Source: Mesonia hippocampi
GTDB lineage: Bacteria; Bacteroidota; Bacteroidia; Flavobacteriales; Flavobacteriaceae
DNA length: 64,000 nucleotides
NCBI RefSeq assembly: GCF_014197445.1
Contig: NZ_JACIFO010000011.1
Location: 1 to 64,000, forward strand
Direction of reading: 5' to 3'
Made by a program: the position numbers and the translations under genes. This document shows positions 1 to 64,000 of this stretch, in pieces (position 1 is the stretch's first letter; each line of letters opens with the position of its first letter). The notes beneath the pieces are model-generated. The model had not been told where the DNA came from. It saw only the letters and a list, made by a program, of their open reading frames with translations, and searched no databases.

Positions 1-170
1 AGTGGGGCGGGATGCCTTGCTTTATTGTTTCTTGTAAAAAAACGTTTACAGAAGTCTATATCTTCACTTTTAAGACACTCAACTATTAACTATTCGCTTA
101 ACTAATAAAAAAAATAAAGCCGCTTAAAACGGCTTATATAAAATCGATTTAGGCAAAATTATAGGCTTGT
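1..170. other. AT-rich leading segment without a gene
   Basis: No reading frame of recognisable coding character is seen here. The only structure is the hairpin listed at 117-135. The relaxase-like reading frame becomes recognisable at about 171, so the junction between this segment and the mobile-element remnant lies near 165-185. Confidence 0.5.
117..135 (-). terminator. Hairpin with T-rich tail on the minus strand
   Basis: Arms AAGCCG (117-122) and CGGCTT (130-135) enclose 7 bases. Read on the minus strand, the stem is followed by a T-rich run, as in an intrinsic terminator. It may have ended a minus-strand gene displaced by the insertion to its right, or a plus-strand gene left of the window. 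Confidence 0.5.
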
Positions 171-1084
171 GCAACGGTTACCATTGTTTCGACCTGCATG
201 GGTATTGACGGCAAGAAAATCCCCGATGATTACGACCACCCACGTTCAATGGCTATCTGTCGGGATTTGGAACAGAAATACAACCTGCACAAAGCCACCG
301 AGCATGAGCAGAAACAGGGCAATAAAATTTTCAAACCTGTTGATTATCAGCGTGGCGATATAAAGAGCCAAATTGCTTCGGTCGTCCGTCATTTACCAAA
401 GTATTACAGCTTTCCGACTATGGGAAGCTATAATGCTTTGCTTTCCCTATTCAACATCACAGCGGAAGAAGTCAAAGGCGAACGTAACGGTCAGACCGTA
501 AACGGATTGGTGTATGTGGCATTGGACGAGAAGGGCAACAAGGCAAGCAATCCGTTCAAAGCATCGCTTTTCGGAAAAGACGCAGGAGTTGCACAACTGC
601 AAAAACATTTTGAACAGTCAAAAGAGAAAATGAAAAGCAACCCTGCGCGGTCTGTTCTGAAAAACACAGTGGAGCTTGCCATTCATACTACAAGTAGTGA
701 AATGGATTTTAAAAAACAACTTGTAGAGCAAGGCATTAATACGGTTGGAACGACAACGGACGGATTTACGGTATAACATTTATCGACCACGAGAGCCGTA
801 GTGTTTGGAACGGTTCGGCTTTGGACAGAAACCTGTCAGCCAATGTGTTTAACGATTGGTGGAACAACGGAAACAAACCCGAACTGAAAACACGGGATAA
901 TCCTCTATCCAAAACGAACACAATGGACGATTTGCCAACGAAAGACCTTTTTGAATTTCTTTCAAATGAGCATTCGTCCAATTCCGATTTAGGATTGCTA
1001 AGCTTATTACCCGATGCACAGGGCGAGGACTACGAGGAAGAACAGTTTGCCAACCGAATGAAGAAGAAAAGGAGGAGGTTGTGA
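171..1084 (+). pseudogene. Relaxase/mobilization nuclease remnant (truncated and frameshifted)
   Basis: The reading frame resembles the C-terminal half of relaxases from Bacteroidota conjugative and mobilizable elements, which nick oriT and pilot the DNA strand. Recognisable pieces are VSTCMGIDGKKIPDDYDHP, IASVVRHLPKYY and YNALLSLFNITAEEVKGE. The N-terminus with the catalytic tyrosine is absent: an in-frame stop lies at 162-164 and no start precedes the conserved region. The first frame ends at 776; the continuation (ITFIDHESRSVWNGS, then SANVFNDWWNN) runs in another frame to 1084, so a frameshift lies around 755-775. The C-terminus is Lys/Arg-rich (MKKKRRRL). Family recognition is from memory; non-function is inferred from truncation plus frameshift. 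Confidence 0.8.
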
Positions 1085-1106
1085 AATATTTGTTTTATCT
1101 AATAAC

Positions 1107-1132
1107 AAAACCGACTTTATATCTTCGGTTTT
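1107..1132 (+). terminator. Intrinsic terminator after the relaxase remnant
   Basis: AAAACCG (1107-1113) pairs with CGGTTTT (1126-1132), with a 12-base loop and a following T-rich stretch. It lies 22 bases beyond the relaxase remnant stop. Confidence 0.55.
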
Positions 1133-1220
1133 TGCCCTCTTTTTCAGTCAGGTTTTTGATAATTCTTTTTTTGTGTCGTCCTGAAAAAATGATACAGGAT
1201 TAAACAAATAAAACTTTATT

Positions 1221-2066
1221 TCAAACAGTACAGATATTCAAATTTGTACTGTTTTTCTTTTTATAAGATTTAGGTATTAATTCTTGTTGCTGATGCATTT
1301 GGACCGGTGTTAAATAATGGTTTGACAAATGCGGCCTTAATTCATTATAAACTTTTACGGTTTGTTTGACCAAAATCTTTCTTGTATTCAAATCTACATT
1401 AAATTTATCAATATCATATTCCTGTTTTAATATTCCATTGATTCTTTCGGCTATGGCATTCTCATAAGGATCTGATTCTTGCGTCATGCTACAACGAATT
1501 TCATGTTTTTTCAATAGCTTTTGATAATCATCGGAACAGTACTGTAACCCTCTGTCTGAATGATGAATAAGATTCTTTATGTTTTCTTTTTTCAATGCCA
1601 TTTTTAGCGCATTTAGACAAGATGCTGTTGCCAAGGAATCCGACACATCAAAGCCTACAATTTTTTTAGAATAAGCATCGGTTATCAAGCTTAAATAAGC
1701 TGGGTTTTCTCTGTTTCCTAAGTATGTAATATCTGAAACCCAAACATTATTTGGTTTTCTGTATTGAAAATCTTTAATCAAATTTTTATGTTTTTTAAAA
1801 CGATGATACGAGTTGGTTGTTTTGTGATAACTTCTTCTAGTTTTGATTAGCAAATGATTAGCTCTTAGTATGTTGAAAAACTTATCTCTGCCAATTTTTA
1901 AATTTTCAAACTTCTCTTTCAAAAGAAAATACAGTTTCTTTCCACCCATTTTTGGATGAACCATTCGTATCTCTTCTACCCAATCCACAACCTGCTGTGC
2001 ATTTTGTTGTCGCTTTGTTCTTCGTTTTAAATGACGATAATAAACCTGTCGGTCCACCCCGAACAA
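1221..2066 (-). CDS. IS3-family transposase OrfB (DDE integrase)
   Basis: This is the catalytic part of the IS3 transposase, which cuts and joins the element ends. It has an N-terminal HTH_21-like segment (VHPKMGGKKLYFLLKE) and an rve/RNase H-like core. The acidic triad is visible as WVSDITYL, HHSDRGLQYCS and ENAIAERINGILKQEY. No ATG opens the frame: TTG at 2066 is possible, but conserved-looking sequence (ETISFSCELFGVDRQVYYRH) continues upstream. It is therefore probably made as an OrfAB fusion by a -1 frameshift at the C-AAAAA-G run where orfA ends. At 281 residues the length is usual, with no internal stops. Confidence 0.9.
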   Translation of the reverse strand: MFGVDRQVYYRHLKRRTKRQQNAQQVVDWVEEIRMVHPKMGGKKLYFLLKEKFENLKIGRDKFFNILRANHLLIKTRRSYHKTTNSYHRFKKHKNLIKDFQYRKPNNVWVSDITYLGNRENPAYLSLITDAYSKKIVGFDVSDSLATASCLNALKMALKKENIKNLIHHSDRGLQYCSDDYQKLLKKHEIRCSMTQESDPYENAIAERINGILKQEYDIDKFNVDLNTRKILVKQTVKVYNELRPHLSNHYLTPVQMHQQQELIPKSYKKKNSTNLNICTV

Positions 2067-2080
2067 TTCACAGGAGAAAC

Positions 2081-2509
2081 TTATGGTTTCTTTTTGTTCC
2101 TTTCGGAAAGATTCGATAGTTCGGGTGGTGAGTTTTTTCGTATATCAATTTGATATTCCTCTTCGGCAAGGTTAATCATCATATCGAAAATAATGGCTTT
2201 TTTATCAGCCACATAAGCCTGTTTTTCAAGAAAAGTCTTCTGTTTTTGCAAAAGCTTTACCTGAGCTTCGAGCTCCATAATTTTTTGTTCGGGTGACTTT
2301 GGCATATTCGATGGTGTTTGGTTTTCCCAGTCAAAGGTACCAAATTTTCTGAGCCAATTGACAACTGTGCTTCGAGCTTGGATGCCATACTTTTGGCAAG
2401 CACCAACAGTAGATAACTCCCCAGACTCAATTTCTTTGACAACACTCAACTTAAACGACATACTGTAATCGCGCTGAGTGCGTTTTACATAATTGTTTTT
2501 TTCTTCCAT
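2081..2509 (-). CDS. IS3-family transposase OrfA (HTH DNA-binding subunit)
   Basis: A small basic protein with a helix-turn-helix (MSFKLSVVKEIESGELS, then CQKYGIQARSTVVNWLRKFG) and a C-terminal leucine-rich coiled coil (MELEAQVKLLQKQKTFLE), the usual OrfA layout. It binds the IS ends and pairs with OrfB. An upstream ATG at 2551 would use a base outside the element as the A of the start codon and translate the terminal inverted repeat, so ATG 2509 (MEEKNNYVKRTQRDYS) is preferred; this gives 142 residues. It overlaps the extended orfB frame at an A-rich slippery site near 2085. Confidence 0.85.
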   Translation of the reverse strand: MEEKNNYVKRTQRDYSMSFKLSVVKEIESGELSTVGACQKYGIQARSTVVNWLRKFGTFDWENQTPSNMPKSPEQKIMELEAQVKLLQKQKTFLEKQAYVADKKAIIFDMMINLAEEEYQIDIRKNSPPELSNLSERNKKKP

Positions 2510-2550
2510 AATAACGATTTCTTTTTGTATCGCTATTTCAGGACGCGACA

Positions 2551-2783
2551 TTTCTTTCTAATAAAGATCATTCGGATTGACAAAGAAACGATCTTTTTTA
2601 TATGCGATTGACCTCGTTTTACAGCCAATTCCGCCAATTATAACTGGATTACAAATAGATATTCTGAAATTTAAAAACACTATCTCAGGGAAAACCCTTA
2701 GATGGAATTTCCGTGATTGCCCCGATAAAAACTTATGGACAGCAGCCTAACTTTGCTCCCGAAAACTTTAAATAACATTAGCT
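2551..2783. other. Intergenic region between the IS and the surface-protein block
   Basis: No gene fragment is recognised here. The region carries the promoter element at 2748-2755 for the next gene. Confidence 0.4.
2748..2755 (+). promoter_or_regulatory. TAnnTTTG -7 element (TAACTTTG)
   Basis: It matches the Bacteroidota housekeeping -7 consensus TAnnTTTG and lies 28 bases before the ATG at 2784. No TTG lies at the usual 17-21 base spacing; the nearest is 28 bases upstream, so the match is partial. Confidence 0.4.
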
Positions 2784-3287
2784 ATGAATTTAAAATTAAC
2801 ATTTTGTGGAGTTCTATTAAGCCTTGGGGTTGCATTTTCTGCCCAAGCACAGGAAAAAACCCGTATAGGTGCATTTTTCGCGTATGGAACGGAAATAGAA
2901 AACATAGGTATTGGTGCCAACGCAGAATTTCCAATTATGGAAAACCTGACCATCTCACCTTCATTGATCTACTATTTCCCCAAAGAAGAATATAGTGTTA
3001 AGGTGAATTGGTTTGAAGTAAACGCCAATGCCAATTATTATTTTGTCAATCAAAACAATATGAGCGTGTATGCTTTGGGCGGATTGAATTACAATAGCGT
3101 GAAAGTTTCTTTTGATGATGCTTGGCTTGGTGACCATTCTGCTTCAGACGGCCGCTTTGGGCTAAATCTTGGAGGTGGGGTCAACTTCAAAATTGATGGA
3201 AAAATCACTCCTTTTGCCGAGCTTAAATATGTCATTATAGACGGTGGGCAACTGGTAGCAGGAGCAGGAGTAAAGTTTAATTTATAA
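2784..3287 (+). CDS. Small outer-membrane beta-barrel protein
   Basis: A 167-residue exported protein. Residues 1-22 are a signal peptide with cleavage likely after SAQA, before QEKTRIG. The rest alternates polar and hydrophobic residues in short strands rich in Gly, Tyr, Phe and Asn (IGIGANAEFPIMENLTISPSLIYYF) and ends in GAGVKFNL, as in 8-strand OmpW/OprF-like barrels. A terminal aromatic or Leu is typical for barrel insertion. It is the first gene of a co-directional block of exported proteins. The cargo or role cannot be told from sequence. Confidence 0.75.
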   Translation: MNLKLTFCGVLLSLGVAFSAQAQEKTRIGAFFAYGTEIENIGIGANAEFPIMENLTISPSLIYYFPKEEYSVKVNWFEVNANANYYFVNQNNMSVYALGGLNYNSVKVSFDDAWLGDHSASDGRFGLNLGGGVNFKIDGKITPFAELKYVIIDGGQLVAGAGVKFNL

Positions 3288-3366
3288 TAATAGTTAGAAA
3301 ACCAGAGGTGAGTTAACAAGTAAACGCAACCCCAAAAACAAAAAATGTAATATAAAATAATTAGAT

Positions 3367-4602
3367 ATGAAGATTTTTTTAAACAAACAAACACAGAAAT
3401 TGGCAACGCTTACCGTTGCTTCGCTAATACTGTTTTCTTGTAGTAGCGACGATGACGGCGTGGATCCAGTTACCCCAATAGTAGAACCTATCGTGCTGGA
3501 TTGCAGTTATTTTGATAAAAACCCTGACGTTCATTTGACTGATGATCCCAATGCCCCGGTAGATTATATTGTCACCTGCGACCCCATGACCAGCGGAGAT
3601 TTTATAATAGATGCCGGAGTGGTAATAGCGTTTGAAAGCGATGCCGGACTACGCTTAGGAAAATATGCAGACGGTAAAATACAGATGAACGGTACTGCCG
3701 ACAAACCGATTATCCTGACCGGAACGCAAAAGGACAAAGGCTCGTGGAGAGGTATTCAGATTTCCAGCGACAACCCTGCGAACCGAATGGACTATGTAAC
3801 CGTGGAATATGCCGGACAAACCGGTCGCAACGGCTGGGGACTGCAAGGTTCTCTTATAGGTACCTATGGTGCGGTATTGGAGATGAACCATTGTACGGTT
3901 CAGCACGGACACCTCATTGGATTTCACTGGTATAATAATTCAAAATCGTTAACACTGTCCAACAGTACCTTTACCGGTAATGACACACCGATTGAAACCT
4001 CTGTAAACCACATCAACTCTATCGACGGAACCAGTACCTACACAGGCAACGTAAACAATTATATAAAATTAACGAGCCACGATGTTTATCAAGATGTAAC
4101 CTTTCATAAAACCGATGTTCCTTTTCTTTCCACAGGCTTCAAGCCCGATAATGGAGCCAAACGTAGGTTTACATTTGAACCGGGAACTACATTGCTGATG
4201 GAAGCCGGCAGTCAAATTAGGTTTCAAAATGCTTTTCATTTCAACCACGAAATCATTATGGTGGGAACTGCGAACGAACATATCACGATTAAAGGAAAAG
4301 AAGACGTGGCGGGATATTGGGAAGGTATTCGAATTGACGCTAACACCAATCCGCTAAATGAAATCGTGTTCTTGGATATTGCCAACGCGGGGAGTACCAA
4401 CGGATATCCTAATGGCGCTATTCAGTTAGAAAGCAGTTCAATCTTTTTGAAGATGAACAATGTGAACTTTATTAAATGTTTTGAGTATGCGGTAAGTATT
4501 CAGCATCCAAGTACTATTAATTTCAGTTTCAGCAACTTCAATTTAGACAACACACCCAAAATGTTTTCGAACTGGAGTGGAGTTGAAATATTACAAAATT
4601 AA
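3367..4602 (+). CDS. Right-handed beta-helix surface lipoprotein
   Basis: A 411-residue lipoprotein with lipidation Cys25 in the lipobox ILFSC. The sequence right after it, SSDDD, resembles the lipoprotein export signal that sends Flavobacteriia lipoproteins to the cell surface. The body repeats the pattern (K)PIILTG, WRGIQISSD, MDYVTVEYAG and, in the second half, HITIKGKEDVAGYWEGIRID and NEIVFLDIANAG. These are two related parallel beta-helix modules. Such lipoproteins usually bind or process glycans or act as adhesins, but no catalytic motif was recognised. A hairpin terminator follows at 4644. Confidence 0.75.
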   Translation: MKIFLNKQTQKLATLTVASLILFSCSSDDDGVDPVTPIVEPIVLDCSYFDKNPDVHLTDDPNAPVDYIVTCDPMTSGDFIIDAGVVIAFESDAGLRLGKYADGKIQMNGTADKPIILTGTQKDKGSWRGIQISSDNPANRMDYVTVEYAGQTGRNGWGLQGSLIGTYGAVLEMNHCTVQHGHLIGFHWYNNSKSLTLSNSTFTGNDTPIETSVNHINSIDGTSTYTGNVNNYIKLTSHDVYQDVTFHKTDVPFLSTGFKPDNGAKRRFTFEPGTTLLMEAGSQIRFQNAFHFNHEIIMVGTANEHITIKGKEDVAGYWEGIRIDANTNPLNEIVFLDIANAGSTNGYPNGAIQLESSSIFLKMNNVNFIKCFEYAVSIQHPSTINFSFSNFNLDNTPKMFSNWSGVEILQN

Positions 4603-4643
4603 TACCGCAAAAGCACAACCTCTTATATATAACATTCAACAGG

Positions 4644-4673
4644 CGGGAGCGGTGCTTGTATAGTATCCTCCCG
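4644..4673 (+). terminator. Intrinsic terminator
   Basis: CGGGAG (4644-4649) pairs with CTCCCG (4668-4673) and is followed by TTTTTT. It ends the beta-helix lipoprotein transcript. Confidence 0.7.
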
Positions 4674-4743
4674 TTTTTTACTGATTTTAGAAAATGGTAA
4701 TTTATAATTCTAACAAAAAAATGTAACACTTAAAAAAAATAAG

Positions 4744-5829
4744 ATGATAAATTATTTAAAACAAAACAGATTCTACGCTATACTGCTATGCAGTATATTG
4801 GTGTTTTTTTCCTGCTCTAAGAGTGATGATACGCCTTCACCGGATGATGACATCCCCCCATCAGAGCCCACCTCCGATGTTTATGTAGCAGGGAATGAGT
4901 ACAATAGTAGTTCCGGAATAGGTACTGCCGTACTCTGGAAAAATGGCACTGCCCAAAGCCTGACCGATGGATCAACTGATTCCAGAGCCTTTTCTGTAGC
5001 AGCCTCTGGCACTGATGTATATGTAGCTGGATACGAAGATAATAGTGCCGGAACACCTGTCGCCAAACTTTGGAAAAACGGTGCTGTCCAAAACCTGACC
5101 GATGGATCAACTCCTGGCTATGCGCGTTCGGTAGTGGTCTCCGGCACCGATGTGTATGTAGCAGGATTTCAAATGAATAATTCCCGAACACGCTATATTG
5201 CCAAACTTTGGAAAAACGGTGTTGCCCAAGACCTATCCGATGGTACTAACTCTGCAAATGCCTATTCGGTAGTGGTTTCCGGTGCAGATGTGTATGTAGC
5301 TGGAGATGAATCGAATAGCCCCGGAAAGGTTGCCAAGCTTTGGAAAAACGGTGTCGCCCAAGACCTCTCCGATGGTACTAACAATGTCTATGTCTATTCG
5401 GTAGCGGTATCCGGAACCGATGTGTATGTAGCAGGATATGAAACGAATAGCTCCGGAAACCCTGTCCTCACACTTTGGAAAAACGGAATGGCCCAAACCC
5501 TCTCCAGTGGTGAAGACTCTGGCTATCCCCCTACTGTTTCGGTAGTGGTCTCCGGTACCGATGTGTATGTAGCGGGGTATGAAAAGAATAGTGCCGGAAC
5601 ACGGGTTGCCACACTTTGGAAAAACAGTTTTGCCCAAACGCTCTCCGGATCCCGTGCCAGTTCGGTAGCGATCTCTGGTACTGACGAGTATGTAGCCGGA
5701 GTTAAAATAAATAACTCAGGAACAGAGATGGTCGCCAGACTTTGGAAAAACGGTGAAGCTCAAGATTTGCCCAGTGGCTCTAGCCTTGCCGAAGCCACTT
5801 CGGTAGCAGTGGTACAGGCAGAAGAATAA
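4744..5829 (+). CDS. Lipoprotein with seven WKNG repeats, probable 7-bladed beta-propeller
   Basis: A 361-residue lipoprotein (Cys24 in LVFFSC). After a short Asp/Ser/Pro-rich linker (about 25-42) it consists of seven repeats of about 45 residues. Each has the order DVYVAG, an Asn/Ser-rich turn, (A)xLWKNG, AQxLSDG and SVVVSGT; the sixth has WKNS and the seventh opens DEYVAG. Seven blades is the usual number for a closed propeller, so a propeller fold is inferred. Repeats are also close at DNA level, which suggests recent duplication. No active site is seen; a binding or adhesion role is plausible. A paralogue lies 14 bases downstream. Confidence 0.75.
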   Translation: MINYLKQNRFYAILLCSILVFFSCSKSDDTPSPDDDIPPSEPTSDVYVAGNEYNSSSGIGTAVLWKNGTAQSLTDGSTDSRAFSVAASGTDVYVAGYEDNSAGTPVAKLWKNGAVQNLTDGSTPGYARSVVVSGTDVYVAGFQMNNSRTRYIAKLWKNGVAQDLSDGTNSANAYSVVVSGADVYVAGDESNSPGKVAKLWKNGVAQDLSDGTNNVYVYSVAVSGTDVYVAGYETNSSGNPVLTLWKNGMAQTLSSGEDSGYPPTVSVVVSGTDVYVAGYEKNSAGTRVATLWKNSFAQTLSGSRASSVAISGTDEYVAGVKINNSGTEMVARLWKNGEAQDLPSGSSLAEATSVAVVQAEE

Positions 5830-5843
5830 AACTTAAAAACCAA

Positions 5844-7148
5844 ATGATGAAAACACAGTTTACACGATACAGAAGATACGCGGGAATGTTACTTTGCAGT
5901 GCACTCCTGCTTTTTTCTTGCACCAAAGAGGACGGATCAGATCAGGAACCCGACCCAACAGAGAAGTCAGGACTTATGCTTACCGCATCTGCTACTGAAA
6001 TAAGTATGGGAGATGAGGTAACTTTTGAGGTGACACTCGAGGGTGAAGCCACCGATGCCGACATCTATGTCGACAATGAAAAAATAAGCGGTACGAGCTA
6101 TGCTTTTGACGAGACCGGGAGTTATCAAGTTATGGCCAAAAAAGAGGGCTATATAGATAGCGATCCGGTGCAGATTAAGGTAAAAATGTCAAAAATGGAT
6201 GTGTATATCGCTGGAACTGGGGGTAAAGATTATAAAGAAGAACACTTCGCCAGATACTGGAAAAACGGTGTACCAGTTATTCTTAAGGGAAGTGACCTTG
6301 ATAAACCAGACAAAACTGAAACTGCAATGTCCATCATAGTGGACCAAGGAGATGTTTATGCGGCAGGATATTCCCACTCGGAATCCTATGGTGATGCAGT
6401 ATACTGGAAAAATGGAACCATGGTACAACTGGAAAAAAGTCCAGGCTCGGGTTCAACTTACACAAAGGAAATTGCCGCTTATAATGGAGATATCTATATA
6501 GCTGGTAATGAATACAACCCGGCTTCAATAAGTGTTGCCGTATACTGGAAGAATGGTACGATTGTACAGCTGACTGACGGAACAAAAAGTGCATTTGCAC
6601 GTTCAATAGTCGTAGATGACGGAAATGTTTATGTAGGAGGCCATGAAGTTTTCGGAGCAAACGAAATTGCCCGATACTGGAAAAACGGCACACCGGTAGA
6701 TCTAACAGATGGAACCACAGATGCGGGCATAAATTCTATATTCGTATCAAACGGAGATGTGTACGCCGTTGGATATCGAGATAATGAAGACGGTAAAGCG
6801 ATTGCTATGTACTGGAAAAATGGGGTGAAGTCAACGCTGAGCAGTGCAACAACACACGCATATGCAGAGGATATATTTGTCGAGAACGGAAATGTATATA
6901 TAATAGGAAGGGTACTTAATGCGTCTTTCAAGTGGGAGGCAACTTTCTGGAAAAATGGTACGCCTGTAGTGCTTTCCGAAGGCGATAACGACGAATACCC
7001 AACCTCTATAGCTATACATAATGGGGATGTTCACATCGTTGGATATCAAACTACTGGAAGCGGTTCGATTGCCAAATACTGGAAAAACGGCGCATTAGTC
7101 CCACTCGAGGAAGCTTTCAGGGCAAATTCTATATATTTAGATTATTAG
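5844..7148 (+). CDS. Lipoprotein with Ig-like domain and seven WKNG repeats, probable beta-propeller
   Basis: A 434-residue lipoprotein (Cys26 in LLLFSC, followed by TKEDGSD). Residues of about 45-112 look like a bacterial Ig or PKD-type domain (MLTASATEISMGDEVTFEVT, ending DPVQIKVK). Seven repeats follow, with core DVYxAG ... YWKNGTxVxL ... SIxVxNG, parallel to the preceding gene but diverged at DNA level. It lies 14 bases after the upstream paralogue, so the two are probably co-transcribed. Fold inferred from repeat number; function unknown. Confidence 0.75.
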   Translation: MMKTQFTRYRRYAGMLLCSALLLFSCTKEDGSDQEPDPTEKSGLMLTASATEISMGDEVTFEVTLEGEATDADIYVDNEKISGTSYAFDETGSYQVMAKKEGYIDSDPVQIKVKMSKMDVYIAGTGGKDYKEEHFARYWKNGVPVILKGSDLDKPDKTETAMSIIVDQGDVYAAGYSHSESYGDAVYWKNGTMVQLEKSPGSGSTYTKEIAAYNGDIYIAGNEYNPASISVAVYWKNGTIVQLTDGTKSAFARSIVVDDGNVYVGGHEVFGANEIARYWKNGTPVDLTDGTTDAGINSIFVSNGDVYAVGYRDNEDGKAIAMYWKNGVKSTLSSATTHAYAEDIFVENGNVYIIGRVLNASFKWEATFWKNGTPVVLSEGDNDEYPTSIAIHNGDVHIVGYQTTGSGSIAKYWKNGALVPLEEAFRANSIYLDY

Positions 7149-7262
7149 TTTGAAGGGGATTAAAAAAAGTGAGCGTAGAGGTCTCCTAAAACAGATCTGA
7201 GGCGTGGTCAAAGTCTGTGGATGGTGATTTGAATCCCGGTTCAGACAATTGAAAATTAAAGA

Positions 7263-7303
7263 TCCTCCCCCAACCCTCTCCTTTGGAGAGGGTTGGGGGA
7301 GGA
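7263..7303. repeat. Perfect 19-bp inverted repeat with 3-base loop
   Basis: TCCTCCCCCAACCCTCTCC (7263-7281) and its exact complement (7285-7303) flank TTT. No T-tract follows on either strand, so it does not look like a standard terminator. The pyrimidine/purine-segregated arms resemble small dispersed palindromes seen in Bacteroidota intergenic regions (from memory). Confidence 0.8.
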
Positions 7304-7399
7304 GGATAAAAGGAAGTTTTACAAAGAATTAGCTAAAAAACGCGGATTCTGCTATAAAATAGTATCTTTAGCATTCTATGGTTTTAACCCTAACTAATC

Positions 7400-8023
7400 A
7401 TGATGAAAATTTTACTTGCAGACGACCATTTTCTTGTATTGGAAGGCTTAGAGGTGCTATTGTCCACTTTTGAATTTGTAGAAAAAACACAAAGCGTGTT
7501 GAATTATATGGAACTAAAAGATGTTTTAGAAAAAGAAAACTTTGACGTTTTACTGCTCGACATTCACTTTGGCAAACACGACGGCAGGGAAATCATTCAG
7601 GAAATCAGGCAACTGATGCCTAAGATGAAAATTATTGCTCTCACAAGCCAATCGGATTCCGTAACCATCAAATCGTCCGTAAACGCGGGTTTTGACGGTT
7701 ATCTGTTAAAAATTGACAGCAGGAAAGATATTGAAAAAGCACTGAAAGCGGCAATCAACAACGAAAAATATTACAGCCCAAAAACGCAACAGGCGTTTTT
7801 TGAAACCCAAACGTCCAAAAGCAAAACCGTGCTGACCGAACGTGAAATAGAAATTTTACAGTTGATTGTAAAGGAAAAAACCACCAAAGAAATCGCCGAG
7901 GAGCTTTGCCTGTCCAAAAAAACAATAGAAACGCATCGCGGAAACATTATGCTGAAACTCGAAGTGAAAAACATTGCCGGAATGGTAAAAAAAGCCATTA
8001 TGCAAGGGTTGGTAAACATTTAA
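7400..8023 (+). CDS. NarL/LuxR-family response regulator
   Basis: A 207-residue cytoplasmic regulator. The receiver domain (about 1-120) has the acidic pair D8/D9, phospho-acceptor D54 in VLLLDIHFG, the switch residue in ALTSQS and the conserved Lys in GYLLKID. The C-terminal LuxR-type helix-turn-helix (about 142-200) reads LTEREIEILQLIVKEKTTKEIAEEL then SKKTIETHRGNIM. It lies 10 bases before the histidine kinase gene, so the two form a two-component pair. By position it may control the surface lipoproteins upstream; that is inference. Confidence 0.92.
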   Translation: MMKILLADDHFLVLEGLEVLLSTFEFVEKTQSVLNYMELKDVLEKENFDVLLLDIHFGKHDGREIIQEIRQLMPKMKIIALTSQSDSVTIKSSVNAGFDGYLLKIDSRKDIEKALKAAINNEKYYSPKTQQAFFETQTSKSKTVLTEREIEILQLIVKEKTTKEIAEELCLSKKTIETHRGNIMLKLEVKNIAGMVKKAIMQGLVNI

Positions 8024-8033
8024 AACAAATTAT

Positions 8034-9905
8034 ATGAGAACAATATTCATTTTTACTTTGCTATTAATGCTATTAATCAATGCCAATGCACAAAACCGTG
8101 ATAAAATTGTTGACGTGGGGTCGGAGTTTAAGGGACTATTCAACGAGTTTGACAGATGCATCGAGCATAAAGAACAAAACTGCATTCAAATATTAAATAA
8201 AATCATTGCCAAAGGAAAACAGGAAAACGTTCCGTTTTTAGACTATTTATACAATCGGAAAGCTTTTTATTTTTGGAGCCGTCAGGAACTGGATTCCACA
8301 ATGGTATATAGCCAATTGGCTATTAAAAACCCAAACCCTAACGAAAAACAACGAAGAGATGTAGATTCTTATAATCTTTTGGCCAATTGCCATTATTTCA
8401 GAGGAGAATTAAATACAGCATTGGATTATTACCTTAAAATTGCGACCATATTGGAAAATGGAGGAAATCCGTTGCATTTGGGTTATTTGTATTCTAATAT
8501 AGCGACACTGCTTGGCGAGACCGGAAATGACGATAAACAAATTGAGTACTTATTAAAGTCCTATAAATTACTGGAGGAAAATCAAGACAAAAAATTCATT
8601 GCTACTATAGCTAGCAATTTGGCACTCGGATATTACCATAAAAAAGACACAATAAATGCCATTGAATGGTCAGAAAAAGCCTTGAAACTGTCTGAACTTT
8701 CCAATGATTTGGTGGCAAAAACACAGGCATCAATAACTTTATCCTTACTTGAGAAAGACCTCAACAAAGCATCGAAATATGCCGAAGAATCCGTAAAATA
8801 TTCCGACGAACTGGGCGATAAGATACATATGGCTTCAGCCTATTACAGATATTCTGATGCTTTGGACAAGCTTGGAGAAGGCAAAAAAGCATTAAACTAT
8901 GCCGAGCAGGCTGTAAATTTCGCGGAAGAAGTTGGAGACAACCTTACGTTAACCAAAGCTTCTTACACAGCGGCAACTATTTATTTCAACCTGGGGAAAA
9001 AAGAGAAGTCTGCGGATTTTTACCATACTTATTCAATCTTTAAAGATTCTATTTCTTCTGCCGAAAATGCAAGGGAAATTAATGAAATAAACACCAAATA
9101 CGAAACCGAAAAGAAAGAGAAACAAATAGCAGAGCAAAAACTAAAAATCCAGAAGCAACAGTCAAATTTATTATATGCTATTTTAGGCGGAGCTTTATTT
9201 GTTGTCATCTTTGGCGGTATTTTTATCTACACCCGAAAAGCACAAAAACTAAAACTAAAACAATTACAGCAAGAAAAGGAAAACGCCATTTTAAACTCCT
9301 TTATTTTGGGTGAAGAACGGGAACGAAAACGTATTTCACAAGAATTGCACGATGGCGTAGCCGCAATGATTGGTGCGGCCAAAATGAGCCTTGAGTCTAT
9401 ACCGCACCTTCCACAGGAAAAACAGGTGGAACAGCTTTCTAAAGTAAAATCAATTTTAGAAAATACACACGCTGATGTACGGTATATTGCACACAATCTT
9501 CTTCCCACCGTATTGGAAAAAGAAGGATTGATAAAAGCCACCTCACATTTTGCTTCAGAAATCAATGAAACCAAATTGGTAACTATTTCAGTAACTGATA
9601 ATAATAGTAATGTTCAAGAGATTGCCCCACAATTACAGCTGATGCTTTTTAGAATCATACAGGAATTAGTCAATAATATCATCAAACACTCGCAGGCACA
9701 AAGTGCAGAAATTATATTTAGCAACAGTCCAAACGGTTTACAGATTGAAATATCCGATGACGGCATAGGCTATGAAGATACTAACGATACCGGAAATCAA
9801 GGTTTATACAGTATTGCCAAGCGACTAAAATCTATAGGTGGTAATTTTAAAATAACAAAAATAAAATCTGGAGGTACACAAGCCAAAGTAGAGGTGACAG
9901 TATAG
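8034..9905 (+). CDS. TPR-containing sensor histidine kinase (HisKA_3 type)
   Basis: A 623-residue membrane kinase. A signal sequence (1-20, ending NANAQ) precedes a periplasmic array of TPR-like helices (about 60-340; for example YNLLANCHYFRGELNTALDYY). A transmembrane segment follows at about 379-398 (YAILGGALFVVIFGGIFIYT), then a coiled coil. The HisKA_3 dimerisation box has His439 in RKRISQELHDGV. A HATPase domain carries QELVNNIIKHS and SDDGIGY, with a short C-terminal Gly-rich lid (NQGLYSIAKRL). It partners with the response regulator 10 bases upstream. The ligand is unknown; TPR sensors usually read protein or peptide partners. Confidence 0.9.
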   Translation: MRTIFIFTLLLMLLINANAQNRDKIVDVGSEFKGLFNEFDRCIEHKEQNCIQILNKIIAKGKQENVPFLDYLYNRKAFYFWSRQELDSTMVYSQLAIKNPNPNEKQRRDVDSYNLLANCHYFRGELNTALDYYLKIATILENGGNPLHLGYLYSNIATLLGETGNDDKQIEYLLKSYKLLEENQDKKFIATIASNLALGYYHKKDTINAIEWSEKALKLSELSNDLVAKTQASITLSLLEKDLNKASKYAEESVKYSDELGDKIHMASAYYRYSDALDKLGEGKKALNYAEQAVNFAEEVGDNLTLTKASYTAATIYFNLGKKEKSADFYHTYSIFKDSISSAENAREINEINTKYETEKKEKQIAEQKLKIQKQQSNLLYAILGGALFVVIFGGIFIYTRKAQKLKLKQLQQEKENAILNSFILGEERERKRISQELHDGVAAMIGAAKMSLESIPHLPQEKQVEQLSKVKSILENTHADVRYIAHNLLPTVLEKEGLIKATSHFASEINETKLVTISVTDNNSNVQEIAPQLQLMLFRIIQELVNNIIKHSQAQSAEIIFSNSPNGLQIEISDDGIGYEDTNDTGNQGLYSIAKRLKSIGGNFKITKIKSGGTQAKVEVTV

Positions 9906-10012
9906 AGGTGTGATAAATCCTAAGTTAATATAAATTATTTTCACTCATTCTATTACACTTACATACAAATCAGAACAATAAAATTGTATGGTTTTGAGAA
10001 AAATATATTGTG

Positions 10013-10020
10013 TATATTTG
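10013..10020 (+). promoter_or_regulatory. TAnnTTTG -7 element (TATATTTG)
   Basis: It matches TAnnTTTG, with a TTG at 9994-9996 (16-base spacer). Transcription would start near 10027 and give a leader of about 130 bases containing the palindrome at 10029-10069 before the gene at 10160. Confidence 0.5.
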
Positions 10021-10028
10021 CTTTGAGC

Positions 10029-10069
10029 TAACGGAAACGTATTGAAAAGCAAAGCAATAGGCACCGTTA
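10029..10069. repeat. Imperfect palindrome near the accessory/core boundary
   Basis: TAACGG (10029-10034) pairs with CCGTTA (10064-10069), and TATTG (10040-10044) with CAATA (10055-10059). It sits between the kinase gene and the first core-type gene. It may be a leader hairpin or a mark of the boundary. Confidence 0.5.
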
Positions 10070-10159
10070 CCAAATCGTTACCTGACTTTTTTGATAATCT
10101 CTATAAAAGCTTAGTATTCAACTGATACAGCTTTTTCCTGAAAACTTTAAAATAAAATT

Positions 10160-10921
10160 ATGATACGATTCCTTATTTTTTTTATAGGATTAAGTTTATT
10201 TTCTTGTGCAGAAAACAAAACATCATCACCAGTATTTCCTAGCAAAATTGAAGGCAAACAAGTACCTGTAAGTGCAAAAATTACCGAAGATAAAGCCATT
10301 AAAGACTTTATAGCACCCTACAAAGAACGTATAGATGATGAGATGAATAAAGTACTCTCCTATACCCCAAAAATACTTTCTAAAACTGACGGAGAATATA
10401 ACACCCCAATAGGCAATATGATGGCAGACGCCGTGTTAGAAATGGCTCAACCTATATTTCACCAACGAACAACTAAAAATATCGATGCTGTTTTATTAAA
10501 TCACGGTGGTATTAGAGCAAATATAGACAAAGGCGATATCACTACAAAAACAGCTTACAACATTATGCCGTTTGAAAACGAAGTGGTAATTGTAGAAATT
10601 ACTGGAGCTAAATTAAACGATTTATTTACTTATTTAACCAAAGCTAAACGTGCGCATCCTATTGCTGGAATGCAATTAATTCTAGACAAGAATAACCAAA
10701 TAAAAAAGGCTACAATACAAGGCAAACCGGTAGATAAAAATAAAACATATTACATTGCTACTAGCGATTTCTTACAACAAGGCGGAGACAACATGCTCTT
10801 TTTTGCACACCCCAAAAACTTAACAATACTTGACTATAAATTACGAAATTTATTTATCGATTACTTTAGCAAACACCCTAAAATAAACCCTATTAAAGAT
10901 CAGCGTTTTATAAAAGAATAA
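10160..10921 (+). CDS. 5'-nucleotidase C-terminal-domain lipoprotein
   Basis: A 253-residue lipoprotein (Cys16 in LFSC) made only of the 5'-nucleotidase C-terminal domain that binds the nucleotide in UshA-like enzymes. Recognisable motifs are GNMMADAVLEM, LLNHGGIRANI, GDITTKTAYNIMPFENEVV and QQGGDNM. The metal-binding phosphatase domain is not in this protein but in the next gene, 4 bases downstream. The two products probably act together in the periplasm to dephosphorylate nucleotides. In UshA both domains are in one chain with the phosphatase domain first; here the order is reversed and split. Confidence 0.9.
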   Translation: MIRFLIFFIGLSLFSCAENKTSSPVFPSKIEGKQVPVSAKITEDKAIKDFIAPYKERIDDEMNKVLSYTPKILSKTDGEYNTPIGNMMADAVLEMAQPIFHQRTTKNIDAVLLNHGGIRANIDKGDITTKTAYNIMPFENEVVIVEITGAKLNDLFTYLTKAKRAHPIAGMQLILDKNNQIKKATIQGKPVDKNKTYYIATSDFLQQGGDNMLFFAHPKNLTILDYKLRNLFIDYFSKHPKINPIKDQRFIKE

Positions 10922-10925
10922 CCCT

Positions 10926-11846
10926 ATGAAAAGAAGAAGTTTTATCCAAAAAGCATCAGCAGCCACCTTACTTTCTACCGTAGGAAGTACCGCTTTTTTA
11001 AGTACCGCTTTTAAAAAACCTGTTTCACAAAAACACATCACCATATTACATACAAACGATGTTCATAGCCATATAGAACCTTTTCCTGCTAGCCACTCTA
11101 GAAACCCAAATCAAGGTGGGGTTGCAAAACGCTATACGTTAATTAAACAAATACGTAAAGAAAACCCCAATACCTTATTACTCGACGCGGGAGATATTTT
11201 TCAGGGAACACCTTTTTTTAATTTCTACGGAGGTGAATTGGAATTTAAACTAATGAGCAAATTAGGTTACGATGCAGCAACATTAGGAAATCATGATTTT
11301 GATAACAGTATAGAAGGACTTCATGCGCAATTACCTAATGCTTCTTTCGAGATTCTTAATGCCAACTATAACTTTGAAAACACCGTTTTAAACGGAAAAA
11401 TAAAACCTTATAAAGTATTTGTTAAAGACGACGTGAAAATTGGTGTTTTTGGGCTAGGAATAGAGCTAAAAGGATTGGTTAACCAAAAAATGTATAAGGA
11501 AACTCGCTATATAAATCCTGTAGAAATTGCCCAAGATATTACCGAGAAACTTAAAAAAGATGAGAAATGTGATCTTGTAATATGCCTTTCGCACTTAGGT
11601 TATCATTATAAAAATGATAAAATTGACGATTTAAAGCTTGCTAAACAAACAAAAAACATCGATTTAATTATTGGCGGACACACACATACCTTTTTAAAAA
11701 AACCAACAATTACCCAAAACAGTGAAGGGAAAAACGTTTTGGTTAACCAAGTAGGTTGGGCAGGTATTAATTTAGGTAGAATTGACTTTTATTTAGATGA
11801 AGCCCAAAAAATAACCAACAACAAAGGAGCTAGCATTATTGTATAA
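10926..11846 (+). CDS. 5'-nucleotidase metallophosphatase domain, Tat-exported
   Basis: A 306-residue protein with a twin-arginine-type N-terminus (MKRRSFIQKAS, then a hydrophobic stretch). The calcineurin-like core has all usual metal ligands of UshA-type enzymes: HTNDVHSH, LLDAGDIFQG, TLGNHDFD, CLSHLGYH and GGHTHTF. It lacks the nucleotide-binding C-terminal domain, supplied by the gene 4 bases upstream. Tat export would suit a protein that acquires metals before secretion. The predicted role is periplasmic hydrolysis of nucleotides or similar phosphoesters. Confidence 0.9.
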   Translation: MKRRSFIQKASAATLLSTVGSTAFLSTAFKKPVSQKHITILHTNDVHSHIEPFPASHSRNPNQGGVAKRYTLIKQIRKENPNTLLLDAGDIFQGTPFFNFYGGELEFKLMSKLGYDAATLGNHDFDNSIEGLHAQLPNASFEILNANYNFENTVLNGKIKPYKVFVKDDVKIGVFGLGIELKGLVNQKMYKETRYINPVEIAQDITEKLKKDEKCDLVICLSHLGYHYKNDKIDDLKLAKQTKNIDLIIGGHTHTFLKKPTITQNSEGKNVLVNQVGWAGINLGRIDFYLDEAQKITNNKGASIIV

Positions 11847-11868
11847 TTTTATACCTAGTAAACAAACT

Positions 11869-11900
11869 AAAAAGGCTATCCAAATTTGGATAGCCTTTTT
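11869..11900. terminator. Bidirectional terminator between converging genes
   Basis: A perfect 32-base palindrome: AAAAAGGCTATCCAAA and its complement, ending in TTTTT. It lies between the nucleotidase gene (plus) and ohr (minus) and can serve both. Confidence 0.85.
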
Positions 11901-11924
11901 AATAATCATAACTTAGTAATTAGC

Positions 11925-12347
11925 CTAAGCCTCGTCTACCAATAAATTTAATGTTACATCTATATTATCGCGAGTAGCTTTAGAAAAAGGACAAATTTCA
12001 TGAGCTTTATTTACCAGCTCCTCTCCCTTTTCGATACTTAGGGTAGGTAAATAAGCATCTAAAATTACAGAAAGCACAAATTCGTTTGCAGCTTCTGCGT
12101 TAAAGCTAACCGATGCTGTTACAGAAAAATCGCCTAAATCTAAATCGCCTGCAATCGCTTGTAAAGCTCCACCAAAGCAAGCAGCATAAGCCCCACCAAA
12201 CAATTGTTCGGGATTTGTACCGTTACCACCTTTACCTCCCATGCCTTCGGGCACGCTTAGATCCATATCTAAGATTCCATCATCGGTTTTAACACTTCCG
12301 TTTCTACCACCTTTTGCTGTGGTTTTTGCAGTATACAAAGTTTTCAT
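11925..12347 (-). CDS. ohr: Organic hydroperoxide resistance protein (Ohr, OsmC superfamily)
   Basis: A 140-residue thiol peroxidase that reduces organic hydroperoxides. Both redox cysteines are present: Cys57 in YAACFGGAL and Cys119 in HEICPFSKA. The N-terminal YTAKTTAKGGRNG and the NPEQLFGGAYAAC motif distinguish Ohr from OsmC. Length is normal. It stands alone, divergent from meaB and sharing a terminator with the nucleotidase genes. Confidence 0.93.
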   Translation of the reverse strand: MKTLYTAKTTAKGGRNGSVKTDDGILDMDLSVPEGMGGKGGNGTNPEQLFGGAYAACFGGALQAIAGDLDLGDFSVTASVSFNAEAANEFVLSVILDAYLPTLSIEKGEELVNKAHEICPFSKATRDNIDVTLNLLVDEA

Positions 12348-12441
12348 AAATTTCGTTTTTAATTTTAGTTCCTCAATATAAAAACTATTTAGGTTAAGTT
12401 CAAAAATGAATTCCTAAATTTGTATTAAATAACTAAGCATA

Positions 12442-13518
12442 ATGAGCTCTCATTCTTCTTCAAACCTACACCAGCAAAACAACGATGCTTCCAGTAACCT
12501 TAGTAAAAAAAGTGCCGAACGCATAAAAGCTTTACGCAGAAAAAAACAAAACATTAGTACTTTACAAAAAGATGTACTAAAAGGCAATAAAACCGCCTTG
12601 AGTAGAGCTATTACACTTATTGAGAGTCAACAACAAAAACATACAGCTAACGCCAATAAACTTATTGAAGGCTGCCTTCCTTATGCCAATAAATCTATCA
12701 GAATAGGAATAACAGGCGTACCAGGTGTAGGGAAAAGCACTTTTATTGAAGCTTTTGGGAATTTTCTTATTCAACAAGGAAAAAAAGTAGCCGTATTGGC
12801 TGTAGACCCTACAAGCTCTGTTTCTCATGGAAGTATTTTGGGCGACAAAACACGTATGGAAGAATTGGTAAAACAAGAAAACGCTTTTATTAGGCCTACT
12901 GCCTCTGGAAATTCTTTAGGTGGGGTAGCCCAAAAAACACGAGAAACCATTATTTTATGCGAAGCGGCAGGCTACGATGTTATTCTAATAGAAACCGTTG
13001 GCGTAGGACAAAGTGAAACAGTTGTACACAGCATGACCGATTTTTTCCTTTTACTGAAACTTGCCGGTGCTGGTGATGAACTACAAGGAATTAAACGTGG
13101 GATAATGGAAATGGCTGATGCCATTGTTATCAACAAAGCCGATGGTGAAAATAAAAAAGCCGCCATGAGAGCAAAAATAGAATTTAGAAGGGCGCTACAT
13201 TTTTACCCGCTAAAAGAAAACCAATGGCAACCTAAGGTTAAAACTTGCAGTGCTTTACACCAAAAGGGAATCGATAAGATATGGGAAATGATTTTAACCT
13301 ACGAAAAGCTCACCAAAAACAACACTTATTTTTATAAAAACAGACAGGAACAAAATAAGTTTTGGATGCTGCAAAGTATCGATGAGCAATTAAAATTAAA
13401 TTTCTATTCCAAACCAAACATCAAAATAGCATTACAAGAACAATTAAAAGCAATCGAGGAAAACAAGACAACGCCGTTTAAGGCTGCAAAACATTTGTTA
13501 GATTTAGCAAGAGAATAA
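12442..13518 (+). CDS. meaB: MeaB/ArgK-family GTPase, methylmalonyl-CoA mutase chaperone
   Basis: A 358-residue G3E-type GTPase. The P-loop is GVPGVGKST (about 92-100); other motifs are AVDPTS, IETVGVGQSE (Switch II) and INKADG (guanine specificity). The family loads and protects the adenosylcobalamin cofactor of methylmalonyl-CoA mutase. A Ser/Asn/Gln-rich extension of about 25 residues precedes the conserved part. No mutase gene lies alongside. TAAATTTG at 12415-12422 may be the -7 element. Confidence 0.93.
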   Translation: MSSHSSSNLHQQNNDASSNLSKKSAERIKALRRKKQNISTLQKDVLKGNKTALSRAITLIESQQQKHTANANKLIEGCLPYANKSIRIGITGVPGVGKSTFIEAFGNFLIQQGKKVAVLAVDPTSSVSHGSILGDKTRMEELVKQENAFIRPTASGNSLGGVAQKTRETIILCEAAGYDVILIETVGVGQSETVVHSMTDFFLLLKLAGAGDELQGIKRGIMEMADAIVINKADGENKKAAMRAKIEFRRALHFYPLKENQWQPKVKTCSALHQKGIDKIWEMILTYEKLTKNNTYFYKNRQEQNKFWMLQSIDEQLKLNFYSKPNIKIALQEQLKAIEENKTTPFKAAKHLLDLARE

Positions 13519-13528
13519 TTTTTCACCT

Positions 13529-14029
13529 CTAGTGTCTATTCATTTTTACTAAACCTATAATGAGTGGTAATAATGTTATAATAAATACTAACGGAACAAA
13601 CCAAAAGCCTAAACCTATTTTTTCTGTTTTCACTATAATAATAGTTTCTATAACTACTAATAAAAATAAGAACGCTAATCCTATTGCCAACCAATGCATC
13701 ATCCAGATAGCTATACGATAATTAGTACGAGCGTTTTCTTTTGTTATTTTTACCGGATAATTAAATACGTGCGGAAATTTATTAAGATATACAATACCAA
13801 AATACAACAATGTACTTACAATGGGCAGCATAAGGAAATTTGTTTTATCTCCGTAAGCGTCGGGTTCACCATAGACATTAAAATGAATTGGTATTGTATC
13901 AGGAGAACACAACATCCCATATATTGCTAACCCCCAAGTAAGCAACAACAAAAAGCATCCTAAAGCTATTAAAAACTTATCGTATGTAGTTTTTTCTAGT
14001 TTTAATTTAGGACGATTGCTACCAAACAT
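13529..14029 (-). CDS. DUF1648 membrane protein
   Basis: A 166-residue protein with about four hydrophobic segments. The DUF1648 signature IPIHFNVYGEPDAYGDKT lies between the first two segments. Members include the SdpI-type immunity proteins, but most are uncharacterised. It lies 3 bases after the PAP2 gene and may be co-transcribed with it. No specific function is assigned. Confidence 0.8.
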   Translation of the reverse strand: MFGSNRPKLKLEKTTYDKFLIALGCFLLLLTWGLAIYGMLCSPDTIPIHFNVYGEPDAYGDKTNFLMLPIVSTLLYFGIVYLNKFPHVFNYPVKITKENARTNYRIAIWMMHWLAIGLAFLFLLVVIETIIIVKTEKIGLGFWFVPLVFIITLLPLIIGLVKMNRH

Positions 14030-14032
14030 TTT

Positions 14033-14596
14033 TTATACGTTAAAATATTTATGCATTACCCAAGTATGCAGTTTATAAAATAGCCAACCTATAAGCACCC
14101 CAAAGAAAATTCCTGTGAGTACATCTCCGGGGTAATGTTTTCCTACATAAATTCTACTATAACTCACAAACATTGCCCATGTAAGCAAACCTATAAATGC
14201 ATAGCGATAATATTTTTTTAAAATACTCCCTAAAAATATAGCTAATGCGGTAGAGCTAGCTGCATGTGCTGAAAAATAACCATATTTTCCGCAATAATCC
14301 ATCAAAAACCTCCCTTGTGCCATAAAATCTTCCTTACAAGGTCTAGGGCGTTCAAAATAATCTTTAAAAACATTGGCTAACTGGTCGGTACAAGTAATTA
14401 ATCCTGTTATAAAAACCAGGGTTACTAAGGTAGGTTTTACCCCTAAGTTTTTATAAAGTAAATACAACAGTAAAGCATACATTGGTATGGCTGCAAATTT
14501 ATGCGTAATAAACACCCAAAACCAATCCCAAGTTTTTGTTCCTAAGTTATTTAAATACAAAAACACTTCTTGATCTAACTGTAGTAATTCTTCCAT
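14033..14596 (-). CDS. PAP2-family membrane phosphatase
   Basis: A 187-residue integral membrane phosphatase. The three PAP2 motifs are present: KDYFERPRP, YFSAHAASSTA (the PSGH position) and SRIYVGKHYPGDV. Enzymes of this family dephosphorylate lipid phosphates such as undecaprenyl pyrophosphate or phosphatidylglycerophosphate; the substrate is not clear here. It begins 9 bases after the 75-residue gene upstream. Confidence 0.88.
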   Translation of the reverse strand: MEELLQLDQEVFLYLNNLGTKTWDWFWVFITHKFAAIPMYALLLYLLYKNLGVKPTLVTLVFITGLITCTDQLANVFKDYFERPRPCKEDFMAQGRFLMDYCGKYGYFSAHAASSTALAIFLGSILKKYYRYAFIGLLTWAMFVSYSRIYVGKHYPGDVLTGIFFGVLIGWLFYKLHTWVMHKYFNV

Positions 14597-14605
14597 AAAC
14601 TTTAT

Positions 14606-14833
14606 TTATGCTTGATAGCGTTCTACTTCACGGTCATAAAACAATGAAGCTTCTTCGATAAGGTTTTCGGTCTGGTGGGTTAGTTCTTCCTCATCTTCTT
14701 TAGAGAACTCTTCCAGCCACTCAATCTCATCGTCTACTAAATTAATAATAAATCTAGGAAATTCTGTATGAATTACAAAAATAGCTTCAGGACAATCGGT
14801 ATTATCACCAAGTAAAAAACGTGGTATTTCCAT
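14606..14833 (-). CDS. Conserved small acidic protein
   Basis: A 75-residue, strongly acidic soluble protein (LVDDEIEWLEEFSKEDEEEL) with an N-terminal MEIPRFLLGDNTDCPEAIFVIHT. It has no signal peptide or membrane segment. It sits between the MATE and PAP2 genes on the same strand and is probably real, because spacing is tight and codon use matches its neighbours. I know of no function. Confidence 0.7.
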   Translation of the reverse strand: MEIPRFLLGDNTDCPEAIFVIHTEFPRFIINLVDDEIEWLEEFSKEDEEELTHQTENLIEEASLFYDREVERYQA

Positions 14834-14873
14834 AAGTTTAATGTTTTTAATAGTTAAGTATCTGCAAAGTTAT

Positions 14874-16238
14874 TTAAACTAAACCTTTTATACTGCCATC
14901 GCTAATAAGTTTCTTACTTAGGTAATTAAACCTAAAATAAAGTAGAATTGCCGATACACTTAATCCGGCTAATAGTCCGTACCATATTCCCATGCTTCCG
15001 TACATATCTTCTTTTCCTAAATAGAAAGAAATAGGAAAACCTACCACCCAATACGCTATAAAACAAATTAACGTAGGGGTTTTTACATCTTGTAAACCAC
15101 GTAGAGCTCCTAAAATAACCACCTGCATCCCGTCGCTTAATTGGAATAATGCTGCAATAATAAGCAATTGAGCCGCAACGCTAATTACAATAGTATTATC
15201 ATCGATATATAAGGTAGGGAGAAAATCTTTTAAAAGAATAAAGCCAACAGCAAAAACAGCTTCTATCACAAATACTAATAAAAATGTAGAAAGCGCAATC
15301 CTACGGAGTTCCTTAAAGTTTTTAAGTCCTTTCTGGTTTCCTACACGTATGGTTGATGTTACCCCTATTCCTACCGCTACCATAAACGTCATCGATGCTA
15401 AATTAAGTGCCACCTGGTTTGCTGCTTGAGCGTTAGTCCCTAAGGTTCCTGCTAGAAATACAGAAGCTGTAAAAATAGCTACTTCAAAAAACATTTGTAA
15501 CGCCGTAGGAAACCCTAGCGAAAACAATTGTTTAAATACTTTTCTATCTAATGGGCGTTGTAGTTTGGTAAAAAACGGTGCAAATTTCTTTTGCCTACGC
15601 AAAATGTAATAAATCATTCCTAGCATAAAAAACCTAGAAATAAGCGTTCCTATAGCTGCACCTTCTAATTCTAAGCGAGGAAAAATCCATACGCCATAAA
15701 TTAGCAAATAATTAAAAAGTACGTTTACTACATTAGCAACCAAAGTAGCGTACATGGCATATTTTGTTTGCGAAAGCCCATCGCCAAACTGTTTAAATGC
15801 CTGAAAAATCATTAAAGGAAGAAGGGAAAACGCTACAATATCTATATAAGGCAGCGACAAATCGACCACCTCCTTTGGTTGGTCTAAATGATATAAAATA
15901 GGTTTAGCTAATAAAATTAGCAAAAAGAGAAGAACTCCGTTTACCGTACACATTATTAACCCATGCTGAAACACAGACCTCCCACGGTTGGTATCTTTTA
16001 CCCCATCTGCTTCTGCAACCAGTGGGGTAATTGCAAAACTAAAACCTATTCCTATAGATAAAGCTATAAAAATAAGGCTATTTCCTAAAGATACTGCAGC
16101 CAAAGGAGCTGCTCCTAGCCTCCCCACCATACTATTGTCGGCAAAACCAACCATTACATGCCCTAACTGCCCTAACATAATAGGAAAAGCAATTTGCAAA
16201 TTCTGTTTAAACTCTTTTGTATATGCCGATAATTGCAC
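14874..16238 (-). CDS. MATE-family multidrug/sodium antiporter
   Basis: A 454-residue inner-membrane protein with 12 hydrophobic segments in two homologous halves. Typical MATE sequence occurs in the first half: FPIMLGQLGHVMVGFADNSMVGRLG, with the AAVSLGNSL and FAITPLVAEADG segments. NorM-type transporters export cationic drugs in exchange for sodium or protons. The start at 16238 is followed by MQLSAYTKEFKQNLQ, a usual N-terminus. Confidence 0.93.
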   Translation of the reverse strand: MQLSAYTKEFKQNLQIAFPIMLGQLGHVMVGFADNSMVGRLGAAPLAAVSLGNSLIFIALSIGIGFSFAITPLVAEADGVKDTNRGRSVFQHGLIMCTVNGVLLFLLILLAKPILYHLDQPKEVVDLSLPYIDIVAFSLLPLMIFQAFKQFGDGLSQTKYAMYATLVANVVNVLFNYLLIYGVWIFPRLELEGAAIGTLISRFFMLGMIYYILRRQKKFAPFFTKLQRPLDRKVFKQLFSLGFPTALQMFFEVAIFTASVFLAGTLGTNAQAANQVALNLASMTFMVAVGIGVTSTIRVGNQKGLKNFKELRRIALSTFLLVFVIEAVFAVGFILLKDFLPTLYIDDNTIVISVAAQLLIIAALFQLSDGMQVVILGALRGLQDVKTPTLICFIAYWVVGFPISFYLGKEDMYGSMGIWYGLLAGLSVSAILLYFRFNYLSKKLISDGSIKGLV

Positions 16239-16390
16239 CTTATTTTTTTGGGCAAATATATCTTAAATATTTTGAAGAAAAGCTTTATCTTTAGAATTCA
16301 TTAAGACTTAAAATTTGCTTAAAGAAAAAATTAGCTTTAAGCTTTTAACGGAGTTTTTTATCTTCGCTAAATCTTTAAAAAATTAAATTC

Positions 16391-16987
16391 TTGAATAAAA
16401 AAATAATAATAAATCGTGTTGCTAAAATACTTACCGAGACCCCTTCGGCACAAGACATTGTAAAAAAAGGAAAAGGCCGAGAAAAACGCTTTGAGTATTT
16501 AGCAAAACAAATGGTAAATAAAGCAATAGCAGAAGATGCACTAGTAACAGCGGGCGATGATACTGGAATTGCCATTCTGTTTAAAACAAGTAAGAAAAAG
16601 AAAAACTTTTGGTCGGAAATGATAAATGACTTAAAACTTGTTTACCATGTAACAGGTATTAAAAACGCCCTAAAAATTTTAAAAAATCAAAACTACATAA
16701 AAAGCTTACGCCCAGACGAAGGCGAATACTTATACTGTTGGTTTTGGGGAGTAGATAAATCTACGCGTGGTAACGAAAGTAAAGTTGCTCATGAAATGCG
16801 CGACGAATTTTTACGCCGTGCCGATATGTACAACATCCCACTTTACGCAGAAACACGTATTAGAAAAAACATGATTGTTTATCAACGATATGGGTTTGAA
16901 CTTTTCCATACTTGGGATCGTCCCGAAGGGGATAAAATGTGGTTTTTACGCTACGTTCCTGAACCCTTAAAATCACAAAAAAGTTAA
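16391..16987 (+). CDS. GNAT-like acetyltransferase family protein
   Basis: A 198-residue protein opened by TTG (no ATG lies near). The C-terminal half (GVDKSTRGNESKVAHEMRDEF, then YAETRIRKNMIVYQRYGFELFHTW) has the layout of a GNAT fold: a CoA-binding loop region, then the YxxxGF segment near the end. The acceptor substrate is unknown. It ends 14 bases before the first DUF368 gene and may belong to the same transcript as the two DUF368 genes and aroE. Confidence 0.75.
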   Translation: MNKKIIINRVAKILTETPSAQDIVKKGKGREKRFEYLAKQMVNKAIAEDALVTAGDDTGIAILFKTSKKKKNFWSEMINDLKLVYHVTGIKNALKILKNQNYIKSLRPDEGEYLYCWFWGVDKSTRGNESKVAHEMRDEFLRRADMYNIPLYAETRIRKNMIVYQRYGFELFHTWDRPEGDKMWFLRYVPEPLKSQKS

Positions 16988-17001
16988 ACAAAATTATTTC
17001 T

Positions 17002-18021
17002 ATGCGTAATCTTAAAGATTATTTCCTTATCGGAATAAAAGGAATGGCAATGGGCGCAGCAGATGCCGTACCAGGTGTTTCTGGAGGTACAATTGCTTTT
17101 ATTGCGGGAATTTATGAAGAACTTATTGAAACCATAAGTAATGTAAACCTAAACTTATTTAAAACGCTTTTTACTAAAGGCTTTAAAAGCTTTTGGCATG
17201 AGCTTAATGGAAACTTTATCCTCGCATTACTTAGCGGAATTATTATAAGCTTTATTACTTTTATGCGTATTGCAAAATACCTTTTAGAACATCACCCTAT
17301 TTATATCTGGTCGTTTTTCTTTGGGCTTATTATTGCTAGTATCTTTTTAGTTGCCAAACAAATTACCAAATGGCGGTTTAGCACTTATTTATTTCTGCTT
17401 ATAGGAGCTGTTCTTGCATTTTATATCACAACATTACCTGCCTTAGGCAGCAACAACAACGCTCTTTTTCTTGTTTTAGCAGGAGCCATTGCCATTTGCG
17501 CCATGATTCTCCCTGGTATTTCTGGTTCGTTTATATTGGTAATTTTAGGTGCTTATAAAAGCTTAAGCGATGCCATACATGATTGGGACTTTAAAAAAAT
17601 AGCCCTTTTTGCGTTAGGCGCACTTATTGGTTTGCTTAGTTTTAGTAGAGTTTTAAAATGGTTTTTTAAACACTACCACAATACAACCCTAGCAATACTC
17701 ACAGGATTTATTTTTGGCTCACTAAATAAGGTTTGGCCTTGGAAAACAACTGCCTTGGTTATGGAGCAAGATACAGGTAGGATTATTGATTTTTCAGAAG
17801 TTTCATCCTTAGGTACTTTAAATGTGTATCAGCAAAAAATAGGGAACTTTGACAATTATAAAATTGTGCTCGAAAAAAGCGTACTCCCCAACACATTTAC
17901 AGAGGCAAACATACAAACCGAAGCTCACCTTTTTGCGGCAATACTTTTTGCTGTTTTAGGCTTTTTAACCATATATTTATTAGAACATTTCGGAAATAAA
18001 CATAAAAATGCACCCCACTAG
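17002..18021 (+). CDS. DUF368 family protein, probable undecaprenyl-phosphate translocase (first copy)
   Basis: A 339-residue polytopic membrane protein. The DUF368 signature occurs twice: GMAMGAADAVPGVSGGTIAF near the N-terminus, and AICAMILPGISGSFILVILG in the middle. DUF368 proteins were recently shown to flip undecaprenyl phosphate back across the inner membrane for reuse in wall and glycan synthesis (established for the family). A 65-residue soluble loop interrupts the last helices (about 255-310). The gene overlaps the second copy by 14 bases. Confidence 0.88.
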   Translation: MRNLKDYFLIGIKGMAMGAADAVPGVSGGTIAFIAGIYEELIETISNVNLNLFKTLFTKGFKSFWHELNGNFILALLSGIIISFITFMRIAKYLLEHHPIYIWSFFFGLIIASIFLVAKQITKWRFSTYLFLLIGAVLAFYITTLPALGSNNNALFLVLAGAIAICAMILPGISGSFILVILGAYKSLSDAIHDWDFKKIALFALGALIGLLSFSRVLKWFFKHYHNTTLAILTGFIFGSLNKVWPWKTTALVMEQDTGRIIDFSEVSSLGTLNVYQQKIGNFDNYKIVLEKSVLPNTFTEANIQTEAHLFAAILFAVLGFLTIYLLEHFGNKHKNAPH

Positions 18022-19021
18022 AAGTTTAAAAGATAAAATCATACTTATTCTTAAAGGCTTAGGAATGGGCGCTGCTAATAAAGTTCCTGGCGTTTCGGGA
18101 GGTGTGGTAGCTTTTGTTGCTGGTTTTTACGAAGAGTTTATCTATTCTCTTCAGAAAATAAATTCCAAAGCATTTTTATTACTCGTTAATGGCAGATGGG
18201 CTAATTTTTATCGGTATATCAACGGTAAATTTCTTAGTTTATTAATTTTAGGAATGTTAATTAGCTATTTTAGTATTTCTAAGCTACTAGATTACCTTAT
18301 TGTACATTACGAGCTTTATGTTTGGGGATGCTTCTTTGGGATGATTATAGGCTCTATTTTTTATATCGCTAAAGATTTTAATTTAAAATCTACCTCCAAC
18401 CTACTCTTTATCGTTATAGGAATTGTTGTTGGTGTTGGTATAAGCCTACTAGAACCAGCTAAAGAAAATGATAACCTTTGGTTTGTGTTTTTCTGCGGAA
18501 TTATTGGTGTATCCGGCATGACGCTCCCAGGTTTATCAGGCTCATTTATCCTTATGTTACTTGGCAATTATGTATTGCTTTTGGTAGATTCTGTAAATGC
18601 ACTTTACGATACTTTAGCAGATGTTGCACAAGGCAATTGGGATTTTACCCCAAAACGCATCCGCTTGCTACAAGTTTTAGGCTCTTTTACGCTAGGTTCT
18701 GCAGTAGGTTTGGTAAGTTTATCGCACTTATTAGCTTATGTTTTAAAACACTATAAAAACATTACTTACGCAATTATTATTGGATTTATTACAGGCTCAT
18801 TAGGCGTGGTTTGGCCATGGAAAGAAAAAATTTATAAAACAGAAGCCGACGGAAGCTTTCTTCTGGATGCTAATGGAAATTTAATTATAGACAATTACGA
18901 CAGGTATATCCCTCAAATAGATCATTTAACTACCTGGATGGTTAGCCTATTTATCATTATAGGTATTTTTATCGTAATTGGTTTAGAACGTTTTAGAACA
19001 AATAAAAATGCAAAAATCTAA
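18008..19021 (+). CDS. DUF368 family protein, probable undecaprenyl-phosphate translocase (second copy)
   Basis: A 337-residue paralogue of the preceding protein, with GMGAANKVPGVSGGVVAF and GVSGMTLPGLSGSFILMLLG. It overlaps the upstream gene by 14 bases and the aroE gene downstream by 14 bases, so translation of the three is probably coupled. The two copies are clearly diverged, which suggests separate tasks or a heteromeric pair. Confidence 0.88.
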   Translation: MHPTRSLKDKIILILKGLGMGAANKVPGVSGGVVAFVAGFYEEFIYSLQKINSKAFLLLVNGRWANFYRYINGKFLSLLILGMLISYFSISKLLDYLIVHYELYVWGCFFGMIIGSIFYIAKDFNLKSTSNLLFIVIGIVVGVGISLLEPAKENDNLWFVFFCGIIGVSGMTLPGLSGSFILMLLGNYVLLLVDSVNALYDTLADVAQGNWDFTPKRIRLLQVLGSFTLGSAVGLVSLSHLLAYVLKHYKNITYAIIIGFITGSLGVVWPWKEKIYKTEADGSFLLDANGNLIIDNYDRYIPQIDHLTTWMVSLFIIIGIFIVIGLERFRTNKNAKI

Positions 19022-19739
19022 TTTCGGGCTTATTGGCAAAAATATCGAGTATTCATTTTCTAGGGCTTATTTTAAACATAAATTTGAAACAGAAAACATA
19101 AATGCTTCTTATAAGAACTTCGACCTTAAAGATTTATCGGAATTTCCTGCTGTTTTTAAAAAAAACCACCTAAAAGGACTTAATGTTACAATTCCATACA
19201 AAGAAGAAATTATTCCGTACCTAGATGCGTTAAGCCCCGAAGCCAAAACAATAGGTGCCGTAAACACCATTACTCTTAAAAACAACAAACTTATAGGGCA
19301 TAACACCGATGCCTTTGGGTTTAAAAACTCCTTAACCCCTTTGCTCGAAAAGCATCATGAAAAAGCCCTTATTTTAGGTACAGGAGGAGCCTCTAAAGCT
19401 ATTGCTTATGTACTAAAAACACTCGGAATAGCTTATACCTTTGTTTCCAGAAAAAACACCAGTACCAACCTTAGCTATACAGAACTCAGTCCACTAATTA
19501 TCCAAGCTCACAACCTAATTATCAACTGTACACCTTTAGGTACTTTTCCTAACATAGAAACTTCGCCTAACATCCCATACCAACACCTAAATTCTCAACA
19601 CCTATTGTACGATTTAGTATACAATCCACCTCTTACAACCTTTTTAAAACAAGGAAAAAAGCAAGGATGTAAAACCATAAATGGATTAAAAATGTTAGAA
19701 CTACAAGCCGAAAAAGCATGGAAAATCTGGAATTCTTAA
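19008..19739 (+). CDS. aroE: Shikimate dehydrogenase
   Basis: A 243-residue NADP-dependent enzyme of aromatic amino acid synthesis that reduces 3-dehydroshikimate. The substrate-binding part has FGLIGKNIEYSFS and GLNVTIPYKEEI (catalytic Lys). The Rossmann motif is LGTGGASKAIAYVL and the SR(K) cofactor motif is FVSRKN. It ends with ELQAEKAW, as in the family. The length is slightly short, which is usual in this lineage. It overlaps the second DUF368 gene. Confidence 0.95.
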   Translation: MQKSNFGLIGKNIEYSFSRAYFKHKFETENINASYKNFDLKDLSEFPAVFKKNHLKGLNVTIPYKEEIIPYLDALSPEAKTIGAVNTITLKNNKLIGHNTDAFGFKNSLTPLLEKHHEKALILGTGGASKAIAYVLKTLGIAYTFVSRKNTSTNLSYTELSPLIIQAHNLIINCTPLGTFPNIETSPNIPYQHLNSQHLLYDLVYNPPLTTFLKQGKKQGCKTINGLKMLELQAEKAWKIWNS

Positions 19740-19823
19740 AAAAAGCCCTCCTTTTTTTTAAATTATTTGCAGACAAGTTACGGTCTTACTATCTTTAAAC
19801 CAGAATTAATACGAACTTAAACA

Positions 19824-21812
19824 TTGAAAAATATGTCTGACAAGGAAAACAATAGCACACCGGAAGAAGCTCAAAAACAAGAAAACTTCATCGATCAAAC
19901 AGCAGAAAATGCAACAAACAATAAAGATGAAAGCAATCAAGAGCCTCTAAGCAACGAAGGAAATATTAGCGAAAATACCTTAACAGACACCGAGGATATC
20001 TCTAGCACACCTACAACAGAAAAAAATGCACAACAAGAAGTAGACGAAGCACTTGCGGAAGACAGCGAAGATGAAGAAGCAAACCTACGCCATGAAATAG
20101 AGATGAAAGATTACCACTCGCTCACCATGAACGAACTGATAAAAGAACTTTCTGACCTTGTAAAAACAAACAAAATTCCAGCAATTAGAGAACATATAGT
20201 AGAAATCAAAGCCGAGTTTGATGCTAAATATGAAGAGGAGTTTGAACAAAAAAAAGAAGATTTCCTAGAAGAAGGCGGAAATATTATTGATTTCCATTAC
20301 TATAGCCCTATCAAAAAGAAATTCGATACGATTTATTTCGACTATAAAGAAAAAAGAAACAATTACTACGAGCAATTAAAACAAAACCTCAACGAAAACC
20401 TGAAAGTTAGACTAAGTATTATAGAAGAACTTAAAGGCATGATAGGTGTTGGCGCAGATATGAACAGTAATTTCCAGCAGTTTAAAGAACTACAAGAACG
20501 CTGGAAAAAAGCAGGTCCCGTACCACGTAACCAATACAACGATATTTGGCGTACTTACCACCACCACGTAGAGCATTTCTATGATTTTTTGCACTTAGAC
20601 CGTGAATTTAGAGACCTCGACTTTAAACACAACCTGGACCAAAAGCTTAAAGTTATAGCACGTGCTGAAGAATTGGCAGAAGAAAAGGACACCAACAGAG
20701 CTTTCCGAGAATTGCAAATGCTACATAAAATGTGGAAAGAAGAAGTTGGGCCCGTTGCTAAAGAATATCGCGAAGATATCTGGGAAAAATTTAGTGCCGC
20801 TACAAAAAAAATCCATGAAAACAGGCAAGCTTTTTTCTCTGAACTTGATAAAGCTAGAGAAGACAACTTAGCAATAAAACAAGAACTTATTGAAAAAATA
20901 GACGCTATTGCTAACAACGAAATAACAAACCATTCACAAGCCCAACAGCTTATAAAGGAAATGGAAAGTTTACGTGAAAGTTTTTTCAAATCTGGTAAAG
21001 TTCCGCAAAAAAACAACCAAGAAATTTGGACAGAATTCAAAGAAGCGATTAGAAAATTTAACCGAAATAAAAATGCTTTCTATAAAAATTTAAAGAAAGA
21101 ACAGCAAGAAAACCTTAAACGAAAGTTAGACCTTATACTAATTGCCGAAGAAAATAAAGACAGTGAGGATTTTGAAACCGTAACCCCAGTTATGAAAAAA
21201 ATCCAAAACGACTGGAAAAAAATAGGTTATGTACCACGCAAGGATAGCGATAAAATCTGGAAACGCTTTAAAAAAGCTTGCAACCATTACTTTGACAGAG
21301 TACATAAAGCACGAAATGAAGAAAATAAAGAAGAACTAAAAGCATTTGAAGATAAAAAAGAACTGCTAAACAATATAAAGGATGTTAAACTAACCGGAGA
21401 CCATCAAGAAGATTTAAAAGTAATAAAACAACAAATAGAAGCTTGGAAAAATATTGGACGCTTACCTTACAATAAACGTTACCTTGAAGGAAAATTTAAT
21501 AAAGCCTTAGATACTTTATTTAACCAACTGGATATAGATCGTAAGCAAGCTGAAATGCTAAAATATGAAAATAGGTTAGAAACGCTTGATAAAAATGATA
21601 ACATTAGAGAAATAGAGAAAGAAGAATTTTTCTTACGTAAAAAAATATCAGAAACCAAGGCAGACATCAACCAGCTCGAAAACAATTTACAATTCTTTTC
21701 TAACGTAGATGAAAATAATCCGTTAGTTAGAGATGTACATAAAAACATAAAAAAACATCAAGAGCAATTAGAAACTTGGAAAGCAAAACTTAAAAAAATT
21801 AAAGCTTTATAA
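19824..21812 (+). CDS. DUF349 domain-containing coiled-coil protein
   Basis: A 662-residue, highly charged, Lys/Glu-rich protein. Residues 1-90 are acidic and probably disordered. Then several DUF349 units follow, each with a (L/M)xxxWKxxGPVPRxxxxxIWxxF-type core: LQERWKKAGPVPRNQYNDIW, HKMWKEEVGPVAKEYREDIW, SGKVPQKNNQEIWTEF, NDWKKIGYVPRKDSDKIW and AWKNIGRLPYNK. No enzymatic motif is seen. The family is conserved in Bacteroidota but its role is not settled. A strong terminator follows. Confidence 0.88.
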   Translation: MKNMSDKENNSTPEEAQKQENFIDQTAENATNNKDESNQEPLSNEGNISENTLTDTEDISSTPTTEKNAQQEVDEALAEDSEDEEANLRHEIEMKDYHSLTMNELIKELSDLVKTNKIPAIREHIVEIKAEFDAKYEEEFEQKKEDFLEEGGNIIDFHYYSPIKKKFDTIYFDYKEKRNNYYEQLKQNLNENLKVRLSIIEELKGMIGVGADMNSNFQQFKELQERWKKAGPVPRNQYNDIWRTYHHHVEHFYDFLHLDREFRDLDFKHNLDQKLKVIARAEELAEEKDTNRAFRELQMLHKMWKEEVGPVAKEYREDIWEKFSAATKKIHENRQAFFSELDKAREDNLAIKQELIEKIDAIANNEITNHSQAQQLIKEMESLRESFFKSGKVPQKNNQEIWTEFKEAIRKFNRNKNAFYKNLKKEQQENLKRKLDLILIAEENKDSEDFETVTPVMKKIQNDWKKIGYVPRKDSDKIWKRFKKACNHYFDRVHKARNEENKEELKAFEDKKELLNNIKDVKLTGDHQEDLKVIKQQIEAWKNIGRLPYNKRYLEGKFNKALDTLFNQLDIDRKQAEMLKYENRLETLDKNDNIREIEKEEFFLRKKISETKADINQLENNLQFFSNVDENNPLVRDVHKNIKKHQEQLETWKAKLKKIKAL

Positions 21813-21840
21813 GTGATAAATTTTTGAGTTTTGAGCATAA

Positions 21841-21868
21841 AAAAGGTTACCAGATTTGGTAACCTTTT
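21841..21868. terminator. Bidirectional terminator
   Basis: AAAAGGTTACCA and TGGTAACCTTTT form a 12-bp stem with a GATT loop. It lies between converging DUF349 and XRE-S24 genes. Confidence 0.85.
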
Positions 21869-21920
21869 TATTTAAAATAAAGTCCTTTAAAACCTTTTAA
21901 GCCAAAATTAATCTCAAACA

Positions 21921-22697
21921 CTAGGCTTTTAATTTATTTGCTTCTTTAAGTTGTGCTTTTAGCTCTTCCATAGAATGCTGTAATTGCGTTAGCATGCTAT
22001 TTTGTGAATTTTCATCTAAACTAAATGTCAATTTACTTGTTACTTCCCATAATTCCTGAATCTCGCTAACGGGTAAGGTAAACGGGGCATACTCTTTATT
22101 TAAAGAAATAAGTTCTATAAAATTTCTGGAAACTATTTTATTTAATTTCTTAATAACAACCGTATCGTGAGTAACCACCACATAAATTTTATGATTGGTA
22201 GCTTCGTTAAGGCTACTCATTGCTTTAGCTAATACCCAATCTCCAGAATAAAAAGTTGGGAACATACTATCGCCTTCTACCTGAAACCCTCTATATGTTG
22301 CATTTTTAAATGCTGGCAAAGGAAAATTAAATGCAGGCAACTGTTCATACCAACCTGTGTCGTGAATATTTTGAGGATATCCAGCTGATGCACGCTGATT
22401 TACCATTAAAATCTGCTCCTCTTCTTCCTGATTTACCTGTATAACTTTTGGCAGCGTACTAAGGGTTTCGGGCAATGGTAAATATTGTTGTTTACTTTCC
22501 CCGTAGAGCCATAAAGGATTAATCTGATATAATCGCATTAGTTCTGCAACTACCTTCCCTGTAATACGTGTTTTTCCTCTCTCGAGGTCTGCGGTAGATG
22601 ATTTTACTCCTAAAAGTGCTGCAAATTCGGTTTGTGTTAAGTTTAGGCTTTCTCGTATTTCTTTAAAACGTTGTGCTTCTGTTTTTTCCATACACAA
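21921..22697 (-). CDS. XRE-family repressor with S24 (LexA/CI-like) domain
   Basis: A 258-residue regulator. An N-terminal helix-turn-helix (about 8-65, IRESLNLTQTEFAALLGVKSS) is followed by a linker and an S24 peptidase-like domain. That domain has a possible Ala-Gly cleavage site in QRASAGYPQ, the Ser in VEGDSMFPTFYSGDW and the Lys in VVIKKLN. Such proteins repress stress genes and are inactivated by self-cleavage or ligand. A short C-terminal coiled coil follows. ATG 22691 (MEKTEAQ) is equally possible as the start. A 16-bp inverted repeat just upstream may be its operator. Confidence 0.85.
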   Translation of the reverse strand: MCMEKTEAQRFKEIRESLNLTQTEFAALLGVKSSTADLERGKTRITGKVVAELMRLYQINPLWLYGESKQQYLPLPETLSTLPKVIQVNQEEEEQILMVNQRASAGYPQNIHDTGWYEQLPAFNFPLPAFKNATYRGFQVEGDSMFPTFYSGDWVLAKAMSSLNEATNHKIYVVVTHDTVVIKKLNKIVSRNFIELISLNKEYAPFTLPVSEIQELWEVTSKLTFSLDENSQNSMLTQLQHSMEELKAQLKEANKLKA

Positions 22698-22708
22698 GTA
22701 TACAATAA

Positions 22709-22750
22709 AAAAAGGAATATTTCCTTTTTTTATTGGAAATATTCCTTTTT
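22709..22750. promoter_or_regulatory. Inverted repeat upstream of the XRE-S24 gene (operator and/or terminator)
   Basis: The arms AAAAAGGAATATTTCC (22709-22724) and its exact complement (22735-22750) are separated by 10 bases. Each arm contains a near-palindromic GGAATATTTCC. It lies 11 bases before the start of the repressor gene and 21 bases after the clpS stop. It can act as clpS terminator, as repressor operator, or both. Confidence 0.6.
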
Positions 22751-22771
22751 AAATTATTTTATAAATAATGT

Positions 22772-23053
22772 TTATTGAATTTCTGCACTTAGGCCTGCGT
22801 CTAACAGTTTAGAGCAACGAGGCTTTAAATCGTCATAATCTCCTGTTTTTACAGTACATTTTCCTGTGTAATGAATTAATAATGTACATTGCTCTGCCTG
22901 AATTGGGTCATGGTCGCAAGCCAACATTAGCATTTCTATTACGTGGTCGAATGTATTTACATCATCGTTAAAAACAACTATTTGATTTTCTTTTTTTACT
23001 TCAGAAAACACTTCTTCTAAAACTTCCTCTTGAACACTCATAGCATAAAGCAT
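22772..23053 (-). CDS. clpS: ClpS adaptor for the Clp protease
   Basis: ClpS brings N-end-rule substrates to ClpAP or ClpCP. The core motifs are VVFNDDVNTFDHVIEML and a CTLLIHYTGKCTVKTG segment, in place of the usual (A)xxxVHxxGxAxVxxG. The listed start gives 93 residues; ATG 23041 (MSVQEEVLEEV) is an equal or better start, giving 89. An acidic N-terminal extension precedes the core, as usual for the lineage. It lies 40 bases after the tpiA-prmA gene, on the same strand. Confidence 0.9.
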   Translation of the reverse strand: MLYAMSVQEEVLEEVFSEVKKENQIVVFNDDVNTFDHVIEMLMLACDHDPIQAEQCTLLIHYTGKCTVKTGDYDDLKPRCSKLLDAGLSAEIQ

Positions 23054-23093
23054 TTTTTAATAAATAGTAATTAGTAGGCTACAAAATTATTAA

Positions 23094-24686
23094 TTATTTT
23101 GTAAACTTCGCCCCTATCCATTTATCTTTCTCTAAATGAGTTTGATAAGTTAGTCCTAACGAAGCAGCTTTTTCTTTAATAACAGGTAAATCTTCCTCAT
23201 AAAAACCACTTAAAAATAAACTGCCATTTTCAGCCAAATGCGTTGCATAAATAGGCATATCTTGTAATAAAATATTTCTATTAATATTGGCTATAATTAC
23301 ATTGTAAGTAGCGTTTATCAAGCTCGCGTCGCCTTCTTTTACGCTGATGGCTGGACACTGATTACGCGCTATATTTTCTAAGGTATTTACATAACACCAA
23401 TTGTCTATATCTATGGCATCTACGGCTGCTGCTCCTTTTTTATACGCAAGAATAGCAAGAACGCCTGTACCACAACCCATATCTAAGACTTTTTTACCTT
23501 CCCATTTTTCTGCTAAAATATGCTTTAACATCATGTAGGTTGTTGCGTGATGACCTGTACCAAAAGACATTTTTGGCTCTATAATAATTTCGTAAGGAAC
23601 TTCTTCTGCTGGATGAAATGGAGCTCGAATTAAGCATTGATCATCGACTTTAATTGGATTAAAGTTTTTTTCCCATTCCTCATTCCAGTTTACTTGTGCG
23701 ATTTGCTCTACGGTATAAGAAACATCAAAATCTGGGTTTTCAAATACATACAAATCGTCTAGGATTGTGTGGTCAAAATTTTCTTCTAAAATATATGCCT
23801 CTAATCCTGTTTCTGTTTCTACAAAAGTATCAAAACCTAATTCTGACAATTCGGCTATTAAAATTTCATTTACAGGATTAATAGGCGCTACGGTAAACGT
23901 TAGCCCTACATATTGCTGTAATTTTTGGTCGCTACGTGCATTAACGATGGCAGAAAAATCGTCTGCTTTTAATGCGGCTCCTCCAATCAACCCACCATCT
24001 ACATCTGGTTTGGTAAACAACTCATCGGCATTACTAGGTTTTACACTTCCTCCATACAGAATAGATACGCTGTCTGCAACGCCTATAGTGTACCTATCGG
24101 CTATTACATTTCTAATATGGGCGTGCATTTCTTGCGCTTGTTCTGGACTTGCGGTTTCTCCTGTCCCTATTGCCCAAACGGGTTCGTATGCGATAATTAT
24201 TTTATCTAACTCAACCGGACTTAGATGAAAAAGCCCTTCGGAAATTTGTTGAGTTACGATATCAAAATGTGTATTGTTTTTTCTGTTTTCTAATTCTTCG
24301 CCTACACAAAAAATTACCGTTAGTTTATTCGCTAAAGCAATACTTACTTTTTGTGCTAGTTTAGCATTGGTTTCTCCAAAGTATTGGCGGCGTTCACTAT
24401 GCCCTAATATTACATAGTTTAGCCCGATACTTTTTAGCATATCTGCAGAAACTTCCCCGGTGTAAGCTCCTTTTTCATGCTCAGACATGTGCTGTGCTGC
24501 TACTTCTATATTAACGTTTTCTAGTTGTTGAACAGCTGTTTGTAAATTGGTAAAACTTGGTGCTACAATTACTTTTACATCTGAAGGATAAGTGTTTGCT
24601 TCCTCTATCAAATCGGTAAGTAATTGTTGAGTTTGCTGCAGGTTTACATTCATTTTCCAGTTTCCTGCTACTATTTTTTTTCTCAT
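23094..24686 (-). CDS. tpiA-prmA: Triosephosphate isomerase - ribosomal protein L11 methyltransferase fusion
   Basis: One open frame of 530 residues joins two complete enzymes. Residues 1-250 are TpiA: GNWKMN (Asn9, Lys11), His96 in ILGHSERR, Glu168 in AYEPVWAIGTG, and the GGSVKP phosphate loop. Residues of about 259-530 are PrmA: N-terminal GLTFTVAPINPVNEILIAEL, the MSFGTGHHATT motif, the SAM loop LDMGCGTGVLAI and an ANINRNIL (NPPF-like) motif. The join reads NARSDQKLQQYVG, with no stop codon and no ATG for a separate PrmA. In relatives these are normally adjacent separate genes (from memory), so loss of the stop is the likely cause. Both parts keep their key residues. Confidence 0.93.
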   Translation of the reverse strand: MRKKIVAGNWKMNVNLQQTQQLLTDLIEEANTYPSDVKVIVAPSFTNLQTAVQQLENVNIEVAAQHMSEHEKGAYTGEVSADMLKSIGLNYVILGHSERRQYFGETNAKLAQKVSIALANKLTVIFCVGEELENRKNNTHFDIVTQQISEGLFHLSPVELDKIIIAYEPVWAIGTGETASPEQAQEMHAHIRNVIADRYTIGVADSVSILYGGSVKPSNADELFTKPDVDGGLIGGAALKADDFSAIVNARSDQKLQQYVGLTFTVAPINPVNEILIAELSELGFDTFVETETGLEAYILEENFDHTILDDLYVFENPDFDVSYTVEQIAQVNWNEEWEKNFNPIKVDDQCLIRAPFHPAEEVPYEIIIEPKMSFGTGHHATTYMMLKHILAEKWEGKKVLDMGCGTGVLAILAYKKGAAAVDAIDIDNWCYVNTLENIARNQCPAISVKEGDASLINATYNVIIANINRNILLQDMPIYATHLAENGSLFLSGFYEEDLPVIKEKAASLGLTYQTHLEKDKWIGAKFTK

Positions 24687-25174
24687 TGTAATGCTTTTAT
24701 TAAGTTTGGATCATCGGCTTCGATGGCATTAAACCAAAGAATTTCTCCCTTTTCTCCTATTAAAAGGTATCTAGGAATCCAATTGAGTTGTAGGAAATTT
24801 CCGAATTTTCCTTTCCAACCCGATTTCATATAATAATGATCTCCCTTTAATTTATATTTATCTAAGGCTTTTTTCCAGCTTTCTTTATTTTTATCTAACG
24901 AAAGAAATACATAAGATACTTCTGGGAATTTTTCTTGTAGCATTCTAAGTTTTGGCATTCCTACAATACAATCTTTACACCAAGATGCCCATACATCTAT
25001 CAAGATTTTATTTCCTTGATGTTCGGCTAGTATTTCCTTAAATTTCACTTTATCGCCTTCTGTACTGATAAAGGTATCGTTTAAAGCTTTATCTGAAAAT
25101 TGCGTAGGTACTTCCTGCGCATTACTTGCTGTAATTAGTAATAAACCAATTATTAATAAAGTTACTTTTTTCAT
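24683..25174 (-). CDS. TlpA-like thioredoxin-fold protein, exported
   Basis: A 163-residue exported thioredoxin-like protein. A signal peptide (1-19, ending ASNAQ) precedes an AhpC-TSA/Redoxin-type domain with the active site VWASWCKDCIVGMP and a cis-Pro segment NWIPRYLLI. It probably acts as a periplasmic thiol reductase or resolves peroxides. It overlaps tpiA-prmA by 4 bases and lies 18 bases after the ABC permease gene. Confidence 0.88.
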   Translation of the reverse strand: MKKVTLLIIGLLLITASNAQEVPTQFSDKALNDTFISTEGDKVKFKEILAEHQGNKILIDVWASWCKDCIVGMPKLRMLQEKFPEVSYVFLSLDKNKESWKKALDKYKLKGDHYYMKSGWKGKFGNFLQLNWIPRYLLIGEKGEILWFNAIEADDPNLIKALQ

Positions 25175-25192
25175 AACGTCTAATTTTTGTTT

Positions 25193-26269
25193 CTAACTTT
25201 CTTTTACTTTTGGGTCTAACCAGATATAAATAAGATCTACAAACATATTAATTAAAATAAACATACTGGCAATAATAAGCACAGCTCCCATAATAATTGG
25301 CAAATCTAATGTATTTAGTGCATCTACTATTTCTTTTCCTAGTCCGTTCCACCCAAAAATATATTCTACAAAAACAGCTCCGGCCAACATTGAGGCAAAC
25401 CAGCCTGAGGTTGCTGTAATCACAGGATTTAAGGCATTCTTTAACGCGTGTTTACGGATAATTAATGGCATGGATAATCCTTTTGCTTTGGCTGTACGTA
25501 TGTAATCTTGTTGCAAAACCTCCAACAAAGAGTTTCGCATTAGCTGTGTTACTACAGCTAACGGACGAATACCTAAAACAATAGCGGGCAAAATTAAATT
25601 TTTAAGGTGTAGTTGATAAACTTCGCCAAAATCGTCTAATTGATATAAACTTCCCGTCATGTTAAGTTGTGTATATTTATTTAATACATAACCAAATAAC
25701 CAAGCAAATAATATGGCACTAAAAAAGGAAGGCACACTCATGCCTAAGGTGCTAATAAATTGAATGGCTTGATCTATCCAAGTATCTTTATACAATGCAG
25801 AAATAATTCCTAAAAAAATTCCTAAAAGCAATGCTATGCTAATTGCTGCTATGGCTAGAACAATGGTATTTGGAAGTGTCTCGGCAATAACAGCTGATAC
25901 TTTTTTTCCGTTTTTCTGAAAAGATTCTCTTAGGTAAGGATATTTTAAAGCCAGCATAAAAGTCCCTAAATCTAATAGTTCTATTCCGTTATATTTTTTC
26001 TCATCAAAAAAGGTGTAATTACCTACAGTATTAGCATGAATTGATAGCGGAAGTAAATCATTTATATAATATAAATACTGCGTGGTTATTGGCTTATCAA
26101 AACCATACTTTGCCCTAATGGTTGCTAATTGTTGCTCACTCTCGTTTTGTCCTAGCATCATTTGTGCAGGATCGCCAGGGAGCAATGTAAATAATAAAAA
26201 TATAATACTTACAACACCAAATAGGGTGAATAATGCCGTGAAAAATTTCTTAAATATATATTTAAGCAT
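25193..26269 (-). CDS. ABC transporter permease, OppB/DppB family
   Basis: A 358-residue inner-membrane permease for peptide-type ABC importers. It has an N-terminal helix (LFTLFGVVSIIFLLFTLLPGDP), the binding-protein-dependent transport domain with six helices, and the EAA-like loop DYIRTAKAKGLSMPLIIRKHALKNAL. An insertion of about 60 residues after the first helix contains IHANTVGNYTFFDEKK. No OppC, ATPase or binding-protein gene lies nearby, so its partners must be elsewhere. Confidence 0.9.
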   Translation of the reverse strand: MLKYIFKKFFTALFTLFGVVSIIFLLFTLLPGDPAQMMLGQNESEQQLATIRAKYGFDKPITTQYLYYINDLLPLSIHANTVGNYTFFDEKKYNGIELLDLGTFMLALKYPYLRESFQKNGKKVSAVIAETLPNTIVLAIAAISIALLLGIFLGIISALYKDTWIDQAIQFISTLGMSVPSFFSAILFAWLFGYVLNKYTQLNMTGSLYQLDDFGEVYQLHLKNLILPAIVLGIRPLAVVTQLMRNSLLEVLQQDYIRTAKAKGLSMPLIIRKHALKNALNPVITATSGWFASMLAGAVFVEYIFGWNGLGKEIVDALNTLDLPIIMGAVLIIASMFILINMFVDLIYIWLDPKVKES

Positions 26270-26296
26270 AACCTTAGAACCTATATAGAGGTATTG

Positions 26297-27256
26297 CTAA
26301 AAATCTAGATCGCTAGCATCGTTCCAGTGTTTCTTTTGCATAATCGTTCCTTTATGCAAAATCATTAAACCTGGGTTAGCTCGGATAATGGTTTTTATGG
26401 CTGTTTCATCGGTAAAATAAAAATTGATATTAACATCATATTTTTCTTTCAGCGCAGAAACTTCTTGAGGACCAGAAGCCGATAAGCCTACTACCCGATA
26501 GTTATGTTGTTTAGCTTTTTGTATGGCTTTATTTATATTTCGCCAAGCTTGATTTTCTGATTTTGAAAGATTATAGGCTACAACTACCAATACTTTTTTA
26601 TCGTTTAATATTTCGTCTGTAAAATCATCATCCATGGTATAAAACCCAAAATCGTTGATTGATGGTAAATCTTCTCCTTTGCGCTGAATCATTCCCTCTT
26701 CTATATTCACCCCAACTTTATAGGCTCTAAAATCTATTGCAGGCAAGTGCATCAATACATAATAAGCAAAGCCTAAACAAGCTATAAACACGGCAAAAAC
26801 AATCCACTTTGCAGTTTGTTTAAAAATAGGTGTAATATATTCCCACTTAAAAAAGATTAATGCGATTAAAAGCAATAAAATTACATCTTTACTAAACGAT
26901 TGCCATGGGGTTAATGGGATGGCATCTCCAAAGCAGCCACAATCGGTTACTTTATTAAAATATGCTGAATAGAAGGTTAAAAACGTAAAGAATATAATCA
27001 TGAGCAACAAACTCCAACGTGTAAAATTCTTTGCATAGCCCAACAACAAGGTTACCCCTAACATAAGTTCATAAACAACTATAAAAATTGCTAATGCTAA
27101 TGCAAAAGGTTGTAAAAATTCTAGGTTAAGTACATCGGGTTGAAAATAATCGTTTAGTTTATAAGAAAATCCTAACGGATCGTTTAGCTTTACAAAACCG
27201 CTAAAAATAAATAATACACCTACAAAAATTCTAGCAAAATTTACGAGTAACCTCAT
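26297..27256 (-). CDS. BT_3928-like DoxX/MauE membrane protein with thioredoxin-like tail
   Basis: A 319-residue protein. The N-terminal half has four transmembrane helices of DoxX/MauE type (FARIFVGVLFIFSGFVKLNDPLG) and the cysteine motif TDCGCFGD. The C-terminal half is soluble and thioredoxin-like in layout but shows no CxxC. It is probably part of a membrane redox system together with the TlpA-like protein two genes downstream. Name taken from the Bacteroidota family I recognise; activity not known to me. Confidence 0.82.
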   Translation of the reverse strand: MRLLVNFARIFVGVLFIFSGFVKLNDPLGFSYKLNDYFQPDVLNLEFLQPFALALAIFIVVYELMLGVTLLLGYAKNFTRWSLLLMIIFFTFLTFYSAYFNKVTDCGCFGDAIPLTPWQSFSKDVILLLLIALIFFKWEYITPIFKQTAKWIVFAVFIACLGFAYYVLMHLPAIDFRAYKVGVNIEEGMIQRKGEDLPSINDFGFYTMDDDFTDEILNDKKVLVVVAYNLSKSENQAWRNINKAIQKAKQHNYRVVGLSASGPQEVSALKEKYDVNINFYFTDETAIKTIIRANPGLMILHKGTIMQKKHWNDASDLDF

Positions 27257-27351
27257 CTCTATTCTATTTTTTTATGTTGTGGAAATATACTATTTTATAC
27301 CGAAATACACTTTGTAATATGTTAAGATTTTTGCTCTTTAAAAAAACTCAC

Positions 27352-27903
27352 TTAAACTGCTGGTGTATTCTCTTCTAACAAAATCATTGCAAAAACAGCA
27401 TAATTTATAATATCCTGATAATTAGCATCTACTCCTTCACTAACTTGAGTTTCCCCGAGATTATCTTCAATTTGTTTTACCCGAAGTAATTTTTGGATAA
27501 TCAAATCTGTATGCGAGCTTATACGCAAATCTCTCCAAGCCTCGCCATAGTCATGGTTTTTATTTTCCATTAAAGTTCTGGTTACAAGCACATGCTTATC
27601 ATAAACTTCCAAAGCTTCTGCCACCAATAAATCTGGTTGTTTAGCTACGCCTTTATCCAATTGTATAAGAGCCATAATGGAATAATTGATGATTCCTATA
27701 AACTCAGATATTTCTCCTTCGTCTATTTTACGCTCTTCATTTTCTTGTAAACCACGAATACGCTGTGCTTTAATATAGATTTGATCGGTTAAAGAAGGAA
27801 GCCTTAAAACACGCCAAGCACTCCCGTAATCTTCCATCTTTTTTTTAAATAAATCGCGGCATATTTTTATCACCGAGTCATATTGCTTAAGCGTGTGTTT
27901 CAT
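27352..27903 (-). CDS. DUF1599 domain-containing protein (two repeats)
   Basis: A 183-residue soluble protein made of two copies of one domain: KKKMEDYGSAWRVLRLPSLTDQIYIKAQRIR in part, and later ENKNHDYGEAWRDLRISSHTDLIIQKLLR. Each copy has the DYGxAWRxLR signature followed by an EGxxxxxxxIINYxxxAxI helix. The pattern resembles MazG-like nucleotide pyrophosphatases, so a nucleotide-related role is possible but not shown. It is divergent from folP. Confidence 0.82.
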   Translation of the reverse strand: MKHTLKQYDSVIKICRDLFKKKMEDYGSAWRVLRLPSLTDQIYIKAQRIRGLQENEERKIDEGEISEFIGIINYSIMALIQLDKGVAKQPDLLVAEALEVYDKHVLVTRTLMENKNHDYGEAWRDLRISSHTDLIIQKLLRVKQIEDNLGETQVSEGVDANYQDIINYAVFAMILLEENTPAV

Positions 27904-28060
27904 AAAAAATTATATTTTGCGTAAATTTCGTAACTTATTTCAAGTATCTGTTTAAAATTGCCTAATTTAATTATTTTAGGCTTTCTTAGACTATATTTTA
28001 TCGGTTTTTAAACTTCTTTTAATTAATAAATAATTTTTTAAAAATTCTAAATTAAACTAA

Positions 28061-28885
28061 ATGACTATTAATTGCAAAGGCAAACTTATAGATTTTTCTG
28101 TTCCTAAGGTAATGGGGATTTTAAACCTTACGCCCGATTCATTTTACGACGGCGGGAAATATAAAAATCAAGACGAAATTCTTCTGCGTACAGAAAAAAT
28201 GCTAAACGAAGGTGCTAATTTTATCGATATAGGCGGTTATAGCAGCAAGCCTAACGCTAGTTTTGTTACAGAAGAAGAAGAAATAAAACGGGTTATACCT
28301 ATTGTAAAATTACTGGCTGAGACTTTTCCCGATATTTTAATTTCGGTAGATAGCTTTAGGGCAAAAGTTGCCCAAGAAAGTATTGCTGCTGGTGCAGCGA
28401 TAATCAACGATATTTCGGCGGGAAATCTTGACGATAAAATGATTCCTACCATAGGGAAATTACAAGTACCTTACCTTATGATGCACATGCGTGGTACACC
28501 GCAAACCATGCAAACAAAAACCACCTACAATAACTTGACACAGGAAATAAACTACTATTTTTCGCAAAAAATACAAGAAGCTTATAACGCCGGGATTAAC
28601 GATATTATCATCGATCCAGGTTTTGGGTTTGCCAAAACCACCGAACAAAATTTTGAACTTTTTAAACAATTAGATATTTTCAAACATTTTCAATTGCCTA
28701 TATTGGTTGGAATTTCTAGAAAATCTATGCTTTATAAAACCCTAGAAACCACACCCGATAATGCCTTAAATGCTACCAGTGTTTTAAACACTTATGCCTT
28801 GTTAAACGGGGCTAATATATTACGTGTTCATGATGTAAAAGAAGCGGTAGAATGTGTAAAACTTACCCAGAAACTTATGTTTTAA
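28061..28885 (+). CDS. folP: Dihydropteroate synthase
   Basis: A 274-residue TIM-barrel enzyme of folate synthesis that condenses p-aminobenzoate with hydroxymethyldihydropterin diphosphate; target of sulfonamides. Motifs present: VMGILNLTPDSFYDGG, INDISAG, MHMRGTPQTMQ, IIDPGFGFAKT, VGISRKSML and a C-terminal RVHDVKEAVE. All key positions look intact. It is followed 27 bases later by cdaA, an arrangement typical of Flavobacteriaceae. Confidence 0.96.
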   Translation: MTINCKGKLIDFSVPKVMGILNLTPDSFYDGGKYKNQDEILLRTEKMLNEGANFIDIGGYSSKPNASFVTEEEEIKRVIPIVKLLAETFPDILISVDSFRAKVAQESIAAGAAIINDISAGNLDDKMIPTIGKLQVPYLMMHMRGTPQTMQTKTTYNNLTQEINYYFSQKIQEAYNAGINDIIIDPGFGFAKTTEQNFELFKQLDIFKHFQLPILVGISRKSMLYKTLETTPDNALNATSVLNTYALLNGANILRVHDVKEAVECVKLTQKLMF

Positions 28886-28912
28886 TTTTTTACATTTACA
28901 AAAAAGAAATTC

Positions 28913-29701
28913 ATGTTAGATTCTTTTGATTTTTTAGACTTACGTTTTCTAGACATCTTAGATATTGTTCTCGTTGCCGTTTTACTTTATTATATCTATA
29001 AATTGGTAAAAGGCACCGCTGCAATTAATATTTTTATAGGTATTGCTGTTATCTATCTAGTTTGGTTGCTTACACAATTGCTACGTATGGAGATGCTTAG
29101 CACTATTTTAGGGCAATTTATAGGAGCAGGAATGTTTGCGCTTATTGTAGTTTTTCAGCAAGAAATAAGAAAATTTTTACTTATGGTAGGCTCTACCAAT
29201 TTCAGGTCTAAAAACAGCATATTTAGACAATTTAAGTTTTTAAAAATTGAAGATGAAGATACACGTACAGATGTAGAAGCTGTTATTGGTGCTTGTGAAA
29301 ACATGGGAAAAGAACGCACTGGAGCCCTTATTGTTATTCAACGAAATACAAAACTAGATTTTGTAAAAAACACAGGTGATAAAATGCAAATAGAAATCAA
29401 CCAACCCATTATAGAAGCGGTTTTTTTTAAAAATTCTACCTTACATGATGGCGCTATGATCATAGAAGACAATACCATTACGGCTACACGTGTAATTTTA
29501 CCGGTATCTAACGATAGGAAAATCCCTTTGCGTTTTGGACTTCGCCATAGAGCCGCACTAGGAATTAGCGAAAAAACCGATGCTATTGCACTTGTAGTAA
29601 GTGAAGAGACTGGGAAAATTTCTTATATTAAAAATGGTAATTTTGAGTTTTATGATTCTATCCAAGAACTTACCCATAAAATTAAAAAAGACCTTCGTTA
29701 A
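28913..29701 (+). CDS. cdaA: Diadenylate cyclase CdaA
   Basis: A 262-residue membrane enzyme that makes cyclic di-AMP from two ATP. Three transmembrane helices (about 15-85) precede the DAC domain with the catalytic DGA (179-181, in TLHDGAMII) and RHRAA (211-215). Length fits CdaA. No CdaR regulator gene is beside it, as expected outside Firmicutes. It lies 27 bases after folP; the ABC exporter gene converges on it 2 bases downstream. Confidence 0.95.
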   Translation: MLDSFDFLDLRFLDILDIVLVAVLLYYIYKLVKGTAAINIFIGIAVIYLVWLLTQLLRMEMLSTILGQFIGAGMFALIVVFQQEIRKFLLMVGSTNFRSKNSIFRQFKFLKIEDEDTRTDVEAVIGACENMGKERTGALIVIQRNTKLDFVKNTGDKMQIEINQPIIEAVFFKNSTLHDGAMIIEDNTITATRVILPVSNDRKIPLRFGLRHRAALGISEKTDAIALVVSEETGKISYIKNGNFEFYDSIQELTHKIKKDLR

Positions 29702-29703
29702 TT

Positions 29704-31476
29704 TTACACATCTAATGTATTCTCTTGTAAAAACTGAACCTCATACAAGTTTCGGTAATAACCATTCTCTTTTTCTAGCAACTCATCATGTTTGCCCATT
29801 TCTACAATTTGTCCAGCGTCCATTACAATAATCTTATCTGCCTTTTTTATCGTTGCTAATCGGTGAGCAATTACAATAGAGGTTCTTCCTTTTGTAATAC
29901 GCTCGGTAGCATCTTGCATTAATTGTTCACTATAAGTATCTACCGATGATGTGGCTTCATCTAAAATTAAAATACTTGGCTTGCTTACATAAGCCCTTAA
30001 AAAAGCAATAAGTTGACGCTGTCCTGAAGAAAGCATTACCCCTCTTTCTTTTACATTATATTGATACCCGTTAGGTAAGCTCATAATAAAATCGTGCACC
30101 CCAATGGCTTTTGCCGCTGTAATAACATCTTCTTCTGTAATAGAATTTTCTTTTAGCGTAATGTTATTCATAATGGTGTCGGCAAACAAAAACACATCTT
30201 GTAACACTACGGCTATCTGATTACGTAAAGAGGCTAACGTATAATCTTTTACCGAAACCCCATCTATACTAATGGTTCCGCTATCTATTTCATAAAACCT
30301 ATTTAACAAATTAATGATGGTACTTTTTCCTGCTCCTGTGGCTCCTACTATAGCTACGGTTTCTCCTTCATTTACAGCAAAGCTTATTCCTTTTAGCACT
30401 TCTTCTCCTTTAATATAGCTAAACCTTACCTCATTAAATTGTATTGCTCCTTTTAATTGCTTTGCCTCTATTGCACCTACATCTGTTATGGAGGCTTGTG
30501 TATCTAAAATTTTAAAAACTCTATTGGCTGCCACCATTCCCATTTGTAAGGTATTAAACTTTTCGGCAATTTGTCTTAAAGGCCTAAATAGCATTTGTGT
30601 AAGCTGTATAAACATTACAATAAGTCCTAGCGATAAATTGTTGTTTTCTACAATTTGCATTCCGCCATACCATACCAATACACCTATGGTTATCGAGGTG
30701 GCAACTTCGGCAACGGGAAAGAAAATAGAATTATACCAAACCGTTTTTATCCAAGCTTTTTTATGCTTTGCATTAATGGCTTTAAATCGCTCATATTCTG
30801 CATTTTCTCTACCAAAAATTTGTACAATTTTCATTCCTGTAATTCGTTCTTGCACAAAAGAATTTAGGTTTGCTACTTGTGTACGCACTTCTTCAAAGGC
30901 CGATTTCATTTTCTGCTGAAAAACCCGCGTTGCATATAATATAAACGGCATAACCAAAAGTACAACGATACTTAATTTCCAGCTCTGATAAAACATAAAA
31001 CCTACTACCACCAACATTTTTAATAAATCGCTTATAATCATAAACAAGCCTTGACTAAAAATGCTTGCAATGGTTTCGATATCGCTTACCGCACGTGTTA
31101 CAAGTCTACCTACTGCAGAGTTATCGTAATATTGTTTTTTAAACCCTAGCATGTGTTCAAAAAGTTTTACTCGAATATCTCGTATCACCTCTTGTCCTAA
31201 CCAATTGGCATAATAAATAAAACCAAACTGAAAAATAACCTCCAACACCAAAGTAATAAGCATAAGAGCTGTGTAGTAAACAAGGTTATCGTAATCTTGA
31301 GTATTGATAGACAAATCTATAGCCTCTTGAGTAAGGTAAGGCCTTACAATAGCAAAAACAGAAAGTATTATTGCTGCAAAAGCCACAAAATAAAATACAA
31401 ACTTATACGGCTTTGTAAACTTTAGTAATCGCTTAAAAAGCGAATAATCAAATGCATTTCCTGAATTATTTATCAT
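29704..31476 (-). CDS. ABC exporter, fused permease and ATPase (MsbA/multidrug type)
   Basis: A 590-residue half-transporter that works as a dimer. The six-helix ABC membrane domain (about 20-310) precedes the nucleotide-binding domain: Walker A GATGAGKST, Q-loop VLQDVFLFADT, signature MLSSGQRQLIAFLRA, Walker B ILILDEATSSVD and switch His in IVIAHRLAT. The substrate may be a lipid or drug. The gene start overlaps the truA end by 11 bases, so the two are probably translated from one message. Confidence 0.93.
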   Translation of the reverse strand: MINNSGNAFDYSLFKRLLKFTKPYKFVFYFVAFAAIILSVFAIVRPYLTQEAIDLSINTQDYDNLVYYTALMLITLVLEVIFQFGFIYYANWLGQEVIRDIRVKLFEHMLGFKKQYYDNSAVGRLVTRAVSDIETIASIFSQGLFMIISDLLKMLVVVGFMFYQSWKLSIVVLLVMPFILYATRVFQQKMKSAFEEVRTQVANLNSFVQERITGMKIVQIFGRENAEYERFKAINAKHKKAWIKTVWYNSIFFPVAEVATSITIGVLVWYGGMQIVENNNLSLGLIVMFIQLTQMLFRPLRQIAEKFNTLQMGMVAANRVFKILDTQASITDVGAIEAKQLKGAIQFNEVRFSYIKGEEVLKGISFAVNEGETVAIVGATGAGKSTIINLLNRFYEIDSGTISIDGVSVKDYTLASLRNQIAVVLQDVFLFADTIMNNITLKENSITEEDVITAAKAIGVHDFIMSLPNGYQYNVKERGVMLSSGQRQLIAFLRAYVSKPSILILDEATSSVDTYSEQLMQDATERITKGRTSIVIAHRLATIKKADKIIVMDAGQIVEMGKHDELLEKENGYYRNLYEVQFLQENTLDV

Positions 31477-32221
31477 TTTTCTCTAAAATTCGATTAGGAT
31501 AAGCTACTTCTGTCAAAAACAAACCTTGAGCGGGTACAGAAAAACCTGCTTTTCCACGATCTTTACTTTTTATTATTTCTTGAATCCTTTCGGGCGGAAT
31601 TTTCCCTAAGCCAACTTCCAGCAATGTTCCTACAATAGCTCGTACCATATTACGCAAAAACCTATTTGCCTTTATGGTGAATATGAGTTTCTCTTCTTTT
31701 TTTTCCCAAACAGCCTGCTCTATAGTACAAAAATAAGTATATACATCGGTTTTACTTTTTGAAAAACACTGAAAATCGGCTTCTTTAATTAAATAAACTG
31801 CGGCTTGATTCATTTTCTCTACAGACAAAGGCCTCGCCATGTAATAAGAATAAGCGGCTAAAAATGGATTTTTCTCAATACTAATTACATATTCATAAGT
31901 ACGGCTAATGGCATCAAAACGAGCATGAGCCTCATCATGAACACTAAAAATACGCTTCACCCCTATTGTATTAGGTAAAAATCTATTTAATTTATACACA
32001 AGTTGTTTTTCATCTATAGGTTTTTCTATATCAAAATGGGCAAATAGTTGTTTTGCATGTACTCCAGCATCTGTACGTCCTGCCCCTACAATGGATAGTT
32101 CTTGATTAAGCAATACACTTAAAGCTTTCTCGAGGTGTTCTTGCACGCTCTCTGCATTTGGTTGTATTTGCCAACCATGAAAAGATTGACCATCGTAAGC
32201 TAATTCTATAAAATACCTCAA
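31466..32221 (-). CDS. truA: tRNA pseudouridine(38-40) synthase TruA
   Basis: This enzyme isomerises uridines 38-40 of the tRNA anticodon arm. The catalytic Asp is in the motif GAGRTDAGVHA; other family motifs are FHGWQIQPNAESVQ and RNMVRAIVGTLLEVG. An upstream ATG at 32254 lies next to a TAnnTTTG promoter element (32244-32251), so the message would start after it. The TTG at 32221 (MRYFIELAYDGQSFHG) matches the usual TruA N-terminus and is preferred; that gives 251 residues. Confidence 0.9.
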   Translation of the reverse strand: MRYFIELAYDGQSFHGWQIQPNAESVQEHLEKALSVLLNQELSIVGAGRTDAGVHAKQLFAHFDIEKPIDEKQLVYKLNRFLPNTIGVKRIFSVHDEAHARFDAISRTYEYVISIEKNPFLAAYSYYMARPLSVEKMNQAAVYLIKEADFQCFSKSKTDVYTYFCTIEQAVWEKKEEKLIFTIKANRFLRNMVRAIVGTLLEVGLGKIPPERIQEIIKSKDRGKAGFSVPAQGLFLTEVAYPNRILEKNDK

Positions 32222-32243
32222 ACTTTCTATGTAATTTTGTTCA

Positions 32244-32251
32244 CAAAGATA
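32244..32251 (-). promoter_or_regulatory. TAnnTTTG -7 element (TATCTTTG) for truA
   Basis: It matches the Bacteroidota -7 consensus on the minus strand. A start about 7 bases downstream (near 32237) would exclude ATG 32254 and leave TTG 32221 as the truA start. No TTG lies at the usual -33 spacing. Confidence 0.45.
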
Positions 32252-32275
32252 CATAACTAAGAATTTTTACACCCC

Positions 32276-32770
32276 TTGAAACAAATACTTTTATTAAGCG
32301 ATACCCATAGTTATATTGACGATAGGATTTTACATTATGCTTCTCTAGCCGATGAAGTTTGGCATGCCGGTGATATTGGCTCGCTAGATGTTACCGATAA
32401 ACTCGCAGAAGTTGCTCCGTTAAAAGCTGTTTATGGCAATATTGACGACCATAAGGCCAGAAAAACCTTTCCGTTACACCAACGCTTTTTATGTGAAGAA
32501 GTTTCGGTATGGATAACACATATTGGTGGATACCCACCTAAATACAATACTAAAATACGTTCGCTTTTAAAAGAAAACCCTCCTAAGCTTTTTATCTGTG
32601 GGCATTCGCACATTTTAAAAGTTATGTTTGATAAAACCTTAAAAACCCTTCACATGAATCCTGGAGCGGCAGGAAAACATGGCTTTCATCAGCAGCGCAC
32701 CATGCTACGCTTTTGCATAGATAAAACCGAAATTAAAAATCTCGAAGTAATAGAACTAGGAAAAAGGTAA
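32276..32770 (+). CDS. YfcE/MJ0936-family metallophosphodiesterase
   Basis: A 164-residue calcineurin-like phosphoesterase. Metal ligands are visible in LLLSDTHSYID, VWHAGDIGS, YGNIDDH, ITHIGGYPP, ICGHSHILK and a C-terminal HMNPGAAGKHG. The family hydrolyses small phosphodiesters such as cyclic nucleotides or artificial esters; the natural substrate here is unknown. The start is TTG, read from the frame and the conserved first strand. It is divergent from truA, also TTG-started. Confidence 0.9.
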   Translation: MKQILLLSDTHSYIDDRILHYASLADEVWHAGDIGSLDVTDKLAEVAPLKAVYGNIDDHKARKTFPLHQRFLCEEVSVWITHIGGYPPKYNTKIRSLLKENPPKLFICGHSHILKVMFDKTLKTLHMNPGAAGKHGFHQQRTMLRFCIDKTEIKNLEVIELGKR

Positions 32771-32773
32771 TAA

Positions 32774-32799
32774 AAAAACCCCGATACTTCGGGGTTTTT
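32774..32799 (+). terminator. Intrinsic terminator
   Basis: AAAAACCCCGA pairs with the following TTCGGGGTTTTT around a 4-base loop. It lies just after the phosphodiesterase stop and can also serve the converging DUF4293 gene. Confidence 0.85.
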
Positions 32800-32828
32800 A
32801 ACGCACTAATACTACTAAGATGTTAGGT

Positions 32829-33239
32829 TTATCGGAATCGATCTACAGATTTTACAAGAGCTTCATCCTTTTTAATTGCCTTATTGGCTAACACTAAAAA
32901 AACGATAGAAAGAATAGGAATCAGCATCCCAATACCCTTCTCAGAAATATTCATTTCTCCAGGTAAGCTTAGCGACCAATACACAAAAAATCCTAGTAAA
33001 ATAAAGTTTGATACTATATTTAAACGCCCCATAACAAATTGAAGCTGTCTATTTTTAAATAAAAAAATACTTACTAAAGCCATAAAAGCAGAACCTATAA
33101 AAATGCTCTTTGCTAAAAGAACATCAATAGCATAAACGGCAGCACCTTCTGGTGTGGTCCATAACGGAAAAATAAAAGGCAGTACACTCCCTAAAAGTAC
33201 TACTATGAGTAAGTATATGCTTTGTATTCGTTGAATCAT
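32829..33239 (-). CDS. DUF4293 membrane protein
   Basis: A 136-residue inner-membrane protein with four hydrophobic helices; N-terminus MIQRIQSIYLLIVVLLGS, a highly conserved start for this Bacteroidota family. A longer frame opens at 33341, but a TAnnTTTG element at 33259-33266 lies inside it and the extra residues have low-complexity composition, so ATG 33239 is chosen. The function is unknown. It is divergent from rho, a usual neighbour. Confidence 0.85.
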   Translation of the reverse strand: MIQRIQSIYLLIVVLLGSVLPFIFPLWTTPEGAAVYAIDVLLAKSIFIGSAFMALVSIFLFKNRQLQFVMGRLNIVSNFILLGFFVYWSLSLPGEMNISEKGIGMLIPILSIVFLVLANKAIKKDEALVKSVDRFR

Positions 33240-33258
33240 TACTTTTTTGGTTTCGTCG

Positions 33259-33266
33259 CAAATGTA
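33259..33266 (-). promoter_or_regulatory. TAnnTTTG -7 element (TACATTTG) for the DUF4293 gene
   Basis: It is an exact consensus match on the minus strand, 20 bases before ATG 33239. It supports the shorter start. Confidence 0.5.
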
Positions 33267-33312
33267 GGCTTTTATTTTCAAAAAAAATATTTTCATATAA
33301 AAAATAAAATTG

Positions 33313-33320
33313 TACATTTG
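33313..33320 (+). promoter_or_regulatory. TAnnTTTG -7 element (TACATTTG) for rho
   Basis: It is an exact consensus match on the plus strand, about 120 bases before the rho ATG. The leader between them is AT-rich; no clear -33 TTG precedes it. Confidence 0.45.
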
Positions 33321-33443
33321 CAGTAACAAATCGTAACCCACTCATATAAGGTTACTTGTTGCTTCAATAAAAAAATCACATCTCTTTAAAGTATATTATT
33401 TAGTTTTCACTAAAAAATAGTACATATCATTATTTAAGAATAC

Positions 33444-35192
33444 ATGTTAGACATTTCAGAATTAAAAGCCAAGAAACTACCCGAGCTTCAAGAAATTGCA
33501 CAATCGCTTAATGTACCCAAATACCGCTACTTAAGAAAATTAGATTTAGTATACCAAATTCTAGATCACCAAGCAGCTAACCCACAGGAAGTAAAAGCAG
33601 TTCTACAAGACAATAAATCAACCAACGAAACAGTGACTGAAAATAGAAGTAAGCCTGATAATAATACAAAAAAAGTTGTAGATAGTAAAGTTGATAACAA
33701 AAAGGAAGAGCATTCTAAAAAACAAAAACGTCCTCGTACAGCTAAAAACAATACCAGAACAAACTCAACTTCCAAGCCCGCTGTTAACAATGATAACAGA
33801 GAGCAAAAACAAGCTCAAAAAACTAAACCCGCTACTAGCACTAACGAGCAGACAGACAACTCTGTAAACAATAAAGGAGACAACAAGAATAAATCCAATT
33901 TTGAGAACAATCAAAAAAGGAAACATCAAAAGGATAGCAAAAATCCTCAAAAAAATCAGCAGAAAGACAACAAAAACCAACAAAACAACAATTCTGCCAA
34001 CCACAATAACAAGAAACAAACGCAAAAAAATGGCAACCGCGATAACCGCAACCGTTACCGAGAGCCAGACTATGAGTTTGAGGCTATTATAGAAAGCGAA
34101 GGTGTTTTAGACATTATGCAAGATGGTTATGGTTTCTTACGCTCGTCAGATTACAATTACCTTTCTTCTCCAGACGATATTTACGTATCACAATCACAAA
34201 TTAGATTATTTGGTTTAAAAACTGGAGACACCGTATTAGGCGAAGTTCGCCCTCCTAAAGAAGGCGAAAAATACTTCCCACTAATCAAAGTAAGTAAAAT
34301 TAATGGGCTAGACCCACAAGTAGTTAGAGACCGGGTTTCGTTTGAACACTTAACCCCTCTTTTCCCACAAGAAAAGTTTAAGATAACAGAAAAGCAAAGC
34401 TCTATCTCTACACGTATCATCGATTTATTTTCCCCTATAGGAAAAGGACAACGAGGCATGATTGTATCGCAACCAAAAACAGGTAAAACAATGTTATTAA
34501 AAGACATTGCCAATGCCATTGCAGCAAATCATCCAGAGGTATATCAAATTGTTTTATTAATAGACGAGCGCCCAGAAGAAGTAACCGACATGCAACGCCA
34601 CGTAAAAGGAGAAGTTGTCGCTTCTACTTTTGATAAGGAAGCCCACGAACACGTTCGCGTAGCAAACATCGTATTAGAAAAAGCAAAACGCTTGGTAGAA
34701 TGCGGACACGATGTTGTAATCCTATTAGACTCTATTACCCGTCTAGCAAGAGCATACAACACCGTACAACCAGCCAGCGGAAAAGTATTAAGTGGTGGTG
34801 TAGATGCAAATGCCTTACATAAACCTAAACGTTTCTTTGGAGCTGCACGTAACATCGAAGGCGGAGGCTCTCTCTCTATCATAGCTACAGCATTAACCGA
34901 TACAGGTTCTAAAATGGACGAAGTTATCTTTGAAGAATTTAAAGGAACAGGAAACATGGAGTTACAATTAGACAGAAAAATTGCCAACCGCCGTATATTC
35001 CCTGCTATAGACCTCACCTCCTCGAGTACAAGACGAGACGATTTATTGTTAGACGAGCAAAGCATACAACGTATGTGGATAATGCGTAAATACTTAGCCG
35101 ATATGAATCCTATAGAAGCTATGGAATTTATTAGCGACCGCATAAAAAGCACCCGTTCTAACGAAGAGTTTTTACTTTCGATGAATAGATAA
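33444..35192 (+). CDS. rho: Transcription termination factor Rho with long disordered insertion
   Basis: A 582-residue hexameric RNA helicase that terminates transcription. An N-terminal Rho_N-like segment (1-50, [19 protein letters not shown]) is followed by about 155 residues very rich in Lys, Asn, Gln and Thr (about 52-208). The RNA-binding OSB fold ([15 protein letters not shown]) and RecA-like motor follow: Walker A QPKTGKT (about 343-349), Walker [17 protein letters not shown], and the Q/R loops. E. coli Rho has 419 residues; the insertion explains the difference and is typical for Bacteroidota. A terminator hairpin follows. Confidence 0.96.
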
Positions 35193-35216
35193 AATCACAA
35201 AAAACAATACAAAACC

Positions 35217-35242
35217 AAAACCCTGCAAAAAAGCAGGGTTTT
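35217..35242 (+). terminator. Intrinsic terminator of rho
   Basis: AAAACCCTGC and GCAGGGTTTT pair around AAAAAA, followed by more T. Confidence 0.85.
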
Positions 35243-35266
35243 TTAGTCAAGAAAACTCACTACCTC

Positions 35267-35296
35267 TTGTACAAAAAAATTATAGGTTTATCTTTG
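35267..35296 (+). promoter_or_regulatory. Promoter of the thrS-infC-rpmI-rplT operon
   Basis: TTG (35267-35269), a 19-base spacer and TATCTTTG (35289-35296) match both halves of the Bacteroidota promoter consensus. The expected start near 35303 leaves a leader of under 20 bases before the thrS ATG, so no T-box or attenuator fits. Confidence 0.7.
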
Positions 35297-35319
35297 CAGG
35301 ATATAGAAAAAATCGTCTC

Positions 35320-37266
35320 ATGATAAAAATAACTTTGCCCGATGGGAGTGTTAGAGAATACCAACAGAACACAACCCCTTTTGAAGTAGCTCAAAGCATA
35401 AGCCAAGGTTTGGCTAGAAATGTAATTTCTGCAAGTTTTAATAAGACTACCGTAGAAACAAAAACACCGCTTACTACAGATGGCACGCTTACGTTATACA
35501 CATGGAATGACGACGAAGGTAAGAAAGCCTTTTGGCACAGTTCTGCCCACGTACTAGCACAAGCATTACAAGAACTATACCCAGGTATAAAACTCACCAT
35601 AGGTCCAGCCATAGAAAACGGTTTTTATTACGATGTAGACTTTGGTGAGCATAAAATATCTGACAACGATTTTAAGAAAATCGAAGATAAAATGCTCGAA
35701 ATCGCTCGTGGAAAGCACGAATTCTCTATGCGAGAAGTAAGTAAGCAAGATGCTTTAAACCTCTATAAAAACGAGAAAAACCCTTATAAAGTAGAACTTA
35801 TAGAAAACCTTACCGATGGTGACATTACCTTTTGCGACCACGATAACTTTAGTGATTTATGCCGAGGTGGTCATATTCCTAATACAGGAATCATAAAAGC
35901 GGTAAAACTAATGAGCGTTGCTGGAGCATACTGGCGTGGTAATGAGAAAAACCCGCAACTTACCCGCGTATACGGAATAAGTTTTCCTAAGCAAAAAGAC
36001 TTAAAAGAATACCTAGCGCTACTAGAGGAAGCTAAAAAAAGAGATCACCGTAAATTAGGAAAAGAATTACAACTATTCACCTTCTCAAAAAAAGTAGGAC
36101 AAGGATTACCTCTATGGCTTCCTAAAGGAGCAGCCTTAAGAGAACGCCTAGAAAATTTCCTAAAAAAAGCACAGCAAAAAGCAGGCTACGAGCAAGTAGT
36201 TTCACCACATATAGGTCAAAAAGAACTTTATGTAACTTCAGGACACTACGCTAAATACGGCGAAGACAGTTTCCAACCCATACAAACACCTAGCGAAGGT
36301 GAAGAGTTTTTATTAAAACCCATGAACTGCCCTCACCATTGTGAGATTTATAATGCCATATCGTGGAGTTATAGAGACCTCCCAAAGCGTTTCGCGGAGT
36401 TTGGTACCGTATACCGCTATGAACAAAGTGGAGAATTGCACGGATTAACCCGTGTAAGAGGGTTTACACAAGATGATGCCCATATATTCTGTACTCCAGA
36501 TCAATTAGACGATGAATTTAAAAAAGTAATCGATTTAGTGCTTTATGTATTTGGTTCATTAGGATTCGAGAACTTTACAGCACAAGTATCGTTAAGAGAT
36601 CCTGAAAACAAAGAAAAATACATAGGAAGCGAAGAAAATTGGGAGAAAGCAGAACGAGCCATTATCAATGCAGCAAAAGAAAAAGAACTCAATTATGTAA
36701 TCGAAACAGGCGAAGCAGCATTCTACGGGCCTAAATTAGACTTTATGGTTAAAGATGCCCTTGGTAGAAGTTGGCAATTAGGAACCATACAAGTAGATTA
36801 TAATTTACCCGAACGCTTCGATTTAACCTATAAAGGAGCCGACAACGAGGAGCACCGCCCAGTAATGATACACCGTGCCCCATTTGGTAGCATGGAACGC
36901 TTTATTGCTATTTTATTAGAGCATACAGGCGGTAACTTCCCCCTATGGTTAATGCCTGAACAAGCTATTATTCTGTCTTTGAGTGAGAAATATGAAAATT
37001 ATACACAAAAAGTTTTAAATTCATTAGAAAATCACGAAATTCGCAGTCTCGTAGATAACCGTAGTGAAACTATGGGTAAAAAAATTAGAGAAGCTGAAGT
37101 GAACAAAATACCATACATGCTTATTGTTGGCGAACAAGAAGAAAAAGATGGTACGGTTTCTGTAAGAAAACACGGAGGAGAAGATTTAGGAAGCATGAAA
37201 GTAGAAGAGTTTGCCAAGCTCATCGCTTCTGAAGTTAACGCTTCTCAAAAAACATTTGAAGTTTAA
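35320..37266 (+). CDS. thrS: Threonyl-tRNA synthetase
   Basis: A 648-residue class II synthetase that charges tRNA-Thr. The TGS domain (1-62, [13 protein letters not shown]) is followed by the editing domain ([26 protein letters not shown]). The catalytic core has zinc ligands in [10 protein letters not shown] and later HRAPFGS, with motif 2 [22 protein letters not shown]. The anticodon-binding domain closes the protein. It heads the operon with infC, rpmI and rplT; infC starts 18 bases after its stop. Confidence 0.97.
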
Positions 37267-37284
37267 CCTTAAAATTATATAGTC

Positions 37285-37842
37285 ATAGCAATACGCAGGA
37301 AAAAATCGAAAAGTAATTTTCGTCAAAAAAAGGAAGATTTACACAGAATTAACGAAAAAATTCGTGTTCCGGAAGTTAGGCTTGTAGGTGATAACGTAGA
37401 GATGGGAGTTTACCCAACTCGAAAAGCCTTAGAAATAGCTAAAGAGCTAGAATTAGATCTTGTAGAAATTTCTCCAAATGCTAAACCACCAGTGGTTAAA
37501 GCCATGGATTATAAAAAGTTTCTTTACGAACAAAAGAAACGTGAAAAAGCCATGAAAGCTAAAACCTCTAAAGTGGTAATTAAAGAAATTAGATTTGGCC
37601 CTAACACAGACGATCATGATTATGAATTTAAAAAGAATCATGCTGTAAAATTCTTAAAGGACGGCGCAAAACTTAAAGCATTTGTTTTCTTTAAAGGGCG
37701 TTCTATTGTCTTTAAAGACCAAGGAGAAATCCTTTTACTTCGTTTAGCACAAGAGCTAGAAGAATATGGTAAAGTAGAACAATTACCTAAGCTAGAAGGA
37801 AAACGTATGACTATGTTTATCGCCCCAAAAAAGGTAAAATAA
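37285..37842 (+). CDS. infC: Translation initiation factor IF-3, non-ATG start
   Basis: IF-3 binds the 30S subunit, checks initiator tRNA and prevents early 50S joining. The first ATG of the frame (37402) would delete the conserved start of the N-domain ([19 protein letters not shown]). The frame is open back to a stop at 37270-37272 and contains no ATG, GTG or TTG there. ATA at 37285 ([15 protein letters not shown]) gives 185 residues and the expected N-terminus. Rare AUN starts in infC are known to serve autoregulation in E. coli (AUU). The C-domain ([18 protein letters not shown]) is intact. Confidence 0.88.
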
Positions 37843-37879
37843 AAACATTAAGTAGAGATAATTAAAAACAAGGATAGCA

Positions 37880-38077
37880 ATGCCTAAAATGAAAACCAAA
37901 TCTAGTGCTAAAAAGCGTTTTAAGCTTACAAGCTCTGGAAAAATTAAAAGAAAGCACGCGTTTAAAAGCCACATCTTAACAAAGAAGTCTAAAAAACGTA
38001 AGCTTAAATTAACGCACAGTACACTAGTGCACAAGTCTGATGAAGACAATATTAAACTACAATTACGCTTAAAGTAA
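37880..38077 (+). CDS. rpmI: 50S ribosomal protein L35
   Basis: A 65-residue basic ribosomal protein; begins [22 protein letters not shown] and is Lys-rich throughout. Length and N-terminus are normal. It lies 37 bases after infC in the usual operon. Confidence 0.96.
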
Positions 38078-38180
38078 TAAAGGTTTAATTGGTTAACTAA
38101 ATTAATAACCCTGGAGTTAGGCTCATAAAAGTATTTTTTAAATTAAAAAAAATCGCCTACTACAAAAAAAACAGTAAATT
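38078..38180 (+). promoter_or_regulatory. Long rpmI-rplT spacer, possible L20 leader
   Basis: The 103-base gap is longer than other gaps of this operon. It contains CCCTGGAGTTAGGCTC, which is not AT-rich like the rest and could fold. L20 represses its own operon at such sites in other bacteria. No defined fold could be established by eye. Confidence 0.3.
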
Positions 38181-38525
38181 ATGCCAAGATCAGTAAATTC
38201 TGTTGCTTCAAGAGCTAGAAGAAAAAAAGTAATGAAGCAAGCTAAAGGTTACTTCGGACGTCGTAAAAACGTTTGGACAGTAGCTAAAAATGCGGTTGAT
38301 AAAGCAATGTTGTACGCTTATAGAGATCGTAAAACCAAGAAAAGAAACTTCCGTTCATTATGGATTACGCGTATTAACGCAGCAGCACGTATTAACGGAA
38401 TGTCTTACTCGCAATTTATGGGTAAATTAAAAGCTAATGAAATTGAGCTTAACCGTAAGGTTTTAGCAGATTTAGCAATGAACCACCCAGAAGCTTTTAA
38501 AGCGATTGTAGAGAAAGTTAAATAA
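38181..38525 (+). CDS. rplT: 50S ribosomal protein L20
   Basis: A 114-residue basic protein that nucleates 50S assembly. N-terminus [32 protein letters not shown] and the [16 protein letters not shown] segment are typical. It is the last gene of the operon, followed by a strong terminator. Confidence 0.96.
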
Positions 38526-38554
38526 ATACAACAACCTAATTATCTCTCTTATAA

Positions 38555-38583
38555 AAAAGTCTTCTCCAATCGAGAAGACTTTT
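38555..38583 (+). terminator. Intrinsic terminator of the infC-rplT operon
   Basis: AAAAGTCTTCTC and GAGAAGACTTTT form a 12-bp stem with a 5-base loop and a T-run. Confidence 0.88.
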
Positions 38584-38660
38584 TGTTTTAATAGCATTTC
38601 TTACGTATTTTACAATCTCAATAAGCAGTATAATACTACTAAAATAGACCTATACGAAAC

Positions 38661-39509
38661 ATGAAAAAAATAAAAATTTTAACATTAATATTGGTCTGTA
38701 TATCTATACTTTCTTGCCATAATGATGATAACGAGCTAGCGTTTAAAACAAAAATCATTAAAAATGTTACAAAGTCTACTAATACTCCATATCAAGGTTA
38801 TAACCACTCTTTTGAATTTAATAATGGATTGTTAATAAGTGCGACTGGAAACACTCCGTTTGTTGGAGAATATGAATATGACTCCTCTGGGAGAATAAAA
38901 AAAAGAATCCAAAATAATAATACTTACGAATATAAATACGACACTCTAAACAGGATTGTAAGAGTAAATACAGTAGGAAATGAACGTTATTTTGAATTAT
39001 CCTACCAAACAAATAAAGTAATAACAAAAGCTTATGTTTATTACGATTATAATAACACTACATCGATAACAGATTATGAATTACAATTAGACGATAAAGG
39101 TCGAATTATAAAAGCAACCTACTTAACACCCGACAACATACACAATATCGAATATAAAAAATACACCTATGATAGTAGGGGAAATATTACCGAAATTATC
39201 ACGAAATATGAAAATAAACAAATTAAATCTATTGATAAATATTTTTACGATGATAAAATTAACCCGTACTATGTATCTTTTAAAAAGCATAATAGCTTAA
39301 CCTATTATCTTAATAACCTCTCTGGAATAGAATTAACCAACGCTTCAGGATTAACTCCTAATAACATTACACGTCTTAATAATACAATGTATAACGATAT
39401 TTGGATCATTAAGTATGTTTACGATAATGATGGCTATCCTATAAGTTATAAAAGACACCTTTGTCTTGTTAATGGTTCAGAACCCGATATTATCATCGAG
39501 TATTATTAA
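38661..39509 (+). CDS. YD/RHS-like repeat lipoprotein
   Basis: A 282-residue lipoprotein (lipobox SILSC, then HNDDNE). The body has repeated units of the YD type: EYEYDSSGRIKKRI, EYKYDTLNRIVRV, KKYTYDSRGNITEI and IKYVYDNDGYPISYK. These resemble the beta-strand repeats of RHS shells but are few, and no toxin domain is attached. It is likely an outer-membrane or surface lipoprotein of unknown role. TACGTATTT lies at 38602 in its upstream region. Confidence 0.75.
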   Translation: MKKIKILTLILVCISILSCHNDDNELAFKTKIIKNVTKSTNTPYQGYNHSFEFNNGLLISATGNTPFVGEYEYDSSGRIKKRIQNNNTYEYKYDTLNRIVRVNTVGNERYFELSYQTNKVITKAYVYYDYNNTTSITDYELQLDDKGRIIKATYLTPDNIHNIEYKKYTYDSRGNITEIITKYENKQIKSIDKYFYDDKINPYYVSFKKHNSLTYYLNNLSGIELTNASGLTPNNITRLNNTMYNDIWIIKYVYDNDGYPISYKRHLCLVNGSEPDIIIEYY

Positions 39510-39619
39510 TCAGAAAATAAAAAAATCTACCTTCACAATATCGATATTTATACTACTAAAGAATGAACTAAACCCATAATATTTTTGTATTTTCCCATAA
39601 ATTATTTGTTTTATTTCTC

Positions 39620-40585
39620 ATGTTTAAAAACCTTTTATTTTACAGTTGCCTATTAGGGTTCTTAACTACTAAAGCACAAGTAATCCCGATTGAGAAAATA
39701 AAATTTCAACAATTTTACACCCTTAAAGATAAATCGCATGTTTTTATCCCGCTAGGAAATGTAGCCTTTGCCGATACCATCATAAGTTTTAAAGAAGGTA
39801 ATCCCAAAGCATTACCACAATACTCAAATCCGCAAAATGCTGCTGGCGAACCTGATTATAAAAAGTATTTAGACACTTCCTACGTATCTGTAGGTTGCAA
39901 AGGACAATTGGTCGCTCAGTTTAAAGATAACGGCTTTATCGATATAGAAGGACCTGATTTATATTTTTTCGAAATAGGTCCCTCTGTAGAAGCTTTTACG
40001 GTAGAGATTTCTTCCGATAATAAAAACTGGATTATGATAGGGGAAGTTTCTGGAGGAAAATCTAGTGCCGATATTGCTAACGCCAACTTACCCGCCAACA
40101 AAAAAGATATTTATTATTATGTACGTTTAACCGATTTAGGTTCATTTTGTAGAGGACCCACGCCAGGTGCCGATATAGATGCTATTGCTACCGTTGGTGG
40201 TGTTTTAAAATTAAATGTCTCGGCTCACCTCCTATTCGATACCGATAAAGCTATTTTAAAAACCTCTGCTATTAATGAGTTAGAACGCTTTATTGTGCTT
40301 ATTTCTGAAATTCCTAAGGCTAAAATTTTAGTTTCGGGACATACCGATAGCGATGCGAGCTATGACTACAATATGAAACTTGGGGATAAACGAGCTCGAG
40401 CAGTGAAAAAATATCTTTCAGAACAATTAAAGGATAAAGGCACTTACCTCATAAACACAGAATCTTTTGGAGAAACCATGCCCATTGCCTCTAATAAAAC
40501 AGCTAAAGGAAAACAACAAAACAGACGTGTAGAAATACTGGTATTACCCGACAAAAGTTTCTACATTCCACCAGCTAAAAAATAA
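39620..40585 (+). CDS. OmpA-family outer-membrane/peptidoglycan-binding protein
   Basis: A 321-residue exported protein. A signal peptide (1-19, ending TTKAQ) is followed by a beta-sandwich-like domain (about 30-195) with GPDLYFFEIGPSVEAFTVEIS and GADIDAIATVGG, like discoidin-type cell-surface domains. The C-terminal OmpA domain (about 205-310) has HLLFDTDKAILK, VSGHTDSDASYDYNMKLGDKRA and the peptidoglycan-binding NRRVEIL. It probably links the outer membrane or a surface module to the wall. No barrel is present. Confidence 0.87.
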   Translation: MFKNLLFYSCLLGFLTTKAQVIPIEKIKFQQFYTLKDKSHVFIPLGNVAFADTIISFKEGNPKALPQYSNPQNAAGEPDYKKYLDTSYVSVGCKGQLVAQFKDNGFIDIEGPDLYFFEIGPSVEAFTVEISSDNKNWIMIGEVSGGKSSADIANANLPANKKDIYYYVRLTDLGSFCRGPTPGADIDAIATVGGVLKLNVSAHLLFDTDKAILKTSAINELERFIVLISEIPKAKILVSGHTDSDASYDYNMKLGDKRARAVKKYLSEQLKDKGTYLINTESFGETMPIASNKTAKGKQQNRRVEILVLPDKSFYIPPAKK

Positions 40586-40603
40586 ACACTCTATCAATTA
40601 TGT

Positions 40604-41869
40604 TTACGTTTTTTGCTTCTTTTTCTTTGCTGCAGGAAACAACACATTATTAAGAATAAGACGATAACCAGGTGAATTAGGATGTAAAGCCAATTCTGTT
40701 TTTGGATCACCTACCAAATGCTGATAATCTTCAGGATCGTGCCCGCCATAAAAGGTAAAAAAACCTTTTCCTTTTACCCCATGGATGTACCGTGCTTCCT
40801 CATTTCGTTTGTTTTTTCCCATAACCAAAACATTAGGTTTTATCTGTTCTGGATGATAAGCTGTAGTTTGCCCCATAAAGCCTTTTACCAATGTGGTATG
40901 GTTTTGTGTTAACATGGTAGGAATAGGGTCCCACTTGGCAGAATAAGTCATTAAACTAAAATAATCTTTTTCTTTTGGCACATTTCGTTTTGCTGTCATA
41001 TCTATAGAAGAAAACTCATACACCATAGGGCTACGCTCTAAGGTAAAATTGGTAAAAGCAAAAGTTTTAGTATAATCTATTTTATTCTGATAACTTGGGT
41101 CACTGGGATCTCCATCAAACATAGGCTCGCAAATATCAACCCCTTCTGCACTTAACGCAATATCAAAGCTATCGGTTGCGCTACACATCGCAAACATAAA
41201 ACCACCTCCCACAACATAGTCTCTAATTTTTAAAGCTACAGCTAGTTTTTGTTCCGATACTTTTTGGTAACCTAGTTCGTTAGCTAAAGCCTCAGCATCG
41301 GTTTTTGCTTTTATATACCAAGGGGTTGCACGGTAGCGATTATAAAACTTACCGTATTGCCCTGTAAAATCTTCATGATGCAAATGCAACCAATCGTAAA
41401 GTAGTAATTTATTTTCTAATACTTCTTTATCGTAAATGGTTTCGTACGGAATTTCGGCGTAGGTTAATACCATTGTTACAGCATCATCCCAAGGGGCATC
41501 ATCGTTGGGGGTATAAACCGCTATTTTTGGAGCTTTTTCTAATAAAACAGCTTCTTGGTTTTTAGCGGGAGAGCTAATTTCTTCTAAAATTTTTTCGGCA
41601 TTCGCATTGCTAATCAGCTCGTAAGAAACTCCACGTATGGTGCATTCTTGTTGTAAAGCTTCGGCAGCTGGAAGCAAAAAAGCACCTCCTCTATAATTTA
41701 ACAACCACTTTACTTTTATTTGTTTAGTTAATGCCCAATAAGTTATCCCGTAAGCCTTTAAATGATCTTTTTGAGATTCTGCATCCATAGGGATTAAAAC
41801 ATAAGCAGCAAAGGTCTTTGTAGTTAATCCTATAAAAAAAAGTAGAAGAAGCAGCGTTTTTTTAAACAT
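40604..41869 (-). CDS. Exported protein often labelled asparagine synthetase B
   Basis: A 421-residue protein with a signal peptide (ending KTFAA). Related Flavobacteriaceae proteins carry the name asparagine synthetase B (from memory). However, I see no N-terminal nucleophile Cys, no PPi-loop SGGxDS motif, and the protein is exported, so that name is doubtful. Conserved-looking segments are GGGFMFAMCSATDSFD and FYGGHDPEDYQH, which would suit a glutamine-amidotransferase-like or ThuA-like fold. The C-terminus is Lys-rich (PAAKKKKQKT). The role is unknown. Confidence 0.6.
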   Translation of the reverse strand: MFKKTLLLLLFFIGLTTKTFAAYVLIPMDAESQKDHLKAYGITYWALTKQIKVKWLLNYRGGAFLLPAAEALQQECTIRGVSYELISNANAEKILEEISSPAKNQEAVLLEKAPKIAVYTPNDDAPWDDAVTMVLTYAEIPYETIYDKEVLENKLLLYDWLHLHHEDFTGQYGKFYNRYRATPWYIKAKTDAEALANELGYQKVSEQKLAVALKIRDYVVGGGFMFAMCSATDSFDIALSAEGVDICEPMFDGDPSDPSYQNKIDYTKTFAFTNFTLERSPMVYEFSSIDMTAKRNVPKEKDYFSLMTYSAKWDPIPTMLTQNHTTLVKGFMGQTTAYHPEQIKPNVLVMGKNKRNEEARYIHGVKGKGFFTFYGGHDPEDYQHLVGDPKTELALHPNSPGYRLILNNVLFPAAKKKKQKT

Positions 41870-41913
41870 TTCTCATCGATTAATCATTAGCTGTTGAATT
41901 TAAAAACTTTTTC

Positions 41914-43458
41914 TTAAAAAGGAAAATCATCATCATCATTTCCAGACGAAGAAATTGGTGTTCCAAAGGCCTCGCTAGCAGGAGGTAAATGACTTGGGTC
42001 TATTTGGTCAGAGTCATCATCATTCATTTTAGAATGCAACTCTTGTGGAAAATCAAAACTTTCTAAGTTATCAAACTTACCTAATTCTCCTATAAACTTC
42101 AACCTAATATTCTCCAATCCTCCATTACGGTGTTTTGCCACAATAAATTCTGCTTGCCCTTGTGTTGGCGTACCTTCTTCATCATCCCACTCTTCTATTT
42201 TATAATATTCTGGACGATAAATAAACGAAACAATATCAGCATCCTGCTCGATAGCTCCAGATTCACGCAAATCTGAAAGTAATGGGCGTTTGCTTCCTCC
42301 ACGGGTTTCTACCGCTCGCGATAACTGTGATAGTGCAATTACAGGCACATCTAGTTCTTTTGCTAAAGCTTTTAAATTTCGAGAAATGGTAGAAATTTCT
42401 TGTTCACGGTTTCCTGCTTTTGTAGTACTTCCTGCGGTCATTAACTGCAAGTAATCAATAACAATCATACGTATTCCATGCTGAGAAGCTAATCGTCGTG
42501 CTTTAGCACGTAAGTCAAAAATAGATAGCGATGGCGTATCATCGATAAACAAGGGGGCTTTTTCTAAGCCTTTTACTTTTACGTTTAATTGTTCCCACTC
42601 GTGAGTTTCTAGTTTACCGGTTCGGAGTTTCTCTGACGATAATCCTGTTTCTGAAGATATTAAACGCGTAATTAACTGTACCGATGACATCTCTAGTGAG
42701 AAGAAAGCTACCGGAATATTTTGACCTACAGCAATATTTCGAGCCATCGAAAGGGTTAATGCTGTTTTACCCATACCAGGTCGAGCTGCCACAATAATTA
42801 AATCACTTGGTTGCCAACCAGAAGTTAAAGCATCTAGTTTTTCAAAACCAGTAGGAATTCCACTCAAACCTTCTCGGTTAGAAATTTCTTCAATCTTCTT
42901 TTTTGCCTGAACTACTAAATCTTGTGCTTTTTCGGATGATTTTTTAATATTCCCTTGTGTTACTTCATAAAGCTTGGATTCGGCTTGATCTAATAAATCA
43001 AAAACATCGGTAGTTTCATCGTAAGCTTCCTCTATAATTTCACTAGAAATCTTAATAAGACTACGTTGAATATATTTTTGTAGTATAATACGTGCATGAA
43101 ACTCTATATGTGCTGAAGATGACACTTTCTGCGTAAGCTGAATAAGGTAATAATCGCCTCCTGCAGCGGCCAATTTCCCTTGCTTTTGAAGCTGATAGGA
43201 AACCATTTTTAAATCGGTAGGTTGCCCATCGTGAAAAAGTGCATGTAGGGCTTCAAAAATATGCTGATGTGCTTCTTTATAAAACGCATCGGGATGCAGC
43301 AAATCAATAACTTCATCTACTCCTTTTTTATCAATCATCATCGCCCCTAACACAATCTCTTCGAGGTCTATAGCTTGCGGCGGTATTTTACCACGTTCTA
43401 AACTGATTACGTTGGTTTTAGGTTTCTTAAATTGTTTTGGTGCATTTACTTTTTCCAT
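41914..43458 (-). CDS. dnaB: Replicative DNA helicase DnaB
   Basis: A 514-residue hexameric helicase of the replication fork. The N-terminal DnaB domain (about 25-130, PPQAIDLEEIVLGAMM) is followed by a RecA-like motor with Walker A AARPGMGKTAL (225-232), SLEMSSVQL, Walker B IVIDYLQLM, and a ALSQLSRAVETRGGSKRPLLSDLRESGAIEQDAD segment in part. The acidic C-terminal tail is DDDDFPF-like, similar to SSB tails. No intein is present. Confidence 0.97.
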   Translation of the reverse strand: MEKVNAPKQFKKPKTNVISLERGKIPPQAIDLEEIVLGAMMIDKKGVDEVIDLLHPDAFYKEAHQHIFEALHALFHDGQPTDLKMVSYQLQKQGKLAAAGGDYYLIQLTQKVSSSAHIEFHARIILQKYIQRSLIKISSEIIEEAYDETTDVFDLLDQAESKLYEVTQGNIKKSSEKAQDLVVQAKKKIEEISNREGLSGIPTGFEKLDALTSGWQPSDLIIVAARPGMGKTALTLSMARNIAVGQNIPVAFFSLEMSSVQLITRLISSETGLSSEKLRTGKLETHEWEQLNVKVKGLEKAPLFIDDTPSLSIFDLRAKARRLASQHGIRMIVIDYLQLMTAGSTTKAGNREQEISTISRNLKALAKELDVPVIALSQLSRAVETRGGSKRPLLSDLRESGAIEQDADIVSFIYRPEYYKIEEWDDEEGTPTQGQAEFIVAKHRNGGLENIRLKFIGELGKFDNLESFDFPQELHSKMNDDDSDQIDPSHLPPASEAFGTPISSSGNDDDDFPF

Positions 43459-43572
43459 GCCACGAAGGTAACTAAAATGTTATTGAAAATAATTAATTTA
43501 ACAGGCTATATGATTAACCGATTATAAACATTTTACTTGTTAATAAATTATTTTTTTTGTTAATATGTGTAA

Positions 43573-43606
43573 AAAAATCCGAAGTGTAAAACTTCGGATT
43601 TTTTAA
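43573..43606 (-). terminator. Intrinsic terminator of accA
   Basis: AAAAAATCCGAAGT pairs with ACTTCGGATTTTTT around a 5-base loop, just downstream of the accA stop on the minus strand. Confidence 0.85.
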
Positions 43607-43626
43607 ACTATTTCTGTAATTGTTGT

Positions 43627-44577
43627 TTATTTAAAATCACCCATGTCTGTATATTTATCCATACGTGCTTTTATTAAGTCTTTTTCGGGTAGTCCTTTAA
43701 GTTCTTCAAACGAGGTTGTAATTACCTTTTTCATAATTTCAAACATCTCTTCTTTGTTGCTGTGTGCTCCTCCTACAGGTTCTTTTACTATCGAATCGAT
43801 TACCTTAAGGCGTTTTGCATCTTTGGCAGTTAATTTTAGGGCTTCTGCCGCTTGCTCTTTATGATCCCAGCTACGCCATAATATAGACGAGCAGTTTTCT
43901 GGAGAAATTACCGAATACCAAGAGTTCTCGAGCATCATTACTTTATCACCAACACCTATTCCTAAAGCACCTCCACTTGCTCCTTCGCCTATTACCACAA
44001 CAATAATAGGTACTTTTAGGCGTGTCATTTCGATAATATTACGTGCAATAGCTTCTCCTTGTCCTCTTTCTTCTGCTTCTAAACCTGGATATGCTCCTGG
44101 AGTATCGATAAAAGCGACTACCGGAATATTAAATTTTTCTGCAGACTTCATTAATCGCAATGCTTTGCGGTAACCTTCGGGATTTGCCATCCCAAAATTG
44201 CGGTATTGTCTGGTTTTTGTATTGTGCCCTTTTTGTTGCCCAATAAACATATAGCTCTGGTCGTCTATCTTACCTAGACCTCCTACCATCGCTTTATCAT
44301 CCTTTACGCCTCTATCTCCATGTAGCTCTAAAAAAGTATCCCCGCATATTGCATGGATATAGTCTAAAGTATACGGACGGTTAGGGTGTCTTGAAAGCTG
44401 AACGCGCTGCCAAGGCGTTAGGTTTTTATATATTTCAGATTTTATTTCCTGAAGTTTTTTCTCTATCTGTTTACAGGTATCAGACACATCTACTTCGCTG
44501 TCGTAACCTATTTTACATGCTTTTTCGTATTGCTCTTGAAGTTCCTTTATAGGAAGTTCGAAATCTAAATATTCCAT
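43627..44577 (-). CDS. accA: Acetyl-CoA carboxylase carboxyltransferase subunit alpha
   Basis: A 316-residue subunit that, with AccD, moves the carboxyl group from biotin to acetyl-CoA in fatty acid synthesis. It contains [18 protein letters not shown] at the start, [11 protein letters not shown], and the oxyanion-hole segments [24 protein letters not shown] and [15 protein letters not shown]. Length is normal. It stands apart from accD, as is common. Confidence 0.96.
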
Positions 44578-44672
44578 ATACTAAACTATGGGTTTATTAT
44601 TTTTATAGCTTACAAATATAAAAAAACTATAAAGCGTTTTTAAAAAATAACACTTTAAATTTTTAAAGTTCT

Positions 44673-45749
44673 TTAACGTCTGGCTTTATTGAGTAGTAAA
44701 ACCGCTAATATTCCGAACACAATGTTAGGAAACCATACGGCTAATAATGGTGAAAAGGTTGATTGCTCTGCAATGGTACCAAATACTTTATCAATAAATA
44801 CAAAACTAAAAGCTACCGAAATTCCTATAGCTAGGTTTATCCCCATTCCTCCTCGTCTTTTCATAGAGGAAACCGCCACGGCTATAATGGTTAAAATATA
44901 TGCCGAAACAGGTAAGCTTAACCGCTTATAAGCAACTACTTTATAGGTGTTTATGTTAGAGGAGCCTCGCCTGGTTTCTTGTTCTATAAACTTTTTCAGT
45001 TCTACATAGTTTAATGTTTCTGCTATATAAGTAACTGGGGTTAAAGCATCAAACTCGAAAGGGAGAATGGTGTCAAATTTAGCTTTACTAATAAGGATAT
45101 CTTCTTCTTTTCCTACAATTCTTTTTTCATAGTTTCTTAGGCTATAGGTAGAATCTTTAGGGTTAAAACTTAAGGAACGAGCTTTAATTTTAAATTTCAG
45201 CGTATTTCCTTCAAAATGTTCTAAAGTAAAATTACTTGCAGTGTTTCTTTTAGGATAAAAATTTGTGGCATAAATATACTCATCATCATTTATTTGCCTG
45301 TAAATATTCTCGGTTTCTTGTGGTGCGGCTCCACGTTTAAGGTATTTATACTTAAACTCATTATAACCTGCATTGGCTTCTGGCGCCAAGTATAAACTAA
45401 GCACCAATGCACTTATACAAACAATGGTAGCTCCTATTAAATAAGGACGCAAAAAACGGTTAAATGAAACACCCGAACTTAAAAAGGCAATAATTTCTGT
45501 GTTGTTTGCCAGTTTGGAAGTAAACCAAATAATAGAAAGAAACAGAAACAGCGGAAATAATAAATTGGCAAAATATATGGTAAAATCCATATAGTATTGA
45601 GCTACTTCTAGAAACGGAACATCGTTTTCTAGGATTTTATCAATTTTCTCTGCTAGATTAACGGTTATTCCTATCGGAATAAACAAAAGCAACATTGTTA
45701 TAAATGTTCCTAAATAGCGTTTTAATATATACCAATCTAAAATTTTCAC
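44673..45749 (-). CDS. lptG: LptG/LptF-family lipopolysaccharide export permease
   Basis: A 358-residue YjgP/YjgQ-type permease. Six transmembrane helices in two groups flank a periplasmic beta-jellyroll (about 120-260). The N-terminus MKILDWYILKRYLGTFI and the segment FLSSGVSFNRFLRPYLIGA are typical. With LptB it extracts LPS from the inner membrane. Which of LptF or LptG it is cannot be settled; G is more likely by order. It starts 1 base after the tgt stop, so they form an operon. Confidence 0.88.
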   Translation of the reverse strand: MKILDWYILKRYLGTFITMLLLFIPIGITVNLAEKIDKILENDVPFLEVAQYYMDFTIYFANLLFPLFLFLSIIWFTSKLANNTEIIAFLSSGVSFNRFLRPYLIGATIVCISALVLSLYLAPEANAGYNEFKYKYLKRGAAPQETENIYRQINDDEYIYATNFYPKRNTASNFTLEHFEGNTLKFKIKARSLSFNPKDSTYSLRNYEKRIVGKEEDILISKAKFDTILPFEFDALTPVTYIAETLNYVELKKFIEQETRRGSSNINTYKVVAYKRLSLPVSAYILTIIAVAVSSMKRRGGMGINLAIGISVAFSFVFIDKVFGTIAEQSTFSPLLAVWFPNIVFGILAVLLLNKARR

Positions 45750-45750
45750 C

Positions 45751-46884
45751 TTATAAACGCTTATCCATTTGTTTTACCATTTTTGATTTCCATACAGCAA
45801 AATCTCCTGCAATAATATGTTTTCTTGCTTCACGTACAAGCCATAGGTAAAAGCCTAAATTATGTATGGTGGCAATTTGTTTTCCTAGCAATTCGTTTAC
45901 TTTAAATAAGTGCCTTAGGTATGCTTTAGAGTATTCGGTATCTACCCAAGTTATATTCATATCATCTATAGGAGAAAAATCGGTTTCCCACTTTTTATTT
46001 TTTATATTTATGGTTCCTTCTGCGGTAAAAAGCATTCCGTTTCGGGCGTTACGTGTAGGCATTACACAGTCAAACATATCTACTCCTAAAGCTATGTTTT
46101 CCAATATATTTATAGGTGTTCCTACTCCCATTAAGTAACGTGGTTTGTCTTCTGGCAAAATGGCATTTACCACTTCTGTCATGGCATACATTTCTTCGGC
46201 TGGCTCTCCTACAGAAAGTCCTCCTATGGCATTCCCTACGGCTCCAGCTTCTGCAATATATTCGGCAGATTGTTTTCGCAAATCTTTATAAGTACTTCCT
46301 TGAACTATAGGAAATAGGTTTTGCTCATACCCGTACAAAGGCTGGGTTTTATTGGTAAAGTGTTCTATACACCTATCTAACCATCTATGGGTGCGGTGCA
46401 TAGAGTTTTTGGCGTATGTATAATCACATGGGTATGGGGTACATTCATCAAAAGCCATAATAATATCGGCTCCTATTTCTCGTTGGATTTCCATAACATT
46501 TTCTGGTGTAAAAAAATGATACGAACCATCGATGTGTGATTTAAATTTTACACCTTCCTCTTTTATCTTTCTATTAGCTGCTAGAGAATAAACTTGATAG
46601 CCACCACTATCGGTAAGGATGTTTCTATCCCAATTCATAAACTTATGCAAACCTCCTGCTTGCCGTAATACCTTGGTTTCTGGACGTAAATACAAATGGT
46701 AGGTATTTCCTAAAATAATATCAGGGTTTATATCTTGTTTTAATTCTCGCTGATGTACACCTTTTACCGTAGCAACGGTTCCCACAGGCATAAATATTGG
46801 GGTTTCAATAACTCCATGATCGGTAGTAATACTTCCCGCACGAGCTTTAGACCCTTGATCTTTTGCTAATAGACTAAACTTCAT
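45751..46884 (-). CDS. tgt: tRNA-guanine transglycosylase without the usual zinc cysteines
   Basis: A 377-residue TIM-barrel enzyme that exchanges guanine 34 of tRNA for a queuosine precursor. Catalytic and substrate segments are present: LTDSGGYQVYSL, MAFDECTPY, GGLSVGEP and the nucleophile region GVDMFDCVMPTRNARNG. E. coli Tgt binds zinc through CxCxxC just before YSRAYLHHL. Here the matching stretch is NITWVDTEYSKAYLRHL, so all three Cys are replaced; the distal His (TIHNL) remains. Length and other motifs are normal, so activity is likely kept. Confidence 0.94.
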   Translation of the reverse strand: MKFSLLAKDQGSKARAGSITTDHGVIETPIFMPVGTVATVKGVHQRELKQDINPDIILGNTYHLYLRPETKVLRQAGGLHKFMNWDRNILTDSGGYQVYSLAANRKIKEEGVKFKSHIDGSYHFFTPENVMEIQREIGADIIMAFDECTPYPCDYTYAKNSMHRTHRWLDRCIEHFTNKTQPLYGYEQNLFPIVQGSTYKDLRKQSAEYIAEAGAVGNAIGGLSVGEPAEEMYAMTEVVNAILPEDKPRYLMGVGTPINILENIALGVDMFDCVMPTRNARNGMLFTAEGTINIKNKKWETDFSPIDDMNITWVDTEYSKAYLRHLFKVNELLGKQIATIHNLGFYLWLVREARKHIIAGDFAVWKSKMVKQMDKRL

Positions 46885-46962
46885 AAAAATCTTTCTGTAA
46901 GCAGCAAAGATAGCTAAATCTTTAAATTATTATACTGATGTATTTAGCTTTTGAAACTGAAT

Positions 46963-47583
46963 TTACATTTTCTTTCCTAAAAACCGAACAACACCTCCTT
47001 TTCCTATATGCCCGTCACCTTCATTAAGCATTGTTTCTGTTTCTAACAACTCTATAATTTCATAATTAGAAAAGGTCTCTTTTAGCTCTTTATCAGATAG
47101 TAAAAAATCTTTTTGTTGAGGCCCACCTACATTCGGATTCACTTTCTGGTAAGCTTCATGTCCTACCCTAAACGCTTCTAAAATAATATACCCACCGCTT
47201 TTAAGGTATGTATCTAAAAGTTTATGATAGGTTTCGCGTATATTTTTAGGAAAATGAGCATAAATCAACGCAATGGCATCAAACCTTTGTGGTTTATATC
47301 CTAATGTAGGAAGCAATCCGTTTTTATAGTCGATTTCTACTTGATTCTCCTTTGCCAATCGCATAGCTTTTTTTCTTCCTTCTTCGCTTATATCAAACGC
47401 GGCTACCTCCCAGCCTTTTTTCGCAGCATAAACCGCATTACGCCCTTCTCCTTCTGCTCCACATAAAATTTTTCCCACAGGTAGGTTTTCTAACTTCTCT
47501 GCTAGGTATAAATTAGGTGTTTTCCCGTAGGCATATTCTTCTGTACTAAACTTAGTATTCCATTTTTCTGTCCAAGCATCCAT
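46963..47583 (-). CDS. SAM-dependent methyltransferase (class I)
   Basis: A 206-residue methyltransferase similar in layout to TehB/thiopurine-type enzymes. The SAM loop is LCGAEGEGRNAVYAAKKGW, followed by AAFDISEEGRKKAMRLA and FDAIALIYAHFP. An in-frame ATG further upstream (47607, MIFLKEKIM) is possible, but MDAWTEKWN at 47583 is the typical family N-terminus. The substrate is unknown; tellurite or small-molecule detoxification is possible. Confidence 0.83.
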   Translation of the reverse strand: MDAWTEKWNTKFSTEEYAYGKTPNLYLAEKLENLPVGKILCGAEGEGRNAVYAAKKGWEVAAFDISEEGRKKAMRLAKENQVEIDYKNGLLPTLGYKPQRFDAIALIYAHFPKNIRETYHKLLDTYLKSGGYIILEAFRVGHEAYQKVNPNVGGPQQKDFLLSDKELKETFSNYEIIELLETETMLNEGDGHIGKGGVVRFLGKKM

Positions 47584-47735
47584 AATTTTTTCTTTCAAAA
47601 ATATCATTTTTTATTCGCCTAAAACAATCTAAAATAATGAAACACCAACTTTGCCTAAAGAAATACATACCAAATATTTTATATAAACCCCCAAATAAAG
47701 TATTTTTGCCTATACCAAGATAATTTTAAAAAATC

Positions 47736-48581
47736 ATGCCACAAACACAACAACTTAACGATTTTGTTACACAAGTACGCCGAGATATACTTAGGCAAGT
47801 CCACCAAGTAAATTCAGGGCATCCAGGAGGTTCCCTTGGCTGTGCCGAATTTTTCACTGCTTTATACCAAGAAGTAATGGAATATTCGACCAAATTTACC
47901 ATGGATGGAAACAACGAAGATATTTTTGTACTCTCTAACGGTCATATCTCTCCTGTTTTTTATAGCGTTTTAGCACGTAGCGGATTCTTTCCGGTAGAAG
48001 AATTAAACACTTTTAGAAAGTTAAATTCTCGTCTGCAAGGGCATCCTACCACACACGAAAACCTTCCTGGTGTAAGAATAGCTTCTGGCTCTTTAGGGCA
48101 AGGCCTATCTGTTGCTTTAGGAATTGCACAAACCAAAAAGCTTAATAAAGATACTAAACTGGTGTACTCGTTACACGGTGATGGCGAATTGCAAGAAGGA
48201 CAAAACTGGGAAGCCATTATGTATGCTGCGGCAAATAACGTAGATAATATAATTGCTACGGTAGATTATAACCAACAGCAAATAGACGGCTCTACAGACG
48301 ATGTACTTAGCCTAGGAAACCTTAAAGCTAAATTTGAAGCCTTTGGTTGGCACGTACTTGAAGTAGAAAAAGGAAACGATATCACCCAAGTTATCGAAGG
48401 TTTAAAACAAGCAAAAGCAGCAACTGGAAAAGGAAAACCCGTTTGCATATTGCTTAAAACCGTTATGGGGAATGGAGTAGATTTTATGATGCATACACAC
48501 GAATGGCATGGTAAAGCTCCTAGCGATGAACAATTAGAAAATGCCCTTACACAAAACCCAGAAACTTTAGGAGATTACTAA
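47736..48581 (+). CDS. Transketolase, N-terminal (ThDP-binding) subunit
   Basis: A 281-residue polypeptide equal to the first third of transketolase. It has the HPGGSLGCAEFFTALYQE segment, GHPTTHENLPGVRIASGSLGQGLSVALG and the thiamine-diphosphate motif HGDGELQEGQNWE. The pyrimidine-binding and C-terminal domains are in the next gene, 22 bases downstream. Together they move two-carbon units in the pentose phosphate pathway. Such split transketolases are known in many bacteria and archaea. Confidence 0.94.
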   Translation: MPQTQQLNDFVTQVRRDILRQVHQVNSGHPGGSLGCAEFFTALYQEVMEYSTKFTMDGNNEDIFVLSNGHISPVFYSVLARSGFFPVEELNTFRKLNSRLQGHPTTHENLPGVRIASGSLGQGLSVALGIAQTKKLNKDTKLVYSLHGDGELQEGQNWEAIMYAAANNVDNIIATVDYNQQQIDGSTDDVLSLGNLKAKFEAFGWHVLEVEKGNDITQVIEGLKQAKAATGKGKPVCILLKTVMGNGVDFMMHTHEWHGKAPSDEQLENALTQNPETLGDY

Positions 48582-48603
48582 AAAACACTCAGAAACTTTA
48601 GAC

Positions 48604-49557
48604 ATGAAAAAATATCAAGATACAGGAAAAAAAGATACACGCTCAGGATTTGGTGCAGGACTAGAGGAGTTAGGAAAAAGCAATCCTAATGTTGTAGCGC
48701 TTTGTGCAGACCTTACTGGCTCATTAAAAATGGATGCCTTTAAGAAAAACCATCCCGAACGCTTTTTTCAAGTAGGAATTGCCGAAGCCAACATGATTAG
48801 TATGGCAGCAGGAATGACTATTGGCGGAAAAATTCCGTTTACAGGAACATTCGCAAACTTTTCTACAGGACGTGTTTACGACCAGATTAGGCAAAGTGTA
48901 GCTTATTCTGGTAAAAATGTAAAAATATGCGCTTCGCACGCAGGGCTAACCCTTGGAGAAGACGGAGCAACACACCAAATTCTTGAAGATTTAGGATTGA
49001 TGAAAATGCTTCCAGGAATGACCGTTATCAATACCTGCGACTATAACCAAACCAAAGCAGCCACCATTGCTATTGCCGAATATGACGGCCCTGTTTATTT
49101 ACGTTTTGGAAGACCAAAAGTAGCAAACTTTACTCCTGAAAATCAGAAATTTGAAATCGGAAAAGCCGTACAACTTACCGAAGGAAACGATGTTACCATA
49201 ATTGCTACCGGACACTTAGTTTGGGAAGCTTTATTAGCTGCCGAAAAACTAGAGGAAAACGGAATTACAGCAGAAGTAATCAATATACACACCATAAAAC
49301 CATTAGATAAAGAGGCTATTTTGGCTTCTGTAGCAAAAACAAAATGTGTAGTAACTGCCGAAGAACACAACTATTTAGGCGGCTTAGGAGAAAGTGTGGC
49401 ACGTGTACTTACCGAAAATACACCTTATCCTCAAGAATTTGTTGCTACTAAAGATACATTTGGAGAAAGCGGAACCCCAGCTCAGCTTATGGAAAAATAC
49501 GAAATAGACCATAATGCTATTGAGAAAGCAGTAAACAAAGTACTTAAAAGGAAGTAA
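48604..49557 (+). CDS. Transketolase, C-terminal subunit
   Basis: A 317-residue polypeptide with the pyrimidine-binding domain (VALCADLTGSLKMDAFKKNHPERFFQVGIAEANM in part; catalytic Glu in GIAEANM) and the C-terminal transketolase domain (VTAEEHNYLGGLGE). It completes the enzyme begun by the preceding gene. DXPS-type motifs are similar but the gene pair order and lengths fit split transketolase. Confidence 0.94.
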   Translation: MKKYQDTGKKDTRSGFGAGLEELGKSNPNVVALCADLTGSLKMDAFKKNHPERFFQVGIAEANMISMAAGMTIGGKIPFTGTFANFSTGRVYDQIRQSVAYSGKNVKICASHAGLTLGEDGATHQILEDLGLMKMLPGMTVINTCDYNQTKAATIAIAEYDGPVYLRFGRPKVANFTPENQKFEIGKAVQLTEGNDVTIIATGHLVWEALLAAEKLEENGITAEVINIHTIKPLDKEAILASVAKTKCVVTAEEHNYLGGLGESVARVLTENTPYPQEFVATKDTFGESGTPAQLMEKYEIDHNAIEKAVNKVLKRK

Positions 49558-49584
49558 ATTATCAATTAAAAAATAAAATACGCT

Positions 49585-50505
49585 ATGAAAAAAAATTACA
49601 TTCTATCATCACTTGCTTCTTTACTATTATCTGGTTTTGCCTTTGCCCAAACCCAAATATCTTTTGAAAGTTCAGAGGGTTTTACCTTAACCAGTATACA
49701 TACCCAAAATGCTTGGGAAGTGTCTGAAGGCAGCGACGGAGTATTACAAAATCAAATAATCTCAGATGAGCAAGCCAGCGACGGAAGTTTTTCTTTTAAA
49801 AACAGTCATGAAGATGCTTTCGGATCGCAATGGCTACCTATATTTGGTGCTGCAAAAGCCTTTGATACACCACGTGACTATAAAGACTTGGTAATTTCTT
49901 ACGATATTTATATCACCGAACAAAATGGAGCAGATTTTGAATTTACTGCTTATGCAGAAGGTCAAGAAGTATTTTCTCCTGTTGCAGGTATAGGTTTAGA
50001 AAATCGCGGCTATATTTATGTAATTGTCGACGAGAATTACGGAACAGAATACACCGATGAGTCTATTGCTTGGAACATTAATACCTGGCATAACATAAAA
50101 ATAGAAATTACAGAAAACAACATTAAGTATTACCTAGATAATAATTTAATTTATACAGGAAACAATTTCACGCAATTAGACGTATACGGCATTAACATGC
50201 TTCATAATAATTACGGCGGAAGTGCTTACTATGACAATATCAACATAGAAGAAGGCACATTAAATACTCAACAAAACAAGCTTGATTCTTTTTCATTTTA
50301 CCCAAATCCGGCTAAAGATTATATCCATATAACTTCTGCAGGTAACAGCATCGAAAATGTTAAAGTATTCTCAATTACAGGAAAAGAAATAATAAACTCG
50401 GTGCATAAAAGTTTTATTAATACAAGTGCTTTAAATAAAGGTACGTATTTACTAGAAGTAACACAAAACGGAAACACAACTAGAAAACTTTTTATTAAAG
50501 AATAA
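49585..50505 (+). CDS. Secreted protein with T9SS type A sorting domain
   Basis: A 306-residue secreted protein. A signal peptide (ending FAFAQ) precedes a lectin-like beta-sandwich (about 25-225, ISFESSEGFTLTS ... AYYDNINIEEG). The last 75 residues are a type IX secretion sorting domain: FYPNPAKDYIHI, VKVFSITGKEI, LNKGTYLLEV and a final KLFIKE. It should be exported by the Por/Gld machinery and fixed to the cell surface or released. No catalytic motif was seen. Confidence 0.87.
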   Translation: MKKNYILSSLASLLLSGFAFAQTQISFESSEGFTLTSIHTQNAWEVSEGSDGVLQNQIISDEQASDGSFSFKNSHEDAFGSQWLPIFGAAKAFDTPRDYKDLVISYDIYITEQNGADFEFTAYAEGQEVFSPVAGIGLENRGYIYVIVDENYGTEYTDESIAWNINTWHNIKIEITENNIKYYLDNNLIYTGNNFTQLDVYGINMLHNNYGGSAYYDNINIEEGTLNTQQNKLDSFSFYPNPAKDYIHITSAGNSIENVKVFSITGKEIINSVHKSFINTSALNKGTYLLEVTQNGNTTRKLFIKE

Positions 50506-50524
50506 TAACTCTAACACAAACATT

Positions 50525-51115
50525 ATGAAAAAGTCTTTTTTTATTCTTATTGCCATTTTTATCAGCAGTGTAGGATTAGCGCAAACAGAATCTACTTGGG
50601 GAGTTAAAGCCGGGTTAAACTACAACTCAAATGGAGATTTACGCACCATAGATGAAGAAATTAGTGCCGATGGGCGTACTGGTTATCATTTTGGAGTTTT
50701 CGGGAAAATAGATTTACCAATTATCTATTTAAGACCAGAACTTGTTTACACCTCTACTAAAAGTAAATATGATAACTATAACGGAGCTAGCTTCGATATG
50801 CAAAAGCTAGATCTTCCTGTATTGGTAGGAATTGATATTGTAGGCCCTTTAAGTGTTTTTGCTGGACCTTCATTTCAATACATTATCGATGAGGATTTTT
50901 CTAATGCGCGTGTAGAAGAAATAAAAAACGACATTAGTGTTGGTTTCAACATAGGTGCTGCGGTAAGCTTAGGAAGAATTGGGATAGACCTTAGGTACGA
51001 ACGTGGTTTCTCTGATAATGAAGCGAAATTAATTCATGATGAAATTAACACTGGAAGCTTAACTTTAGACACAAGACCTTCTCAAGTTATCTTGAGTTTA
51101 TCTCTAGGTTTTTAA
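50525..51115 (+). CDS. PorT-like outer-membrane beta-barrel protein
   Basis: A 196-residue exported protein; signal peptide 1-19 (ending GLAQ). The rest is a Bacteroidota outer-membrane barrel of the OMP_b-brl_2 kind: WGVKAGLNYNSNGDL, YLRPELVYTSTKSKYD, GPLSVFAGPSFQYI and a final LSLSLGF. It lies 19 bases after the T9SS cargo gene and is likely co-transcribed. The function is unknown. Confidence 0.82.
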   Translation: MKKSFFILIAIFISSVGLAQTESTWGVKAGLNYNSNGDLRTIDEEISADGRTGYHFGVFGKIDLPIIYLRPELVYTSTKSKYDNYNGASFDMQKLDLPVLVGIDIVGPLSVFAGPSFQYIIDEDFSNARVEEIKNDISVGFNIGAAVSLGRIGIDLRYERGFSDNEAKLIHDEINTGSLTLDTRPSQVILSLSLGF

Positions 51116-51138
51116 AACAAAGTTTTTAGTTAAAAATA

Positions 51139-51174
51139 AAAAAGGAGGCTTGAAATATTTCAAGCCTCCTTTTT
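51139..51174. terminator. Bidirectional terminator
   Basis: A perfect 36-base palindrome with arm AAAAAGGAGGCTTGAAAT, between the barrel gene and the converging C1 peptidase gene. Confidence 0.88.
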
Positions 51175-51198
51175 CTTGCAATAAAACTAAACTACTTA

Positions 51199-52383
51199 TT
51201 AAGATTTACGCTTTTTAAGCAATTGTTTGGGCATTCCGTTTTTATTAACCAACAAAGCAGTAGTTTTGTATTGTACAAAATTCTTAGTTACATAAAGGTA
51301 CCCTTTATAATCGTTAGATTCTCCCCAAGAATTCTTTATAATATAGTATGCCTTCCCATCTTGATCTTTAGCCAAACCAACTATTTGCATTCCGTGGTCA
51401 TCTGTAGTTGTATAGTTATCAAAAGCTTCTGCACGCATATCTATCGTAATTTCTCGCTCTGGTTTAGGCCCATCAAACAAGGTTTTACGCTCCTCGTTGC
51501 TCATGTCTCTATAGTCTTTTTCAGGAACAAAAGCCACTCCGTTTTTCCAGCTAAAGTATTTTTCGCTTACATCGGTAGCCCAACCTATGGTATAACCTTT
51601 ATCTAAAGCATTGTCTATAATATCGGTAAGATCTGTCATGCTTACATTATAGGCATAATCAAAGCTCCAGTTATCTGGCACAGGGAAAAACACATCGGTA
51701 TACAAAGGTTCGTAAGCTAAATTCACTACCTCTATATAATTACTAGCTTCTAAACCTACCACCTCTTTTGCAAAGCTTTTTGGGGTATATTTTTTTCCAT
51801 TATAAGTAAAAGTTTCTGGAACTTCTCCTAAATAACTATCTAAAGCTGCGGTAAAAGCTGTAATCCAATTTGGGGTAAGCTGACCGTTTTTATTGGCAAT
51901 TACGCCATCCAACATTCCTTTCAATACAGCTTGCATTTCTCCAAACCTATTAATATCTGTTCCGTAATTTAAACCGGTATAAACTTCTTCAGGTAAAGCG
52001 CCATATTTTTCATAAATATTAATTACATCATGCAAAGCTCCACCATCTCCATAGTTTAAACTTCCGTGCATACGTACATAATTAATAGCTTTCTCGATAT
52101 AAGTGCAACGAGCGGTATAAATCTCAGAAATATCTACAGGTTCTTTACCTGCTTTTATCATTTCTGATTCTAGAAAAGAATTTCCAGAGTAGCTCCAACA
52201 AGTTCCGCTACTTCCTTGGTTTTTAACCGAAGTGGTGGCAAGGTTAATAATCGGAGTAAAAACAAATCCTTCTTTTGCAGCTTTACTTTGGTTTTCTTTT
52301 AAAGAAGCGATTAAGTCGTCTTGCGCAAAAGCACCTATACTTAGCATAACTGCTAACCCAAGACTCATTATTTTTTTCTTCAT
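51199..52383 (-). CDS. C1-family cysteine peptidase (aminopeptidase C/bleomycin hydrolase type), exported
   Basis: A 394-residue papain-fold peptidase with a signal peptide (ending GAFAQ). Catalytic residues: Gln56 and Cys62 in KNQGSSGTCWSYSGNSFLE, His in TTDDHGMQIVG and Asn in YIIKNSWGESN. The layout follows bleomycin hydrolase, which is usually cytoplasmic, so export is a difference shared by Bacteroidota members. It probably trims peptides in the periplasm or outside the cell. The C-terminus is basic (KKRKS). Confidence 0.9.
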   Translation of the reverse strand: MKKKIMSLGLAVMLSIGAFAQDDLIASLKENQSKAAKEGFVFTPIINLATTSVKNQGSSGTCWSYSGNSFLESEMIKAGKEPVDISEIYTARCTYIEKAINYVRMHGSLNYGDGGALHDVINIYEKYGALPEEVYTGLNYGTDINRFGEMQAVLKGMLDGVIANKNGQLTPNWITAFTAALDSYLGEVPETFTYNGKKYTPKSFAKEVVGLEASNYIEVVNLAYEPLYTDVFFPVPDNWSFDYAYNVSMTDLTDIIDNALDKGYTIGWATDVSEKYFSWKNGVAFVPEKDYRDMSNEERKTLFDGPKPEREITIDMRAEAFDNYTTTDDHGMQIVGLAKDQDGKAYYIIKNSWGESNDYKGYLYVTKNFVQYKTTALLVNKNGMPKQLLKKRKS

Positions 52384-52401
52384 CTTACGTGTATATTTAA
52401 T

Positions 52402-54096
52402 TTAATCTCTAGTTAATTTTTTATATTTTATACGTGTAGGTGTTACATCTGCTCCTAAACGTTTACGTTTATTTTCTTCGTATTCAGAGAAGCTTCCCTC
52501 AAAGAAATAAACTTCAGAGTTTCCTTCAAAAGCTAAAATATGTGTACATACACGGTCTAAAAACCAACGGTCGTGTGAAATAATTACAGCACAACCTGCA
52601 AAGTTCTCTAAACCTTCTTCTAGTGCTCGCAATGTATTTACATCAAGGTCGTTTGTTGGCTCATCTAGCAGCAGCACGTTACCTTCTTCCTTAAGAGTCA
52701 TTGCTAAATGTAAGCGGTTACGCTCACCACCAGACAAAGCACTTACTTTTTTATTTTGTTCGCTTCCGCTAAAATTAAATCGACTTAAATAAGCCCTAGA
52801 ATTTACCTGACGGCCTCCCATCAAAATGAGTTCTTGCTCATCGCTAAAGTTTTGCCAAATGGTTTTATCGGGGTCTATATTGGTATGTGTTTGATCTACA
52901 TAAGCAATTTTTGCTGTATCTCCCACCTCAAAAGAGCCTTTATCAGGTTTTTCTTCCCCCATAATCATTTTAAAAATGGTGGTTTTTCCAGCTCCGTTAG
53001 GACCAATAATCCCTACAATTCCTGCCTGTGGTAAGTTAAAGTTTAAATTTTCATAAAGCAATTTATCGCCAAAAGCTTTACTTACTCCTTTTGCTTCGAT
53101 TACGTTGGTTCCTAAGCGAGGTCCGTTAGGAATGTAAATTTCTAACTTCTCATCTACTTGCTTTTGGTCTTGGTTAAGCAATTTATCGTAATTATTTAAA
53201 CGAGCTTTTTGTTTGGCTTGCCTTCCCTTAGGTGCCATTTTAACCCATTCTAGCTCGCGCTCTAATGTTTTTTGACGTTTAGATGCTGCTTTTTGCTCTT
53301 GTGCTAAACGTTTAGACTTTTGGTCTAACCAAGAAGAGTAATTTCCTTTCCATGGGATACCTTCTCCTCTATCCAGCTCTAATATCCAACCAGCCACATT
53401 ATCTAAAAAGTAACGGTCGTGGGTAACAGCTATTACCGTTCCTTTATACTGTTGTAAATGGTGTTCTAACCAAAGTACCGATTCTGCATCAAGGTGGTTG
53501 GTAGGTTCATCTAATAATAATATATCGGGTTCTTGCAGTAATAATCTACAAAGTGCCACTCGCCTACGTTCTCCTCCAGAAAGCACGGCAATTTTTTTAT
53601 CCGATTCTGGGGTACGCAACGCATCCATCGCAATTTCTAACTTGGTATCTATTTCCCAAGCATTACTAGCGTCTATTTTATCTTGTAATGCTGCTTGCTT
53701 ATCCATTAGTTTCTGCATTTTATCAGCATCTTCATACACTTCTGGTAAAGCAAATTGATCGTTAATAGCATTGTATTCATCTAAAACAGCTATGGTATCG
53801 GCAACTCCTTCTTTTACCACTTCAAGAACAGTTTTTTCCTCGTCTAGCTGTGGCTCCTGCGCCAAATAACCAACCGAATATCCTGAAGAAAATACAACAT
53901 CTCCTTGGTAATTTTTTTCTAAGCCAGCAATAATTTTCAAAAGCGTAGATTTTCCAGAGCCATTTAACCCTAGAATACCAATTTTTGCACCGTAGAAAAA
54001 ACTCAAATAAATATCTTTTAGCACTTGCTTATTAGCACCTTGATAGGTTTTAGAAACCCCAGACATTGAAAAAATAACTTTCTTATCGTCAGCCAT
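52402..54096 (-). CDS. ettA: Energy-dependent translational throttle protein EttA (ABC-F)
   Basis: A 564-residue ABC-F protein with two ATPase domains and no membrane part. It has Walker A GLNGSGKSTLLK and GPNGAGKTTIFK, and signatures LSGGERRRVALCRLL and LSGGERNRLHLAM. The P-site tRNA-interaction linker between the domains is the Lys/Arg-rich ELEWVKMAPKGRQAKQKARL. EttA gates the first elongation step according to the ATP/ADP ratio. Length and motif spacing match the family closely. Confidence 0.95.
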   Translation of the reverse strand: MADDKKVIFSMSGVSKTYQGANKQVLKDIYLSFFYGAKIGILGLNGSGKSTLLKIIAGLEKNYQGDVVFSSGYSVGYLAQEPQLDEEKTVLEVVKEGVADTIAVLDEYNAINDQFALPEVYEDADKMQKLMDKQAALQDKIDASNAWEIDTKLEIAMDALRTPESDKKIAVLSGGERRRVALCRLLLQEPDILLLDEPTNHLDAESVLWLEHHLQQYKGTVIAVTHDRYFLDNVAGWILELDRGEGIPWKGNYSSWLDQKSKRLAQEQKAASKRQKTLERELEWVKMAPKGRQAKQKARLNNYDKLLNQDQKQVDEKLEIYIPNGPRLGTNVIEAKGVSKAFGDKLLYENLNFNLPQAGIVGIIGPNGAGKTTIFKMIMGEEKPDKGSFEVGDTAKIAYVDQTHTNIDPDKTIWQNFSDEQELILMGGRQVNSRAYLSRFNFSGSEQNKKVSALSGGERNRLHLAMTLKEEGNVLLLDEPTNDLDVNTLRALEEGLENFAGCAVIISHDRWFLDRVCTHILAFEGNSEVYFFEGSFSEYEENKRKRLGADVTPTRIKYKKLTRD

Positions 54097-54161
54097 ATTG
54101 TTGTTATAAAAAATTAAAAATTAAAAAAATCGTTCTAAAATATTATATTTCATAAGTTGCT

Positions 54162-54344
54162 CTATACCCGTCCTTTAAGTGCATTAAAAACCCAAGCAAT
54201 AGCAAAAAAACCTATTCCTACAGAGGCAAACCCCCAGCCTGCAACATCGTCATACCTAAAAACACCTAAACCTATAAGTGTTAAGCCTACAATAACCATT
54301 ATCAGTGTTGCCCAAGCCAACACCGTATTCTTATTCATTTTCAT
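54162..54344 (-). CDS. CAL67264-like small membrane protein
   Basis: A 60-residue protein with two transmembrane helices (NTVLAWATLIMVIVGLTLIG; GWGFASVGIGFFAIAWVFNAL), joined by the short loop FRYDDVA. It belongs to a small Flavobacteriaceae-specific family (recognised from memory). ATG 54338 (MNKNT) is an alternative start. Function unknown. Confidence 0.8.
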   Translation of the reverse strand: MKMNKNTVLAWATLIMVIVGLTLIGLGVFRYDDVAGWGFASVGIGFFAIAWVFNALKGRV

Positions 54345-54539
54345 ATTATTCTATATTATTTTCAAGCCAGCGTATAGTTTACGCCAATTTACAAATATCG
54401 TATTATTAGATGGCATTTCTAAAAAATATTATAATTTTCTTTTGTAATTTCGGCCGAGTATTAAATAATTTCGATGTGTAACGAAAATATTTTATTATAT
54501 TTCAGCAATTCTAAAAATATATAAAACGAGTAGATTTCG

Positions 54540-56168
54540 ATGGATATTAAGTTTAACAAAAACGAAGACCACAATAAGCTATTAGTCTCTGATTTAAACC
54601 ATAAATTAAAAAAAGTTTATCTAGGAGGCGGCGAAAAAAATATTGAGAAACACCACAAAAAAGGTAAACTCACAGCGCGTGAACGTATAGATTACCTGCT
54701 GGACAACCCTAAGGATGCGATAGAAATTGGAGCCTTTGCAGGCGATGAAATGTATGCAGAACATGGCGGATGCCCTAGCGGTGGTGTAGTTATAAAAATT
54801 GGAAAAGTAGCAGGACAGCAAGTTATTGTTGTTGCAAACGACGCTACGGTGAAGGCTGGAGCTTGGTTTCCGATAACTGGAAAGAAAAATTTACGTGCGC
54901 AAGAAATATCGATAGAAAACAGACTTCCTATCATCTACCTTGTAGATAGTGCTGGAGTTTACCTACCAATGCAAGACGAGATTTTCCCCGATAAAGAGCA
55001 TTTTGGTAGAATTTTTAGAAATAATGCCGTAATGAGCAGTATGGGAATCACCCAAATTGCAGCCGTTATGGGAAGCTGTGTAGCGGGAGGTGCTTACCTA
55101 CCTATTATGAGCGATGAAGCGCTTATTGTTGATAAAACAGGGAGTATTTTCTTAGCAGGGAGCTACCTTGTTAAAGCGGCCATCGGAGAAACTATCGATA
55201 ATGAAACCCTTGGAGGAGCTACTACCCATTGCGAGATTAGTGGCGTAACCGATTATAAAGCTAAAGATGATAAAGATGCTTTAGATACCATAAAAAATAT
55301 TATGGATAAAATTGGAGAACCCGAAAAAGCTGGTTTTAACCGTAAAGCTGCTATGCCTCCTAAGTTAGACCAAAATGAAATTTTTGGAATCCTACCAGAA
55401 AAACGTAGCGACCAATACGATATGAAAGAAATTATTAAACGCTTGGTTGATAATTCTGAATTTGAAGAATATAAAGCAGATTACGGGAAAACCATTATTA
55501 CAGGCTATGCCCGTATAGATGGCTGGGCTGTAGGAATTGTTGCCAACCAACGTAGTATTGTAAAAACAAAAAAAGGAGAAATGCAATTTGGGGGCGTTAT
55601 CTATTCTGATTCTGCCGATAAAGCAACTCGCTTTATTGCTAATTGCAACCAGAAAAAAATTCCGCTTGTTTTCCTACAAGACGTTACCGGTTTTATGGTG
55701 GGAAGCAAAAGCGAACATGGAGGCATTATAAAAGATGGAGCAAAAATGGTTAATGCAGTAAGCAACTCTGTTGTTCCTAAGTTTACAGTAGTATTAGGGA
55801 ACTCTTACGGAGCTGGAAACTATGCCATGTGCGGAAAAGCATACGACCCACGTTTAATTTTTGCTTGGCCAAGTGCAGAACTGGCTGTAATGAGTGGAAA
55901 CTCTGCGGCTAAAGTATTGTTACAAATAGAAACCGCTTCCTTAAAGAAAAAAGGACAAGAATTAACCGAAGAGAAAGAAAAAGAACTTTACGATAAAATA
56001 AAAGCCAATTACGATAAGCAAATTAGTCCGTATTATGCTGCTGCCAGAATTTGGACCGATGCGGTAATTAATCCGTTAGACACCAGAAAATGGATTTCGA
56101 CAGGAATAGAAGCGGCTAACCATGCGCCGATTAAAAAAGATTTTAACCTTGGAGTTATTCAAACCTAA
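54540..56168 (+). CDS. Acyl-CoA carboxylase, beta (carboxyltransferase) subunit
   Basis: A 542-residue MCCB/PCCB-type carboxyltransferase. Motifs: KGKLTARERIDYLLD, VDSAGVYLPMQDEIFPD, MGSCVAGGAYLPIMSDE, LQDVTGFMVGSKSEHGGI and NSYGAGNYAMCGKAYDP. The sequence is closer to 3-methylcrotonyl-CoA or propionyl-CoA carboxylase than to AccD; the substrate cannot be fixed. The biotin carboxylase subunit is not in this window. A terminator follows. Confidence 0.92.
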   Translation: MDIKFNKNEDHNKLLVSDLNHKLKKVYLGGGEKNIEKHHKKGKLTARERIDYLLDNPKDAIEIGAFAGDEMYAEHGGCPSGGVVIKIGKVAGQQVIVVANDATVKAGAWFPITGKKNLRAQEISIENRLPIIYLVDSAGVYLPMQDEIFPDKEHFGRIFRNNAVMSSMGITQIAAVMGSCVAGGAYLPIMSDEALIVDKTGSIFLAGSYLVKAAIGETIDNETLGGATTHCEISGVTDYKAKDDKDALDTIKNIMDKIGEPEKAGFNRKAAMPPKLDQNEIFGILPEKRSDQYDMKEIIKRLVDNSEFEEYKADYGKTIITGYARIDGWAVGIVANQRSIVKTKKGEMQFGGVIYSDSADKATRFIANCNQKKIPLVFLQDVTGFMVGSKSEHGGIIKDGAKMVNAVSNSVVPKFTVVLGNSYGAGNYAMCGKAYDPRLIFAWPSAELAVMSGNSAAKVLLQIETASLKKKGQELTEEKEKELYDKIKANYDKQISPYYAAARIWTDAVINPLDTRKWISTGIEAANHAPIKKDFNLGVIQT

Positions 56169-56180
56169 TCAAACTTTTAT

Positions 56181-56209
56181 AATAACCCAAAGACTGTCTT
56201 TGGGTTATT
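56181..56209 (+). terminator. Intrinsic terminator
   Basis: AATAACCCAAAGA and TCTTTGGGTTATT pair around CTG and are followed by T-rich sequence, after the carboxylase gene. Confidence 0.85.
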
Positions 56210-56312
56210 TTTATTTTTTATTATCATATTACAATAAAAAGTACAGCCTATTCTTGTACTTAACCTTGTTGCTCTCGCTAAAAACAAGTGCTAAATAAAT
56301 AAGTTTTGTTTT

Positions 56313-56343
56313 TTGAATACAACTATTTTTTTATGTAAATTCG
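56313..56343 (+). promoter_or_regulatory. Promoter of tRNA-Pro
   Basis: TTG (56313-56315), a 20-base spacer and TAAATTCG (56336-56343; consensus TAnnTTTG, one mismatch). The expected start near 56350 lies 14 bases before the tRNA. Confidence 0.5.
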
Positions 56344-56363
56344 CATCGCTTAAAAATTAATTT

Positions 56364-56438
56364 CGGGATGTAGCTTAGTCCGGTTAAAGTGCACGTCTGG
56401 GGGGCGTGAGATCGGAGGTTCGAATCCTCTCATCCCGA
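56364..56438 (+). tRNA. tRNA-Pro(GGG)
   Basis: The acceptor arms CGGGATG and CATCCCG pair fully. The anticodon stem CACGT/GCGTG encloses the loop CTGGGGG, which gives anticodon GGG. The T arm has GGTTCGAATCC. The 3' CCA is not encoded (discriminator A, then CT). tRNA genes are common integration sites and accessory genes follow directly, but no second copy of the tRNA 3' end was seen within the window. Confidence 0.95.
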
Positions 56439-56589
56439 CTAACAAAAACATTAATTAATTGATAATAAATCAATTAAGTTTTTTTCAGCTTCTAAAAATG
56501 CACAAAAAATTAGCCTCTTTTACTATTATTCAATTAACACGGTAATCCTATTCCTTTCAGTATTAAGTTGAAATAATATTTTGCCGTAA

Positions 56590-56943
56590 TTATCCAAAAA
56601 AACAACCGTAATTATCATCATTAATTACAGCTATTATTTCGTCTAAATGAGTTGATTTTGGAAAAGGCTTGTAACGCTCCCATTTTTCGCTTGCTCGTTT
56701 CCAATATAAATTCCATTCTTTGGTTGATTTATAAAATCTAATTTTAGCGAATTCAATATTTTGTATTTCTTCAGGGTTATCCCAAAAAGGTCTTATTTCA
56801 TACAGAATTACAATTTTACCATCGTAGGAATACCCATAATCTAATTTTTTACGGATTGATTTTTCTTCTGGCCGTAACTTTTCAACATATTTTTTTATTA
56901 TAAACTCATTTATATCAATTACATTATCTTTCATTTTTTTCAC
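56590..56943 (-). CDS. DUF3024 domain-containing protein
   Basis: A 117-residue soluble protein with DUF3024 hallmarks: EIRPFWDNPEEIQNIEFAKI, EWNLYWKRASEKWERY and a C-terminal DNYGCFFG. The family is small, widespread and uncharacterised; members are often found in variable regions. It is the first gene after the tRNA and points toward it. Confidence 0.8.
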   Translation of the reverse strand: MKKMKDNVIDINEFIIKKYVEKLRPEEKSIRKKLDYGYSYDGKIVILYEIRPFWDNPEEIQNIEFAKIRFYKSTKEWNLYWKRASEKWERYKPFPKSTHLDEIIAVINDDNYGCFFG

Positions 56944-57100
56944 TTTTTAGCTTATACAAAATTTCTAACAAGTATAATAAAAAAGTTTAACAACTTCTCT
57001 TCTAAGCAACACTTATAAAAAATCGTTTGCCATAGCAAAAAGTGGTTTACCTTATGATGCTACTTATAAAAATACTTTGGTTTAAAAAAGTATAAATTTT

Positions 57101-57128
57101 ATTTGTTTTTTACCTCAGTTCTTTGTTG
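57101..57128. repeat. 28-base direct repeat, copy A
   Basis: It starts ATTTGTTTTTTACCTC and ends GTTCTTTGTTG; copy B at 58680-58707 differs at 2 positions. The TTGTTG core at 57123 is followed by TGC. It lies downstream of the DUF2938 gene. Confidence 0.8.
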
Positions 57129-57163
57129 TGCGTTCGTTTTTTGCTTATATTATCTTTCTGTGA

Positions 57164-57652
57164 TTACAAAAGTTTAATTTTATTAATCAATAACGCGCTT
57201 AGAAATAGTCCGATACCATAAATACTATGGATAATTAAACTCATCAAACGGGCTTTATTAGGGTCTGGCAAATTTGCTCCTGCAATTCCAAATCCAAAAG
57301 CTGGTTGCATTAAAAAGAAAGGAGCAACCATTGTTAATATACCAATTACCAAGGCTGGAAAAAGAGAAGGACTTTCTACCCATTTTTTACCAAATAATAT
57401 TACAAGTAAAAAGGCAAAAGCAATGCCTATAAAGTAATGTGCAAATTGCCCAATGATTTGTTCATTTTTTATTATTGGAGCGTCAAATATTTTATTGTGA
57501 AAAAATTTCCCCTTAAAAATATGACCTATCCATCTTCCTAAAAATCTATAATCTAGACCGTTTATTCCAAATTGCTTTAAAATAAATGCGTAAATATCCA
57601 TCGTAGCGGTAGCACCAATGCCTATGAGGATTATTTTAATTATTGTGTTCAT
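57164..57652 (-). CDS. DUF2938 membrane protein
   Basis: A 162-residue protein with four predicted transmembrane helices and the DUF2938 features GIGATATMDIYAFILKQFG, GQFAHYFIGIAFAFLLV and MQPAFGFGIAGANLPDPNKAR. Function is unknown. It lies 69 bases after the AraC-type regulator gene on the same strand, with no cassette-boundary motif between them. The regulator may therefore control it. Confidence 0.8.
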   Translation of the reverse strand: MNTIIKIILIGIGATATMDIYAFILKQFGINGLDYRFLGRWIGHIFKGKFFHNKIFDAPIIKNEQIIGQFAHYFIGIAFAFLLVILFGKKWVESPSLFPALVIGILTMVAPFFLMQPAFGFGIAGANLPDPNKARLMSLIIHSIYGIGLFLSALLINKIKLL

Positions 57653-57721
57653 CGCTTCTAAATTTTGTTAAACATTGAGCAATGATAGCATGCTTTTAGG
57701 GTATATTCATAGGATTTTGTT

Positions 57722-58570
57722 TTAAAGAAATAGTACTTTTTTAAAATTTTTACGAAATGATTTAGGCGTATGTCCTGTGTGTTTTTTAAAAAAGCGAATA
57801 AAATACGCAGGGTCTTCATAACCTAATTTATAAGCAATTTCATTTATTTGGTTTGATGTTGCTAATAATAACCTTTTAGATTCAAGCACTATTTGCTCAT
57901 TAATCATTTGAGAACAAGTTTTTCCTAATAATTTTTTGGTAACACTATTAAGCTTATATGGGGTTTGATGTAAAACATTAGCATAGTCTGAAACTCGTTT
58001 TTTTTCAAAAACATGTTGTTCTATTTGAAGTATTAAATTGTCTAATATCTCTTGCTCTTCAAGTGTTTGAGTATTATGGAAATTTGTTTGTTTACTATTT
58101 TCACGATCTAATAGTATTAATAAAATATCTAAGTTTGCTTTTATTACATTTTCAAATCCCTTTGATTTCTCTTTAAACTCTTTGAAGATATTTTTAGAAG
58201 TACTTAAAATGTTGCCAAAACCAAATTGATTAAATGTATAAAAGTTTTTCTGAGTTACTTTTGCCAAAAGCAGATTGCCATAATATTTTGAACTAAAAGT
58301 AATAAGATACCCCTTACTTCCTTTTTGAAGGATGAGTTCATGAACTTGCCCGGGTCGTAAAAATGTAACTGTATTTGCAGCTACAGGAATCTCTTTAAAA
58401 TCTACATGATGTTTTCCTCTAGCTTTATCTAAAATCATTAAGAAAAAGAAGTCGTGACGATGCAAACCTTCTTCCATATTTTTGTCTAAGTATATATCTT
58501 CAAAACGAATAATATGAAAGCTCTCCAAATGAGAAGGTGCATATATGTTTCTTATTATTATTTCTTGCAT
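57722..58570 (-). CDS. AraC-family transcriptional regulator
   Basis: A 282-residue regulator. The N-terminal half is a cupin-like sensing domain (GLHRHDFFFLMILDKARGKH, TFLRPGQVHELIL). The C-terminal half carries two helix-turn-helices of AraC type: ESKRLLLATSNQINEIAYKLGYEDPAYFIRFFKKHTG in part, ending TPKSFRK. The ligand is unknown. It precedes the DUF2938 gene and probably regulates it. Confidence 0.9.
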   Translation of the reverse strand: MQEIIIRNIYAPSHLESFHIIRFEDIYLDKNMEEGLHRHDFFFLMILDKARGKHHVDFKEIPVAANTVTFLRPGQVHELILQKGSKGYLITFSSKYYGNLLLAKVTQKNFYTFNQFGFGNILSTSKNIFKEFKEKSKGFENVIKANLDILLILLDRENSKQTNFHNTQTLEEQEILDNLILQIEQHVFEKKRVSDYANVLHQTPYKLNSVTKKLLGKTCSQMINEQIVLESKRLLLATSNQINEIAYKLGYEDPAYFIRFFKKHTGHTPKSFRKNFKKVLFL

Positions 58571-58872
58571 CTAACACGCTTATTTAGATTATATTAAAGA
58601 AGCCTAACTTACAGGTATGTGATTACGCTGAAAACACACCTCTACTATATAATGTTTTAACAATAAAACTTCATAATATATTTGTTTTTCACCTCCGTTC
58701 TTTGTTGGCAACAGTTTTCATCACATATATTCATTAAAAATTGAAATCAGAACCGATTGAAATATTATTGCTCTTCTCAAAATTCCAGGATGAATTTTAT
58801 AAAAGATGTCACTTATATGTGGTCGGTCGGGATTTTAAAACCGAATCCTTGTCCATCAGATCAAATGTTATG
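58571..58872. other. 302-base gap with repeat copy B
   Basis: Apart from repeat copy B (58680-58707), no gene is supported. Short frames here lack coding character. The part after the repeat may be the 3' untranslated end of the WG-repeat gene unit. Confidence 0.5.
58680..58707. repeat. 28-base direct repeat, copy B
   Basis: It starts ATTTGTTTTTCACCTC and ends GTTCTTTGTTG, 26/28 identical to copy A at 57101. It is followed by GCAAC, so the TTGTTG core here sits in TTGTTGGCAAC. Confidence 0.8.
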
Positions 58873-59973
58873 TTATTTTATTTCTCCATTTCTTATTGTT
58901 ACACAAATTAGTTTATATCCATCGTCAGTTCGTAAAAATTCGTAATGATTTTGTGATAAGTCCTTTTTGTTTTTATGAGTTATAATGATTGTCATTGTTG
59001 GATAAATCGATTCATTGGCTTCACCACAATTATTGAAATATTTTTCAAATTCAACTCCATTAAACATAAAAGGATTTAAACCACCTTTGGATATAAAATA
59101 TTCACAAGAAGGTTGCAAAATTTCAAATAAACTGTTTTTTAGAATTGAGAAATTGTCGGTAATAAATTTTTCTCTGCTTGTTTTAGTCCAACCTCCTGGA
59201 GACTTCCATGTAATCGTACCATAAGATGCATTTATCAATTTCTCTGGTGTAAGCTTAATGTATAAATCATTTTTAAGCCATTGTATAAACTCTTTTTCAA
59301 AATCAACAAATGAGTAGTGACTACCATCAACTGCTAAAAAAGATTTTCTTATTGTATCGGAATTTGGAGATGCAGCCTTTGCAAGGGAAAAAAAGTTTAA
59401 ATTATTGCTGAGTTTAAAGTTATTAATTAGTACATTGTTGTTAGTGTCAATAAGAAGTTCCCGACCACCAATCCATCTATAATGCTCTCCTCCATCCCAA
59501 TATTTTTTTTCAGCACCTTTAAGTGCGATTATCATTCCATTCCTGACTCTTGTCAAGTCGTTATATTCTGCTGGAATTACTATATCCCCACTTTTATTAA
59601 ATATTCCTACTTTGTCATTTTTTTTGTCTCTAAAACGAATAAAGCCTTCACTTTCACAGTCAGGCGTATTATCAAATATGTACAAACTATCTCTGCCTAT
59701 AATTTCACCTTGTTTAGTTAGATAGTAATTTTTCCAACTTCCGTTAATTTCTTCTGCAACTGCAATTATATTTTCAAATTTCCCTGCACTCGTAAAGCCG
59801 GTAAATTTTGGTTCTATTTTCACAACTCCATTTTCGTCTTTATAACCTATCAATGTCGTGTCTTTATTCCAAAATGAAGTCCAAGTACCGTTACTTTGTC
59901 CAAATAAAGTTAAATTTGAAATTGCTGTAAGGAAAATCAATATGTATAATTTCATTGTCATTTGTTGTGTCAT
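58873..59973 (-). CDS. Exported WG-repeat-like protein
   Basis: A 366-residue exported protein. A signal peptide occupies about residues 1-26 (LIFLTAISNLTLFGQ). The first half has WG-repeat-like units: IGYKDENGVVKIEPKFTGF, ITKQG-like LTKQGEIIGRD, and VGIFNKSGDIVIPAEYNDL. The second half has no recognised domain; it holds two cysteines (CEYF, NNCGE). WG repeats form beta folds and occur in surface and toxin-related proteins. ATG 59961 (MKLYILIF) is an alternative start. Function unknown. Confidence 0.72.
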   Translation of the reverse strand: MTQQMTMKLYILIFLTAISNLTLFGQSNGTWTSFWNKDTTLIGYKDENGVVKIEPKFTGFTSAGKFENIIAVAEEINGSWKNYYLTKQGEIIGRDSLYIFDNTPDCESEGFIRFRDKKNDKVGIFNKSGDIVIPAEYNDLTRVRNGMIIALKGAEKKYWDGGEHYRWIGGRELLIDTNNNVLINNFKLSNNLNFFSLAKAASPNSDTIRKSFLAVDGSHYSFVDFEKEFIQWLKNDLYIKLTPEKLINASYGTITWKSPGGWTKTSREKFITDNFSILKNSLFEILQPSCEYFISKGGLNPFMFNGVEFEKYFNNCGEANESIYPTMTIIITHKNKKDLSQNHYEFLRTDDGYKLICVTIRNGEIK

Positions 59974-60016
59974 TCTATAATAACAGTTAACGAATTTGTT
60001 AGCTTGTTGCCAGTAG

Positions 60017-60345
60017 TTATTTTATGTTATTTACCCAATTCACAATGTACTCTTTAAAAGCTAAGTCTACGTTATAAACTTCATTCGTTTTCCAGTCAAT
60101 TCCACTTTTGGTCATAAAGTGATTTAGTTCACTAATTAATTTGAATTCTATATTCGGATTTTCAATATTATCTAATTCAGTTTTGCTTTATTTTGGGTCA
60201 ATTAAAATGTCTTGTTCTCCGATAATTACTAAAGTAGGGAAATTTATATTTTTATATGTTTTCGTGCCGTCAATTCGAGCAAATTCTACATTATGAGGCA
60301 TTAAATAATTAGAAAATAATTTTTTAAAATTTCTAGTTTATATTA
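60017..60345 (-). pseudogene. Alpha/beta hydrolase C-terminal remnant
   Basis: Read on the minus strand: LMPHNVEFARIDGTK, NINFPTLVIIGEQDILIDPK, then a TAA in frame, then FKLISELNHFMTKSGIDW up to the stop at 60017. PTLVIxGxxD (acid residue) and the His near the end (LNHF) are the usual C-terminal landmarks of serine hydrolases. The N-terminal nucleophile part is missing and another stop lies near 60345. Broken by truncation and an internal stop. Confidence 0.7.
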
Positions 60346-60393
60346 CGAATTGTTTGGAATCACTAATTTAGTAAATAAAATGTTTTCAGAAGA

Positions 60394-60570
60394 TTAGATA
60401 CCATTTTTTATTATTAAAATACCAAATAAGATTAAAATAACTGAAAATGAAAATAAGGTATAACCTCCCCAAATAAAACTCATTTTCTTTTTTATTTTAA
60501 TATTTATATAAACCATAACAGCTATAAATAAACCTAAAAGTAGCATCGGAAGTCCTATAAGTAAATTCAT
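60394..60570 (-). CDS. 58-residue two-helix membrane protein
   Basis: A short frame, MNLLIGLPMLLLGLFIAVMV ... IKIKKKMSFIWGG ... ILILFGILIIKNGI. It has two hydrophobic helices separated by a basic loop (KIKKK), as expected for an inner-membrane hairpin with the loop inside. It lies 9 bases after a tiny lipoprotein frame on the same strand. I recognise no family; the clear topology favours a real gene. Confidence 0.5.
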   Translation of the reverse strand: MNLLIGLPMLLLGLFIAVMVYINIKIKKKMSFIWGGYTLFSFSVILILFGILIIKNGI

Positions 60571-60579
60571 TTTTAATAA

Positions 60580-60660
60580 TTATTTATTGGCAGATTCAAG
60601 ATTAATCTTTTTACAAGCAATAAGAATGGTCAAAATCGATATGTAGATTGCTTTTTTCAT
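60580..60660 (-). CDS. 26-residue putative lipoprotein
   Basis: The frame MKKAIYISILTILIAC followed by KKINLESANK has a basic start, a hydrophobic core and a lipobox LIAC with Cys16. The mature peptide would be 11 residues. It may be a micro-lipoprotein or a truncated lipoprotein whose body was lost. It directly follows the palindromic element at 60666-60743. Confidence 0.4.
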   Translation of the reverse strand: MKKAIYISILTILIACKKINLESANK

Positions 60661-60665
60661 ATTAC

Positions 60666-60743
60666 TGCCAACGGTTTGGCTATGAAGCTGTAGGCTTGTG
60701 TTGCGCCTGCGGCAAGCCTATGCTTTATGAGCCATTGTTGTGC
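60666..60743. repeat. Long imperfect palindrome, cassette-boundary (attC-like) element
   Basis: Outer ends TGCCAACGG and CATTGTTGTGC are complementary at their CAAC/GTTG cores. A middle stem TGGCT/AGCCA and AAGC/GCTT follows, and an inner perfect stem TAGGCTTG (60691-60698) / CAAGCCTA (60713-60720). The loop is GC-rich. The layout (CAAC ... GTTG ends, long imperfect stem) resembles integron attC sites, but the end boxes are not the canonical RYYYAAC/GTTRRRY. Confidence 0.65.
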
Positions 60744-61571
60744 TTAGTTTTGTTTTACTCCATTTCTCGTTCCATGCTCACTGACACCAAACTCTTCTTT
60801 GTATTTCAGCTCTTCAAAGATGGGATTCAAGTCTTCTTGTGGAATTTCATTTAAGTCCATCAAATCATATAAAGCATGACCGATTTGTGTAAGCTTAAAA
60901 TTCTCAGGAATAACTTCATTCCTTGTAACCATCATAAGATTATTCTGGTCAATAATTCCAAGGTTTACCAAATCGAAAATATCTTGTTTTAATATTTCTA
61001 ATTCAAAAGAAAATTGTGCGTTCGGATACCAAGAATAAACTTCTTTCATTAACTCATTAGTGTTGTATAAAACATCCTTTTGTGCAAAAAAAGAAATAAC
61101 ACAATATTTTCTATAAGTAAAGCTTTCAGCCATTGATAAAATTTGATTTGCTGTCTCAGATGATATTCCAGTATCAAATGTTGCTTTCTCAAAAATCTTC
61201 GAAATATATTTTATTTTTTTCTCTTGGTATTGGTCTTTACACTTTAATAATACTCCCTCAAATAATTCTTCAGCAGAACTCCTTCCATTAGTATTGTCAA
61301 AAAATGAATCTTGTCTTATTTGAACTCCTAAATCAAGGTTATTCTGAATTCCTGTAAACATAAAAGCAGCGGATGCAGCAGTTCTGGCATTTTCTCTTTC
61401 CGCTAATTTCCTGCTAATTATTTCTTTAATCCCACTTGTCAATGCCACACCTAATCCACCACCTAAAATTGCTCCTGCAGGTCCTCCTATTAAACCGATT
61501 GCTCCACCTGCAACTCCACCAGCAATATCAGCTCCTGTTTCTAAATATTTTTTTATCTTATCCTTATCCAT
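60744..61571 (-). CDS. Glycine-zipper protein of unknown function
   Basis: A 275-residue protein. The N-terminal 50 residues contain a dense glycine zipper (IAGGVAGGAIGLIGGPAG, AILGGGLGVALTSG), which could insert in or associate with a membrane. The rest is helical and charged (RKLAERENARTAASAAFMFTG, YQEKKIKYISKIFEKATFD) and ends in a segment like a winged helix (QDIFDLVNLGIIDQNN, KLTQIGHALYDLMDL). No signal peptide. The last residues run up to the cassette-boundary palindrome. I do not recognise the family; zipper plus accessory context would suit a toxin or defence effector, which is inference only. Confidence 0.65.
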   Translation of the reverse strand: MDKDKIKKYLETGADIAGGVAGGAIGLIGGPAGAILGGGLGVALTSGIKEIISRKLAERENARTAASAAFMFTGIQNNLDLGVQIRQDSFFDNTNGRSSAEELFEGVLLKCKDQYQEKKIKYISKIFEKATFDTGISSETANQILSMAESFTYRKYCVISFFAQKDVLYNTNELMKEVYSWYPNAQFSFELEILKQDIFDLVNLGIIDQNNLMMVTRNEVIPENFKLTQIGHALYDLMDLNEIPQEDLNPIFEELKYKEEFGVSEHGTRNGVKQN

Positions 61572-62049
61572 TTGATTGGGACATTTTTAAATTAAGCACA
61601 ACTTCTATACACCCTCAAATATATATAACTTTTTAAGAAAAAAGACTTAACTATATATTGTATTTCACTGTTTTTATAAAGTATTCTGAAGGTGCTTTTA
61701 GTTTGTGTCCAATGTTTTTATAAGAAATATTGGAGGTATATTGGACTCAATATGGACTCACCTTGCACTTACCTAGGGTTGTATAAGTTCCATAAGCTCA
61801 TCGTAACACAGCCTAAAAACAGTCGTTAAAAAGCTAAATAACTTCCCTCTTAATCAACATTTACAAAGCTACACTAGCCTATACAATTTCTAAGCTAGCT
61901 ACCTAATATAAAAGTAGTATGCCCTTTTCTCGCGTAGCAACATTGAAAAAAATACGTAGAGGTACGTATTTCTTTTTACGCATCTCTTATCGAACTTGCA
62001 CAGAAATAAACATTATCCAATTCTAAAAATTAAATATATAATCTTTGTC
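61572..62049. other. 478-base gap with a palindromic operator-like site
   Basis: No gene is supported. The part near 61735-61765 has short repeats (ATTGGACTCAATATGGACTC). The last part holds the TACGTA palindrome listed separately and is the likely control region of the adhesin gene. Confidence 0.5.
61950..61971. promoter_or_regulatory. TACGTA inverted repeat upstream of the adhesin gene
   Basis: AAATACGTA (61950-61958) and TACGTATTT (61963-61971) flank GAGG; each half contains the palindrome TACGTA. A further TTTTTACGC follows at 61974. It lies about 80 bases before the ATG and looks like a dimeric regulator site. Confidence 0.5.
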
Positions 62050-64000
62050 ATGAAAAAAAATACTTTTTTATTTTTCTTCTTCTTGCTATTTTCTTTTAGT
62101 CCAAATGTTTTATCCCAAACGGTAAATCTATTTTTTAGTGACTTTGAAAATGCCTCTTCGGCATGGACAAAAGGTAGTCTTTTAGGAGAAAACAAATGGG
62201 AAATAGATGAATGTGCTGGTAATGGTCCATCTGTTACAGGAACAGCTTCAGCCTATATTACCGACGGTGCTATATCGGCATGCGGCTATACCTACACCTA
62301 TTTAAATTCATCTTCCATAAATCATTCAATTACGCTATCTCGTGAAGTTAATACATACGGCGGAACCAATTTATTACTAACTTTTGATTATAATATAGGG
62401 GGGAATTCTGGAGATTACGGCGAAGTAGTTTACAAAACCAGTGGAGGTGCTTCTTGGAATCTTGTACCTGGTTCAAACCTAACCTCATCCGGAGGGTGGT
62501 CATCCATGTCTATTTCTCTCCCTTCTTCGCTTGATGGAACGACTTTCGACCTAGGTTTCCGTTATACGTATGATAACTCTATCATCAACCTTCCAGGTCT
62601 TGCGGTTGATAATGTAAAACTCGAAGCCATTGTACCTACCTGTCCTACAGGAAACGTCATCTTCAGCTCACAAGCAGAAATAGATTCCTTTGCAAGTATT
62701 TTCCCTAATTGCACAACGATTTCAGAAAACATGAGCATTTCTGGTAATAACATCACCAACTTAAACGGTTTAAGCAATATAGAAGATATAAACGGAACAC
62801 TTGGAATTTCGTTAAATCCTTTATTACAAAACCTTGACGGATTGAGTAGCTTACAAAGTGTAAGCACTGTTCATATTGGAAATAATAACATATTAACCGA
62901 TGTTTCAGGGCTGGAAAATATAGATGCAACTATGATAACCAATTTGGGTATTATCAATAACCCACAGCTTGCCACCTGTAATAATACAGCATTCTGTACA
63001 TACCTTTCTGACCCAAGTAACTTTAGGGTGATAACGGGTAATGCAGTAGGTTGCGAAAGTAATATAGCCGTAATAAAGGCCTGTGACATTATCAATCCCA
63101 GTACTAACAACATCCTCTATGTAGATATTAATGCAGATACCAGTACCAGTAACCTTAGTGGAGATTCTTGGGCTAATGCCATCCCAGAACTTGCCGATGC
63201 TTTAAAATGGGCAAGAACAATGCATAATGCAGACAACAATTGGTTACAAAACGATAGTCTGCAAATTTATGTAGCTAAAGGAACTTACAAACCACTTTAT
63301 AGTGCCGAAGATGGAAATTACACCACTAACGGAAACCGTGATAACTCGTTTGTTATGGTTAAAAATGTACAATTATATGGTGGTTTTGACCCAGATAACG
63401 GTATTACTAATCTTACCCATCAACGTATTGCTCCAGCAACTACCCAAGGAACTATCTTAAATGGCGACCTCAATGGCGATGATGGAAATAACGTAATCAA
63501 TATTTTTGATAATGCTTATCACGTACTCATTTCTGCCGATGATGTAGGCAACGCTCTACTGGACGGTTTTACCTTAACTGGAGGAAATGCACACAAAAAT
63601 ACCGACATGCAAGTTAATGGACGTAGTGTATATAGACACCTAGGAGGCGGAATAATAAATCGTTATTCTTCTCCTACATTAACCAATATCATCATTACGG
63701 AGAATAGAGGAAATTACGGTGCAGGAATATATAACAATACCTCTTCCCCAAATTTAACCAATGTGACCATAGCTAAAAATATAGCCCATAAAGACGGTGG
63801 AGGAATGTATAATTATTATTCTTACCCAGATTTAACCCATATAATCTTTTCTGAAAATACCTCAAACAGAAATGGTGGAGGTATATATACTACCAATTCT
63901 TCGCCAAGCTTAATTAATGTAACCCTTGTTGGAAACACAGCTACCGATGAAGGAGGTGGAATATATAATAACCTCTCTTCATGGCCCGAATTGTATAATA
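62050..64000 (+). CDS. Large secreted adhesin-like protein (partial, runs off the window)
   Basis: An open frame of 650 codons without a stop in the window. A signal peptide (1-23, ending NVLSQ) is followed by a beta-sandwich module (about 27-195, FFSDFENASSAWTKG). Next is a receptor-L-domain-like leucine-rich part (about 198-340) with SGNNITNLNGLSNIEDI and LQNLDGLSSLQSVSTVHI. From about 355 on, a right-handed beta-helix begins with LYVDINADTSTSNLSGDSWANAIPELADALK, typical of polymorphic outer-membrane-like proteins; its coils repeat GGGIYNN, SSPxLTNVTI. A C-terminal T9SS domain is expected beyond the window. Confidence 0.85.
   Translation, partial: MKKNTFLFFFFLLFSFSPNVLSQTVNLFFSDFENASSAWTKGSLLGENKWEIDECAGNGPSVTGTASAYITDGAISACGYTYTYLNSSSINHSITLSREVNTYGGTNLLLTFDYNIGGNSGDYGEVVYKTSGGASWNLVPGSNLTSSGGWSSMSISLPSSLDGTTFDLGFRYTYDNSIINLPGLAVDNVKLEAIVPTCPTGNVIFSSQAEIDSFASIFPNCTTISENMSISGNNITNLNGLSNIEDINGTLGISLNPLLQNLDGLSSLQSVSTVHIGNNNILTDVSGLENIDATMITNLGIINNPQLATCNNTAFCTYLSDPSNFRVITGNAVGCESNIAVIKACDIINPSTNNILYVDINADTSTSNLSGDSWANAIPELADALKWARTMHNADNNWLQNDSLQIYVAKGTYKPLYSAEDGNYTTNGNRDNSFVMVKNVQLYGGFDPDNGITNLTHQRIAPATTQGTILNGDLNGDDGNNVINIFDNAYHVLISADDVGNALLDGFTLTGGNAHKNTDMQVNGRSVYRHLGGGIINRYSSPTLTNIIITENRGNYGAGIYNNTSSPNLTNVTIAKNIAHKDGGGMYNYYSYPDLTHIIFSENTSNRNGGGIYTTNSSPSLINVTLVGNTATDEGGGIYNNLSSWPELYN

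Follow-up and report, generated by a model that had tools for sequence, protein, structure and literature searches.

A conserved AUA start codon predicted for infC in Mesonia hippocampi and other Flavobacteriaceae, with a possible role in IF3 feedback

In Mesonia hippocampi, infC, the gene for IF-3 (IF3), is predicted with high confidence to start at the ATA codon at 37285..37287 on the + strand of the analysed window, a stretch of 64,000 nucleotides. Probably, this codon is the sensor of an IF3 feedback, and the ribosome would be placed on it without a Shine-Dalgarno sequence (SD).

The gene order in the window, taken from the list of open reading frames (ORFs), is a thrS-like ORF (35320..37266), infC (37285..37842), an rpmI-like ORF for ribosomal protein L35 (37880..38077) and an rplT-like ORF for ribosomal protein L20 (38181..38525), all on the + strand. 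The last two start at ATG and were used as control genes. The neighbours, which we take to be thrS, rpmI and rplT, were recognised from sequence and homology rather than by a profile search. The thrS-like ORF ends with a TAA stop at 37264-37266, 18 nt 5' of the ATA, and a further TAA at 37270..37272 (+) is the in-frame stop upstream of infC. From there, the infC frame reads AAT TAT ATA (37279) GTC ATA (37285) GCA ATA (37291) CGC AGG and stays open through the stop at 37840-37842, which gives a product of 185 amino acids plus stop. The preliminary description of this DNA had claimed that no ATG, GTG or TTG occurs between the stop at 37270-37272 and the ATG at 37402, and reading the infC frame bears this out; on the + strand from 37200 to 37401, ATG is absent in all frames.

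Numbered from 37285, the product contains IF3_N at residues 22-89 and IF3_C at residues 97-182, both over the cut-off, and TIGR00168 at residues 17-183 (E 1.5e-54, also over the cut-off). Because the IF3_N and TIGR00168 matches reach into the stretch 5' of ATG 37402, this stretch is coding, in agreement with the claim that it encodes the conserved IF-3 N-terminus. It had also been expected that such a start would be missed by gene finders. Only part of this holds: the gene is not missed but truncated, and the ORF list limited to ATG, GTG and TTG gives an infC of 146 aa from 37402, without residues 1-39. As infC is a single match in the Mesonia hippocampi genome, the missing canonical start is not explained by a hidden second copy. 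The solved-structure matches, with a best E of 1e-39, comprise 11 distinct sequences that all bear the name IF-3, and they are uninformative on the start.

Two sets of relatives were compared. The named set consists of 80 loci in public genomes, of which 77 are labelled Flavobacteriaceae, 1 is labelled Cytophagaceae and 2 carry no family label; these are the best 80 of 586 candidates and are biased toward close relatives, and a wider sample of 104 genomes of the same family was therefore added. This family set includes 95 of 120 listed genomes (30 loci, 60 stretches and 5 others) and 9 from a second source; 25 of the 120 were left out, and the window's own genome was among the listed rows. The sets share species, and their counts are kept separate and not summed. 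All 104 family genomes and all 80 named loci (best 80 of 586) have a thrS C-terminus match 5' of infC.

The codon aligned with 37285 is ATA in all 80 named loci (best 80 of 586 candidates), and in the family set 102 of the 104 genomes, which are not independent of each other, have ATA there and the other 2 have ATC. From the upstream in-frame stop to this codon, no ATG, GTG or TTG is present in the 104 family genomes or in the best 80 of 586 loci. Elsewhere in the gene, isoleucine codons vary: from codon 4 onward, the 104 family genes have ATT 640, ATA 294 and ATC 287 times (n=1221), and codon 3 is ATA in 64, ATT in 32, TTA in 5, ATC in 2 and CTT in 1. The nearly fixed ATA at the start, against this variation, indicates that the codon is not merely coding for isoleucine. 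The alignment with other Flavobacteriaceae, which had been put forward as a check, therefore supports the predicted start at 37285, and with ATA or ATC in 104 of 104 genomes the non-AUG start is conserved. In E. coli, a start of this kind is the basis of IF3 autoregulation, and the further suggestion of a counterpart to the E. coli AUU is supported at the level of sequence. ATC replaces ATA in L116 and L335, in the latter preceded by ATT, and for L304 either ATA or ATC is a possible reading of the start codon. In L099, L104, L107 and L164, the stop found within the infC match is the normal stop just before the end of the profile, and the genes are intact.

The same position stands out in an initiation-region profile, which was built from the 20 nt upstream of 235 ATG starts that the named loci provide for thrS, rpmI and rplT, with infC excluded. 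The profile was slid along infC over 43 offsets relative to the ATA, -18 to +24 nt. Its mean score is maximal at the ATA in both sets of relatives (3.20 and 4.21), with offset -1 close behind (2.38 and 2.93). A second, lower maximum lies out of frame at +20 nt (2.92 and 2.11) and probably results from A-rich codons 3' of the start. In the window itself, the scores are 3.37 at 37285, 0.87 at 37288, -0.07 at 37282, -2.3 at 37279, -2.73 at 37291 and -15.85 at 37402.

These data also bear on other places at which infC could start. ATA 37279, GTC 37282 and ATA 37291 are all in the infC frame, and for GTC there is a parallel in Streptomyces, where sigR starts at this codon (PMC5472188, excerpt); a start at any of the three is nevertheless very improbable. 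The position of 37279, which had been named as a rival start, holds a stop codon in 30 of the 104 family genomes and in 30 of the 80 named loci (best 80 of 586), which excludes it as a general start. At 37282, the 104 genomes have GCC (57), GTC (32), GTT (5), ACC (3), ATC (2) and others, with TAA once; codon 3 at 37291 varies as given above, and all three positions score below 37285 in the profile. The ATG at 37402..37404 (+) is the first ATG of the open infC frame. It is codon 40, so a start there would cut 18 residues from IF3_N, and in relatives the first in-frame ATG is scattered, mostly at residues 73, 74, 39, 40 and 51 and in one family genome as early as residue 12, as expected for an ATG without a role. 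Together with its low profile score, this makes initiation at 37402 scarcely credible, and the same applies to an N-terminus gained by frameshifting from an upstream ATG, since none is present in any frame of the stretch described above. On the evidence of conservation, domains and profile, all of these alternatives were rejected in favour of ATA 37285.

The region in front of the ATA resembles initiation regions of the Bacteroidia that function without an SD. An adenine block, AAAA at 37271..37274 (+), occupies -14 to -11 relative to the ATA, in nearly the same register as the adenines before the ATG of rpmI and rplT, and A at -13 is found in 98% of the 104 family genomes and 96% of the best 80 of 586 loci. 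The block matches an A-12/A-13 motif described for F. johnsoniae (PMC8710568, PMC6847099, excerpts). An SD of -6 kcal/mol or stronger was found at infC in 0 of 104 family genomes and 0 of 80 named loci (best 80 of 586), and the window's value is +1.8; the background stretch about 200 nt upstream reaches this threshold in 19 of 104 and 23 of 80 (best 80 of 586). The infC start thus has the two traits of such regions, the lack of an SD and adenines at -12/-13. A third, adenine at -3, is absent at the infC start of the window, which has G. This G occurs in 91% of the 104 genomes and 97% of the best 80 of 586 loci, and in the control genes A is the most frequent base at -3 (thrS 48%, rpmI 82%, rplT 90%). 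The G belongs to a conserved GYC triplet, GTC at 37282..37284 (+) immediately 5' of the ATA; the triplet reads GCC or GTC in 89 of the 104 family genomes and in 75 of 80 named loci (best 80 of 586). In the SD-less infC, it may act as a context element by which initiation at AUA is rescued.

The anti-SD is present in Mesonia hippocampi, where the 16S gene has the CCTCC core at its end, and ribosomes of Bacteroidia are thought to hide it. Two copies of rpsU (bS21) are found on contig C3 of the same genome (L402 and L403); the ATG of one is preceded by an extended SD of -20.7 kcal/mol, and the ATG of the other has no SD (+1.6). An exceptionally strong SD of the rpsU type was not found at infC in the window's family. 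A structured leader was also ruled out for infC: no Rfam family reached the gathering score from 35000 to 38800, where three weaker matches (E 0.26-0.61), none over infC, were read as chance, and RNA folding around the start was no better than that of shuffled sequences (z -0.24).

The explanation that we regard as probable combines the start at ATA 37285, its role as the sensor of an IF3 feedback and ribosome placement without an SD. The fMet-tRNA would read AUA with a mismatch at the third base, which IF3 would disfavour on the 30S subunit. Scarce IF3 would lead to more AUA initiation and plentiful IF3 to less, and the start codon would thereby sense the level of IF3, like AUU in E. coli. 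The ribosome would be positioned by the A-rich leader, perhaps aided by the GYC triplet; the leader is proposed because the anti-SD has been reported to be hidden in this clade. Excerpts of several papers describe the elements of this mechanism. IF3 feedback via a non-AUG infC start is reported for E. coli (ATT), and infC of Streptomyces starts at ATC; in the E. coli type, expression goes down with more IF3 and control is lost in an AUG mutant (PMC5472188, excerpt). By ribosome profiling, infC of S. aureus starts at AUA (PMC13009471, excerpt), and the start in Listeria is ATT (PMC13068326, excerpt). IF3 disfavours weak third-base pairs, and for AUU read by CAU the full-length share went down to 31.1% as IF3 rose to 1.5 uM (PMC10158994, excerpt). 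We infer that an IF3 feedback through AUA operates in the Flavobacteriaceae. Several observations run counter to this reading: ATC in 2 of the 104 relatives, with L304 open to either reading, the G at -3, unlike the ATG controls, the second profile maximum at +20 nt, and the UUG, GUG or AUG candidates for infC in many other Bacteroidia.

Alternatively, ATA 37285 could be the start and simply fix a low rate of IF3 synthesis, perhaps by reinitiation after thrS, without feedback by IF3. The closeness of the two genes suits this view: the thrS stop precedes the infC start by 11-57 nt in all 104 family genomes and by 12-58 nt in all 80 named loci (best 80 of 586). Reporters in S. aureus with non-AUG starts gave about 10% of the AUG output (PMC13009471, excerpt), which would suit a low rate as well. 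However, the gap between the thrS stop and the infC start varies freely in length, and its values modulo 3 (40/37/27 among 104) include all three classes, which rules out a fixed coupling geometry between thrS and infC. In addition, the restriction of IF3's own gene to a codon class that IF3 disfavours (AUA, twice AUC) fits better with feedback. A fixed low rate is therefore rather unlikely, and the sensing of IF3 through AUA is preferred.

In the wider class Bacteroidia, infC was found in 147 of 149 genomes scanned. The class set that was read contains 151 infC copies from 150 genomes (G268 twice) and 62 family codes; 144 genomes came from the class scan and 6 from a second source, and G231 and G233, where the match is in pieces, and the window's own genome are omitted. 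Start candidates include AUA, AUC, AUU, UUG, GUG and AUG: ahead of the IF3 core, ATG, GTG and TTG are all absent from 62 of the 151 copies, another 57 contain GTG or TTG without ATG, and 32 have an in-frame ATG. As UUG, GUG and AUG candidates are common, a strongly IF3-sensitive start is dispensable in the class. Starts were picked by an approximate rule (the first start-like codon followed by GC, else the first NTG, else the first AUH, that is AUA, AUC or AUU), which left L225 without a candidate. Outside the window's own family (148 copies), AUH was picked in 75 copies from 39 families, and 17 of the 75 copies also have an in-frame NTG codon. The SD strength of these picks is two-humped, with 43 of the 75 at -16.8 to -9.3 kcal/mol and 32 at -6.3 or weaker; the 43 copies with a strong SD (-8 kcal/mol or stronger), among them L196, L242, L260, L273, L244 and L158, belong to 24 families, and the SD ends 4-9 nt 5' of the AUH codon. 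As a control, among 58 infC copies without an NTG start, an SD of -8 or stronger is found in 30, compared with 2 about 200 nt upstream. In 30 of the 43 SD-type genomes, no rpmI (0/30) and no rplT (0/30) has an SD of this strength, so the SD is not general to these starts; in at least two of the 30 (G178, G181), rplT lies away from infC.

We also asked whether a GYC-like triplet marks the SD-less AUH starts found outside the family. RYC stands before the start in 13 of the 31 SD-less picks and in 9 of the 43 SD-type picks, with the doubtful pick L262 dropped, and such a mark is not claimed because the Fisher p is 0.07 and the rows are not independent. In a FastTree phylogeny of IF3, built from this one short protein with 150 tips, the states AUH with SD, AUH without SD and NTG require 35 changes, compared with a mean of 65 and a minimum of 56 in 100 shuffles; the start states are clustered on the tree yet have changed many times. 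Among phylum members outside the class, many have ATC near the expected infC start, often followed by GCA or GCT (seen by eye and uncounted). G268 carries two different infC genes, L152 and L267; L152 matches TIGR00168 with E 1.3e-77, and because this score is far above those of the other Bacteroidia copies in the same search, L152 may represent contamination or transfer.

A broader and more tentative proposal, which is possible but doubtful, is that infC in Bacteroidia often starts at AUH with two exchangeable placements, SD-less or with a strong SD, and that the SD form joins the feedback by IF3 with a feedback by anti-SD exposure. If this is true, IF3 synthesis in the SD form would depend both on how much IF3 is present and on ribosomes whose anti-SD is exposed, such as those lacking bS21, and SD screens anchored on ATG, GTG or TTG annotations would tend to overlook infC.

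Non-AUG starts of infC are already known, as is AUA in S. aureus. The E. coli infC is the same gene, and its start is likewise a conserved non-AUG codon that mispairs with the initiator tRNA at the third base; it combines AUU with a strong SD (PMC1805508, excerpt), whereas infC of Mesonia hippocampi has AUA and no SD, and the feedback is demonstrated in E. coli and predicted for the Flavobacteriaceae. S. aureus infC shares the AUA start, but an extended SD is predicted to direct it (PMC13009471, excerpt), unlike the SD-less infC of the window, and the nearly fixed AUA of the Flavobacteriaceae occurs in another phylum. The strong SD that goes with the non-AUG start in E. coli and S. aureus is dispensable for the feedback logic. 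The infC starts of Streptomyces (ATC), Listeria and B. subtilis (both ATT) are also non-AUG (PMC5472188, PMC13068326, PMC1805508, excerpts), with another codon and in other phyla than that of the window. The rpsU of F. johnsoniae is likewise a translation gene that is reported to regulate itself via its own initiation region (PMC9976891, excerpt), and some Bacteroidia infC genes resemble it in having a strong SD; however, rpsU responds to anti-SD exposure, and one rpsU copy of the window's own genome has ATG with the strong SD given above, whereas the window's infC is SD-less. The same source also describes SDs on several ribosomal genes in some orders of the Bacteroidia, so SD use outside the Flavobacteriales is not itself new, judging from the excerpt; the word infC is absent from PMC9976891.

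Among the matches listed in the open-access literature, no description of an infC AUA start in Bacteroidota was recognised. A 2020 arXiv paper on genes that prefer non-AUG starts in bacteria reportedly names infC, and it may cover Bacteroidota. What appears to be new here, as judged from genome comparison, is the same gene and logic with AUA nearly fixed across a whole family and without an SD.

For a large family in which gene finders limited to the usual start codons would truncate this essential factor, the comparison indicates where its true N-terminus probably lies. The occurrence of AUH starts both with and without an SD on infC across the class would form a natural experiment on what non-AUG initiation needs. 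The Flavobacteriaceae infC would also offer a clean test case for start-codon discrimination by IF3, and for its self-regulation, in bacteria that hardly use Shine-Dalgarno sequences.
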